This document shows, piece after piece, positions 1 through 39,980 of a stretch of DNA of 39,980 bases. Both the position numbers and the translations under genes were made by a program. Source of the DNA: a virus. The first letter of the stretch is position 1. Each line of letters opens with the position of its first letter. The stretch is taken from the IMG/VR virus record IMGVR_UViG_3300037189_017376, positions 1-39,980 of that record; one strand, given 5' to 3'. Below the pieces are notes generated by a model. The model had not been told where the DNA came from. It did no database searches and saw only the letters and a program-made list of their open reading frames with translations.

Positions 1-1377
1 GAGGCGGCCGAGGAGACCGAGGAGGCTCCGGTGGAGTCGACCGAGGAGGCGAGCCATCGGCTGCCGACGTCGTTCGGCGCCCCGTCGGCTCCCGCCCTGG
101 CCGCGGTCGGCACGGTGACCGAGGCCCGCCCGATCGTGCGTACCGCCCCCGAGTACCTGTACGCGGTGTCTGGCGTCCAGGGCAAGAACCCGGGCGATGC
201 GTTCGACTCGTGGTCGGAGGTCGCCGCAGCGGCTGCCCGCCGTGGTGCGAGCCTCAACCCGACGACGAGCGAGCGGTTCGAGATCGCCCGCATCAAGGGC
301 AACTACTCGGCTGACCGGGTGCTGTCCGAGGATGTGATGCTCAACGCCGCCAAGTTCGAGCCGGACGAACTGACCGCTGCGTTCTGCCCCCCGGCAACGC
401 CGTCCTACAACCTGGCGTGCGCCAACTCGCTGCGCCGCCCGGTGTTCGGCTCGCTGCCGTCGTTCCAGGCGCCGCGTGGTCGTGTGTCGATCATGCCCAG
501 CCCGGCCCTGTCGGATGTCACCACCGGCTTCGGCCAGTGGACGTCGACGAACGACAGCAACGTCAACGCCGTGAAGTCGGACTGCCAGACGATCACCTGC
601 GGCAGCCCGACCGAGTACGAGATGTACGGCGTGTACCGCTGCCTGACCGTCAAGAACATGATGGCGATGACGTACCCGGAACTGGTCGAGGCATACCTGA
701 ACCGCCTCGGTGCCGCCCAGGCTCGTCTCGCTGAGGAACTGATGCTCAACGCGATGGCGACGGCCAGCACCACGGTGAACGGTCGCCAGTTGGGCTACGG
801 CGGTTCGGTGACGGTGACGTCGACCATCCTGAACTACCTGGCGCTGTACCAGGAGACGCAGCGGTGGGACATCACCGAAAACATGAAGGCGTGGCTGCCC
901 CGCTGGACGCTGTACGCGATGAAGATGGACATCTTCCGTCGCCGTCAGACCAACGGCGGTCTGAACCAGGTCCCGAGCGATGCCGAGATCGAGGGCATGT
1001 TCCGTGATGTCGGCGTCGACGTGACGTTCTTCATGGATCGTCCGACTTGGGCGGTGGCGGTGCCGAGCATCGCCACGGCGAACACGCTGAACCTGCTGCC
1101 GCAGTCGGTGCAGATCCTCATCGCTCCCCCCGGCAAGTTCGCTGCGATCGACCGTGGCGAACTCGCCATCGGCGTGACCGGCAACAACATCTACCGGGAC
1201 AACGAGAGCAACCGCCGCAACCAGTTCACGTTCTTCTTCGAGAACTTCGAGGGTGTCGTGAACACCACGTCGTGCCCGGCGCACATCCTCGACATCCCGG
1301 CTTGCTGGAACGGTGTCCAGATCGACGACATCGTGATCAACTGCCAGGGTGGCGACGAGGTCGGCTACCAGTCCTGA
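1..1377 (+). CDS. Major capsid protein, HK97-like, 5' end cut by window
   Basis: The frame is open to base 1, so the gene begins upstream; the GTG at 31 is only an internal valine codon. The first visible residues are a Glu/Ala-rich stretch, followed by about 420 residues with the layout of an actinophage HK97-fold capsid protein: an N-terminal arm, a long helical middle (about residues 210-260 of the visible part) and a C-terminal beta domain. This subunit should form the icosahedral shell. The acidic lead-in could be a scaffold-like delta domain. A strong hairpin follows the stop by 20 nt, as expected for a very highly expressed gene. Assignment rests on overall pattern, length and position at the head of the structural genes. 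Confidence 0.8.
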   Translation, partial: EAAEETEEAPVESTEEASHRLPTSFGAPSAPALAAVGTVTEARPIVRTAPEYLYAVSGVQGKNPGDAFDSWSEVAAAAARRGASLNPTTSERFEIARIKGNYSADRVLSEDVMLNAAKFEPDELTAAFCPPATPSYNLACANSLRRPVFGSLPSFQAPRGRVSIMPSPALSDVTTGFGQWTSTNDSNVNAVKSDCQTITCGSPTEYEMYGVYRCLTVKNMMAMTYPELVEAYLNRLGAAQARLAEELMLNAMATASTTVNGRQLGYGGSVTVTSTILNYLALYQETQRWDITENMKAWLPRWTLYAMKMDIFRRRQTNGGLNQVPSDAEIEGMFRDVGVDVTFFMDRPTWAVAVPSIATANTLNLLPQSVQILIAPPGKFAAIDRGELAIGVTGNNIYRDNESNRRNQFTFFFENFEGVVNTTSCPAHILDIPACWNGVQIDDIVINCQGGDEVGYQS

Positions 1378-1396
1378 TTGACACAGGCGCAACGGT

Positions 1397-1424
1397 GAGG
1401 GGGTCGGGTTCGCCCGGCCCCCTC
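1397..1424 (+). terminator. GC-rich hairpin after the capsid gene
   Basis: A 12-bp stem (one G-T pair) closed by a TTCG tetraloop lies 20 nt after the capsid stop. There is no real T-tract, only a TCTTCG tail. It could terminate or attenuate transcription, or protect the 3' end of the capsid mRNA. Confidence 0.7.
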
Positions 1425-1490
1425 TTCGCGTCCAGTGACATGCCGTGCAGCAACATGCGAGGATGACCGCGTTCTTCAAGGAGGATCGAG

Positions 1491-2363
1491 ATGACGTCGA
1501 CCAAGATGGCCCCGGTGCTCGGGCGGCTCCCCGCCCCGGAGATGACCTACGGGTTCTTCGACGCGGTGCGGGCGCTGCCGCTGCCCCCTGGCGTCGAGGA
1601 GCGGTGGCCGATGCATGGGCTGATGGTCGAGCCGCGTCCGGTGCGTGGCGCGTACCGCACCGATTCGGATTGTGGGCCGCTCGACCACACGACGGACACG
1701 CCGCCTGCGTGTGAGACGTCGATCGAATTCCTGCCGTTCCGCATCTATGACGTGATGGGCTACTCGACGGCGTTGTCGGTGATGGAAGAAGACTACGAGT
1801 CCCGTGTCGTCGACCGTCTCCGTGATCTGGCGTCGTACCTGTTCGCCCTGGAACTGGTCGATGCAGCCGGATCTGGTTCGGGCTTCGGTCTGTCGCAGAC
1901 GGCAACCGCCCCGACGACCCCGGCGTTCGGCGCTGGTGCGCTGGAACTCGGCCTCGGTGTGGCGATGTTGGAGAACGAACTGTCACGCCGCCTCCGTGGC
2001 CGCCAGGGCATGATCTTCGTCGGCCCGGGGCTGTTCACGCAGATCGTCGACGAATGCGACTTGCGGTTCGATGGCACCCGCTGGGTGACGCCGCTCGGCA
2101 ACGTGGTCGTCACTGATTCGGCGTGGGCTGACATCGCCCAGCCGTCCGGCCAGGCCGCTCCTGGCGCGACCGAGGACTGGATCTACGGTTCGTCGGAGGT
2201 GTTCTACGCGTCGACCACGCCGGAACTGCTCGGCAATCGCAGCGACTCGTTCTTGCAGCGGCAGCGTCACAACGACATCCGCCGTTTCGCCGAAGGGTAC
2301 GGTCTGCTCGCGTTCGAGACGCAGACCGTGACTGCGGTGAAGGTCAACTACGACGCGGCCTGA
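1491..2363 (+). CDS. Capsid-proximal structural protein, 290 aa
   Basis: The start is fixed by a strong ribosome binding site (AAGGAGG) about 6 nt before ATG. The protein has no motif I can name. A middle segment (about residues 155-215) carries a long helix followed by a GRQGMIFVGP stretch and a VTPLGNVVVTDS stretch. This resembles uncharacterised proteins that often sit directly after actinophage capsid genes. Its place between the capsid gene and small structural genes suggests a capsid-associated or decoration role, or a diverged capsid-like fold. No catalytic signature is seen. Confidence 0.6.
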   Translation: MTSTKMAPVLGRLPAPEMTYGFFDAVRALPLPPGVEERWPMHGLMVEPRPVRGAYRTDSDCGPLDHTTDTPPACETSIEFLPFRIYDVMGYSTALSVMEEDYESRVVDRLRDLASYLFALELVDAAGSGSGFGLSQTATAPTTPAFGAGALELGLGVAMLENELSRRLRGRQGMIFVGPGLFTQIVDECDLRFDGTRWVTPLGNVVVTDSAWADIAQPSGQAAPGATEDWIYGSSEVFYASTTPELLGNRSDSFLQRQRHNDIRRFAEGYGLLAFETQTVTAVKVNYDAA

Positions 2364-2396
2364 TCCCAGCCCAAGACATACGGCTCGGCTCGTCCG

Positions 2397-2402
2397 TACA
2401 GT
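2397..2402 (+). promoter_or_regulatory. -10 box for leaderless start at 2410
   Basis: TACAGT lies 7 nt before the ATG at 2410, and no Shine-Dalgarno sequence is present. This fits transcription starting at or next to the start codon. Confidence 0.5.
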
Positions 2403-2409
2403 GCGGGCG

Positions 2410-2634
2410 ATGGACACTCGCAGCGACTTTCAGCAACGCATCGGCGTTGGCGAACCGTCGAGGGCGTTCAGCTTGCGTTACGGCACGTCCGATACGCGTC
2501 CGGTGGTGGCCGACGACGGCTCCCTTCGTGGCCGTGTCGTCGGTTCGCACACTCACCATTGGGATGGCCGTGTCGACGCGACTGCGGTCGCCCCTGCTGT
2601 CCACCAGACGATCCAGAAGAAGGAGACGACGTGA
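2410..2634 (+). CDS. Small hypothetical protein, 74 aa
   Basis: Unrecognised. The ATG at 2410 is preferred over the GTG at 2401 because a TACAGT box sits 7 nt upstream and the GTG lies inside that box. The protein is hydrophilic, with a Gly/Arg/His-rich middle and a short KKE C-terminus. Its stop overlaps the next start (GTGA), so the two are translationally coupled. Position suggests a small virion or assembly protein; no function is claimed. Confidence 0.5.
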   Translation: MDTRSDFQQRIGVGEPSRAFSLRYGTSDTRPVVADDGSLRGRVVGSHTHHWDGRVDATAVAPAVHQTIQKKETT

Positions 2635-2948
2635 GCACCCGTGATGCTGCCCGTGCCCGCTGGCGGGCCGACCTGCACGACTTCGGCGCTGCTGCGCTGA
2701 ACTCGGCTGGTCTGACCGGCCTGGCGACCGACAACGCCGCGTCGGCTTTCTCGCTGCGCGAATACGCTGATCTGATGGACAGTCTGGCCGCAGCAAAGGC
2801 TGCCGGTGATCCGGTGGCGCTTCGCGCGGTGAAGACCGAAGTGATCGCCTTCCGCGCGGCCGAGCGCACGTTCGGCCCGCCGCGGGTGGGCGTCGTGAGC
2901 GACTTCCCTGAGCCGTCCGACGACGAACTGGCCGCTTCCGGCTACTAG
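2631..2948 (+). CDS. Hypothetical structural-region protein, 105 aa
   Basis: The GTG start at 2631 overlaps the previous stop and follows a good ribosome binding site (AAGAAGGAG, spacing about 6). The protein is mostly helical and Ala/Arg-rich in its first 85 residues, with an acidic Pro/Ser/Asp tail. There is no signal peptide or membrane segment. It is not recognised; neighbours are capsid and decoration-type genes. Confidence 0.6.
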   Translation: MSTRDAARARWRADLHDFGAAALNSAGLTGLATDNAASAFSLREYADLMDSLAAAKAAGDPVALRAVKTEVIAFRAAERTFGPPRVGVVSDFPEPSDDELAASGY

Positions 2949-2960
2949 GAGTGATCTGAC

Positions 2961-3419
2961 ATGGCATTCCCCACTTCCGCTCTCTTCACGGCAACGTTCG
3001 TCGACGTCCTCGACGTGACGCAGTTGGCGATCGACCTCGATGCCGAAACCCACAAGGTCGCCCTCTACACCAACTCGTTGACCGGCGCCGACCTCGTCAC
3101 TGACACCGCGTACGGTGTCGGTGCTTGGGCGTCGAACGAGGTGCCGAACGGTTCCGGCTACACGACGGGCGGCAACGCTCTCACCGGCACGACGTACCTG
3201 TCGACGGGCGCCGGCGTCACAACCTGGGATGCCACCGACACCCCGTGGACGACGTCGACTTTCTCTGGCGTGCGCGGCTGCCTCATCTACGCCGACGCTC
3301 TCGCCGGGAACAACGGCATCATCGCCCTCAACTTCGGTGCCGACTATGCGGTGACCGCGGGCACGTTCACGGTGCAGTGGAACGCGTCGGGCATTTTCAC
3401 GATCGACTTCGTCCCGTAG
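2961..3419 (+). CDS. Small beta-rich virion protein, 152 aa
   Basis: The ATG follows AGGAG with 8-nt spacing. The protein is rich in Thr, Gly, Ala and aromatic residues and looks entirely beta-stranded. It contains a YGVGAWASNEV stretch, a WDATDTPW stretch near residue 92 and a C-terminal FTVQWNASGIF segment. Proteins with this layout are common in actinophage structural regions, often as unnamed head or minor-tail proteins. A decoration or fibre role is likely but not shown. Confidence 0.65.
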   Translation: MAFPTSALFTATFVDVLDVTQLAIDLDAETHKVALYTNSLTGADLVTDTAYGVGAWASNEVPNGSGYTTGGNALTGTTYLSTGAGVTTWDATDTPWTTSTFSGVRGCLIYADALAGNNGIIALNFGADYAVTAGTFTVQWNASGIFTIDFVP

Positions 3420-3425
3420 TCCGTC

Positions 3426-3851
3426 ATGGCAGCCGCCCCCGTCTACTACACGACCCCGAAGGTCGGTCACTGCCGTCTCACCACCGGCGTCGCAGCGACC
3501 GACGGTTCATCCGCCGCGACTGCGTTGACGTGGTATGGCGGCTCCGGGCCAGCCAGCGCGTACATGCTCGTCAAAGTGGTCGCGTCAGCAACGAACAACG
3601 CTGGTACTGCGAACCTTGCCGACTCGCTGTTGCACATTTTCGTCGACGACGGCTCGACGATGCGTCTGCTGCGTTCCTACGACCTCGGTGACCAGGCTGT
3701 CGGCACGGTCACTCTGTCGGCTGGCGCGTGGGAGATCAACTTCCCGCCGGGCGAGTTCTGCTTTCCGAGCAATCTCCTGCCTGAGTTCACCGTGAGCGTG
3801 ACCCCGACGGCAGGCAACCTCGACATCGTCTGCTTCATCCACGAGGCGTAG
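3426..3851 (+). CDS. Small beta-rich structural protein, 141 aa
   Basis: It starts 6 nt after the preceding stop, with no clear ribosome binding site, so translation is probably coupled. The sequence alternates Thr/Ala/Val strands with short turns and includes FVDDGSTMRLLRSYDL near residues 65-80. No catalytic or membrane features are seen. It sits with the preceding gene in what looks like a set of virion surface proteins. Confidence 0.6.
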   Translation: MAAAPVYYTTPKVGHCRLTTGVAATDGSSAATALTWYGGSGPASAYMLVKVVASATNNAGTANLADSLLHIFVDDGSTMRLLRSYDLGDQAVGTVTLSAGAWEINFPPGEFCFPSNLLPEFTVSVTPTAGNLDIVCFIHEA

Positions 3852-3853
3852 CC

Positions 3854-4807
3854 ATGAGCACCCCGGGGATCTACCGAGGGGACGCCTCCCGCCTCGGCCA
3901 AGGCGAACTTGATCTCCGTCCCGCAAACCACATTGTGCGGTTCCGTGCCGGGCAGCAAGGGTTCTGGAACCCGCCTGCGGGTGTGCGGGTTGTGCGTATG
4001 CGGGGCTTTGCGGGCGGCGGCGGTGGCGGCAGTGGCCGCATCGACGTTGCCGGTCAGGGACGCGGCGGGGGCACGGGCGGCGGCGGTGGTGGCGCGTTCG
4101 ATGTGTGGTTCGATCTGCTCGGCTATGACGTTGAACGGAACTGGTTGCGGCAGTCGTGGCAGTACAGCGTCGGCCGTGGCGGCATCGGCGGCGCAGCAGC
4201 GACGTCCGGTGCGGCAACGAACGGCAACGCCGGTGCGGCGGGCGGCAACACGACACTGATTCTGCCGAACGCACCCCATCAAACGCTGCCGGTGACCATC
4301 ACTGCTGGCGGCGGCGGCGCAGGGGCAGGCGGCACGAACGCAGCCGGTACGGGCGGCACTGCTGGCACTGGCGCGATCCCAGGTACGGCGGGCGGCGCAT
4401 CGAACACTGGTGGCGCGGCAGTGGCAGGTACGGCAGGTACTGCGTTGCAAGCCACTGGCGGCCAATGCTGTGGCGGCGGCGGCGGCGGTGGCATCACTGC
4501 CGGTAACGCCAACCAGGCTGGTGGTGCCGGTGGCGGTCATGCCTCGACCGGCATTGCCCTCACGGGAGGCGCTGCCGGTGCCGCAGCCGCGCCCGGCCAG
4601 CATGGCTTTGCGTCGCCGTTCGGCATCCAAGGCGGCGTTGGCGGCGGCGGTGGTGGCGGCAACAACGGTGTGGCTGGCGCTGGCGGCGCAGGCGGATTCC
4701 CGGGCGGCGGCGGCGGCGGCGGTGGTGCGACGATCACGACGACCGGCACGTCGGGTGCGGGCGGCTACGGCAGCGACGGGCTGATCATCATCGAATACTT
4801 CTGGTGA
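3854..4807 (+). CDS. Glycine-rich virion protein, 317 aa
   Basis: The ATG follows a GAGG sequence at 3843. The first 50 residues are ordinary and end with a PPAGVRVVRMRGFAG strand. After that the protein is dominated by runs of 4-8 glycines separated by Ala/Thr/Asn strands, ending in a conserved-looking GSDGLIIIEYFW C-terminus. Gly-rich domains with this kind of ending are typical of phage fibre or surface proteins that form polyglycine-helix bundles. I infer a fibre or head-fibre role. The glycine runs are encoded by GGC/GGT tracts, which could slip during replication. Confidence 0.65.
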   Translation: MSTPGIYRGDASRLGQGELDLRPANHIVRFRAGQQGFWNPPAGVRVVRMRGFAGGGGGGSGRIDVAGQGRGGGTGGGGGGAFDVWFDLLGYDVERNWLRQSWQYSVGRGGIGGAAATSGAATNGNAGAAGGNTTLILPNAPHQTLPVTITAGGGGAGAGGTNAAGTGGTAGTGAIPGTAGGASNTGGAAVAGTAGTALQATGGQCCGGGGGGGITAGNANQAGGAGGGHASTGIALTGGAAGAAAAPGQHGFASPFGIQGGVGGGGGGGNNGVAGAGGAGGFPGGGGGGGGATITTTGTSGAGGYGSDGLIIIEYFW

Positions 4808-4815
4808 GGTAGCGC

Positions 4816-6405
4816 ATGGACCCGCGCCTCCTTGTAGCGCCAGACCTGAAACTGGTCGTTGGCGACATGCTGCCAACGTTGCTAGTGGTCCCGGTCGAAA
4901 CGGCCGAGGCTGCTGGGACGACCGTCTCTGCGCCGACGGTGTCGATTTCTGCTGTTGCTCAGACACCGTCGATCCTTGTCGATTCCGGCGCTGTTGCCGC
5001 AGTCGTTGCGATCTCCGCGACCCCCCGTGTCCCGATCGTTCGGATCGACATGACTGCTGTCGCTGGCGTTGTTGCCGTTGCGGCATCGACGTTCACGCCG
5101 ACGGTGACGGCGTCTGGATCTCCAACCTCGACGCTTGTCACGGTCGCAGCGTCGGCTTTCACTCCGACGGTCACTGCGTCGGGAACGGTGATCCCGTCGA
5201 CGGTTGCTGTTGCTGCTGCCGCTTATACGCCGACGATCCAGTCCGCTGTCACCGCCACACCGCCAGTCGTCTCCCTGTCGGCGATCCCCCTCACGCCCCA
5301 GGTTGTCGGTTCGGCGAATGTGGCGGTGGCAGTCGTTACTCTTACCGCTGCTCCACGGGCACCAACTATCACCGCGTCCGGTACGCCGGTCGCCCCCATC
5401 GTTGCGCTTGCAACGTCCGCTCTTACCCCCACGATCACAGCCTCCGCCACCGCGACGCCTGCTGTAGTGGCGCTGTCGACGGTCGCGTATACGCCGACCA
5501 TCGACGTGACGTTGTCGGCCAGCCCTTCTCCGTCGCTGGTGGCGTTGTCGGTGACAATCCCCGGCTCGAGCATTGTTGCGTCCGCAACGATTGTCGCGCC
5601 GACGGTGTCGACGTCGGCTATTGTGTTTACGCCGACGGTGACTGCTTCCGCAGCGGCGTTGCCGACGGTAGTGGCTGTCGCCGCTGCGATCTTCCCGCCC
5701 GTGCTCACCGCATCCGCAGCGGTGGTCCCGTCGGTCGTGGCGGTGGCAGCCACCCCTCGTGCCCCGACGCTCGTCGCATCCGGCACGGTCGTCGTTTCAA
5801 ACGTGTCGCTTGCCGCTGTGGCTCTTACGCCGACGGCGGGAACGCTGATCTCTGTCGTCCCCTCGTTGGTCGCTCTGTCGGTCAGCGCACTCACCCCGAC
5901 CATTACGGCCTCCGCCGCTGTCCCCGCCGCTGTCGTCGCGCTGGCGGCCGTGCCGCGCCTCCCGGCCGTCACCGCTTCTGGCTCAACGGTCGCATCGGTG
6001 GTTGCCCTGACGGTGACCGTCTACACCCCGACGGTGACGGTGTCGCGTACTGCCGCTGTTGCCGTGGTGTCGCTTGCGGCGGCGGTGTACGCCCCGACGG
6101 TCATTGCTACGGCTCTTCCGGTAGCCCCTGTGGTCGCTGTGGCTGCGCTGCCCCGTGCGCCGGTGCTTCGGGCCAGCGGAACTGTTGTTGCCCCTGTGGT
6201 AGCTGTTGCGGCGGTCGTATGGGCGATCACGATCTTCACCGGAATCGTTCCGACTGTGCCGGAGCCGTTGCGCACCGCCGGATACATCCGCGGATTGCGC
6301 ACCGGGGGATACCGCCAGCAGACCTGGCGAACCACCGATGGCTATGCTTCGCCGCAGACCACCGGGCCGATGCCGGGCCGAAGGACGACGGAGGGCTACC
6401 TGTGA
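4816..6405 (+). CDS. 22-residue-repeat fibrous protein, 529 aa
   Basis: The start follows GAGG with 6-nt spacing. Residues 1-38 form a hydrophobic lead-in. Residues 39-473 are about 20 tandem copies of a 22-residue unit with consensus PxVVAVAAxxxTPTVTASGT, nearly pure Ala/Val/Thr/Ser/Pro. Two short strands per unit suggest a beta-solenoid or an elongated rod. Residues 487-529 form a different tail with four Gly-Tyr motifs (TAGY, TGGY, TDGY, TEGY). There is no charge in the repeats and almost no aromatic residue. It is probably a virion fibre or surface protein. Its Thr/Ser/Pro content and position just before a glycosyltransferase cassette make it a candidate O-glycan acceptor; that is inference. 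Confidence 0.7.
   Translation: MDPRLLVAPDLKLVVGDMLPTLLVVPVETAEAAGTTVSAPTVSISAVAQTPSILVDSGAVAAVVAISATPRVPIVRIDMTAVAGVVAVAASTFTPTVTASGSPTSTLVTVAASAFTPTVTASGTVIPSTVAVAAAAYTPTIQSAVTATPPVVSLSAIPLTPQVVGSANVAVAVVTLTAAPRAPTITASGTPVAPIVALATSALTPTITASATATPAVVALSTVAYTPTIDVTLSASPSPSLVALSVTIPGSSIVASATIVAPTVSTSAIVFTPTVTASAAALPTVVAVAAAIFPPVLTASAAVVPSVVAVAATPRAPTLVASGTVVVSNVSLAAVALTPTAGTLISVVPSLVALSVSALTPTITASAAVPAAVVALAAVPRLPAVTASGSTVASVVALTVTVYTPTVTVSRTAAVAVVSLAAAVYAPTVIATALPVAPVVAVAALPRAPVLRASGTVVAPVVAVAAVVWAITIFTGIVPTVPEPLRTAGYIRGLRTGGYRQQTWRTTDGYASPQTTGPMPGRRTTEGYL
4930..6234 (+). repeat. About 20 tandem 66-bp (22-codon) repeats
   Basis: The coding repeats of the 529-aa protein show a 66-bp period, with two units of 23 codons near residues 215-260. 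The DNA units are diverged from each other, so the period is conserved at protein level rather than by recent duplication. Confidence 0.75.
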
Positions 6406-6755
6406 GCATCCAGCCGCTGCGCACCAACATCTTCGAAATCAAGCAGGGCGACACCGGGCCGCGCATCGAGACGACACTGCTCGACGGCGACGGCGTCCCG
6501 GTCGATCTGACCGACGCAGTGTCAGTGAGGTTCAAGATGGTCGCCAAAGCCCACCCGCACGCAGTGAAGTTGAACCGCGTCACGGCCGGGTTCAACCCGA
6601 CGACGGCGGGCGAGGTCTGGTACCAGTGGGCTGCCGGGAACACCGACACGCCCGGTTCGTACACGATCGACTGGCAGGTGACGTTCCCGGGGGCGATCAT
6701 CATGACGTTTCCGTCGCACACGTTCGACGAAGTGAAGGTCATTGCAGCGCACTAG
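6402..6755 (+). CDS. Small baseplate-upper-like (BppU_N-type) protein, 117 aa
   Basis: The GTG start at 6402 overlaps the preceding stop (GTGA). The sequence opens with EIKQGDTGPRIETTLLDGDG, continues with VSVRFKM, and closes with GSYTIDWQVTFPG and a TFDEVKV strand. This pattern matches the Ig-like N-terminal domain of phage baseplate upper proteins, which also occurs as small stand-alone structural proteins in actinophages. It ends the first structural block; the next gene has its own -10 box. Confidence 0.6.
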   Translation: MSIQPLRTNIFEIKQGDTGPRIETTLLDGDGVPVDLTDAVSVRFKMVAKAHPHAVKLNRVTAGFNPTTAGEVWYQWAAGNTDTPGSYTIDWQVTFPGAIIMTFPSHTFDEVKVIAAH

Positions 6756-6762
6756 TCGCGCA

Positions 6763-6768
6763 TAGTAT
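6763..6768 (+). promoter_or_regulatory. -10 box opening the glycosylation cassette
   Basis: TAGTAT lies 7 nt before the ATG at 6776, with no ribosome binding site. The alternative ATG at 6767 lies inside the box. This is the only such box before the eight overlapping genes 6776-14127. Confidence 0.6.
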
Positions 6769-6775
6769 GTCCATC

Positions 6776-7777
6776 ATGCGTGTCATTCAGATCGGCAACT
6801 TCGGCCCTGAGCACTCCACGGAGAACCACCTGTTGCGGGCGTTGCGCTCGAACGACGTCGAGGTGTGGCCGATGCAGGAGAACGACCCGGCGACGTTCGC
6901 GACGCTTGCCAATGGTGATTGGCCCGATGTCGACTGGGTGCTGTGGACCCGCACCGGCTGGGACTGGGATTCGTTTTACCCGGGCGGGCGGTTGCAGGCG
7001 ATCTTCGATCAGCGCAAGTTCCTCCGCCGCTGTCGGGGTGCTGGCATTCCGACTGTCGGCTACCACCTCGACATCTGGTGGGGGCTGGGTCGCGAGCAGC
7101 AGGTGTGGGAGGAGCCGTTCTTCGAATGCTCGGTCGTCATCACCGCCGACGGCGGTCACTCTGACGAGTGGCAGCGCGCTGGCGTCAACCACGTCTGGAT
7201 GGCACCCGGTGTTTCCGCCCCCGAGTGCGAGCCGGGTCATTTCGACCCGGAGATGCACTCCAAGTTGGCGTTCGTCGGCTCCTGGCAGGGCGGCTACCAC
7301 ACCGAACACCAGCATCGCTACGAACTCGTCGAATGGTTGAAGCGCAACTTCCGCCAGCACTGCGAGTTCTGGCCTCGTCTCGGCCAGCCTGCGGTGCGCG
7401 GAGAGGCGTTGCGCAACCTGTACGCATCGGTCGACGTGCTGATCGGCGATTCGTGCTTTGCCGGTCAGGTGCCGAACTACTGGTCGGATCGCATCCCCGA
7501 GACCGTCGGTCGTGGCGGTCTGCTGATCCACCCGGATGTGCCTGGCCTCAACGAACAGTTCACGCCCGGGGAACATCTGCTCACCTGGCAGGCCGGTGAT
7601 TGGGATGCGCTTGGCGCTCAGATCGAGTACGCCCTGTCGAACCCGACAAAGATGGCTGAGATCCGCGCTGCCGGACGCGCCCATGTGGTCGCCCGCCACA
7701 CCTATGAGGTGCGTATGCGCCAAGTGGTCGAGCTGCTGTTCCCGAAACCGAAGCAGCGCAAGAAGGCGGCTAAGTGA
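6776..7777 (+). CDS. Glycosyltransferase, GT-B type (CgeB-like)
   Basis: The 333-aa protein has a Rossmann-like N-terminus (MRVIQIGNFG) and a C-terminal half typical of GT-B enzymes. The ETVGRGGLLIHPDVPGLNEQF region near residue 243 corresponds to the nucleotide-sugar-binding segment of the Glyco_trans_1_2/CgeB family. It should transfer a sugar from an activated donor in the cytoplasm. The C-terminus is Lys-rich (KPKQRKKAAK). It leads the cassette and its stop overlaps the next start (GTGA). Donor and acceptor are unknown. Confidence 0.75.
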   Translation: MRVIQIGNFGPEHSTENHLLRALRSNDVEVWPMQENDPATFATLANGDWPDVDWVLWTRTGWDWDSFYPGGRLQAIFDQRKFLRRCRGAGIPTVGYHLDIWWGLGREQQVWEEPFFECSVVITADGGHSDEWQRAGVNHVWMAPGVSAPECEPGHFDPEMHSKLAFVGSWQGGYHTEHQHRYELVEWLKRNFRQHCEFWPRLGQPAVRGEALRNLYASVDVLIGDSCFAGQVPNYWSDRIPETVGRGGLLIHPDVPGLNEQFTPGEHLLTWQAGDWDALGAQIEYALSNPTKMAEIRAAGRAHVVARHTYEVRMRQVVELLFPKPKQRKKAAK

Positions 7778-8499
7778 AGCCGTGGCTGAAGAAGGTGGCC
7801 GCCGTCGCCAAGGCAGCCACCGCATACCATCCGGTATGCGAGACCCACGGTGAACCGCACCAGCGCATCACCGTCGCTTCCGCCCTCGGCCCGATGCTCG
7901 TGTTTGATGCCGACCGTTACCGCGACACGCCCGGCTATTGCGTCGGAGACGATGAGGTGTCGCGCTCGTTCGCCCTCTACGGCACATGGGAGGTGCGCAA
8001 CGCGCGCATCTTCGAAGATGCCGTGGCCGAACACCCCGGCATCGTCCTCGACATCGGCTGCCATGTCGGCTGGTACTCGCGAATCGCCAGGTGGCTCAAC
8101 CGCGACGTGATCGCGTTCGATGCCGTCACCGAACACATCGAGATGTGCAAGGCGAACGCACCCGGCGTCCACGCGATGCAGATGTGGTTCGACGAACACA
8201 CCGGCACCCTTCCCGTCGCTGGCGCCCCCGAGATCGCCGCCGTCAAGATGGACATCGAAGGCGCTGAACAGCACGCATTGCGGATGATCGAGCCGCTGAT
8301 TGACGCCGGGAACGTGGCGACGATCCTGATGGAAGTGTCGCCCGTGTTCAATGACTCGTATCCGGCAGTGGTGCGCAGCCTTTTCGAACGCGGCTACCAG
8401 GCGGAGGTCACTGTGCCGTTCCGGCAGTTGACCGTTGACAACCTCGATGCGGTGCTCGCCGAGCACCCTCAGTTCGACGTCCTGTTCAGGAGGGCATGA
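7774..8499 (+). CDS. FkbM-family SAM methyltransferase (1)
   Basis: The 241-aa protein carries the SAM-binding motif VLDIGCHVGWYS at 91-102 and the FkbM signature VKMDIEGAE at 157-165. FkbM enzymes O-methylate hydroxyl groups on sugars and polyketides. In a cluster of glycosyltransferases it most likely caps or decorates a glycan. The GTG start overlaps the preceding stop. The last residues are followed directly by ATGATG, where the next gene begins. Confidence 0.85.
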   Translation: MKPWLKKVAAVAKAATAYHPVCETHGEPHQRITVASALGPMLVFDADRYRDTPGYCVGDDEVSRSFALYGTWEVRNARIFEDAVAEHPGIVLDIGCHVGWYSRIARWLNRDVIAFDAVTEHIEMCKANAPGVHAMQMWFDEHTGTLPVAGAPEIAAVKMDIEGAEQHALRMIEPLIDAGNVATILMEVSPVFNDSYPAVVRSLFERGYQAEVTVPFRQLTVDNLDAVLAEHPQFDVLFRRA

Positions 8500-9233
8500 T
8501 GCAGAAGAAGGCCATCAACGGCCGGTGGGTGATCTGGACGACCGATGCGATCGCCGAATGGGACGGCCTGACCGGCGATCCGGCAGTACCGAACGGGTGG
8601 GAGCACGAACGCCTCACTGCGATGCAGCGTCGGCTCAAATACGGCGACGTGCTTTTCGACATCGGCACCGAGCACGGCGCTCTGTCAGCAGTGATCGCAC
8701 GCGAGTTTGTCGGCCCTGAGAACATGGTGCTGATCGAGCCGTCGCCTGAGTTCTGGCCCAACATCCGTAAGCACTGGGTGTACAACGGCTTGCAGGAGCC
8801 GATGGCGTTCTGGCCCGGCTTCTTCAGCGATGAGACTGATGCGAACGCCACGAAGGAGAACCTGACATGGCCGAAGGAGGCGCACTTGTACGCCCCCGAG
8901 ACGCCGGGCCTCGCGTACCGTTCGCTGGTCAGCCCTGGTCGCATCCCGTCGACGACCCTCGACGACTTCGTGCGCCGCTTGAAGGTCGCCCCCGGCGCGT
9001 TGAACATCGACGTCGAAGGGGCCGAACTGAAGATCATGCGCGGCGCCGTGAAGACGTTGGCCGACTTCTCGTTGCATCACATCTGGATCTCGATCCACCC
9101 CGATCTGATGGAACGCGATTTCGGCTACACCAAGGAAGATCTGCTCGCCTTCATGGATCAGCAGGGATGGGTCGGTAAGTATCTCGCGACTGACCACGAG
9201 GAACACTGGGAGTTCACAAGGATGCCGGTATGA
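8496..9233 (+). CDS. FkbM-family SAM methyltransferase (2)
   Basis: This second, diverged FkbM-type enzyme has 245 aa, with VLFDIGTEHGALSA at about 52-65 and LNIDVEGAELKIMRGA at 169-184. The start is one of two adjacent ATGs at 8496/8499 behind AGGAGG, overlapping the previous stop. Identity to its neighbour looks low outside the motifs, so the two probably methylate different positions or different sugars and are not a recent duplication. Confidence 0.85.
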   Translation: MMQKKAINGRWVIWTTDAIAEWDGLTGDPAVPNGWEHERLTAMQRRLKYGDVLFDIGTEHGALSAVIAREFVGPENMVLIEPSPEFWPNIRKHWVYNGLQEPMAFWPGFFSDETDANATKENLTWPKEAHLYAPETPGLAYRSLVSPGRIPSTTLDDFVRRLKVAPGALNIDVEGAELKIMRGAVKTLADFSLHHIWISIHPDLMERDFGYTKEDLLAFMDQQGWVGKYLATDHEEHWEFTRMPV

Positions 9234-9847
9234 CCACCTCGCAGGCGATCATCCACTGGAACACCCTCGCAACGACGTCCGCGGGCGCGGTGTCGGCGGT
9301 GTTCTCTGAGCCGGACATGGACCAGCACACGCTGCACGACGTCGCGTTGATCGTCGACTCGTTGCGATGCCCGGAAGATGCGCGACTGGTCGAGATCGGC
9401 TGTGGTGTCGGGCGGCTGACGTCTCTGGTCGCGGACGTGACCGGCGCGTCGATCCTCGGCCTCGACATCTCCGAAAAGATGATCGGCTGGGCGGAACAGT
9501 GGAAGCACCCCGATGTGAATGTCGCGTTCGCTGTCGGTGATGTGTCGGCGCTGCGTGCCCTCGTCGCGGAGGGGCACAGCGCGCACGGCATCTATTCGAT
9601 GCTCGTCTTCCAGCACGTCCCTGATCTCGAAGTGCAGGCATACCTGCGAGCAATGACGGACTTGCTCGTACCCGGCGGCGTCATGGTGTTCCAGTACGTC
9701 GTTGGTGACATCGCTGCCGACTTCGACCACCGTCGTTCACAGAATCGAATGGTGTCGTGGCTTTCGTCGTGCGGCCTCGACTATGTCACGATGCCCGATT
9801 CTCGGCATTCCGAATGGCATTGGGTGAAAGCGAGGAAGCCAGAGTGA
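9230..9847 (+). CDS. Class I SAM-dependent methyltransferase
   Basis: The 205-aa protein has motif I VEIGCGVGRLT at 54-64 and the acidic-loop motif LGLDIS at 76-81, followed by an FQHVPD segment and a LVPGGVMVFQ strand. This is the layout of small-molecule Methyltransf_11/25 enzymes. The start overlaps the preceding stop (ATGA). Its substrate is unknown; context suggests a sugar or glycan intermediate. Confidence 0.8.
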   Translation: MTTSQAIIHWNTLATTSAGAVSAVFSEPDMDQHTLHDVALIVDSLRCPEDARLVEIGCGVGRLTSLVADVTGASILGLDISEKMIGWAEQWKHPDVNVAFAVGDVSALRALVAEGHSAHGIYSMLVFQHVPDLEVQAYLRAMTDLLVPGGVMVFQYVVGDIAADFDHRRSQNRMVSWLSSCGLDYVTMPDSRHSEWHWVKARKPE

Positions 9848-11487
9848 ACGTCCCGATCTACTGGCTGACCAACCACGACAACATTGATGCAATCGGGCCG
9901 TGGGACACCGGACTGCTGCGCCATCTGTTCGAAGGGCGCCTCGGTGACGTCGGCATCGACTTTGACACCACCTGGCAGAACGCACGACACATCGAGCCGT
10001 GTGACGTGGCGGTTGTCGTGCTGCCCGCACGCCATCACTACAGCGACGAGGACGTCGACTGGCTGAACGAGGAACTCGCCAAGGTACGGGCCGCTGTGCT
10101 GATCCTGTGCGGCGACGAAGATGCAGGGTTCCCGTGGAAGCGAATCGTGCATCAGAACATCCGTTGGTGGGTGCAGATGCCGGACCCGAAGCATTACGTC
10201 GACATGCAGGAATGGGCGTTCTTCTTCGGCAACGGCTGGCGATACGAATATCGCGACTGGATCGCCAACAATCCGACGTTCGAAGAGAGGGCTTACAGTT
10301 GGGGATTCGCCGGGCAGGGCACTAATGCAGCACGCCGACGAGCAATTCAGGGTTTGCGACGGGCCGCAGTTCGCGTTCCCGGCGTCCTCGCTGAGACCGC
10401 AGGGTTCGCTCAGGGGATCGCGCCCGAGGCGTACGCCGCGCAGATGGCGAACACTTGGATCGCGCCCTGCCCCGGCGGGCCGGTGTCCGTCGACACATTC
10501 CGGCTGTACGAGGCACTGGAAGCAGGTTGCATCCCGCTCGTCGACCGTCACTCGGCGACAGCGGTGTGGTCGCCCTACTGGGAAATGGTCTACGGCAACA
10601 TGCCGTTCCCGGCTGTCCCTGACTGGGACGCAGTAGGAGGCATCATCGAAGATGTCCTGCCCGATCGCCACCGCTGGGCGGCGCTGTGCTCGTCGTGGTG
10701 GCAGCAGCGCAAATACGAACTGGTCTCCCGGCTCCGGGCCGATCTGATCGCGTGCGGCGCCCCATCGTCTCCGCCTCGGGTGACGGCGATCATCACGACG
10801 TCTCCCGTGCCGTCGAACCCGTCGCTGGACATCATCGCGGAAACGCTGGCGTCGATCCCCGAGAACTTCGAGGTGGTCATTGCCGCCGACGGAGTCCGTC
10901 CCGAGCAGGACTACCTGGCACAGTCGTACTACGATTTCGTTTACCGGCTGTGCGCCTTGGCCCAACGTCAGCCGCGACGGGTGACCGTCCACTTCGACGG
11001 GGTATGGCGGCATCAGGCTGGCACGACGGCTGCGGCCCTCGACTTGGTCGACACGCCCGTGATCCTGTTCCTCGAACATGACACACCGCTCGTGCTGGAT
11101 GAGGTGATCGACTGGGACGCCTGCGTCGAACTGGTTGCCGAAGGGCACCTCGATGTTCTCCGCTTCCATCATGAGGCCCAAGTTCTCGACGTCCATCGCC
11201 GCCTGATGTTGGATCGCGTCACCACGTCGATGCTCGGTGTCCCGTTGCGACGCACGGTGCAATGGTCGCAGCGTCCGCATCTGGCTGGGACCGACTACTA
11301 CCGCACCATCCTGGCCGACTACTTCCCGCGGTCAGCAAGGACGATGATCGAGGACCGGATGCATTCGGTTGCGCAGAGCGAGAAAGGGCATCGCCTCGCG
11401 CTGTATCACCCCGAAGGGAACATCAAGCGGTCGTACCATCTCGACGCTCGCGGCGACGAGAGCAAATTCGATATGCGGTTCGCGTAA
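9844..11487 (+). CDS. Two-domain glycosyltransferase (exostosin-like + GT2-like)
   Basis: The 547-aa protein starts at a GTG overlapping the previous stop. Residues 1 to about 300 end in a GT-B-like acceptor block (RLYEALEAGCIPLV near residue 225), like exostosin/GT47 C-termini. Residue 311 onward starts again as a GT-A fold (RVTAIITTSPVP) with an acidic FLEHDTPL segment near residue 404 in the place of the DXD metal-binding motif. The fusion could add two successive sugars. The C-terminus ends in a basic, His-rich region. The domain split is inferred from sequence pattern only. Confidence 0.65.
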   Translation: MNVPIYWLTNHDNIDAIGPWDTGLLRHLFEGRLGDVGIDFDTTWQNARHIEPCDVAVVVLPARHHYSDEDVDWLNEELAKVRAAVLILCGDEDAGFPWKRIVHQNIRWWVQMPDPKHYVDMQEWAFFFGNGWRYEYRDWIANNPTFEERAYSWGFAGQGTNAARRRAIQGLRRAAVRVPGVLAETAGFAQGIAPEAYAAQMANTWIAPCPGGPVSVDTFRLYEALEAGCIPLVDRHSATAVWSPYWEMVYGNMPFPAVPDWDAVGGIIEDVLPDRHRWAALCSSWWQQRKYELVSRLRADLIACGAPSSPPRVTAIITTSPVPSNPSLDIIAETLASIPENFEVVIAADGVRPEQDYLAQSYYDFVYRLCALAQRQPRRVTVHFDGVWRHQAGTTAAALDLVDTPVILFLEHDTPLVLDEVIDWDACVELVAEGHLDVLRFHHEAQVLDVHRRLMLDRVTTSMLGVPLRRTVQWSQRPHLAGTDYYRTILADYFPRSARTMIEDRMHSVAQSEKGHRLALYHPEGNIKRSYHLDARGDESKFDMRFA

Positions 11488-12521
11488 TGAAGATCGGGCT
11501 GATTGCCAGGTCCGAGATCGCTCGCGGCATCGCGATCCAGTCGAAGAACTTCTTCGACAACATGCCGGTTGACAAGGTCCTGCTGGTGCGGATGCCGCGC
11601 CTTGATTGCGTCGAAGATCCGTCGTGGTATCCGGGCCGCACCGACGCCGTGTACGACCCGCTGAATCACCAACTCGAAGAGGATCTGGTGCGCGGTTGGC
11701 TCGCCGGGCTGGACATCGTGTTCACGGTCGAAACACCGAACGACTGGCGTATCCCGACCTGGTGCCGGGAGATGGGCGTCAGGTTGGTCATCCAGGGCAA
11801 CCCCGAATTCGTCCGGCACGGCCAGCGCGGCTACGAATACATGCCTCACCCCGACGCATGGTGGTGGCCGTCGATGTGGCGGCAGGGTCTCGTCCCGGCT
11901 GGACCGGTGATGCCGGTCCCGATGCCTGACGACATCCCCGAACGTGTCCGAGACGACGATCCTCGCCTGCATGTCGTACACGTCATCGGCAAATTGGCAT
12001 TCGCTGACCGCAATGGCACCGACCTGTTCGCGCAGGCGATCCCGCAGATCACTCGCGACATCAAGTTGACGATCCACTGCATCGACGGCGGCCTACACGC
12101 AGAAATGCCTCGCCACCGGCCGGTCGAGATGCAGTTCCAGTTGGAGCCGGTTGTCGACCGCTGGGAGATGTACCAGAACCAGGATCTGCTGATGCTGCCG
12201 CGCCGGTACGGCGGGCTGTGTCTGCCTGCGTTGGAGGCTGCGGCGTCCGGGCTGATGGTGGCGATGTCGGACATCTCGCCGAACGAGCATTTCACAGCGC
12301 ACCGGTTCGGCGGGACGATTGTCCGCAACCTGAATCTTGCTGCCGGACCTGTGCCGTGCTTCGACTCGAATCCGACTGCGATGGCAAGGATGATCGACCA
12401 ACTGGCCGATCTGCACGACGACATCGAATGGGATCGGCAGCGCGAGATGCAGATGGCGATGGTGCCTCGCTGGTCGGAATGGCGTCAGCGGTACCTCGAC
12501 GAAATGGAGCGGATGCTGTGA
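11487..12521 (+). CDS. Glycosyltransferase, GT4-like
   Basis: The 344-aa protein begins at an ATG sharing one base with the previous TAA. The C-terminal half contains PRRYGGLCLPALEAAASG near residues 236-253, the hallmark of GT4 donor-sugar binding (EAxAxG, with the upstream Glu replaced by Leu-Cys). A linker with VPMPDD separates the two domains. It is expected to be a cytoplasmic retaining glycosyltransferase. The substituted acidic residue in the E-x7-E motif is worth noting. Confidence 0.75.
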   Translation: MKIGLIARSEIARGIAIQSKNFFDNMPVDKVLLVRMPRLDCVEDPSWYPGRTDAVYDPLNHQLEEDLVRGWLAGLDIVFTVETPNDWRIPTWCREMGVRLVIQGNPEFVRHGQRGYEYMPHPDAWWWPSMWRQGLVPAGPVMPVPMPDDIPERVRDDDPRLHVVHVIGKLAFADRNGTDLFAQAIPQITRDIKLTIHCIDGGLHAEMPRHRPVEMQFQLEPVVDRWEMYQNQDLLMLPRRYGGLCLPALEAAASGLMVAMSDISPNEHFTAHRFGGTIVRNLNLAAGPVPCFDSNPTAMARMIDQLADLHDDIEWDRQREMQMAMVPRWSEWRQRYLDEMERML

Positions 12522-13171
12522 GGATTCTCGATTTGTTCTGCGGTGCTGGCGGTGCAGCGATGGGGTTCCACAGGGCGTTCCCCGATGCGGACATCTTTGG
12601 CATCGACATCGAGTCACAACCGTCGTACCCGTTCTTCTTCAAGAAGACCGATGCCATCGACTATCCGCTCGATGGGTTCGATCTGATCCATGCGTCGCCG
12701 CCGTGCCAGGACCATTCCTCTCTCGCCCGGGTCAACCAAAACAAGGCCGGAACGGCATGGATGCTCGGCCATACGATCGACCGTCTGGCCGCTCACGGCG
12801 GCTACTGGGTGGTGGAGAACGTCGAAGGCGCGCAGATGCCTGCGTCTCCGCACGCCGTGAAGTTGTGCGGGTCGATGTTCGGTCTCGATGTGCGGCGCCA
12901 CCGCAAGTTCGCCCTCTCGTTCCCCGTGGAGCAGCCGAAGTGCAACCACGCAGCGCAAACACCGAGGTTTGTGTCGCTCAACGCCTATCAGCGGCGCAAG
13001 GGAATCCTTGCTTCGGTTGTGTCGGTCCACGGCAAGACCCACTACGCGGGCGAAGCAGAGATCCGCCGCAAGGCGATGGACATCGACTGGATGGACGGGG
13101 TCGAGATCTCGCAGGCGATCCCTCCGGCCTACACCGAGCACATTGGGAATGCGCTGAAGGTGCTGCTGTGA
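12518..13171 (+). CDS. Cytosine-C5 DNA methyltransferase, short orphan form
   Basis: This compact enzyme has 217 aa with all key motifs: motif I LDLFCGAGGAAMGF (4-17), motif IV with catalytic Cys63 in SPPCQDHS, motif VI ENVEGA (100-105), motif VIII RRHRKF (126-131) and motif X IPPAYTEHIGNA (201-212). The target-recognition region is very small (about 135-195). It methylates C5 of cytosine in a short DNA site. No restriction enzyme is nearby, so host-restriction evasion is the usual role. Unusually, it is translationally coupled inside the glycosyltransferase operon (GTGA overlaps on both sides). Confidence 0.9.
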   Translation: MRILDLFCGAGGAAMGFHRAFPDADIFGIDIESQPSYPFFFKKTDAIDYPLDGFDLIHASPPCQDHSSLARVNQNKAGTAWMLGHTIDRLAAHGGYWVVENVEGAQMPASPHAVKLCGSMFGLDVRRHRKFALSFPVEQPKCNHAAQTPRFVSLNAYQRRKGILASVVSVHGKTHYAGEAEIRRKAMDIDWMDGVEISQAIPPAYTEHIGNALKVLL

Positions 13172-14127
13172 GGCGCGTCGACGTGGTGGCATCCGAGCCG
13201 CACTACATGAAGCATCTGATGCCGATCTGGGCTGCGCTCCCAGAGCGGCTGCGCGGCTGGGTGCATCCGCTGGTCGATGTCGGGGCCGTGACGCGTCCCC
13301 CGTTTGGTCGGGTGGCGCTTGTCGCCGGGTGGCAGGACGTGTCGGCGTTGCGTGGGCAGTGCGAGATGATCTACGTCGAACATGGGGCCGGGCAGACGTA
13401 TGTCGGATCTGCTGACCCGTCCTATTCGGGCAGCGGTGGGGTCCGACATGACGGCGTCATCGGCTACATCGCCCCGTCGCAGGACGTTGCCGACCGTTGG
13501 CGTCGCGCCCCGGCGGCGGCGGTCGGCTGCCCGAAGATGGATACCTGGTTCTCTCGCCCGTTCGCGCCGGGGAAGCCCCCGACGATCTGCTTCGCGTGGC
13601 ATTGGGAATGCAACCTTGTGCCTGAGACCCGGTCGGCGTGGCGACACTACGCGGATCGCTTCCGTGAGATCGTCGACGTCTACGAGCAGCAGGGGTGGCG
13701 TGTCGTCACCCACTTCCATCCGAAGTGGCGCAACCGTCTCGATCTCGACATGGAAGCGATGGGGGTCGCGGTCCTGCCGAGGGAAGAGGACGTCTTTTCG
13801 ACCGTCGATGTTCTCGCCGTCGACAACTCGTCGCTCGGCTATGAGTTCGCGTCGCTTGGCCGTCCGGTGCTCACACTTGACGCGCCCTGGTATCGCCAGG
13901 ACGTCGAGCACGGGCTGCGGTTCTGGCAGGCGCCGCCAGGGCCGCGGTTCGAAGGACCGGAACAACTGCTGGGTCTGAATCTGTGGGAGTTGCACGATGA
14001 CACGCCGCGACGTCGTGCCCATCTTGTCGCCGGACAGTTTGCGGCCGATTACGCCTACGCCTATCGTGATGGCAGTTCGGCGGAGCGGGCTGCGGCGTTC
14101 ATCGAACAACTGCTCGACGGGAAGTAG
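13168..14127 (+). CDS. Glycosyl/glycerophosphotransferase-like (TagF-like GT-B)
   Basis: The 319-aa protein starts at a GTG overlapping the previous stop. The C-terminal segment VDNSSLGYEFASLGRPVL (near 217-234) matches the D-x-S-S-x-x-x-[DE] block of CDP-glycerol glycerophosphotransferases and related GT-B enzymes. IYVEHGAGQTYVG near residue 67 corresponds to the N-terminal H-G loop of the same family. It could polymerise or attach a polyol phosphate or a sugar. It is the last gene of the cassette; its TAG stop forms part of the -10 box for the next gene. Confidence 0.7.
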   Translation: MRRVDVVASEPHYMKHLMPIWAALPERLRGWVHPLVDVGAVTRPPFGRVALVAGWQDVSALRGQCEMIYVEHGAGQTYVGSADPSYSGSGGVRHDGVIGYIAPSQDVADRWRRAPAAAVGCPKMDTWFSRPFAPGKPPTICFAWHWECNLVPETRSAWRHYADRFREIVDVYEQQGWRVVTHFHPKWRNRLDLDMEAMGVAVLPREEDVFSTVDVLAVDNSSLGYEFASLGRPVLTLDAPWYRQDVEHGLRFWQAPPGPRFEGPEQLLGLNLWELHDDTPRRRAHLVAGQFAADYAYAYRDGSSAERAAAFIEQLLDGK

Positions 14128-14130
14128 TCT
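14125..14130 (+). promoter_or_regulatory. -10 box for leaderless start at 14137
   Basis: TAGTCT begins with the TAG stop of the preceding gene and lies 6 nt before the ATG. No ribosome binding site is present. Confidence 0.5.
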
Positions 14131-14136
14131 CAGCGC

Positions 14137-14847
14137 ATGGCCCCTCGTCTTGCGTGTGAAGCATTCGCGACGCTCACGGACGTCCTGTCGGCACCGTGTG
14201 GTTGCTCGTTCACCGAAGCCGAAGATGGCGCGCTGCTCACCGAACTGGTTGATGAAGCCACCGACATGTTGTACGTCCTGTCCGGCGGCCGGGTGACGGG
14301 ACGCTGCACGCGCAAGGTGTGGCCGATCAAGACCGGCGAGTGCAGCGACTACGAATACCAGTCTTGGGTCTCTCGCGACAGCGTCGATTCGATCCCCCTC
14401 CCTGGCCCCGACACTGCGGTCACGCAGGTGAAGATCGACGGTTCGGTCGTGTCGCCGAGCGACTACTTCCTGCTCGATGGCTACAAACTGGTGCGGCGGA
14501 GCGGCGACTGGCCGGTGTCGAACGACATCACAAAGGCTGACACCCAACAGGGCACGTTCACGATCACGGTGCAGTTCGGCTGGGACATTCGCGAGATTGC
14601 ACGTCGCGCTGCGATCGAGTTGACCTGTCTGCTCTACTCGTCGCCCGCTCGCCTGTCCCGCCTGCGCGGTGTGGTGTCGGCAAACATCCAGGGTGTCAGC
14701 GTGCAGATGGACCCGGAAGAGGTGGCCGAGATGGGGCTGCCCGAGTTGAACCGTTTCATGGACTTCCACGCACCGCGAGGTGTTGCCGTGCTCGGTGTCT
14801 GGTCCCCCGAATTGTCGCATGGGTGGCGGCTGGCTTCGGTGTCGTGA
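14137..14847 (+). CDS. Head-tail connector (adaptor, HK97 gp6-like)
   Basis: The 236-aa protein has helical N- and C-terminal parts around a beta core (residues about 55-150). This is the layout of actinophage head-to-tail adaptors that bind under the portal. It is the first gene after the sugar cassette and returns the map to virion assembly. The start has a TAGTCT box but no ribosome binding site. A Cys-containing N-terminal segment (LSAPCGCSFTEAEDG) is typical of these adaptors. Confidence 0.6.
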   Translation: MAPRLACEAFATLTDVLSAPCGCSFTEAEDGALLTELVDEATDMLYVLSGGRVTGRCTRKVWPIKTGECSDYEYQSWVSRDSVDSIPLPGPDTAVTQVKIDGSVVSPSDYFLLDGYKLVRRSGDWPVSNDITKADTQQGTFTITVQFGWDIREIARRAAIELTCLLYSSPARLSRLRGVVSANIQGVSVQMDPEEVAEMGLPELNRFMDFHAPRGVAVLGVWSPELSHGWRLASVS

Positions 14848-15164
14848 AACGTTCCGGGCCGCCAGCCCGAAAGACCCCGCTGAGGAGGACCCCGATGCTC
14901 CGCAAGCCTTCAAAGTCGAAGGGTGAGTTCAGCCCGCAGGTGAAGCAGGCCATCCTCGCCCGCTCCGGGGGCCGCTGCGAGGCGCAGACGCCCATCTGCC
15001 GTGGTGAGGCTGTCCACTTCCACCATCGCCGTCTGCGCTCGCAGGGCGGCAAGGGGACTGTGGAGAACGGGCTGCACGTTTGCATCCCGTGCCATACTTA
15101 CGTCCACGACCATCCCGAACGTGCGTACGCCGTTGGCTGGATGGTCCACGGCCGCGACTCGTAG
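14844..15164 (+). CDS. HNH endonuclease-like protein, 106 aa
   Basis: The GTG at 14844 is chosen because it overlaps the previous stop (GTGA); the frame also stays open to a GTG at 14823. The first 35 residues are very basic (KRSGPPARKTPLRRTP). Then follow RCEAQTPIC, the HNH first motif HFHHRR, an ENGLHVCIPCH block and HDHPERAY. Cys pairs (two CxnC) should bind zinc. Small HNH proteins in tailed phages often assist terminase, but this one sits between the adaptor and the tail tube gene, so a homing-type origin is also possible. Confidence 0.75.
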   Translation: MKRSGPPARKTPLRRTPMLRKPSKSKGEFSPQVKQAILARSGGRCEAQTPICRGEAVHFHHRRLRSQGGKGTVENGLHVCIPCHTYVHDHPERAYAVGWMVHGRDS

Positions 15165-15226
15165 ACATTCTGGCCTTGACAGTGGAACGCTGACCCCGTT
15201 CTCCTGTTGGAAAGGAACGGTCTCTC

Positions 15227-15949
15227 ATGGCAACCAACCTCGCTGGCAACATCTGCCTCGGTGAGATGCAGGCATGTGTGGTGCGTGTCGCCGCACTGGA
15301 CGTGGACTGCACCCCCACGGGTGGTGTGAACGGTGGCATCGTGACCGCTGGCCTCGTCACCCTCACCGCCGACCCGGAGATCGAGTCGGGCACGGTGTAC
15401 GAGCAGAAGAACGGTTGCGGCAGCATCCTGTTCACCTACGAGAAGGATGACATCCTGAAGAGGTACAACCTCTCGGGCGAGTTCGGCTTCGCGGACTTCG
15501 AAATGATGGCGATGCTGTTCGGCGGCTCGACCATCCTCGGCCGTGCGGCGGGTTCGTACTCGGGCAAGGTCATCGGCTACGCCGATCGCCTCTACACCGC
15601 GGCGCAGCGCACCGGCGTGTACATGGAAGTGATCACCACGGCGATCGCTCAGGGTTCGTCCGGCTGCCAGGTGTTCGGTTCGGCTGCCCCGGTCGCGATC
15701 GGTCACATCTTCCCGAAGGTGAAGTTGGTGCCCGGTTCGATGAACTTCGGCGACGACATCAAGCGCGTCACGTTCACCGGCACCGGCTCGAACAACCCGA
15801 ACACGATCAACGGCCCGTGGAACGACTACCCGGGCACCGGCTACGCCCCGAACTCGGCGCACATCGCGGTCGGCTACAGCCAGGTCGAGTACGACGCCAT
15901 TGTCGCTCAGGTCGGCTGCGGCTACAAGGACATTCCCGCCGGTTCCTGA
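15227..15949 (+). CDS. Major tail (tube) protein
   Basis: The 240-aa beta-rich protein starts behind AAAGGA at 15211. It is Gly/Thr/Tyr-rich with a central KRYNLSGEFGFADFEMMAMLFGG segment and a long C-terminal NFGDDIKRVTFTGTGS region. These are the expected size, position and composition of the siphovirus tail-tube subunit. It is followed 23 nt later by a strong hairpin, as is the capsid gene, which fits very high expression. Confidence 0.75.
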   Translation: MATNLAGNICLGEMQACVVRVAALDVDCTPTGGVNGGIVTAGLVTLTADPEIESGTVYEQKNGCGSILFTYEKDDILKRYNLSGEFGFADFEMMAMLFGGSTILGRAAGSYSGKVIGYADRLYTAAQRTGVYMEVITTAIAQGSSGCQVFGSAAPVAIGHIFPKVKLVPGSMNFGDDIKRVTFTGTGSNNPNTINGPWNDYPGTGYAPNSAHIAVGYSQVEYDAIVAQVGCGYKDIPAGS

Positions 15950-15972
15950 TCCTCATCCGGTCAGCCTGCGTG

Positions 15973-15999
15973 AAGGGGCGCCCCTCGGGGGCGTCCCTT
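15973..15999 (+). terminator. GC-rich hairpin after the tail-tube gene
   Basis: A 12-bp stem (one G-T pair) with a 3-nt TCG loop is followed by TTTCC. It is placed like the hairpin after the capsid gene. Confidence 0.7.
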
Positions 16000-16020
16000 T
16001 CCGCGTCCCGGGGCTGATGG

Positions 16021-16026
16021 TACGCT
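16021..16026 (+). promoter_or_regulatory. -10 box for leaderless start at 16033
   Basis: TACGCT lies 6 nt before the GTG, just after the tail-tube terminator. No ribosome binding site is seen. Confidence 0.5.
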
Positions 16027-16032
16027 CCGATC

Positions 16033-16569
16033 GTGATCCCGTTGACGCCGTGCGCCGAGGCAGACCCGTGCTGCGTGTCGATGCACGACATCGCGTACCA
16101 TCTGCTGACCGAGGTGTACGACGCGCTCACCGAGTGCTATCCGTCGGACTGCGTCACCCCGCTGCGGGCCTACGTCACGTTTGGCGACAACGACGACGGT
16201 GTGGTCGACGCGCTCACCGTGTCGGCGGGTTCGATCACGTCGTCGGCGAACTCGCGCCCTGGCGGCTACGGGCTGTACCGGATGACGTACAACATCAAGT
16301 TGATCGAATCCGGCTGGCCGACGGCGCGCATTGAAGGCGAGACGATCATCCCTCCCCCGCCGGAGGAATCTGCTGCGGCGGCGAAGCATGTGTTCGCTAT
16401 GGGTGAGGCAATGCACCGCCGTCTCGCCTACCTGACGACGCACAAGGCGTTGACGCCTCCGTCGGTTCGCTGTTCGAATGCCGCCGCCGGGACGATGGCT
16501 CCGATCCCGCCGTCGGGCGGAACGATCGGCTGGCGGGTGCCGGTCCTCGTCGATCTGCCCTGGAACTGA
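16033..16569 (+). CDS. Tail terminator / neck-type protein, 178 aa
   Basis: This protein with mixed helix and strand starts at GTG 6 nt after a TACGCT box. An early DIAYHLLTEVYDALTECYP helix and a later RMTYNIKLIESGWP strand fit tail-terminator or minor-tail completion proteins. So does the position next to the HK97 gp10-like gene. The N-terminus is Cys-rich (CAEADPCC). The assignment is positional. Confidence 0.45.
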   Translation: MIPLTPCAEADPCCVSMHDIAYHLLTEVYDALTECYPSDCVTPLRAYVTFGDNDDGVVDALTVSAGSITSSANSRPGGYGLYRMTYNIKLIESGWPTARIEGETIIPPPPEESAAAAKHVFAMGEAMHRRLAYLTTHKALTPPSVRCSNAAAGTMAPIPPSGGTIGWRVPVLVDLPWN

Positions 16570-16570
16570 T

Positions 16571-17149
16571 ATGGGCTGGGCGGAGTCGAATACGCCGGGG
16601 ACCAGGTTCAAGCCCGAGTTCGTGTCGGAACGGCTTGGGCAGCAGGTTGAGACGATGGCGGCAAGCCGCACCAAGAGGGTGCTTGGCGAGATGCGTTCGG
16701 AGATCGAGGACGAGGTCGACCGGTTGATGTCCGGCCAGTTGGTCACGGACCGCCCTCCGGCTCGCCGCAAGAAGGGTGCCCGCCATGCGAAGGGATCGGT
16801 GAACGTCGATGTTGACGGCGATGAGTTTCCGTTCGACATGACGGTCAGTTCGATCGCAAACTCGGCGAAGATGGCTGCACTCGAATACGGCGCCGATCCG
16901 CACTGGATCAGGGCGGTCAACGTTCCAGACCTGGTGTACCCGCGCACCAGGGAACGGGCAGTGAGACGCAGTTCATCCGGCCAGTTCGTGCGTACCGAAT
17001 CGGGCCGCAAGCCGTCCGGCCGTGCCCGTCGGGCTGGGTACGGCATGAACGACAAGGTGATCATCCCCGAGGTGTGGCACCCTGGTAACCGTCCGTACGG
17101 GTTTATTCGACGGGCAATCGAGAACGTGATGCGCCGCCACGGGCTGTGA
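16571..17149 (+). CDS. HK97 gp10-like neck protein, 192 aa
   Basis: The ATG at 16571 is 2 nt after the preceding stop. The protein is basic, with a Lys/Arg-rich linker near residues 60-75. It ends in a WHPGNRPYGFIRRAI block, matching the conserved C-terminal HPG...PFhR motif of HK97 gp10 family connectors. It should act at the head-tail joint or tail completion. Confidence 0.65.
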   Translation: MGWAESNTPGTRFKPEFVSERLGQQVETMAASRTKRVLGEMRSEIEDEVDRLMSGQLVTDRPPARRKKGARHAKGSVNVDVDGDEFPFDMTVSSIANSAKMAALEYGADPHWIRAVNVPDLVYPRTRERAVRRSSSGQFVRTESGRKPSGRARRAGYGMNDKVIIPEVWHPGNRPYGFIRRAIENVMRRHGL

Positions 17150-17175
17150 TGCTTGCCCCAAGCAGTTGACGGACC

Positions 17176-17181
17176 TATTAT
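17176..17181 (+). promoter_or_regulatory. -10 box for leaderless start at 17189
   Basis: TATTAT lies 7 nt before the ATG. TTGCCC lies exactly 17 nt further upstream (17153-17158) and could act as a -35. There is no ribosome binding site. Confidence 0.6.
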
Positions 17182-17188
17182 GTCCCGC

Positions 17189-17560
17189 ATGGCAAACCCC
17201 AAGGTCATCGACCTCGATCTCGATCTCAACGAAGTCGAGGCTCCCACCCACACCAAGCAGGTGAAGATCCTCGGACGTGAGTGGACGATCACCTGCGACG
17301 TCAACGTCTTCGCCGTCTCCCGCATCGCTTCCGGCGAAGCAATGGGCATCGCCTCGTTCGTGACGAACATGGTGGTGCCTGAGCAGCGCGACGAGTTCGC
17401 TGACTTGCTGTCGAACGCGCCCGGCATGTCGGCTGACAGGTTGACGATCCTGTTGTCGCGGCTGATCGAGGTGGCCGGAGAGCGCCCTACCGAACCGCCG
17501 TCGCCCTCGCTGCGTACGGCGAAGAGCCAGCGGTCGCCGCGGAAGTCCGCGGCAAACTGA
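17189..17560 (+). CDS. Tail assembly chaperone, G-type product
   Basis: The 123-aa protein has an acidic N-terminus (KVIDLDLDLNEVEAP) and a helical domain ending RLTILLSRLIEVAGERP, typical of actinophage tail chaperones. The ATG at 17189 is favoured by the TATTAT box; ATG 17180 is inside the box. It should bind the tape measure during tail assembly. The C-terminal 24 residues are Ser/Pro/Arg-rich, low in complexity, and replaced in the frameshifted product. Confidence 0.8.
   Translation: MANPKVIDLDLDLNEVEAPTHTKQVKILGREWTITCDVNVFAVSRIASGEAMGIASFVTNMVVPEQRDEFADLLSNAPGMSADRLTILLSRLIEVAGERPTEPPSPSLRTAKSQRSPRKSAAN
17482..17491 (+). other. Candidate -1 programmed frameshift site
   Basis: At GCGCCCTACC the zero frame reads CGC CCT. 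A -1 slip of the proline codon onto CCC continues as TAC CGA ACC GCC, giving ...ERPYRTAVALAAYG, a natural join. The -1 frame is closed upstream of 17437, so slippage must occur between 17437 and 17560. No canonical XXXYYYZ heptamer is present. Confidence 0.5.
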
Positions 17561-17883
17561 TCCTTGCCGGGTCGTCGCGTCGGCGCTTGTCATTTGCCGA
17601 TTGGCTTGACGCCGTATGGGCGCATCTGTGTTCGATGGCCGGTTCGATGTCGAACCCGTTCGACTATCGCGAGATCATGGCGGCCAACGTCGGCTACATC
17701 GACAAGACCGTCGACGAAGTGATTGCCGCCCACGAGGCCCGATCCGGCGATACTGGCCGGTCATCTGCGGCCCCGACGGAAGCCGGGGCGGCACCAGTGC
17801 GTGACAGTGAACGGGCCAAGTTGGACGAACTGTTCGCAAGGGCAGCAGCGACAAGGCAAGACCCGGACGACCCCGCAGAGTAG
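17488..17883 (+). CDS. Tail assembly chaperone, T extension by -1 frameshift
   Basis: This frame has no good start of its own until a TTG at 17587, yet it reads convincingly as protein from at least 17488 (YRTAVALAAYGEEPAVAAEV). It overlaps the G frame and lies at -1 to it, the classic G/GT arrangement before the tape measure. If the shift is at 17488 the fusion is about 231 aa. The C-terminus is Glu/Asp/Arg-rich. The stop TAG is part of the -10 box of the tape-measure gene. Confidence 0.75.
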   Translation, partial: YRTAVALAAYGEEPAVAAEVRGKLILAGSSRRRLSFADWLDAVWAHLCSMAGSMSNPFDYREIMAANVGYIDKTVDEVIAAHEARSGDTGRSSAAPTEAGAAPVRDSERAKLDELFARAAATRQDPDDPAE

Positions 17884-17886
17884 CAT
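17881..17886 (+). promoter_or_regulatory. -10 box for leaderless start at 17895
   Basis: TAGCAT starts with the TAG stop of the chaperone T frame and lies 8 nt before the GTG of the tape-measure gene. Confidence 0.45.
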
Positions 17887-17894
17887 CCTCCACT

Positions 17895-20800
17895 GTGGCT
17901 GACGACCTGAACTTCGACGTCAAGATCGGTGCAGACATCACCGAGTTGACGGCGGCACTCGACCGCCTGTCGTCGATGCTGAAAAGCGAGTTCGGCCCTT
18001 CGATCGACCGTCTCGAATCCCTGTTCTCGAACGTCGGGAAAAAGGGCAAGAAGGCTTTCAGCGAAGTCGGCGACGAATCGAAGAAGGCGACTCGCACGAT
18101 CCATCACTTCGAGGAGGCGATGGAGGGTCTGTCGTCGACCATCGAGGAGACGGCGGCAAAGTTCGGTGAGGCGATCGAGAAGCGCCTGAAGAACGTCACC
18201 AACCAGACGGCGACGATCGTTCGTGTCCGTTCGACTGAACGTCAGGAAATGATCCGCAACACGCAGATCATGCGCGACGCAGCGAACAAGGAACGCGAGG
18301 AGATCCGGGCAAACGCGAAGATCAAGTTCGCCCAGTTGCAGAAGGAAACGGTGATGGCCCGCGAGGCGGGCGCACGGCGCACTGTCATCGCCCAGGCGGT
18401 CGCTACGCAGATCACCAACTTGGAGAAGGGGATCGGCGCAACGATCGCCGGGGTCGCCCGTACTGCTGTCGCTGCGACATCGACGATCTTCTCGAAGTTG
18501 TCCGGGTTGTTCGCCCGTTCGAATAAGCAGATCAATGACGGCTTGCCTGCGGCGATGCAGCAGCGCGGTTCGATCATGCGGGCGCAGTTGCGCGCCGAGG
18601 AGCGTCAACTGCGGGAGTCGATGACGAAGCAGCGGATCATCCGCGAGTCCGTCAACCAGTCGGCACGAACAGGCGTGGTCGGGTCGACGCGAGGGCTGAT
18701 CGGTGGCCTTGCGGTCGGTGGCGGCATCGCCGGGATGCTCGGGTCGACGTTCTCGATCGGTTCCGAGTTCGTGCGCGGTCTGGCCGTCTTGCAGGCTCAA
18801 CTGAACCTGACCGGCGAACAGATGAAGGGCGTGCGGGAACTGTCGCTGCAACTCGGCAACGACATGAGCCTGCCTGGCGTGTCGGCGCTCGATGCAGCGC
18901 AGGCGATCCAACTGCTGTCGAAGCAGTTCGGTGCCCTCGGACCTGCCGCCATCACGGCAGCCGAAGATGCAGCGAAGGGCACCCTGCAACTTGCCCGTGC
19001 AGCGAACGTTTCCGCCGAGGAGGCCGCAGGGGTCGTTGGCGCTGCGGTGAATGTGTTCGGCGTCGCCGCGAACAAGGCGACCGACGTTGCCGACCAGGTT
19101 GCCGCCGCGCTGAAGAACGCTGCGGGTGTGTCGTTCTCCGATTTCGCCGACGCGTTCAAGCAGGGCGGCGCAGTCTTTGCCCAGTTCCAGAAGCCTGCGG
19201 TCGGTGCGGCCGAATCGTTGGTCGAGTTCAACACGGCGCTCGCGCTGCTCGCCCGGAACGGGGTCGTCGGTTCTGATGCCGGTACCTCGCTCAAGCAGTT
19301 CTTCTTGCAGGCGAACCGTGGCACCAGCGATGCGAACAAAGCATTGGGCGCGATCACCGAACGGGCCGGTGCTGTCGGCGACGCGTTCTATGACGCAAAC
19401 GGGAAAGCCCGGCCGTTTCCTGAGACGTTGGACATTCTGCGCAAGGGCTTGAAGGGGGTGTCCGACGAACAGCGCAACTCGACGTTGCAGACGATCTTCG
19501 GATCGGATGCGATCCGTGTCGCCAATGCCCTGCTGTCGGTGTCGACTGAAGAGTACGCAAAGATGGCGCAGGCGATGCGCGAGCAGGGTTTGGCGGCAAA
19601 GATCGCTGCTGCGCAGAACACCGGCTTCAAGGGTGCGTTGGACGCATTCAGGTCGGTGCTCGAAACGATCCAGATCGTCATCTACGAGAAGGTGGAACCT
19701 GCGCTCGCGACGGTGACGCTCGCGATCGCCGATCTTGTCAACAAGATCGCCTTCGGCAAGGGCGCGTGGGAGACGATTCGAAAGGGTCTGCTCGGGGCCG
19801 CGATAGGGATGGGTGCTGTACTCGCCGTCAAGGGCGCAGTTGAAGTGTTCTCTTTGCTCGGCCGCGCCCTGGGGTTGCTGCTCACGCCGATGGGCGCCGT
19901 CATCGCCCTTGGGGCCATCGTCGGTGGCGCGATCGCCGTGATGATGGACAACTCGGAGGAGTTCCGCAAGACCGTCAAAGGTCTCGTGGGTAACCTGCGC
20001 GATTTCATCGACAAGGGTCTTGTGTGGATCGTCAAGATCGTGCGGGAAGATGTCATCCCCGCCTTGAAGTCGTTCGGTGAGTTCCTGTCGCGCAACATCA
20101 TGCCGACGATTGAAGCGGTGAAGAATTTCGTCGTCGACACCTTGGTACCTGGTTTTGTCACGCTCGCCGGAGTGATCTCAGGTGTGGTCGTTGATGCATT
20201 CCGCACCGTGGTCAACGTCGCAAAGGATTTCTGGCACACGATCGAGCCGTTGATCCGCCCCGCAATCGACGGCATCCACGAACTTGCCAACGCGATCGGC
20301 GCGCTCCTCACCGGCGACCAGTCGAGGATCAGGGACGCGTTCGGCGGGGCGATCGGCGGTATCGGCGCATCGGTCGCGAATGTCGTCGGAGCAATCGGCG
20401 AAGCGTTGACCCCGGTGGCGCAGCGAATCTTCGAGTTCTTCCGCGACCTGTTCACCCCGGACAAGGTGGACCGCTACATCGCCGGTGTCCTCGATTTCGT
20501 CGAAGCGGTCGGTCGTGCGCTCGGCAACATCATCTCGGACCCGATGGTGGTGAAGATCGCTGCCGGTCTTGCGGCCGCTGCTGCCGTCATCGCGTTCCGC
20601 TTCGTGAAGGGCTTCATCGAAGGCATCGTCTCGAACGGACCGGAACTCGGGCGGATGCTCCTCGACGCTCTTGGGGCGATCTTCAAGTTGGCGATCGGCA
20701 ATCTCGGGGTCGTGTTCATCGGCCTGATCGCAGCGATGGTTGTCAAGAACATCCTCGGCATGAGGAAGGCGTTCATCGCCGCTGGTGAAGCCACTGGTGG

Positions 20801-23738
20801 CGGTTTCATCGCCGGGTTCAAAGCGTCGATCCGTAACGCCGGTCAGTTCACGTCGTCGTTGCTCACCGGGACGACGGCATCGAGGGTTGGGCCGTCTGCT
20901 GGCGATACGACGATGCGCAACCTCAACAACGAGATGCGTATCCTTGGCATCACAGGCATCGACCCGTCGACCACGGCCGGGTTCAAGGCGGCGCGCGCCG
21001 AGATCGACCGGCTCAAGGGATCGTTGACAGAGGCGCAGTTGGCGGGTCTGTCGGCGCGTGATTCGCTGAAGAACTTCAGCACCCTCGCTGGGTCGGTAAC
21101 GTCGGGCTTGGGAACCGCTGCGAAGGGCGCCATGCAGGTGTTCACCGCAGCGTTCAGGGCGGGCGGTCAGTCCAACCTCGGCGCTCGTGTCGCTGAGTCG
21201 ATCGCCGTCGGCCTCACCGCCAGCGACGCCAGAGCCAAGATCAGCGCGTCGGGGACGTCATACTGGACGGAATTCTCGAAGGCACTCAAGGGCGGTGTCG
21301 GGAACGTCAAGGCCGGTTTGTCGCAGGCGTGGGTTGCGATTGGCGAATTCGCTCAGAAGGAAGGCGTGTCGAAGGCGCAGGTTGTCGGCCAGAAGGTCGG
21401 CGGCGCGCTCTTGGCGGCGGTCGGCGGATTCATGGCTGGCAACGCCGCTGGCAGCGCCGGGGCCAGCGGAGCGGGCCTTGGCATCACAGCCCTCATGTCT
21501 GGCCTCAGTGCCGGGCTGGCAACAGCGAACCCGATCATCGGGGTGGCGGCTGGCGGGTTCACATTGCTTGGTGGCGCGATTGGCGCGTTGAACCATTCGA
21601 ACGAGGAGGCCGAAAAGCGTTTCAAGAAAGTGAGCGACGCACTTCGCAGCAAGGTCATTCCGGCGATGGAGGATGGGACGATCGCCACGCTCGACATGGA
21701 GGCGGCACTCAACAGTTTTGAGTCTGGCGACTCCACGCTTGCCGACCAGATCAACAGCCTGGTGTCCCCCGAGACGCGTCGCACCCTCTCGGATTTCGGC
21801 CTGACCGCCCAAGACATCGCTGATGCTTTCGGCCAAGGCAGCAAAGCCGTGGATGCCCTCATGGAGCACGTCACCGATTTCAACTCGGATGAATTTGGAT
21901 ATTCTGAAGCGTGGTACGCGGCTCGTGACGCCGCCGATGAAGTCAAGGGGATCTACAAGGACATCGGGAAGACGATCGACGACATCAACATCGAGGAGAA
22001 GTTCAATCCGTCGATCATCGAAAAGGCTGCAACGTCGGGTCGTTCGCTGTGGGAAAGCGTGCGTGACATCGGCAACGAGTCGAAGAAGATGGCACTTGAG
22101 AAGGTCGTCTCCGATTCCACTACCGCGATCAACACGATGAAGGCTGCCGCCGACGCAACGCTCGGCTCGATCACGTCGCTGTTCTCGTTTGGGTCCGACG
22201 GCAACACGCTGGCCGGGGCGACCAACTCTGCGATCGTGGCGGTGTCGAACATGGGTCCCGGCCTCGCCGAAGCGGTGAAGAAGTCGATGGCGGGCGGCGT
22301 GCAGGGCACGGTCGGCAACGCCGAAGTGAACATCGCGCTCGACACGTTCGGCGCCCAGGTCAGTTCAGTCGTCTCGCAGGGCGTGAAGGACGGCGTGATC
22401 GTCGACGAGGCCACAGCGCGTCATGCGACGCAGTCGGTCAAGGACGCGCTGATCGCAAGCCTCGACCTGAGCACCCCGGAAGGCCAAGCCGCACGCGATC
22501 GGATCAATGCCGAGTTCGAGGCTTCGATGTCGAACTTGCAGCCGAAGATCGACGAGTACGCAGCCGAGCAGGCTGGTATCAAGGCTGGGGAGAAGGCAGC
22601 GGCGGCCGCCCAGGAGGCGCTCACCTCGAATCCGATCTCCCCGCAGGTGAAGGGGCCGAAGAAATCGGACATCACTCGGCCGTGGGGTGTTGTCGGTTCG
22701 TGGATCAACGAGGGCTTGGCGGCGGGCATTGACGCTTCGAATGCAGCGCAGCGTGCGGCGCAGCGCATGGCTGACGAGGTGATCCACATTTCGCGAACGG
22801 CGTTCGCGGTGGCGTCGCCGTCGAAGGTGTTCAGGTACATCGGCGAGATGATCACCGCCGGTCTCGCTGAAGGCATCACTGCTGATACCGAGGATGTCGC
22901 CGGGGCGGCCCGCAGTGTTGTCGATCGGGTCGTCTCTGCCGCTGTCGATTCCGCCGGGCGCGGCGCTGCGATCGTCCGTTCGGCAATGTCAGGGCTGTTC
23001 GACGCGATGACCGGTGCTGATTCGCCGACACCTGGCGGCGGCACAGCGTTCGGTGTGACGAACGCAACGGCGGGTATCACGACGGCCAATCAGGGGTTCC
23101 TGTCGACTGTCGCGTCGAATGCCCAAGCATTGTTCGCCGCATCGTCGAAGAGGCCGGGCGAACGGACTGCTGACGAGGCGAACTTGGTCGGCGAATCGTT
23201 CGTGTCGCTCAACCCGAACGACGTCCTCGGCGCGTCGAACATCGCTTCCATCCAGGCCGTGTTGCAGTCGATCGCCGACTTCGGTTCGGCGCTGCTCGCA
23301 AACGGCACCCCTGTGGCGTCGATGATCACCCAGGTGCAGGCTCGGATCACCAAGTTCGTGAACGATGCTGTGAAGATCGGTTTCAACCGTGGCGGTTTGC
23401 TCAAGTTGATCGACCAGTTCGGCTTGTCGCCTGCTGATCTTGCCGAGTTCGCGAAGCAGGCTGGCGCTATCTCGATTCCCACCAACGGCGGGACCGGCGG
23501 CACCGCGCCTGATCAGACATCGTTGCCTGGCATCCCGATCGGCCCGTCGGTTGCTGCGGTCGGCGCTCGGGCGATGACCGCTCCGGCGGCGGCGAGCGGG
23601 TCTCGGTCGCTGTCGTCCGCGACGCCCGCAGCGGCGAGCCGGTCGCTCGGCGACGTCACGATCAACATGTACCTCCCGACCGGAGACCCGGAAGCGAACG
23701 CAATGGCGGTCGTCAACCGGCTCGCGAGCCTCGTGTAG
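17895..23738 (+). CDS. Tape measure protein, 1947 aa
   Basis: It sets tail length and is ejected with DNA. Residues 1-270 are charged and coiled-coil-like. About 295-560 is a TP901-type tape-measure core (EQMKGVRELSLQLGNDM, then AADVSAEEAAG-like and NSTLQTIFGSDAIRVANALL blocks). About 628-690 is strongly hydrophobic, and a second Gly/Ala-rich hydrophobic region lies at 1160-1235; either could cross the host membrane. Near 1641 is the SPSKVFRYIGEMITAGL motif common to these proteins. There is no lysozyme or peptidase domain that I can see. At about 0.15 nm per residue the tail would be near 290 nm, long for a siphovirus. Confidence 0.95.
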   Translation: MADDLNFDVKIGADITELTAALDRLSSMLKSEFGPSIDRLESLFSNVGKKGKKAFSEVGDESKKATRTIHHFEEAMEGLSSTIEETAAKFGEAIEKRLKNVTNQTATIVRVRSTERQEMIRNTQIMRDAANKEREEIRANAKIKFAQLQKETVMAREAGARRTVIAQAVATQITNLEKGIGATIAGVARTAVAATSTIFSKLSGLFARSNKQINDGLPAAMQQRGSIMRAQLRAEERQLRESMTKQRIIRESVNQSARTGVVGSTRGLIGGLAVGGGIAGMLGSTFSIGSEFVRGLAVLQAQLNLTGEQMKGVRELSLQLGNDMSLPGVSALDAAQAIQLLSKQFGALGPAAITAAEDAAKGTLQLARAANVSAEEAAGVVGAAVNVFGVAANKATDVADQVAAALKNAAGVSFSDFADAFKQGGAVFAQFQKPAVGAAESLVEFNTALALLARNGVVGSDAGTSLKQFFLQANRGTSDANKALGAITERAGAVGDAFYDANGKARPFPETLDILRKGLKGVSDEQRNSTLQTIFGSDAIRVANALLSVSTEEYAKMAQAMREQGLAAKIAAAQNTGFKGALDAFRSVLETIQIVIYEKVEPALATVTLAIADLVNKIAFGKGAWETIRKGLLGAAIGMGAVLAVKGAVEVFSLLGRALGLLLTPMGAVIALGAIVGGAIAVMMDNSEEFRKTVKGLVGNLRDFIDKGLVWIVKIVREDVIPALKSFGEFLSRNIMPTIEAVKNFVVDTLVPGFVTLAGVISGVVVDAFRTVVNVAKDFWHTIEPLIRPAIDGIHELANAIGALLTGDQSRIRDAFGGAIGGIGASVANVVGAIGEALTPVAQRIFEFFRDLFTPDKVDRYIAGVLDFVEAVGRALGNIISDPMVVKIAAGLAAAAAVIAFRFVKGFIEGIVSNGPELGRMLLDALGAIFKLAIGNLGVVFIGLIAAMVVKNILGMRKAFIAAGEATGGGFIAGFKASIRNAGQFTSSLLTGTTASRVGPSAGDTTMRNLNNEMRILGITGIDPSTTAGFKAARAEIDRLKGSLTEAQLAGLSARDSLKNFSTLAGSVTSGLGTAAKGAMQVFTAAFRAGGQSNLGARVAESIAVGLTASDARAKISASGTSYWTEFSKALKGGVGNVKAGLSQAWVAIGEFAQKEGVSKAQVVGQKVGGALLAAVGGFMAGNAAGSAGASGAGLGITALMSGLSAGLATANPIIGVAAGGFTLLGGAIGALNHSNEEAEKRFKKVSDALRSKVIPAMEDGTIATLDMEAALNSFESGDSTLADQINSLVSPETRRTLSDFGLTAQDIADAFGQGSKAVDALMEHVTDFNSDEFGYSEAWYAARDAADEVKGIYKDIGKTIDDINIEEKFNPSIIEKAATSGRSLWESVRDIGNESKKMALEKVVSDSTTAINTMKAAADATLGSITSLFSFGSDGNTLAGATNSAIVAVSNMGPGLAEAVKKSMAGGVQGTVGNAEVNIALDTFGAQVSSVVSQGVKDGVIVDEATARHATQSVKDALIASLDLSTPEGQAARDRINAEFEASMSNLQPKIDEYAAEQAGIKAGEKAAAAAQEALTSNPISPQVKGPKKSDITRPWGVVGSWINEGLAAGIDASNAAQRAAQRMADEVIHISRTAFAVASPSKVFRYIGEMITAGLAEGITADTEDVAGAARSVVDRVVSAAVDSAGRGAAIVRSAMSGLFDAMTGADSPTPGGGTAFGVTNATAGITTANQGFLSTVASNAQALFAASSKRPGERTADEANLVGESFVSLNPNDVLGASNIASIQAVLQSIADFGSALLANGTPVASMITQVQARITKFVNDAVKIGFNRGGLLKLIDQFGLSPADLAEFAKQAGAISIPTNGGTGGTAPDQTSLPGIPIGPSVAAVGARAMTAPAAASGSRSLSSATPAAASRSLGDVTINMYLPTGDPEANAMAVVNRLASLV

Positions 23739-23741
23739 AAT
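23736..23741 (+). promoter_or_regulatory. -10 box for leaderless start at 23748
   Basis: TAGAAT begins with the TAG stop of the tape-measure gene and lies 6 nt before the GTG. Confidence 0.5.
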
Positions 23742-23747
23742 CCCGCC

Positions 23748-25070
23748 GTGTCGTACCACCAGGGGTTCCTGTACTTCTCGAACGCCTACGGCAACGCGGT
23801 CGAGGTCATCAACGAGGCGCGCACGGCCGCCCTGTTGAAGAACGCGAGGGACACCGGGGTGACGTCGCGCTTCGGGGATGTCCTCGTGCGCTCCGGCTGC
23901 GACGCGCTCAACTACAACCCTTGCACAATGGCCGCCGACGGGACCGTGACATCGTGGCAGGTGCTTGCGTCGCCGAACAACATTGCGAATGCGCCCTGGT
24001 ATCGCTTCACGTCGGGCGCATCGCAGGAAGCCCTCGGGTTCTACATCGAAGAATGGACCGGCCTCGACGGCGCACATCATGGTCGCGAGGTGACGGCGTT
24101 CGGGGCGGCGCGCGGCGGCGGTATGCCGGGCAAGCAGGTGTCCGGGCCACGAGTGATGGCCCTGAACGTGATCCTCGTTGGCCTGTCGGAGCGCGGCCTC
24201 AACTTCTTGTTCCGCTGGCTGGAATCGACCCTGTTGTCGTGCTGCGATCCGAACGACTCGACTCGCATGTGGATCAGGGAATATTGCACCGGCTCGCCGG
24301 ACCTGACTGACGGCCTCGCGTACGCCGACGACATCGCTCTTGTCTCGGGGCCGACTTGGGGATCGCCGCCGGTTGAAGATGGCGGATGTTTCATCCGTCG
24401 AGTTTCGTTCACGCTGACTGCCGGGTCGCCGTCGTTCTTCCGCGAGCCTGCAACGATCACTACAGGAACTTCGTTGACCGGGTCGTTGCAGGGTTTCGGC
24501 GGCGCTCCTCTGCCGATTCCCTTGACGAAGAACCTCGGTTTGAGTGCCCGCATCGCTGGCGCTTTGCCGCAGCCCGAGTATGGGCTGGTGTCGCCGATCG
24601 TGACCATCACGTCCACCTACACGACGGCGCCTGCGGGGAGCCGCACTTATCTGCCGCGGATGCGTATCTACGGTCTGCTCAACCCAACCGGGCTGCCTGC
24701 ATCGACGACCGATCTGTCGCGCATGTACCCGGTGGGCGCGATAGTGCTGGACAACATCCCGTCCGGGTCGAAGTTGGAGGTCGACGTCGGAGCCGGGAAA
24801 GTTTGGTACACCGACAATGTGACGTCGTTGGAACGGTTCAACGGAATGTGGACAGTGCAGCCGACCGGACCGACGTTCTCTACCGGGACGGCGTTGCTGC
24901 CTGACACTGTCGGATCGCGTCTGCCTCGATGGTTTGGGTTCAACAACTGCCAGGACGGGATCGTGGTCGTCGAACCTGACACGGTGCCGACGTTGTCTGA
25001 CGCGTTGACGGTGATCGCCCCGTCTTGGAACGTCACTATCCAGTCGTCGATGCGTTTCGGAAGTTGTTGA
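23748..25070 (+). CDS. Minor tail protein (distal-tail-like), 440 aa
   Basis: This is the first gene after the tape measure, the usual place of the distal tail protein. The N-terminal 230 residues contain two Cys-bearing segments (VRSGCDALNYNPC and LLSCCDP) and a GFYIEEWTGLDG strand. The rest is beta-rich (EPATITTGTSLTG, then a FGFNNCQDGIVVVEPDTVP block). It should form a ring or hub at the tail tip. The start is GTG after a TAGAAT box without a ribosome binding site. Confidence 0.65.
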   Translation: MSYHQGFLYFSNAYGNAVEVINEARTAALLKNARDTGVTSRFGDVLVRSGCDALNYNPCTMAADGTVTSWQVLASPNNIANAPWYRFTSGASQEALGFYIEEWTGLDGAHHGREVTAFGAARGGGMPGKQVSGPRVMALNVILVGLSERGLNFLFRWLESTLLSCCDPNDSTRMWIREYCTGSPDLTDGLAYADDIALVSGPTWGSPPVEDGGCFIRRVSFTLTAGSPSFFREPATITTGTSLTGSLQGFGGAPLPIPLTKNLGLSARIAGALPQPEYGLVSPIVTITSTYTTAPAGSRTYLPRMRIYGLLNPTGLPASTTDLSRMYPVGAIVLDNIPSGSKLEVDVGAGKVWYTDNVTSLERFNGMWTVQPTGPTFSTGTALLPDTVGSRLPRWFGFNNCQDGIVVVEPDTVPTLSDALTVIAPSWNVTIQSSMRFGSC

Positions 25071-25071
25071 C

Positions 25072-26301
25072 ATGCCCGGGTCGCTCGGTATGCCGAACGA
25101 GTACGAGGTGTTCATCGTCGACTCTCTTACGCAGGAGACGGTCGATGTCGTGCCGTGGACGAGCCTCACCTGGGGCCGCACACTGAATGGCGTGTCGCGT
25201 GCTTCGGTGACATGCCGACGCCAGAAGAGCATCAAGCCCAAGTGGTATGACATGGCCCCGTTGCGGGCGTGGGATCGAATGTTGGTGATCCAGCGCAACG
25301 GGTTCACCGTGTGGGATGGTCCGGTGCTCGGCTGGTCGTCCGATCAGACTTTGAGGATTGACGCTTCCGACAGGTCGGCTGCGCTCGCGAAACGCCTCGT
25401 GTCGTCAGACATCGTCCTCGACGACGGCCTCGGCCCGTACGCGCTTTACACGAGTCTTCTGTCGCCTGCGATCAGCGGATCTGGCCTGTTGACGGCCGGG
25501 GCTGGGCAGATGCCGTACTCGATGACGGTGTTCGACGCAGGTGGTCCGATCCTGATGAATGATGTCCAAGCGGTCGGCGTGTGGCGATTCAAACAGTTGA
25601 TCAGTTTGCAATCTCTGTTCGATCAGTTGGCGCGATCGGCGTTTCTTTGCTGGACTCAGCGCGATGACACGCTGGTGATGTTCATCGACCGCTACGGGGC
25701 GCAACGGACCGGCTCGCCCGGATACCTTGTCATCCCCAGCGGCACACTGCGACCCGAGTACATCGTCTCAGATACGGGAGATGTCCCGGTGACGGTGCGC
25801 GCTGATTCGCTGGCGACAGGGGTCTACAAGGGCGATACCGGCCAGGGGATTGCTGGCTTCCCGAATTCGGTTCTGCCGTTCAACACGTTGACCTACACCC
25901 CGTATGGCCTTTACGACGTGCTGACGGATGCCAACGTTGGCGAGATCTACTGGACGAACGAGGCAGGATCGGTTCGCGTTGACCCGCAGCAGTACGTCGC
26001 CCCCTGTCCGGTTGTGACGCTGGAACAGGTCACTCTTTCGAGCGATTACTACTTGGAGGACGAGGAGTTTCTGACCGACCTGTCTCCCGGTCGCGTCCTG
26101 CGACTCGACTTTCCAAACTCGTGGAATCTGAACACGCCGATCGTGTCGCGCGTCCCTAACGTGGCAGCGCAGATCAAGACCGTCTACTCCGATCGGGTCC
26201 AGTACGCTCGGATTGACGACGTCAGTTTTACTGTGAGCCGGACGGAGACCGGGTTGACCGAGAAGGCCGAGATGTCGTTCACTGCTCGGGCGACAGGCTA
26301 G
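25072..26301 (+). CDS. Minor tail protein (tail-hub-like), 409 aa
   Basis: It begins 1 nt after the previous stop. The N-terminal domain has a WTSLTWGRTLNGVSRASV segment, then DRMLVIQRNGFTVWDGPVLG and LRIDASDRSAALAKRL. This is the pattern of actinophage tail-hub proteins that follow the distal tail protein and carry the fibres. The middle has a MFIDRYGAQRTG strand, and the C-terminus is beta-rich. No enzymatic domain is visible. Confidence 0.65.
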   Translation: MPGSLGMPNEYEVFIVDSLTQETVDVVPWTSLTWGRTLNGVSRASVTCRRQKSIKPKWYDMAPLRAWDRMLVIQRNGFTVWDGPVLGWSSDQTLRIDASDRSAALAKRLVSSDIVLDDGLGPYALYTSLLSPAISGSGLLTAGAGQMPYSMTVFDAGGPILMNDVQAVGVWRFKQLISLQSLFDQLARSAFLCWTQRDDTLVMFIDRYGAQRTGSPGYLVIPSGTLRPEYIVSDTGDVPVTVRADSLATGVYKGDTGQGIAGFPNSVLPFNTLTYTPYGLYDVLTDANVGEIYWTNEAGSVRVDPQQYVAPCPVVTLEQVTLSSDYYLEDEEFLTDLSPGRVLRLDFPNSWNLNTPIVSRVPNVAAQIKTVYSDRVQYARIDDVSFTVSRTETGLTEKAEMSFTARATG

Positions 26302-26311
26302 GGGGTGAGGT

Positions 26312-26839
26312 ATGGCGACTGATCTTCAGATCAAGGCGATGATGAACCGTCTCGCCGATTATGAGCGGCGGCTTGCGAAGGTGGAGCGGTACGCTGCTTC
26401 GGGACGGTTCCTGCCGTACACCCCGGTGCTTGGCGGCGTCGGGTGGGCAATCGGCGACGGAAGTAGAATCGGCGCATACGTTCGAATCGGTAATCTGGTC
26501 CACTTTTGGGCACGCGTGATCTTCGGGGCGACTTCGACGTATGGCGCAGCGAACCGTCCGACGATCACGCTGCCGACCGATGCCGAAGTTGCATCGACCG
26601 GCGTGGGGACTCTCTTGGACGCGTCGTGTACAGCGGCAGGCGTGACCTATGCCCTGCTGGCTCGCCCGATCAACACTCCTGTCAACGCAGTGGAGTTCTA
26701 TGCGACCCGCACGGTCGTCCCGGCGGTCGTTCCGGCGACCGTCTACCACACGATTGCCAGTGTGTCCTCGACGGTTCCGAACACCTGGACGAGCAACGAT
26801 CGCATCTTCGTCCAAGGCGTCTACGAGGCCAAAGACTGA
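26312..26839 (+). CDS. Fibre-like protein with shared beta domain, 175 aa
   Basis: The start follows GGTGAGG. A short coiled coil at residues 1-30 (NRLADYERRLAKVERY) is followed by a domain, YTPVLGGVGWAIGDGSRIGA onward with HFWARVIFGATSTYG, that also occurs in the proteins at 27571 and 28174. Coiled coil plus beta domain suggests a trimeric fibre tip. The ATG of the next gene overlaps its TGA. Confidence 0.6.
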   Translation: MATDLQIKAMMNRLADYERRLAKVERYAASGRFLPYTPVLGGVGWAIGDGSRIGAYVRIGNLVHFWARVIFGATSTYGAANRPTITLPTDAEVASTGVGTLLDASCTAAGVTYALLARPINTPVNAVEFYATRTVVPAVVPATVYHTIASVSSTVPNTWTSNDRIFVQGVYEAKD

Positions 26840-27531
26840 TGCCGGATCTCAACAACGCCCCGTGGGTCGATTCGTCGCTCGGACGCGTGCTCGCGACGCC
26901 AACCGAAGACGGATGGAACCCTGAGTATCTGTTCCAGTACATCTACGTCACGGCAACCGATGCGATCATGCGTTTCGAAGGCCCGTTCGATCAGGCCATC
27001 GACACGCTCACCGACGACGACTATCGCGAGGCATCGTATTTCGCTCACGTTCCCTCGGCCATCACGATCAACGCGGCATCCGGCTACGAGTGGGACAACA
27101 TCGGCCTGAATGGGATCATCTCGATCGGCGATGGGTCGATGTCGGCGACAATGCATGTCGATACCCGGCTGCTGATGGACTTCCACGTCTCTGTCACCTG
27201 GGGCGCGTCGACAACCTTCGATCAGTCGTCGCTGTATTCGTGGTTTGGGCCGCAATCACTCGGAGATACCGCATCGCCAACCAGCCCGTTCGGGGTTGCG
27301 GCGGCGACGCTGGGCGGCTGGGGTTCGTTCTTCGACTCGTCAGCGACCACCACCTACATTCTTGATGTCGCAAGTTTCGAGTTTCGTTGCCCTGCGATGA
27401 ACGCCGCCGCCTCGGTGACTGGGGGTACTTCGTCGATCCTGCCCGTACCGGCGTCGGGAGACATTCTTTCGTTCGCGTTCCGCGCCGCGCTGGCCCGACC
27501 TGCCCTTGCTCGCAGGATGAGCATCCGATGA
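26839..27531 (+). CDS. Tail-region structural protein, 230 aa
   Basis: The start overlaps the previous stop (TGATG). It has Thr/Ser/aromatic-rich beta sequence, with YIYVTATDAIMRF and ITINAASGYEWDNIGLNG near the middle and a short basic C-terminus. It is not recognised; position among fibre-like genes suggests a tail-tip or fibre component. It is followed by a 12-codon mini-ORF. Confidence 0.55.
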   Translation: MPDLNNAPWVDSSLGRVLATPTEDGWNPEYLFQYIYVTATDAIMRFEGPFDQAIDTLTDDDYREASYFAHVPSAITINAASGYEWDNIGLNGIISIGDGSMSATMHVDTRLLMDFHVSVTWGASTTFDQSSLYSWFGPQSLGDTASPTSPFGVAAATLGGWGSFFDSSATTTYILDVASFEFRCPAMNAAASVTGGTSSILPVPASGDILSFAFRAALARPALARRMSIR

Positions 27532-27566
27532 GCATGGACGTCAGCCTCATCGGGCTGAAAGACTGA
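27528..27566 (+). CDS. 12-codon mini-ORF between fibre genes
   Basis: ATG at 27528 overlaps the previous stop (ATGA) and encodes MSMDVSLIGLKD, ending 4 nt before the next gene's ATG. A matching 4-codon ORF (MMGD) sits at 28155-28169 before the following paralogue. They may be coupling cistrons or leftovers of lost gene ends; the real gene at 26312 also ends in KD-stop. Confidence 0.3.
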   Translation: MSMDVSLIGLKD

Positions 27567-27570
27567 CGCC

Positions 27571-28155
27571 ATGCCGATCTGTTCGCCGTTCGTCGACAAC
27601 AACTCGGGCAAGATCCTCGTCGTCACCTCGTCGACGCGTCCTACAGGCGCGAATCTGTACGAAGGCAGACTGATCTACGAGACCGACACCGACCGGTTGC
27701 AAATGTACAACGGTGTCGGCTGGGTCATCCTCGATGAGCCGTGGCAGTCGTTCACGCCGACCTGGACGAACCTGACATTTGGCGATGGAACTCAGGCTTT
27801 CTTCTACCGACGAGCGGACGGCTATGTCGATGTGAGCGGTCAGATCACGTTTGGAGCGACGACCGCCGTCACGGGTGTCGTCGGTCTTGGGGTGCCTGTT
27901 GCGATCACGGCCGCTTCGACGACCACCTCGATCGTGTCTGCATGGTGCAGAATCACCGACATCGCGCCCGGCACGATCTATCCGGCGTTTGTGACATTGG
28001 GCAACACTACGCGCGTGGACCTGTACACCTTCAACGCCGCAGCAGCAGCGGCAGCGAACGCTTTGCCGACATCCGCTGCGTCGCCGATGACGTGGGCGGC
28101 GGGAGACCTGATCTACTTCGGTATCAGGTGGCGCATGGCCGCCCGAACTTCGTGA
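27571..28155 (+). CDS. Fibre-like protein, paralogue A, 194 aa
   Basis: Residues 1-52 (MPICSPFVD, then TSSTRPTGANLYEG and LIYETDTDRL, ending GVGWVI) form a module shared with the protein at 28174 and common at the start of phage minor-tail or fibre proteins. Residues about 60-110 (FTPTWTNLTFGDGTQ, then VDVSGQITFGATT) form the beta domain also seen at 26312. The remainder contains an Ala run (AAAAAAANAL). It is likely a receptor-binding or accessory fibre. Confidence 0.65.
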   Translation: MPICSPFVDNNSGKILVVTSSTRPTGANLYEGRLIYETDTDRLQMYNGVGWVILDEPWQSFTPTWTNLTFGDGTQAFFYRRADGYVDVSGQITFGATTAVTGVVGLGVPVAITAASTTTSIVSAWCRITDIAPGTIYPAFVTLGNTTRVDLYTFNAAAAAAANALPTSAASPMTWAAGDLIYFGIRWRMAARTS

Positions 28156-28173
28156 TGATGGGAGACTGACGTC

Positions 28174-28752
28174 ATGCCGATCTGCACCCCGTTCGTCGAC
28201 ACCAGTTTTGGCCGAATCACCGTCCACACCTCGCTCACGCGCCCGACTGGCGCCGATCGCTACCCGGGGAAGTACATCTACGAGTCGGACACGAACCGTA
28301 CGCTCGTGTGGGATGGCACCGGTTGGGTGATCCAGAACGAGCCGACGAACGTCTGGACACCGTCGTTCTCGGGTGTCAGTCTCGGCAACGGGACGCAGAC
28401 AGGCATCTACAAGCGTTCCGATGGTTGGGTTGACTTCACAGCCATCTTCACGCTCGGAAATACCTCGACTGTCACTGGTCCGGTGCTGACGACATTGCCG
28501 ATCAACGCCGCCAGCACGTTCGTAACCACTCAGAATGAGGTCTACTTCTATGACCAGTCGGCGAACATCGCTTACCCGGGGGTCGTGATCGCCGTATCCA
28601 CCACACAGGTCCAGGTGCAAGCGATGCAGACGGCGTCGACGTACGCGTTCGGCACGGCGGTCACGAGCCTTATCCCGCTGACAGCGGGCTGGGCGCAGAA
28701 CGACTTCATCCAGGTCGCGGGCCGCTACCAGATGACAACCCGCTATTCGTAG
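28174..28752 (+). CDS. Fibre-like protein, paralogue B, 192 aa
   Basis: Paralogue of the preceding gene, with the same opening (MPICTPFVD, TSLTRPTGADRYPG, YIYESDTNR, GTGWVI) and the same central domain (WTPSFSGVSLGNGTQTGIY, VDFTAIFTLGNTS). The C-terminal third differs, as expected for proteins that vary in receptor specificity. GGGAG precedes the start by 9 nt. The DNA around the two start codons is nearly identical, marking a duplicated cassette edge. Confidence 0.65.
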   Translation: MPICTPFVDTSFGRITVHTSLTRPTGADRYPGKYIYESDTNRTLVWDGTGWVIQNEPTNVWTPSFSGVSLGNGTQTGIYKRSDGWVDFTAIFTLGNTSTVTGPVLTTLPINAASTFVTTQNEVYFYDQSANIAYPGVVIAVSTTQVQVQAMQTASTYAFGTAVTSLIPLTAGWAQNDFIQVAGRYQMTTRYS

Positions 28753-28755
28753 ACC

Positions 28756-28784
28756 CCGGGCAAGGCTCGGCGTACTATGCCCGG
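28756..28784 (+). promoter_or_regulatory. Inverted repeat around the endolysin -10 box
   Basis: CCGGGCA (28756-28762) and TGCCCGG (28778-28784) are perfect inverted arms separated by 15 nt. The TACTAT box (28773-28778) lies in the loop. It could be an operator or a hairpin that delays lysin expression. Confidence 0.35.
28773..28778 (+). promoter_or_regulatory. -10 box for leaderless start at 28786
   Basis: TACTAT lies 7 nt before ATG 28786. TAGACC sits 17 nt upstream (28750-28755) as a possible -35. Confidence 0.55.
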
Positions 28785-28785
28785 C

Positions 28786-29466
28786 ATGAGCCTGCCTGTC
28801 GTACCTGTCGTGCAGCCGTCGTCGATCGCGAACGTGCCGACGAACCTGCTGGTCAAGGAGAAGCACTTCATCCGCAAGTTCTTCCCCGGTGTCGGCTACT
28901 CGTGGCTGCACCCGACGGCCGCCCGCTGTTGGGATGCGATGAACATCGCTCTGTTCGCTGCATTGAAGGTGTGGTTGACGATAACGTCGACCGCCGATGC
29001 GTTGCGTTCGTATCAGACGCAGGTGAACGCGTTCAACACGCGTTACACGGCGAAGTGGACACTCGCCGAGTGTGGCCTGACGAACCTGACACAGAACACC
29101 CGCAAGTGGAACGGCACCCCGGCGAACTCGGGGCCGGGAGTCCTGGTCAAGTACTACTTGCGCAAGGGGCAGATCCCTTGCGCTGTACCGGGCACAGGTT
29201 GGCACCCGAGGGGTCTCGCCCTCGACAACGCCGTCTACGACGCGTCGCTGAACGACGGCAACGTGTGGCCGGGCGGGGCGCGGCACATCCGATCGAACAA
29301 GGCCGCCTTCGACTGGCTGAAATTGAACGTCACCGAGTTCGGTTTTTCGTGGGAAAACGAGAAGGAATATGTCGACGACCCGCACCTGCGGTACACGGCA
29401 GGCGACAAAATCCCGCAGCGAGTGATCGACATCGAGAAGTACCTGGCAGCGCAGAAGCCGAAGTGA
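28786..29466 (+). CDS. Endolysin, M15-type peptidase
   Basis: The 226-aa protein shows the VanY/M15 zinc peptidase pattern: HPRGLALD at 140-147 (H140 and D147 as ligands, HxxGxAxD) and DDPHLRY with H200 as third ligand. It should cleave peptide cross-links of the cell wall at lysis. In most family members a Glu lies three residues before the last His; here that position is Asp197. No signal peptide is visible, so holin-dependent release is expected. No cell-wall-binding domain or partner esterase is seen. Start 28786 is preferred over 28777 because of the TACTAT box. Confidence 0.75.
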   Translation: MSLPVVPVVQPSSIANVPTNLLVKEKHFIRKFFPGVGYSWLHPTAARCWDAMNIALFAALKVWLTITSTADALRSYQTQVNAFNTRYTAKWTLAECGLTNLTQNTRKWNGTPANSGPGVLVKYYLRKGQIPCAVPGTGWHPRGLALDNAVYDASLNDGNVWPGGARHIRSNKAAFDWLKLNVTEFGFSWENEKEYVDDPHLRYTAGDKIPQRVIDIEKYLAAQKPK

Positions 29467-29508
29467 TCTAGGACGGATCTTGGATGGGGGCCGTCCGATG
29501 AACAGGAG

Positions 29509-29514
29509 TACGAT
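29509..29514 (+). promoter_or_regulatory. -10 box for leaderless start at 29521
   Basis: TACGAT lies 6 nt before the GTG. An AGGAG at 29504 is 12 nt from the start, too far for a normal ribosome binding site. Confidence 0.45.
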
Positions 29515-29520
29515 CAGATC

Positions 29521-29793
29521 GTGGGTTCCGACGTGTTGAGCATCGCCATTGCCATCACCTTCGGGCTGGTGTGGGGAGTGTCGCTCACGTTGGCAACCCT
29601 TGCGTTGCTGCGTATCCGCCGCTACCAGCGCGATCAGCGCGATCAGCGCAACCTCAGCCCGCCTCGCCATCAGGTTGATCGTCAGCATCTCGATCGCCGA
29701 CAGAGCCAACGGCGTCACCCGGTGAGCGTGCAACCGCGTTCAGCGACTCATCCGACATATCACCAGGAGACGTACGCCGCCAAGTCCATGTAG
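29521..29793 (+). CDS. Small membrane protein in lysis region, 90 aa
   Basis: One transmembrane segment (about residues 5-28, LSIAIAITFGLVWGVSLTLA) is followed by a highly charged Arg/Gln-rich cytoplasmic tail with RDQRDQRN repeats. The DNA of the tail has a short direct repeat (GCGATCA). It is probably a holin partner or antiholin-like protein; no family is recognised. The TAG stop forms the start of the next -10 box. Confidence 0.5.
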   Translation: MGSDVLSIAIAITFGLVWGVSLTLATLALLRIRRYQRDQRDQRNLSPPRHQVDRQHLDRRQSQRRHPVSVQPRSATHPTYHQETYAAKSM

Positions 29794-29796
29794 CGT
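29791..29796 (+). promoter_or_regulatory. -10 box for leaderless start at 29804
   Basis: TAGCGT starts with the previous gene's TAG stop and lies 7 nt before the GTG. Confidence 0.45.
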
Positions 29797-29803
29797 CGTT
29801 TGC

Positions 29804-30184
29804 GTGTGGACGATCTTTGCCGCAGATACGCCCGCAGCGACGACGGATCGGTTGACGCTGATCATCCTTGGCGGGTTTACGCTCATCGGAACGATCTTTA
29901 CGGCGCTCGCCATGCGGTCTGCTCGGCGTTTGCCTGGCCCTTCGCCGGACCCTTGGATGGCTGCCGTCGCCGAACTGCGGGAAGACATGTTCGAGGTTCG
30001 GGGCGACGTTCTGGACATCAAGATGGGTTGGGCCACGACCAATGCTGAAGTCGTTGCGATACGCAGGCAGTTCGAGGCGTACATCGCTGCATCCGTAGAG
30101 GAATCCAGATGGGATGGCAAGACTGACCGCCGTCGCAAGAATCCGCCCCCGTACGGTGGGCCGGAACGCCGGAAGGAGACGTGA
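29804..30184 (+). CDS. Single-span membrane protein, holin-like, 126 aa
   Basis: The N-terminal transmembrane segment is about residues 17-38 (LTLIILGGFTLIGTIFTALA). A helical, coiled-coil-like stretch follows (AELREDMFEVRGDVLDIK), and the tail is basic and Pro-rich (DRRRKNPPPYGGPERRKE). This matches the layout of DUF2746-type small lysis proteins of actinophages. It probably works with the adjacent holin. Confidence 0.55.
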   Translation: MWTIFAADTPAATTDRLTLIILGGFTLIGTIFTALAMRSARRLPGPSPDPWMAAVAELREDMFEVRGDVLDIKMGWATTNAEVVAIRRQFEAYIAASVEESRWDGKTDRRRKNPPPYGGPERRKET

Positions 30185-30462
30185 TGGTCGACATCGGTTG
30201 GAAGTTGCAGTTGACGAAGATGTGGCACCGGGCGCTGGCCTCGTATCTGCGAGCAGTCGCTTCGATCCTGGGTACTGGCGCGTTGGTGAATGCGGCCACG
30301 GGCGCGATCGACTTGACTGCTGCCGCAGCGATCGGTTGGTCGCTGATCGGCGCATTGATCGCTCCGTTGATCGTGTTCATCACCGAGGCCGCAGATCTTC
30401 TCGACGGGAAGGCGGTCGCCAACCAGCCCGATCCGCCCGCCGATCCGCCCGTCGACCAGTGA
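30184..30462 (+). CDS. Holin
   Basis: The ATG at 30184 overlaps the previous stop and follows GGAAGGAG. The 92-aa protein has a weakly hydrophobic segment (about 20-40) and a clear one (about 45-68, IGWSLIGALIAPLIVFITEA). The N-terminus is basic, and the C-terminal tail is Asp/Pro-rich. This is the size and arrangement of actinophage r1t-like holins, which open the membrane for the endolysin. It is the best holin candidate among the four small membrane proteins here. Confidence 0.65.
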   Translation: MVDIGWKLQLTKMWHRALASYLRAVASILGTGALVNAATGAIDLTAAAAIGWSLIGALIAPLIVFITEAADLLDGKAVANQPDPPADPPVDQ

Positions 30463-30749
30463 GACTCGCCTGGTTCCTGGCGGGCTTCGTTGTTTGTTTC
30501 GCTGTGCTGGCCTGGCATGGTGGTCAGCGACGGCGAGAGAAATGTTTGCAAGTCGCAAACGATGATGTAATGATAGGTGCCATGTACGGCACCACTGATC
30601 GCCTTGTGCTGGTCCCTGCGACCGCGCTGGACGACCTGCTGGAACTGGCGCGGCTAGCCTCTGATCGTCTGCCCGAGCAGGACCCGCTCGTCCTGCCGTT
30701 GCGTGGTTCGATCGGCCAGGTACGGTCGACCGCTCTGCCGGAGCCGTGA
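30459..30749 (+). CDS. Small membrane protein, 96 aa
   Basis: The GTG start overlaps the holin stop (GTGA). Residues 3-20 are a transmembrane segment followed by a basic QRRREK stretch, then a soluble LVPATALDDLLELARLASD helix. The codons between residues 30 and 42 are AT-rich and unlike their surroundings, and an inverted repeat lies there. A second product may therefore start at the ATG at 30582 (55 aa). A spanin-like role is possible but unsupported. Confidence 0.5.
   Translation: MRLAWFLAGFVVCFAVLAWHGGQRRREKCLQVANDDVMIGAMYGTTDRLVLVPATALDDLLELARLASDRLPEQDPLVLPLRGSIGQVRSTALPEP
30544..30560. promoter_or_regulatory. Operator-like inverted repeat GTTTGC-N5-GCAAAC
   Basis: A perfect 6+6 palindrome with a 5-nt centre in an AT-rich patch, 21 nt before the in-frame ATG at 30582. 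It has the size of a dimeric repressor site. A triple stop TAATGATAG (30568-30576) in another frame follows. Confidence 0.4.
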
Positions 30750-30761
30750 GAGGAGACTCAG

Positions 30762-31082
30762 ATGTCTTGTGGATGTGGCAGCACTGCTGCGGCGCGGCGT
30801 GAGATGCTGCGCACTGCGTCGATGTCCCCGACGAAGGATGGCGGCTACCTGCTCGCCACCTACCCAGGTTGTACGACGCTGCACCAAGGGCAGTACGAGG
30901 GCACGTCGATCTACGTCGTCGGCCGCAACACTGAGTTCGAACGCCTGTACGCGTTCTCGCAGTTGGCCGAAGCGACGACGTGGGCAGTCGAGACGTTCCA
31001 GCAGATCGAGAACATCCCGACGAGCGGCATGTGCGATCAGGCGGTGCGTGACGTGTACGAAGGTCGACTCACCTACGTCTGA
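30762..31082 (+). CDS. Hypothetical protein, 106 aa, Cys-rich N-terminus
   Basis: A strong ribosome binding site (GAGAGGAGA) precedes the ATG. The protein opens MSCGCGS, then has a beta-rich middle (GYLLATYPGCTTLHQGQYEG, SIYVVGRN) and a helical C-terminus. Two Cys near the start and two later could bind metal, but the pattern matches no family I know. Its last 10 bases overlap the end of the minus-strand gene at 31073. Confidence 0.6.
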   Translation: MSCGCGSTAAARREMLRTASMSPTKDGGYLLATYPGCTTLHQGQYEGTSIYVVGRNTEFERLYAFSQLAEATTWAVETFQQIENIPTSGMCDQAVRDVYEGRLTYV

Positions 31083-31288
31083 AGTAGATGGTTGATCAGC
31101 GCGAACCCTTCGAGCGCGTCGAGCAACCGAACCAGATCCGGTTCGCTGAGTTGCTTCCATGATGTGACGTCTCGGCGGAGGAGCACTTCGGCGAGATGAA
31201 GGCGATCGTCGCGATCCAGGCCGTATCTGTCGGCGTACTGCATCGCCTTTCGCAATTTCACTATCCGCGGCTCCATCGCCACTCCCAT
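31073..31288 (-). CDS. Lone minus-strand helical protein, 71 aa
   Basis: The sequence is rich in conserved-looking helices: DRLHLAEVLLRRDVTSWKQL followed by DLVRLLDALEGF. Small phage proteins with this pattern occur beside recombination genes, but I cannot name a function. An internal ATG at 31276 has GGGAG before it and may be the true start (67 aa). It is the only minus-strand gene inside the rightward operon, convergent with 30762 and divergent from the WhiB gene with 15 bp between them. Confidence 0.65.
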   Translation of the reverse strand: MGVAMEPRIVKLRKAMQYADRYGLDRDDRLHLAEVLLRRDVTSWKQLSEPDLVRLLDALEGFALINHLLQT

Positions 31289-31289
31289 C

Positions 31290-31295
31290 TACGCT
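31290..31295 (+). promoter_or_regulatory. -10 box for leaderless start at 31304
   Basis: TACGCT lies 8 nt before the GTG of the WhiB gene and directly upstream of the minus-strand gene's start codon. Confidence 0.45.
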
Positions 31296-31303
31296 GTGCG
31301 CTC

Positions 31304-31717
31304 GTGGCGCGCCCGAAGAACACCGACGGTGACATCGACGACCTTGGGGTCCTCGTCACCGCCGCGTACGGCCTCGACACCTCATGGATGGACCGAGGCG
31401 TCTGCCGCGGCTGGGGGACTGCCCGGCCAGGCAAGCCGACACCGTGGCAAGTGGCCCCAGGTCGCAGATATGACGGCATCTCCGGCGCCGAACTGGTCAA
31501 GTACGCGCTTCTCAACTGCTTCAACTGCAACGCCCAGTACGACTGCGCCGAGTATGCAGTGCGGGCAGTGATGATTGCAGGGACGTGGTCAATGCCGATC
31601 ACACAGTTGCGCTGGCTCCAAGGGCAGCGGGAACGCGCGTTCGATCTGATCGCCATCGCCCGCGAGCGCGGGGTCGCAATGCAGGAAGTCGCAGCCATGT
31701 ACGGCGACGAAGCATAG
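31304..31717 (+). CDS. WhiB-family Fe-S transcription regulator
   Basis: The 137-aa protein has the four-cysteine cluster motif: C34, then C72-x2-C75-x5-C81, as in WhiB proteins that hold a [4Fe-4S] cluster. The usual GVWGG turn is degenerate here (GTWSMP, 93-98), followed by a basic helix RWLQGQRERAFDL. WhiB proteins occur in actinobacteria and their phages, where one (mycobacteriophage TM4) is known to repress a host WhiB gene. The start is GTG at 31304; the frame is open further upstream, but that region is the antisense gene. Confidence 0.85.
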   Translation: MARPKNTDGDIDDLGVLVTAAYGLDTSWMDRGVCRGWGTARPGKPTPWQVAPGRRYDGISGAELVKYALLNCFNCNAQYDCAEYAVRAVMIAGTWSMPITQLRWLQGQRERAFDLIAIARERGVAMQEVAAMYGDEA

Positions 31718-31720
31718 TAT
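31715..31720 (+). promoter_or_regulatory. -10 box for leaderless start at 31727
   Basis: TAGTAT begins with the TAG stop of the WhiB gene and lies 6 nt before the ATG. Confidence 0.55.
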
Positions 31721-31726
31721 GTCCTC

Positions 31727-32035
31727 ATGCGCCCTCTGATTCCCTTCTGCGATGTCACCATCCACGGCGCGGCATGGGCCGAGGAAGAAGCCCTCACCCG
31801 CTGCCGCGTCCTCATCTCCGGCACACCGGCCAACGCCGTGCTGTTCTCGGCCGAACGTGGCGAGAACGCCCACAAGCCGGTTGACCGTCTCACCGATGCT
31901 GTCGTGCGGGAGGTCGAGGACGGGTTCGTGATCGAAGGGATCTCCGACGAACTCGTCTTCATCGTCGGGGTCGCCCCCGAAGACGCCGCTGTGCGCTGGG
32001 ATGTCAAGACGACGGGGTGCCTCGAATGTGGCTGA
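31727..32035 (+). CDS. Hypothetical protein, 102 aa
   Basis: Unrecognised. The first half has FCDVTIHGAAWAEEEALTRCR and the second half is beta-rich (VVREVEDGFVIEGI). It ends TTGCLECG, a possible half of a metal site. The end overlaps the start of the membrane protein that follows. It begins from a TAGTAT box without a ribosome binding site. Confidence 0.55.
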   Translation: MRPLIPFCDVTIHGAAWAEEEALTRCRVLISGTPANAVLFSAERGENAHKPVDRLTDAVVREVEDGFVIEGISDELVFIVGVAPEDAAVRWDVKTTGCLECG

Positions 32036-32343
32036 TGGTCCTCGTAGTGCTGTCGTTGTCGACGTACCGGGTAATCCGGTTCCTGATTCGCGACACCCTG
32101 ATCGACGAACTGCGCGACCGTTTCGACGCCTGGCTGCTCGGCCCGACGCCCGTCAAGTGGCGCGACAAGGTGTTCGAACTGCTGCACTGCGCCTACTGCC
32201 TCGGCGTGTGGGTTGCCGGGGCCAGCGTGCTGATCGCCGACCGGTTCACGTCGATCCCACTTCCGGCGTTCATGTGGCCTGCCGTTGCGGCCGCAAGCAT
32301 GTTGTGGTGGCGGCTCATCGAGGTCAGCGAGGACGCGAAGTAG
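32026..32343 (+). CDS. DUF1360-like membrane protein, 105 aa
   Basis: An N-terminal transmembrane segment (MWLMVLVVLSLSTYRVIRFL) is followed by an amphipathic region, then LLHCAYCLGVWVAGASVLIA, the DUF1360 hallmark CxxCxGxW, and a final hydrophobic helix. Function is unknown; relatives occur in phages and spore-formers. The start is uncertain among GTG 32017, ATG 32026 and ATG 32035 (which would overlap the preceding TGA). Its TAG stop contributes to the next -10 box. Confidence 0.7.
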   Translation: MWLMVLVVLSLSTYRVIRFLIRDTLIDELRDRFDAWLLGPTPVKWRDKVFELLHCAYCLGVWVAGASVLIADRFTSIPLPAFMWPAVAAASMLWWRLIEVSEDAK

Positions 32344-32346
32344 GCT
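32341..32346 (+). promoter_or_regulatory. -10 box for leaderless start at 32353
   Basis: TAGGCT starts with the preceding TAG stop and lies 6 nt before the ATG of the small terminase gene. Confidence 0.45.
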
Positions 32347-32352
32347 GACGAC

Positions 32353-32796
32353 ATGGCCGATGACCTGTTCGAAGAGATGATGCACATCGAACAGTTCATC
32401 GAGTTCGTCGCGCATGGCGTCCACCCGGTGAATGCTGGCATTCAGGTTGGCTGGTCCCCGGCAAAGACCAAGGCGATGATGCGCGACGCCGACTTCGCTG
32501 ACATGATCCAGGGCGCAACCGAACGCGCCAACGCCTCTGTCGAAGAGGCGCTGTACGCGAAGGCCGTCGCCGGAAACGTGTCGGCGATCCAGATGTGGCT
32601 GTTCAACCGGGAGCCTGACCGCTGGCGCGACGTGAAGCGCATCGAAGTCCGATCCGAACACAAGGTGCAGATCGGCATGGTCGAGTCGGTGAAGTCCGGC
32701 GTGCTTGAACTGCTGCGCGGTGAAGGCGTCGAGGCAATCCAAGCCCTGGGCGCCGGGGACATCATCGACGGCGAGGTAGTTGATGGCGACGACTGA
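32353..32796 (+). CDS. Terminase small subunit
   Basis: The 147-aa protein has an N-terminal helix-turn-helix region (VNAGIQVGWSPAKTKAMMRD, about 26-45) for recognition of the packaging site. A middle helical segment ends SAIQMWLFNREPDRWRD, typical of small terminases, and the C-terminus is acidic (GDIIDGEVVDGDD) for contact with the large subunit. It overlaps the start of the large-subunit gene by 14 bp. Confidence 0.75.
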   Translation: MADDLFEEMMHIEQFIEFVAHGVHPVNAGIQVGWSPAKTKAMMRDADFADMIQGATERANASVEEALYAKAVAGNVSAIQMWLFNREPDRWRDVKRIEVRSEHKVQIGMVESVKSGVLELLRGEGVEAIQALGAGDIIDGEVVDGDD

Positions 32797-34333
32797 AGTC
32801 GATCACGCCAAAGCGATCGCCCTGCCGTCGTTGGTGGGCCGCAAGATCGGCAAGCAGGTGTGGGGCGAACCGTACGTCGTCTATCCGTGGATCGCCCACA
32901 GTGAACGGCGCGTCGTCGACGCGATCCTCGACACCGAACACGAGCGGTACCTGATCATCAACGCTCCGCCACAGACCGGCAAGTCGTCCTACTGCGGCAT
33001 CTTGCTGCCGTTCTGGATCACTGGCATGTTCCCGTCATGGCAGGTGATGTACATCTCCTACTCGGACGAGTTTTCCACAGCCCGTGGAAAAGATGTGCGT
33101 GCCCTGCACCAGCAGTTTGGCAAGCAACTGTTCAACTCGGCGATCGACCCTGACTTCCCGGGGGCGACCGACTGGCGTGTGGTCGGGGGCCGAGGCGGGA
33201 TGCTGTCGGTCGGTATCGGCGGGCAGATCACTGGCCGCCCCGGACACGTCATCATCATTGACGACCTGATCAAGAATGCGCAGGAAGCAACGTCGGCGGC
33301 GACGAAACGGCTGCACTTGGCGGAGTGGGATGGAACGATCAACCGACGTATCCAGCCCGGCGGCACGGTCATCGTCATCGCGACCCGTTGGGCGGAGGAC
33401 GATCTGTCGGGCGCGCTGATCGACAGGATGCAGCAGCCCGGCTACTCGGGTCCGCAGTGGGAGGTGTTGGAGTTCCCGGCGTTCGCCGAACCGTCCGACA
33501 TCGAGGAATACAGCGACGATTTCGAACCCGAAGGCTGGTCCGATGTTCTCGGCCGCAAGCGCGGCGAAGTGCTCGACTGCCGGTTCAGCCGCATCCCGAA
33601 TCGCGCCCCGGAGGATTTCTTCTCGATCGCCAAGGCGTCGATGGACCCGCTCGCATTCTCGTGCCTCTATCAGCAGAAGCCGTCAGCGCGAGAAGGCGGC
33701 ATGTTCCCCCCTGAGAACTGGGAGTACTACGACCCGTCGGACCTGCCGGTCATCGACCGAATGGCACGGGTGTGGGACATCGCGGCGACCGAAGGTGGTG
33801 GAGACTGGACGGTCGGCACCAAGATCGGTCGATCGGGTGACAAGTTCTACGTCCTCGACGTCCGTCGCTTCCGGCGCAACTCGGGCGGGGTGCAGGATGA
33901 AGTTCAGAAGGTGGCTTCGCTCGACGGGTTCGAAACGAAGGTGCTGATCGAGGAGGAGAAGGGCGGCGCTGGCAAGTCAGTGATCGAATCCTTCAAGCGC
34001 CTGCTCATCGGCCATCAGGTCGACGCGGCGAAAGCGGAAGGGGACAAGACGTCGCGCGCCATGCCGTACTCAGCCGAACAGCACAAACGTCGCATCTACC
34101 TGCCGTATCCGGGGACGGTGTCGTGGGACGTGCGGGCGTTCATCGACGAGCACCGCAAGATGATGGGCGATGGGCGCCTACCCAAACATGACGACCAGAT
34201 CGACACGGCGGCCTACGCGATGCTGGAACTAGTCGGGCATGGCGGCGTCGAAGTGTTCGTCCCGTCATCGGCGAACTACATCTCGCCAGAGCGACAGATG
34301 GAACTCCTCCTCGGCCAGTCGACCTTCGCCTGA
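32783..34333 (+). CDS. Terminase large subunit
   Basis: The 516-aa packaging motor has Walker A APPQTGKSS (61-69, Lys67), Walker B VIIIDD near 156-161 with the catalytic acidic residue, and an ATRWAEDD coupling motif. The RNase H-like nuclease domain shows VWDIAAT near 328 and HDDQIDTAAYA near 468. The ATG at 32783 follows GAGG. It is complete and conserved in all key residues. Its last 69 bp overlap the end of the minus-strand gene at 34265. Confidence 0.95.
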   Translation: MATTEVDHAKAIALPSLVGRKIGKQVWGEPYVVYPWIAHSERRVVDAILDTEHERYLIINAPPQTGKSSYCGILLPFWITGMFPSWQVMYISYSDEFSTARGKDVRALHQQFGKQLFNSAIDPDFPGATDWRVVGGRGGMLSVGIGGQITGRPGHVIIIDDLIKNAQEATSAATKRLHLAEWDGTINRRIQPGGTVIVIATRWAEDDLSGALIDRMQQPGYSGPQWEVLEFPAFAEPSDIEEYSDDFEPEGWSDVLGRKRGEVLDCRFSRIPNRAPEDFFSIAKASMDPLAFSCLYQQKPSAREGGMFPPENWEYYDPSDLPVIDRMARVWDIAATEGGGDWTVGTKIGRSGDKFYVLDVRRFRRNSGGVQDEVQKVASLDGFETKVLIEEEKGGAGKSVIESFKRLLIGHQVDAAKAEGDKTSRAMPYSAEQHKRRIYLPYPGTVSWDVRAFIDEHRKMMGDGRLPKHDDQIDTAAYAMLELVGHGGVEVFVPSSANYISPERQMELLLGQSTFA

Positions 34334-34786
34334 CGGCTGCGGCTCCCACACTGTGTGCTTTGGCAGGCCCAGTTGATGGTCTCGCCAGTCGGGGGTCAGG
34401 ATCACAAACCGTCGGCCCGGAAGCGGGTACGGGGACCACGGCGCATCAGGATCACCGGTTTCCCACACGGGGAAGATGTCAGCCTGCCAGCCAAGCATCC
34501 CGAGATTGCGCATCGCCGGATGGCTATCGACGTAGTTCAGTTCGGTCTGGATCGACTTCAACGCCGAGAACTCGCGTTGTGTCGCCTGGCGCTTCCCGCC
34601 TCGCGGACCGAACGTCGCACGGTACAGCCGATCGCGGCCGGTCTTCCACGCAACATACGGGGCAAGCACTTTCACCCGCTGCGGTGTGCGCTCGACTTGT
34701 TCACTGAACGCTGCGTAGGTCAGTTCATCGCCGCTGTTGATGGCGAGCAGGGCGGTGTATGCCGAGCGGGTGAACTTGACCCACAT
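34265..34786 (-). CDS. Hypothetical protein, 173 aa
   Basis: The ATG at 34786 overlaps the stop of the upstream gene (TGATG), so the longer open frame to 35086 is not used. The protein mixes helices (SALKSIQTELNYVDSH) with an aromatic, Pro-rich C-terminal half (WETGDPDAPWSPYPLPGRRF). It is not recognised. It is the last gene of the leftward operon and runs 69 bp into the end of the terminase gene on the other strand. Confidence 0.6.
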   Translation of the reverse strand: MWVKFTRSAYTALLAINSGDELTYAAFSEQVERTPQRVKVLAPYVAWKTGRDRLYRATFGPRGGKRQATQREFSALKSIQTELNYVDSHPAMRNLGMLGWQADIFPVWETGDPDAPWSPYPLPGRRFVILTPDWRDHQLGLPKHTVWEPQPSGEGRLAEEEFHLSLWRDVVRR

Positions 34787-34983
34787 CAGACGTCGTTCGC
34801 GACGAGCGCCATGCATTCGTCGTACAGGTCGTCGAACACGCCAGGTTCGAAGCGGGCGAGGTGGCCGACCGACGGCTGTTCGGCGGCTCGAAGCACTTCT
34901 CGCACGACGATCTTCACGGTGTCGTCTTCGTTCTTCCAGTTGTTGATTTCGTTGATCGCCTTGATGCGTTCTGCTTCTGTCAC
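34786..34983 (-). CDS. Small helical hypothetical protein, 65 aa
   Basis: The GTG at 34983 is chosen because GGAG lies 5 nt upstream. The frame stays open with a coding-like bias to a GTG at 35112, so a longer form (108 aa) cannot be excluded. The chosen product is acidic and helical (TEAERIKAINEINNWKNED) with a C-terminal LYDECMALVANDV. Function is unknown; it is coupled to the next gene downstream. Confidence 0.5.
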   Translation of the reverse strand: MTEAERIKAINEINNWKNEDDTVKIVVREVLRAAEQPSVGHLARFEPGVFDDLYDECMALVANDV

Positions 34984-35131
34984 TGTTACTCCATCGAAGT
35001 TGGTGATGGGGGCCACCGCAACATGAACTCCCACGCTGACCTCGTCGCCGCCTTCCGTGGCGATAGGGAGGACGCCACTGCCGCATCGGTAGATCGGTGG
35101 GCCGGGTCGCACGGTGGCGTTACGTCAGTCG

Positions 35132-35222
35132 AGTGCAGGGGAGGCGGATGCGTCGCCAGAAAGGGACATGAGGACCAATCTGGCGGCTTGCGGGCCTTAC
35201 GGTGACCGCCCTCCCCTGCACT
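35132..35222. ncRNA. Structured intergenic element, long stem with inner hairpin
   Basis: The largest gap in the window (34984-35228, 245 bp) holds this element. The outer arms 35132-35147 and 35206-35222 pair over 16 bp with one bulged C. Inside, 35154-35160 and 35179-35185 pair over 7 bp around an 18-nt loop. It could be a small RNA, a leader structure for the downstream genes on the minus strand, a terminator, or a replication or integration site. Strand is undetermined. Confidence 0.45.
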
Positions 35223-35228
35223 GCGATG

Positions 35229-35474
35229 TTACACCGTCTCGGTCATCGCGACCATGCCGGTGGTGGTTACCTGGATGCCCCGAGGGATGTTCGGGTCCAG
35301 GCGGATCAAGCCTCGTGCCGCGAGGACACGGAGCACTTCGTTGACGTGGCCGGGCGACGACCAGCCGACGTGTTCGGCGATCTCTCGTCGCGACGGCGGG
35401 TAGCCACGCATCTTCACCGACTCGTCGATGAAGCGGAGCACCTGTCGTTCCTTCTCCTGGCGGGCGTCGTTCAT
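35229..35474 (-). CDS. LexA-type DNA-binding domain protein, 81 aa
   Basis: The ATG at 35474 follows a strong GGAGGTG site. The winged-helix domain (about residues 5-68: KERQVLRFIDESVKMRGYPP, then SRREIAEHVGWSSPGHVNEV and LAARGLIRLD) matches the N-terminal domain of LexA. The S24 protease half is absent, so it cannot self-cleave. It is probably a small phage regulator. The gene is coupled to the 33-aa gene upstream (ATGA). Confidence 0.75.
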   Translation of the reverse strand: MNDARQEKERQVLRFIDESVKMRGYPPSRREIAEHVGWSSPGHVNEVLRVLAARGLIRLDPNIPRGIQVTTTGMVAMTETV

Positions 35475-35572
35475 GCTTTCACCTCCAACTCGTAGACGGC
35501 GGCGTAGTTGAGCATCGCCCATTTGGCGTCGCCTGCGGCAATGTGCCGCTTGTCGTTGTCGAGCGTAGTCAT
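35471..35572 (-). CDS. Micro-gene, 33 aa
   Basis: A complete ORF (MTTLDNDKRHIAAGDAKWAM onward, ending LEVKA) sits exactly between two genes, with 4-bp ATGA-type overlaps at both ends. That spacing, shared by most genes of this operon, argues strongly that it is translated. A weak AGGCAG precedes it. Function is unknown. Confidence 0.6.
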   Translation of the reverse strand: MTTLDNDKRHIAAGDAKWAMLNYAAVYELEVKA

Positions 35573-36249
35573 CGGCTGCCTTTCGAGGGCTTCTGGAAGA
35601 TGTAGAGCATCGAGTAGTTGTTGCGGGCGTGCTGCTGTGAACGGCCCGGCGGTTGCGCCCGGCTGTGACCGAGGTGGATGAGGCGTTCGTGGAGGGTCAT
35701 CCCGAGCAGATCGGTCGCATCGCGGTACATCCAGTGCGCTGCGGGTTGCAATCGCCCGCTACTGACGTAGTCCATGACTTTCGTCATGACGAAACCCCCC
35801 GGGCGGAGCAGGTCGTAGGCGACTCGCATCCCCTCGAAGTTGTAGTCGTGGAGCCGGGCGGGCGATGCGGCGGCAACTTTCAGGCCGTAGCGGTCCATGA
35901 ACTCGGGGATCGTCGACGTGTCTCGCCCGCCCATCGAGACGTACGGCGGGTCGAACACGACGACGTCGAACTGCTGGCGGAGCGTGAACCATGCGTCGGC
36001 GTCGGTGTAGTCGCGACACGTCCAGTGCTGAACGCCGAGCCGAGCGAAGATGTCGGCGAGGACAGAGTCATCGGCGGCAGGGTCGACGTTGGCCCACAGT
36101 TCGCCGCTGTGCTTGTAGTTCGTCCACCACTTCCCTCGCCCGAAGGTGAGGTCGACGATGCGGTCGGTGGGCTTGATCAGTCCGAGTTCGACGACGGCCT
36201 CGATCATCTCGGCGTTCGTGCGCCACGGTGTTGCTGCAAGAACGGTCAC
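35569..36249 (-). CDS. DNA N-methyltransferase (DPPY type)
   Basis: The GTG at 36249 overlaps the previous stop (GTGA). The 226-aa protein has a diverged SAM motif IVDLTFGRGK (31-40), the catalytic DPPY at 100-103 in FDPPYVSMGG, and an RPGGFVMTKVMDYV strand near 160. Such enzymes methylate adenine N6 or cytosine N4. No target-recognition domain or restriction enzyme is seen, so protection of phage DNA or regulation is likely. This is the second DNA methyltransferase in the window. Confidence 0.8.
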   Translation of the reverse strand: MTVLAATPWRTNAEMIEAVVELGLIKPTDRIVDLTFGRGKWWTNYKHSGELWANVDPAADDSVLADIFARLGVQHWTCRDYTDADAWFTLRQQFDVVVFDPPYVSMGGRDTSTIPEFMDRYGLKVAAASPARLHDYNFEGMRVAYDLLRPGGFVMTKVMDYVSSGRLQPAAHWMYRDATDLLGMTLHERLIHLGHSRAQPPGRSQQHARNNYSMLYIFQKPSKGSR

Positions 36250-36512
36250 AACAGCACCGCACCTTCCGGCCGTTCGCCGCCGACGATCGTCGAAGCCAAC
36301 TTCACGATTCGGGCCTTCTGCCCGGTGACGATGACCGTCGACTTGGTTGCCGACCCGAACGCCAACTGGCTGCGGGTCGAGCCGTGGATGATGGTCATCG
36401 AGGAACGCGGCAGGCTGATGAGGGCAGGATCGTCGTCTCCGTTGAGCAGCAACATCCGCCGCCCCGGCCACAGTTCGACGTGCGGATGCTCGTCGATGTC
36501 GATCGTTCTCAT
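36246..36512 (-). CDS. Hypothetical protein, 88 aa
   Basis: The ATG at 36512 follows GGAAGGAG and overlaps the upstream stop. The protein opens with beta strands (VELWPGRRMLLLNGDDDP) and has a Ser/Thr-rich middle. It is compact, soluble and not recognised. Coupling to the DPPY methyltransferase on one side and RusA on the other suggests a role in DNA metabolism. Confidence 0.6.
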   Translation of the reverse strand: MRTIDIDEHPHVELWPGRRMLLLNGDDDPALISLPRSSMTIIHGSTRSQLAFGSATKSTVIVTGQKARIVKLASTIVGGERPEGAVLL

Positions 36513-36895
36513 GTCTCTCCTTCCTCCCATGCGAGGGAGATCTGTAGTTGCTTCACCGGCACGGCATCGGTGAAGGTCGGTTCGTATGTCTTGACGTGGT
36601 TGCTGTCGTCGTCGGGCCACACTGCGGCGGTGGTGAATCCGTCGAGTACGGCTTTGATCGTCGGATACCAGTTGTGCGGGTCGCGTCGCCGGTTCGGGTC
36701 GGACACGCCGAACTCGAACCACACTTCGACCGGCCCTTTCGAACGGGTGCGCAGCCGGTGCTGCTTCGCCCACCAGTAGGCGGCATCACGCCATGTCGCC
36801 ACGCGCCTTGCGTGGACCATATGGTGGTCGCGTTCGTTCATGGTGAGCGGCTTCCCGGGCAGCGGCACGATGATCGAGGTGAAGCGTTGGGTCAC
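36509..36895 (-). CDS. RusA-like Holliday junction resolvase
   Basis: The 128-aa protein opens with IIVPLPGKPLTMNERDHH. It carries the RusA-family acidic pattern: D72 and N75 in RRDPHNWYPTIKAVLDG, K81, D85 and the DDD at 95-97. RusA cuts four-way junctions during recombination and before packaging. The start is the GTG at 36895, overlapping the preceding TGA. Confidence 0.8.
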   Translation of the reverse strand: MTQRFTSIIVPLPGKPLTMNERDHHMVHARRVATWRDAAYWWAKQHRLRTRSKGPVEVWFEFGVSDPNRRRDPHNWYPTIKAVLDGFTTAAVWPDDDSNHVKTYEPTFTDAVPVKQLQISLAWEEGET

Positions 36896-37263
36896 ATCGC
36901 CTGCCCGTCCATCGACGCCAGGGTGTCGGCCATGATCAGCACTTCCATCTGCGCCTCTTCGGAAAGTTCGCGAGCGGCGAGCGCCAGGCAGACATCCATC
37001 GACTCGCGGGTGCCGGACATGAGCGGTTCGCCGTCATGGTCTCGGCTGATTGCGAGGATCGCATTGCCCCGGACGTCGACGACGGTTCGCCGCAGTGGAC
37101 GTTCGCCGTTGTCAGGGTCCGACCAGAACAGTTGGACGGCCATCATCAGCGTGTGCAGGATGCGCGCCTTGCCACGGCCGTCGCTGTCGACGTGGCTGAC
37201 CATCCACGGGCCGAGGCTCGGATAGTCGTAGGAGGGCGGGCCGGGCAGGTGCCGGTCAATCAT
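36892..37263 (-). CDS. Hypothetical protein, 123 aa
   Basis: The ATG at 37263 overlaps the upstream stop (ATGA). A Pro/Tyr-rich N-terminus (LPGPPSYDYPSLGPWMVSH) is followed by helices (KARILHTLMMAVQLF) and a C-terminal helical half (MDVCLALAARELSEEAQMEV). There are no catalytic motifs. It is not recognised; context is replication and recombination. Confidence 0.6.
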   Translation of the reverse strand: MIDRHLPGPPSYDYPSLGPWMVSHVDSDGRGKARILHTLMMAVQLFWSDPDNGERPLRRTVVDVRGNAILAISRDHDGEPLMSGTRESMDVCLALAARELSEEAQMEVLIMADTLASMDGQAM

Positions 37264-37742
37264 TCGAGGTCCACTTTCTTCAGTTCGAAGCCGGTGTGCT
37301 CTTGCTGGCACACGTCGTCCATGTCGAGTCCGATCTTCCGCACGCCACCGACCTTCGGGACGGTCGACGGCGAGACGTACAGGCCGGACATGATCGCGAC
37401 GGCCGCTTCTGCGACGTCACGCGGATGGGGCAGTTCTCCGGTTTCTTCGTTGGGCACGACGGCTGCGTTGATCACGAACCGGGCGATGCGGTCCTGGTCG
37501 GGCCGCTGTTTGAACGTCGGCTTCTTCGACCATGCAGTCTTGCCGATCAGGATCGGCTGCTCGATCAGGTGCAACGCCTGCGATTCGAGCAAGTCGATCG
37601 CCGCCTTCAATGTCTGCATCGCCGCTTTCGCTTCACCCATGAGGATGATCGCTTCTTCAGCGCCGAGCGAGTCTGCCTGTTCGGTCAACTGTGCTGCGAC
37701 GTCACGGATCGCTTGCAGGTCAGCCCTGTTGATGTCAGCCAC
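37260..37742 (-). CDS. Hypothetical protein, 160 aa
   Basis: The GTG at 37742 has GGGAG upstream and overlaps the SSB stop by 8 bp. Residues 1-60 are a helical, coiled-coil-like stretch (LQAIRDVAAQLTEQADSL, MQTLKAAIDLLESQ). The rest is mixed, with a VPNEETGELPHPRDVAEAAV segment. Position beside SSB suggests a replication or recombination accessory. Confidence 0.6.
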   Translation of the reverse strand: MADINRADLQAIRDVAAQLTEQADSLGAEEAIILMGEAKAAMQTLKAAIDLLESQALHLIEQPILIGKTAWSKKPTFKQRPDQDRIARFVINAAVVPNEETGELPHPRDVAEAAVAIMSGLYVSPSTVPKVGGVRKIGLDMDDVCQQEHTGFELKKVDLE

Positions 37743-38115
37743 CGCTGCGCTCCCGTTCGACCTTCTCGATCTCGACTCGCGCCCAGCGGAGTTCTGCCCC
37801 GACGCCGTCGGCGAGGATCTTCAACTTGGTGCGCTTCTTGCCGGTCTCCTTGTCCTCCCATTCGTCCTGGTCGACGGTGCCGGTGACGATGACGCGACAG
37901 CCTTTCGTGATCGAAGCGGCGATGTTCTCGGCGAGGGTGCCGAACGCTGTCACGTCGACCCATGCGGTCTTCTCCACCCATTCGTCGTTCTGCTTGTAGC
38001 GGCGCGATGTGGCAACGGTGAACGAGCACAGCGCACCGCCTTTCGCGGTGAAGACAAGTTCGGGGTCGCGGCCCAGGGAGCCGATGATCGTGATGCTGGA
38101 ATCCATGTTGGTCAC
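37735..38115 (-). CDS. ssb: Single-stranded DNA-binding protein
   Basis: The OB-fold pattern of bacterial SSB is clear: ITIIGSLGRDPEL, FTVATSRRY, WVEKTAWVDVTAFGTLAENI and GCRVIVTGTVDQDEW. It should coat ssDNA in replication and recombination. The C-terminus is basic (VEIEKVERERSGG) and lacks the acidic tip that SSBs normally use to recruit partners. The start is GTG 38115 (overlapping the previous stop) or ATG 38106. Confidence 0.9.
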   Translation of the reverse strand: MTNMDSSITIIGSLGRDPELVFTAKGGALCSFTVATSRRYKQNDEWVEKTAWVDVTAFGTLAENIAASITKGCRVIVTGTVDQDEWEDKETGKKRTKLKILADGVGAELRWARVEIEKVERERSGG

Positions 38116-38546
38116 TTTCGGGTGAGGGCCACGTCGATGCCGGGCCGGTCAGGATGGTCGGGGTGTGTGCGGACGCCGGTGATTTCGGCTTGCCAGATGG
38201 CGCCACGGTCGATTTCGGGCGCGAGACGTGCTGCCTGGACCTTGTTGATGTGGCCGATGAATGCGTGGTCGCCGAGGGCGGGGACATGGACCTGACAGGC
38301 GTTGCGGTCGTGCGGGTTGTCCGGGTTGCGGACGACGATCGCGGTCAGGTTCTCGCCCATGATTTCGGCGTCGGCCCAGGCGAGTTCAAGCGAGTGGATG
38401 TTGTCCGGGTAGGTGTCGACGAACGACACTCCGACGACGGCGCACGAGAAGCGAGGTGGGAGCGGCTGGAAGCCGATGCGTTCGCCTTGGGCGAGTTCGG
38501 CATCCTTGCGGTCTCTGATCTGTTGGGCGCGGTCACTGTCGGGCAT
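38112..38546 (-). CDS. HIRAN-domain protein, 144 aa
   Basis: From about residue 33 the sequence follows the HIRAN fold: FSCAVVGVSF, then LTAIVVRNPDNPHDRNAC with the conserved N-P-x-D-x-N-A motif, then DHAFIGHINKVQAARLAPEI. HIRAN domains bind 3' ends of DNA at stalled or damaged forks in eukaryotic HLTF. Stand-alone bacterial and phage forms are poorly studied. GGAG precedes the ATG. Its place between a Cys-rich protein and SSB fits DNA repair or replication restart. Confidence 0.75.
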   Translation of the reverse strand: MPDSDRAQQIRDRKDAELAQGERIGFQPLPPRFSCAVVGVSFVDTYPDNIHSLELAWADAEIMGENLTAIVVRNPDNPHDRNACQVHVPALGDHAFIGHINKVQAARLAPEIDRGAIWQAEITGVRTHPDHPDRPGIDVALTRK

Positions 38547-38730
38547 CGTGGTCTCCTATCGGTCGGGGCGGGTTGAGCCAGCGGGCGGGTCGGTCGGGGC
38601 CGGTGGCGAAGTCCTCTTCGCCTTGCTCGCCACGGTCGAGCAGTTCGTCGTGGCAGGAGCAGACGCACTCGACGAAGCAGTCGGCGCTGTCCGGCCCGCA
38701 CTTGCAGGTCAGGTCAAACTCATCGGTCAT
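38533..38730 (-). CDS. Small Cys-rich protein, 65 aa
   Basis: Six cysteines in the first 27 residues (CKCGPDSADCFVECVCSCH) suggest a zinc-binding module. The rest is charged and disordered-looking. It starts 2 nt after the annealing protein and overlaps the HIRAN gene by 14 bp. No family is recognised. Confidence 0.6.
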   Translation of the reverse strand: MTDEFDLTCKCGPDSADCFVECVCSCHDELLDRGEQGEEDFATGPDRPARWLNPPRPIGDHDARQ

Positions 38731-38732
38731 GG

Positions 38733-39431
38733 TCAGAACGGTTCCTCCGGGTCCTCGGTTGCAGTGATGCCCTGCTCGGCCAGCCAGGACTTCTTGTCGA
38801 TGTAGTCGAGCAGCGCGTCGGCGTGTTCACCGGCACGCATCACGTTCGCCACGCCCAACGTGTCGCGAGCGTGTTTCGACACTGCGGCCTTCGATGCGCC
38901 GTTCAGTTGGCTGAATCGCATTGCGACCATCTGCTCGACCGTGGGATCTTCGGCTCCGGCGTCGGCCGAGTCGTCACTGTCGTCGATGTCGTCGCTGCTG
39001 ACCGACAGGGCCGCAGTGCGGGCGACGGTGACTCCGCCGGACGAGAGGGGCACGTTGCCGTCCATGTCGACGATCCACTGCATCAGGATCTTCAACTCGG
39101 TGAGCCGTTGCGGGATGCCGAGGTCGCGCAACGCACGACCGAGGGCTTTCGTCTCGTCCTTCGCCAGTTCCTCCGGCGTCTGCGTGCGGTTGCGGCCACG
39201 TTCGGCCTTGTCGATCTCCTTGTGGGCGACGACGTAGGTGCCGTCGGCCAGGACGATCTCGCAGCGGATCGCTTCGCTCGCTTTGCCTTCGTAGTCGGTG
39301 TGCCCGACCGGAAACGCGTCACCGATCGGCACCACCTTGTACGACACCTGCGCGCCAGGGAACAGTCGCCGGAAGACGGCGGCTCGCAGGATGGGGCTGG
39401 CGTAGTTGTCAAGGCCGCGTTGTTCAGGCAT
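38733..39431 (-). CDS. Putative ssDNA-annealing protein (Rad52/Sak-like)
   Basis: The 232-aa protein has a beta-rich core followed by the AKDETKALGRALRDLGIP helix (90-107), the best-conserved signature of phage Rad52/Sak-type annealing proteins. After about residue 125 comes a low-complexity acidic linker (SSDDIDDSDDSADAGAEDP) and a C-terminal helical segment ending in the acidic EDPEEPF. It should anneal complementary ssDNA in phage recombination, with SSB and RusA encoded next to it. AAGGA precedes the ATG. ERF or another annealing family remains possible. Confidence 0.6.
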   Translation of the reverse strand: MPEQRGLDNYASPILRAAVFRRLFPGAQVSYKVVPIGDAFPVGHTDYEGKASEAIRCEIVLADGTYVVAHKEIDKAERGRNRTQTPEELAKDETKALGRALRDLGIPQRLTELKILMQWIVDMDGNVPLSSGGVTVARTAALSVSSDDIDDSDDSADAGAEDPTVEQMVAMRFSQLNGASKAAVSKHARDTLGVANVMRAGEHADALLDYIDKKSWLAEQGITATEDPEEPF

Positions 39432-39469
39432 GAATCAATCCTTCTCTCGGGGTGTGATGGTGATTGCCA

Positions 39470-39796
39470 TCAGGCGTCATTCCTGCGGAAGCGCGCAGCC
39501 CAGGTGAGGCCGGTGTGGTCGTCGAAGCAGCAGGAGATCACCGTTGGTGTGGCATGGAAGGTGGCCTCGCTGAGTGCGGCGATCGTGTCGTCGATGGCGT
39601 TCAGCCCGGAAACGTTGTGTCGCTGACACCACGGCTTCCACTGCGCGATCGAGTCGATCATCGTCCGCTTCGCTTCTGCTTCGGTGCGGAACTGCTGCTC
39701 GTCGCTGAACTGGTTCGGGGTGCCGATCTGCACCCTGATCGGTTTCGGGGCGGCGATCTTCGGCGGCTTCGCCTGCTTTCGCAGTGCCCTAGCCAC
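39470..39796 (-). CDS. Hypothetical protein, 108 aa
   Basis: The GTG at 39796 has GAGGTG upstream and overlaps the preceding gene's end by 8 bp. The N-terminus is very basic (ARALRKQAKPPKIAAPKP), followed by FSDEQQFRTEAEAKRTMIDS and a C-terminal strand region with two Cys (VISCCFDDHTGLTWAARF). It is not recognised; the basic arm may bind nucleic acid. Confidence 0.6.
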   Translation of the reverse strand: MARALRKQAKPPKIAAPKPIRVQIGTPNQFSDEQQFRTEAEAKRTMIDSIAQWKPWCQRHNVSGLNAIDDTIAALSEATFHATPTVISCCFDDHTGLTWAARFRRNDA

Positions 39797-39980
39797 GGGT
39801 CACCTCTTCGACCATCCGCTTGGTCGTCTCGACCCACGGGGCGATGTAGCGCAGGTGGCTGGCCTTGAAGCCGGACGGAAGCAGCAGGTCGAGGACTGCT
39901 TCGATGGTGTCGTCGATCGACTCGGCTGCCACCGTCGGAGACACGGACGGTGGGGCGATCTGCGCCGGTGCCGCCGGTGC
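39789..39980 (-). CDS. Partial gene, C-terminal 63 aa, 5' end beyond window
   Basis: An open frame runs from the right edge to a TAG at 39789. The visible part opens with a Pro/Ala linker (APAAPAQIAPPSVSPTVAAE). It continues as a helical domain (DDTIEAVLDLLLPSGFKASH, then YIAPWVETTKRMVEEVTRG). It is the upstream member of the leftward operon. Function cannot be told from this fragment. Confidence 0.6.
   Translation of the reverse strand, partial: APAAPAQIAPPSVSPTVAAESIDDTIEAVLDLLLPSGFKASHLRYIAPWVETTKRMVEEVTRG

Follow-up and report, generated by a model that had tools for sequence, protein, structure and literature searches.

The window, that is, the whole stretch of 39,980 nucleotides of IMG/VR virus record IMGVR_UViG_3300037189_017376 that was analysed here, carries on its plus strand a compact cassette of eight open reading frames (A to H, positions 6776-14127; Table 1). 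The close packing of these genes described in the initial annotation is borne out by their coordinates, since all seven junctions overlap, by 4, 4, 4, 4, 1, 4 and 4 bp from A to H. Their products are four glycosyltransferase-like proteins (A, E, F and H), three SAM methyltransferases (B, C and D) and one C5 DNA methyltransferase (G), and no membrane-like segment was found in any of the eight. The cassette does part the head genes from the connector, with members of phrog_777 and phrog_779 upstream and the head-tail adaptor as the first structural gene downstream.

Table 1. Features of the cassette and of its flanks in the window
Feature	Position	Strand	Remarks
Major head protein	1..1377	+	phrog_777; 5' part missing at window edge
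Second head-region protein	1491..2363	+	phrog_779
Thr/Ser/Ala/Val/Pro-rich repetitive protein, 529 aa	4816..6405	+	upstream of cassette
TAGTAT, -10-like hexamer (candidate promoter)	6763..6768	+	7 nt upstream of ATG 6776
A	6776-7777	+	alternative in-frame ATG at 6767 possible
B	7774-8499	+	
C	8496-9233	+	
D	9230-9847	+	
E	9844-11487	+	
F	11487-12521	+	
G	12518-13171	+	
H	13168-14127	+	
Head-tail adaptor	14137-14847	+	phrog_783, E 3.5e-20; first structural gene downstream of cassette

The word "inserted", used earlier for this arrangement, fits the finding of the island at several alternative positions of the head module in related phages, but not the composition of the genes. The GC content of the cassette (61-66%) and its GC3 (0.78-0.83) resemble those of the flanking genes, so that nothing in its composition visibly marks it as newly acquired, and a recent foreign origin was rejected. 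Closure of the window into a circle was likewise rejected: although its final 297 bases share a reading frame with the first gene across the join, the N-terminus created in this way shows no similarity to the major head proteins of relatives (560-630 aa), so that the agreement in frame is fortuitous and the record represents a fragment. As for transcription, the single -10 box proposed for the cassette is present as the string TAGTAT, a candidate for a leaderless-type promoter, and similar strings (TAnTATGnCC..CATG) occur in the window at 17176, 28773 and 31715; a sigma-70 -35/-10 consensus promoter was looked for and was not found.

Gene A, the conserved opening gene of the cassette, encodes a CgeB-like GT-B protein (PF13524 Glyco_trans_1_2, 67 bits, above the curated cut-off; phrog_28745, E 2e-44), and F a GT4-type enzyme (PF13692 Glyco_trans_1_4, 38.5 bits, above the curated cut-off). 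Gene presence was counted over 47 loci with complete flanks, 39 of which have A and 38 F. In tblastn searches the deposited phages matched by A were Streptomyces phages only, where the homologue and a methyltransferase lie directly behind the tailspike gene.

Regarding the methyltransferases, the two FkbM proteins announced in the initial annotation are fully recovered for C (PF05050, 33.1 bits, cut-off 22.7), the commonest methyltransferase of the cassette (28 of the 47 loci), and less clearly for B, a SAM-dependent, FkbM-like protein that stays below that cut-off (16.6 of 22.7 bits), although both match phrog_8156 (E 2e-12 for B). D is the further SAM methyltransferase that had been expected, of class I (PF13649 Methyltransf_25, 58 bits, above the curated cut-off). 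The C5 DNA methyltransferase is also present: G is of the small C5-cytosine type (PF00145 DNA_methylase, 30 bits, above the cut-off; phrog_363, E 2.5e-26). Its inclusion among the glycan genes did not hold, however. G was found in the cassette of the window only and is 40-45% identical to actinophage DNA methyltransferases; because its closest relatives are ordinary phage enzymes of this kind, membership in a glycan pathway was rejected and G is probably, to judge from sequence, a passenger with a separate purpose.

The count of four glycosyltransferase-like proteins, one of them (E) with two domains, agrees with the Pfam matches of A, F and H and with the model of E. This AlphaFold model (pLDDT 94.8) has an N-terminal exostosin/GT47-GT114-like GT-B domain followed by a GT-A-like domain, in which E411-x-D413 is invariant; in several relatives the two are encoded by separate adjacent genes. 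Foldseek placed EXT1/EXT2 and EXTL3 as the best matches, covering both domains, and the modelled order of a GT47-like GT-B and then a GT-A domain in a single chain is that of the animal exostosins (GT47 + GT64). In contrast to these, E lacks a membrane anchor and the relative placement of its domains differs (rmsd about 20 A). At the sequence level the exostosin/RXYLT1 match is weak, with 16.3 of the 33.4 bits of the curated cut-off for PF03016, which 36 of 57 members of the E family match at E <= 0.01. The C-terminal domain gave no GT64 sequence match, only weak GT2/WavE ones, which makes E EXT-like and not EXT, and no match to the PDB by sequence. The best result of a PDB profile search with E was A075L of chlorovirus PBCV-1, the xylosyltransferase of the major capsid protein glycan, whose Arg208 contacts the donor diphosphate and Glu211 the ribose (PMC11571054). 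These residues align with R220 and E223 in the N-terminal domain of E, both invariant in all 57 members, so that these two donor-binding residues of A075L are retained.

H (319 aa) exceeds the cut-off for PF04464 Glyphos_transf (38.3 against 22.1 bits), 46 of its 54 relatives match this family, and its model (pLDDT 95.1) has TagF/TarL as the best Foldseek matches. It carries the motifs HG, HP and D-x-[ST]-S-x3-E, with H72, H184, P185, D219, S222 and E226 invariant over 53 alignment rows, and its HP and DxSS align with TarL; it differs from TagF/TarL in its length of 319 aa and in having no membrane-binding segment. The possible polyol-phosphate step suggested in the initial annotation thus finds support in fold and motif. 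H may be a CDP-polyol phosphotransferase or a transferase of a related kind, its donor and reaction being putative because UDP-GlcNAc 2-epimerases reach almost the same score. H occurs in 14 of the 47 loci, and in Rctr41k it stands alone, adjoining the capsid gene. No relatives were found in viral contigs with the H protein of the window as sole query; the H alignment as query did find them.

A search for the cassette elsewhere, also proposed earlier, showed that the core order A-(methyltransferases C/D/B)-E-F, often followed by H, recurs across diverse viruses. E matched at least 579 viral contigs and none of 50,697 deposited phage genomes, while 84,980 prokaryote genomes yielded 3 matching contigs, of which no fewer than two are clearly phage. 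The A-E-F core is co-inherited across diverse viruses, the distances of A, E and F being correlated (Mantel r 0.50-0.65, a level that none of 2000 permutations reached). In phages with head genes of the window type the island occupies four positions: it can lie on either side of the second head gene, towards the MCP or towards the adaptor, or else beyond the adaptor or ahead of the MCP. In L009 and L010 the place of the cassette holds a lone protein that looked glycosyltransferase-like by eye, had no Pfam match and was hence not counted. In many relatives the cassette adjoins terminase or ParB genes and not capsid genes, so that its placement indicates linkage to the late region more than to the capsid. 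Some cassettes also include sugar-nucleotide epimerases (L011, L016) or a SAM synthetase (L182).

Taken together, we consider it fairly probable that A to F and H belong to a single cytosolic pathway, expressed late, for an O-methylated glycan on a virion protein. The core enzymes occur together in hundreds of viruses and hardly in bacterial genomes, which suggests that the phages probably build their own glycan, most likely attached to the virus particles. Comparative genomics, together with the structure models, backs the multi-sugar, O-methylated glycan tied to head genes that had been predicted for this cassette. What was observed is the order of the genes, their families and folds, the conservation of donor-site residues, the co-inheritance and the location in the head module, and from these we infer acceptor, sugars and order of steps. 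A, both domains of E, and F would each add one sugar from a nucleotide-sugar donor, which could be host-derived or, in some relatives, supplied through the cassette-borne epimerases; C, with B and D, would methylate sugar hydroxyls, as chlorovirus A064R-D3 and A061L do; and H might add a unit that ends or bridges the chain, which could be polyol phosphate drawn from a CDP donor or could come from another NDP-sugar. G would share the operon but serve an unrelated function. The glycan could be short, branched or repeating, would be assembled before or during virion assembly, and its acceptor may be a head shell, head decoration or tail tube protein. The 529-aa protein upstream (T+S 24.6%, P 10%; no PHROG match) is a speculative candidate acceptor; this Ser/Thr-rich protein was not seen in the cassette-bearing relatives L004, L011 and L012, and an obligatory role was rejected for that reason.

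Such enzymes could instead alter a surface glycan or teichoic-acid-like polymer of the host and block the receptor for competing or progeny phages. The TagF/TarL-like fold of H, typical of wall polymers, would suit this, and serotype-changing phage glycosyltransferases are known (mentioned in PMC12619734). We regard it as unlikely, however: A to H include no membrane protein, flippase or lipid-linked donor enzyme, the cassette sits in the late structural module and was met mostly in virus contigs, none of them shown to be an integrated prophage, and lone H and the A homologue adjoin capsid (Rctr41k) and tailspike (Streptomyces phages) genes, respectively. The tailspike neighbours would in turn fit a glycan restricted to the tail fibre or tailspike that tunes adsorption and does not shield the particle, which we hold to be very improbable, as the relatives of the window carry the cassette beside head and head-tail genes and not fibre genes. 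A fibre glycan would still be a form of virion glycosylation.

The presence of a C5 methyltransferase within the operon, and of viral DNA-glycosylating transferases elsewhere (Pyle et al., as cited in PMC12619734), brings up a modification of DNA, in which G would make 5-methylcytosine, an oxygenase 5hmC, and A, E, F and H would add the sugars. Tet_JBP is absent from the window fragment, and it exceeds the cut-off in none of 40 records with E, many of them fragments, with one weak match (the L099 record). This lack argues against DNA-borne sugar. Only 5 of the 40 have a C5 methyltransferase, and the kin of G are ordinary actinophage enzymes. This route, rejected for the window since it has no oxygenase, seems very improbable to us.

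To our knowledge, glycosylated phage particles have been shown only recently, in a few mycobacteriophages. According to PMC12619734, which cites Freeman et al. 2023, these phages have their own glycosyltransferases and bear glycans on capsid and tail tube subunits. The pathway proposed here has in common with them tailed phages of Actinobacteria and phage-borne glycosyltransferases. The earlier comparison does not extend to homology, as no Mycobacterium phage was among the tblastn matches of A, E, F and H, and the cassette has far more enzymes, including methyltransferases and a TagF-like one, and its core family occurs in hundreds of viruses known only from uncultured material. A second parallel is PBCV-1, where soluble multi-domain glycosyltransferases and O-methyltransferases (A075L, A064R, A061L) build the major capsid protein glycan (PMC11571054, PMC9614988). 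The likeness lies in the A075L match of the N-terminal domain of E, with the donor-site Arg and Glu kept. PBCV-1, however, is an algal giant virus with an N-linked glycan, whereas the phage cassette is a compact operon, with a second GT-A-like domain in E and TagF/TarL similarity in H. We would also suggest, as a possible though doubtful extension, that A-E-F(-H) is a largely virus-restricted mobile system spread over tailed phages whose hosts differ widely (Acidimicrobiia MAG, candidate phyla radiation MAGs), with an exostosin-like bifunctional core, making an O-methylated polyol-phosphate capsid coat parallel to the chlorovirus capsid glycan.

The principle is thus known from mycobacteriophages and chloroviruses; the enzymes and their breadth appear to be new. 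If the virion is the acceptor, complex phage-made surface glycans would be widespread in nature yet go unseen among cultured phages. This would matter for adsorption, for the stability of the particle and for its recognition by the immune system, and the cassette would be a source of soluble viral enzymes with new specificities.

The cassette occupies eight + strand genes (A to H, in gene order) with successive overlaps of 4, 4, 4, 4, 1, 4 and 4 bp, flanked by head genes (phrog_777, phrog_779) on one side and the head-tail adaptor gene (phrog_783) on the other, so that the gene run described in the initial annotation, with its 1-4 bp overlaps and its splitting of head genes from the adaptor, was correct. 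Of the two FkbM methyltransferases proposed there, C was upheld, while for B the likeness is weak (see table). GC and GC3 of the cassette are similar to those of the neighbouring genes. The window, a 39,980-base virus record from IMG/VR, is a fragment, its first gene, for the major head protein (MCP), lacking the 5' part (560-630 aa in relatives). A TAGTAT box lies 7 nt upstream of the ATG at the cassette start, a leaderless arrangement. Judged from sequence, the TAnTATGnCC..CATG strings are candidate leaderless phage promoters, their frequency (3 found versus 0.85 expected) not being strong alone.

Features of the window and of contigs of relatives (L numbers), with Pfam results for A to H
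Feature	Position	Strand	Description
Cassette A-H	6776-14127	+	eight genes
A		+	Glyco_trans_1_2, above cut-off
B		+	FkbM-like, weak match
C		+	FkbM, above cut-off
D		+	Methyltransf_25, above cut-off
E	9844-11487	+	exostosin-like, weak match from own sequence alone
F		+	Glyco_trans_1_4, above cut-off
G		+	C5 DNA methyltransferase, above cut-off
H	13168-14127	+	Glyphos_transf, above cut-off
TAnTATGnCC..CATG strings	6763, 17176, 28773, 31715 (also 14125, 32341)		directly before gene starts; TAG sometimes the stop codon of the preceding gene
Glycine-rich protein	3854-4807		317 aa, minor-tail-like phrogs; adjoins a Thr/Ser-rich repetitive protein; in L006, it and the adjoining genes have close relatives (77-81% identity)
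WhiB-like	31196-31717		weak match (E-value 0.003, below cut-off); fits an actinobacterial host
DPPY-motif gene	35569-36471	-	probably a second DNA methyltransferase; genes that look SSB-like and RusA-like by eye are among those nearby
H-adaptor frame	L011:17161-18537		H continues in frame as the adaptor, giving a single 459-aa open frame; in one contig only, either a genuine fusion or an indel introduced by assembly
Interrupted A gene	L015:6321-8420		intein-like insert of ~370 aa within the conserved C-terminal domain; starts CVDENTEILTTRGW, ends FTGN ahead of SDRIPET
S-adenosylmethionine synthetase	L182:1721-2722		after E-F genes, on a contig from a Moranbacteria bin; a possible supplier of cofactor to the methyltransferases
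1044-aa gene	L181:13756-16890		downstream of the cassette; intein-splicing domain match just under cut-off

The AlphaFold model of E was confident (mean pLDDT 94.8), and its top PDB fold matches, covering both domains, were human EXT1/EXT2 and EXTL3, with which it shares the arrangement of a GT47-like GT-B domain ahead of a GT-A domain; the two are placed differently relative to each other. GT64 similarity of the C-terminal domain was not recognised by sequence search; its E-x-D is invariant (57/57). When the E profile was compared with PDB sequences, the best match (E-value 4e-4) was PBCV-1 A075L, the xylosyltransferase of the chlorovirus capsid glycan in which Arg208 contacts the diphosphate and Glu211 the ribose (PMC11571054). 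These align with R220 and E223 of E, invariant in 57 of 57 rows, in a pairing that applies a two-residue numbering offset read from the printed alignment. In at least eight loci each domain is encoded by its own gene, the two lying side by side with their order kept, and an extra gene for the C-terminal domain is present in L011 and L096; the domains are thus separable units, probably acting in one pathway.

The model of H (pLDDT 95.1) matched TagF and TarL best, with UDP-GlcNAc 2-epimerases close behind. H72-G73, H184-P185 and D219-x-x-S222-x3-E226 are invariant, the last two motifs aligning to TarL. The polyol-phosphate step that had been suggested is thus supported by the predicted fold and these motifs, without being proved. 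In virus Rctr41k, H by itself adjoins the capsid gene.

A related major head protein was detected at twelve loci. Exactly at the window's site, L004/L005 carry A-E-F-H and L012 carries A-C-E-F-H (A, E, F and H are 54-60% identical, C of L012 40%); the order in L011 is A-B-E(C-terminal)-epimerase-D-E-F-H, and the cassette is missing from L008, L009 and L010 despite the same head genes and adaptor. Among all loci with window-type head genes, four island sites could be distinguished: upstream of MCP, in the interval from MCP to the second head gene, in that from the second head gene to the adaptor, and downstream of the adaptor. Of 47 loci with complete flanks, most commonly in the order A C E F, 39 had A, 38 had F, 28 had C and 14 had H. 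Distances of A, E and F were correlated (Mantel r 0.50 for A-E, 0.65 for E-F and 0.61 for A-F; 0/2000 permutations each). Neighbour families in the wider set included major head, portal, head-tail adaptor, head maturation protease and terminase.

Searching with an alignment of E, relatives were found in at least 579 IMG/VR stretches and three times in 84,980 prokaryote genomes, always on contigs of metagenome-assembled genomes; both scans were pattern-based, and the counts are therefore lower bounds. The Acidimicrobiia contig has window-type head and tail genes; on that of Moranbacteria, inspection pointed to ParB-, terminase- and portal-like genes, the terminase without Pfam confirmation; that of Saccharibacteria, likely a phage, carries the cassette too, along with a large gene bearing an intein-like domain. 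Neither E nor F had matches among deposited phage genomes, and no PHROG was assigned to E.

The glycan synthesis proposed in the initial annotation is the best supported function; the sugars, the acceptor and the order of steps are those we infer. Like the chlorovirus pathway, in which A064R and A061L add and then methylate sugars (PMC9614988), the cassette combines glycosyltransferases and methyltransferases, and glycans on mycobacteriophage capsid and tail tube have been reported (Freeman et al., cited in PMC12619734). Since none of the eight proteins has membrane-like segments, they probably act in the cytosol. A role at the host surface is possible. G is closest to DNA methyltransferases from mycobacteriophages and other actinophages, and was found in none of the other cassettes. 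Glycosylation of the phage DNA itself is weakened as an explanation: Tet_JBP was not found in the window, and among 40 E-bearing records, many of them fragments, it passed the cut-off in none (one weak match), with a C5 methyltransferase in five.

No description of this cassette was found in a limited search of the literature. The kind of system is already known; what appear to be new are the enzyme set, with an EXT-like enzyme at its core, and how widely this set occurs in uncultured viruses.
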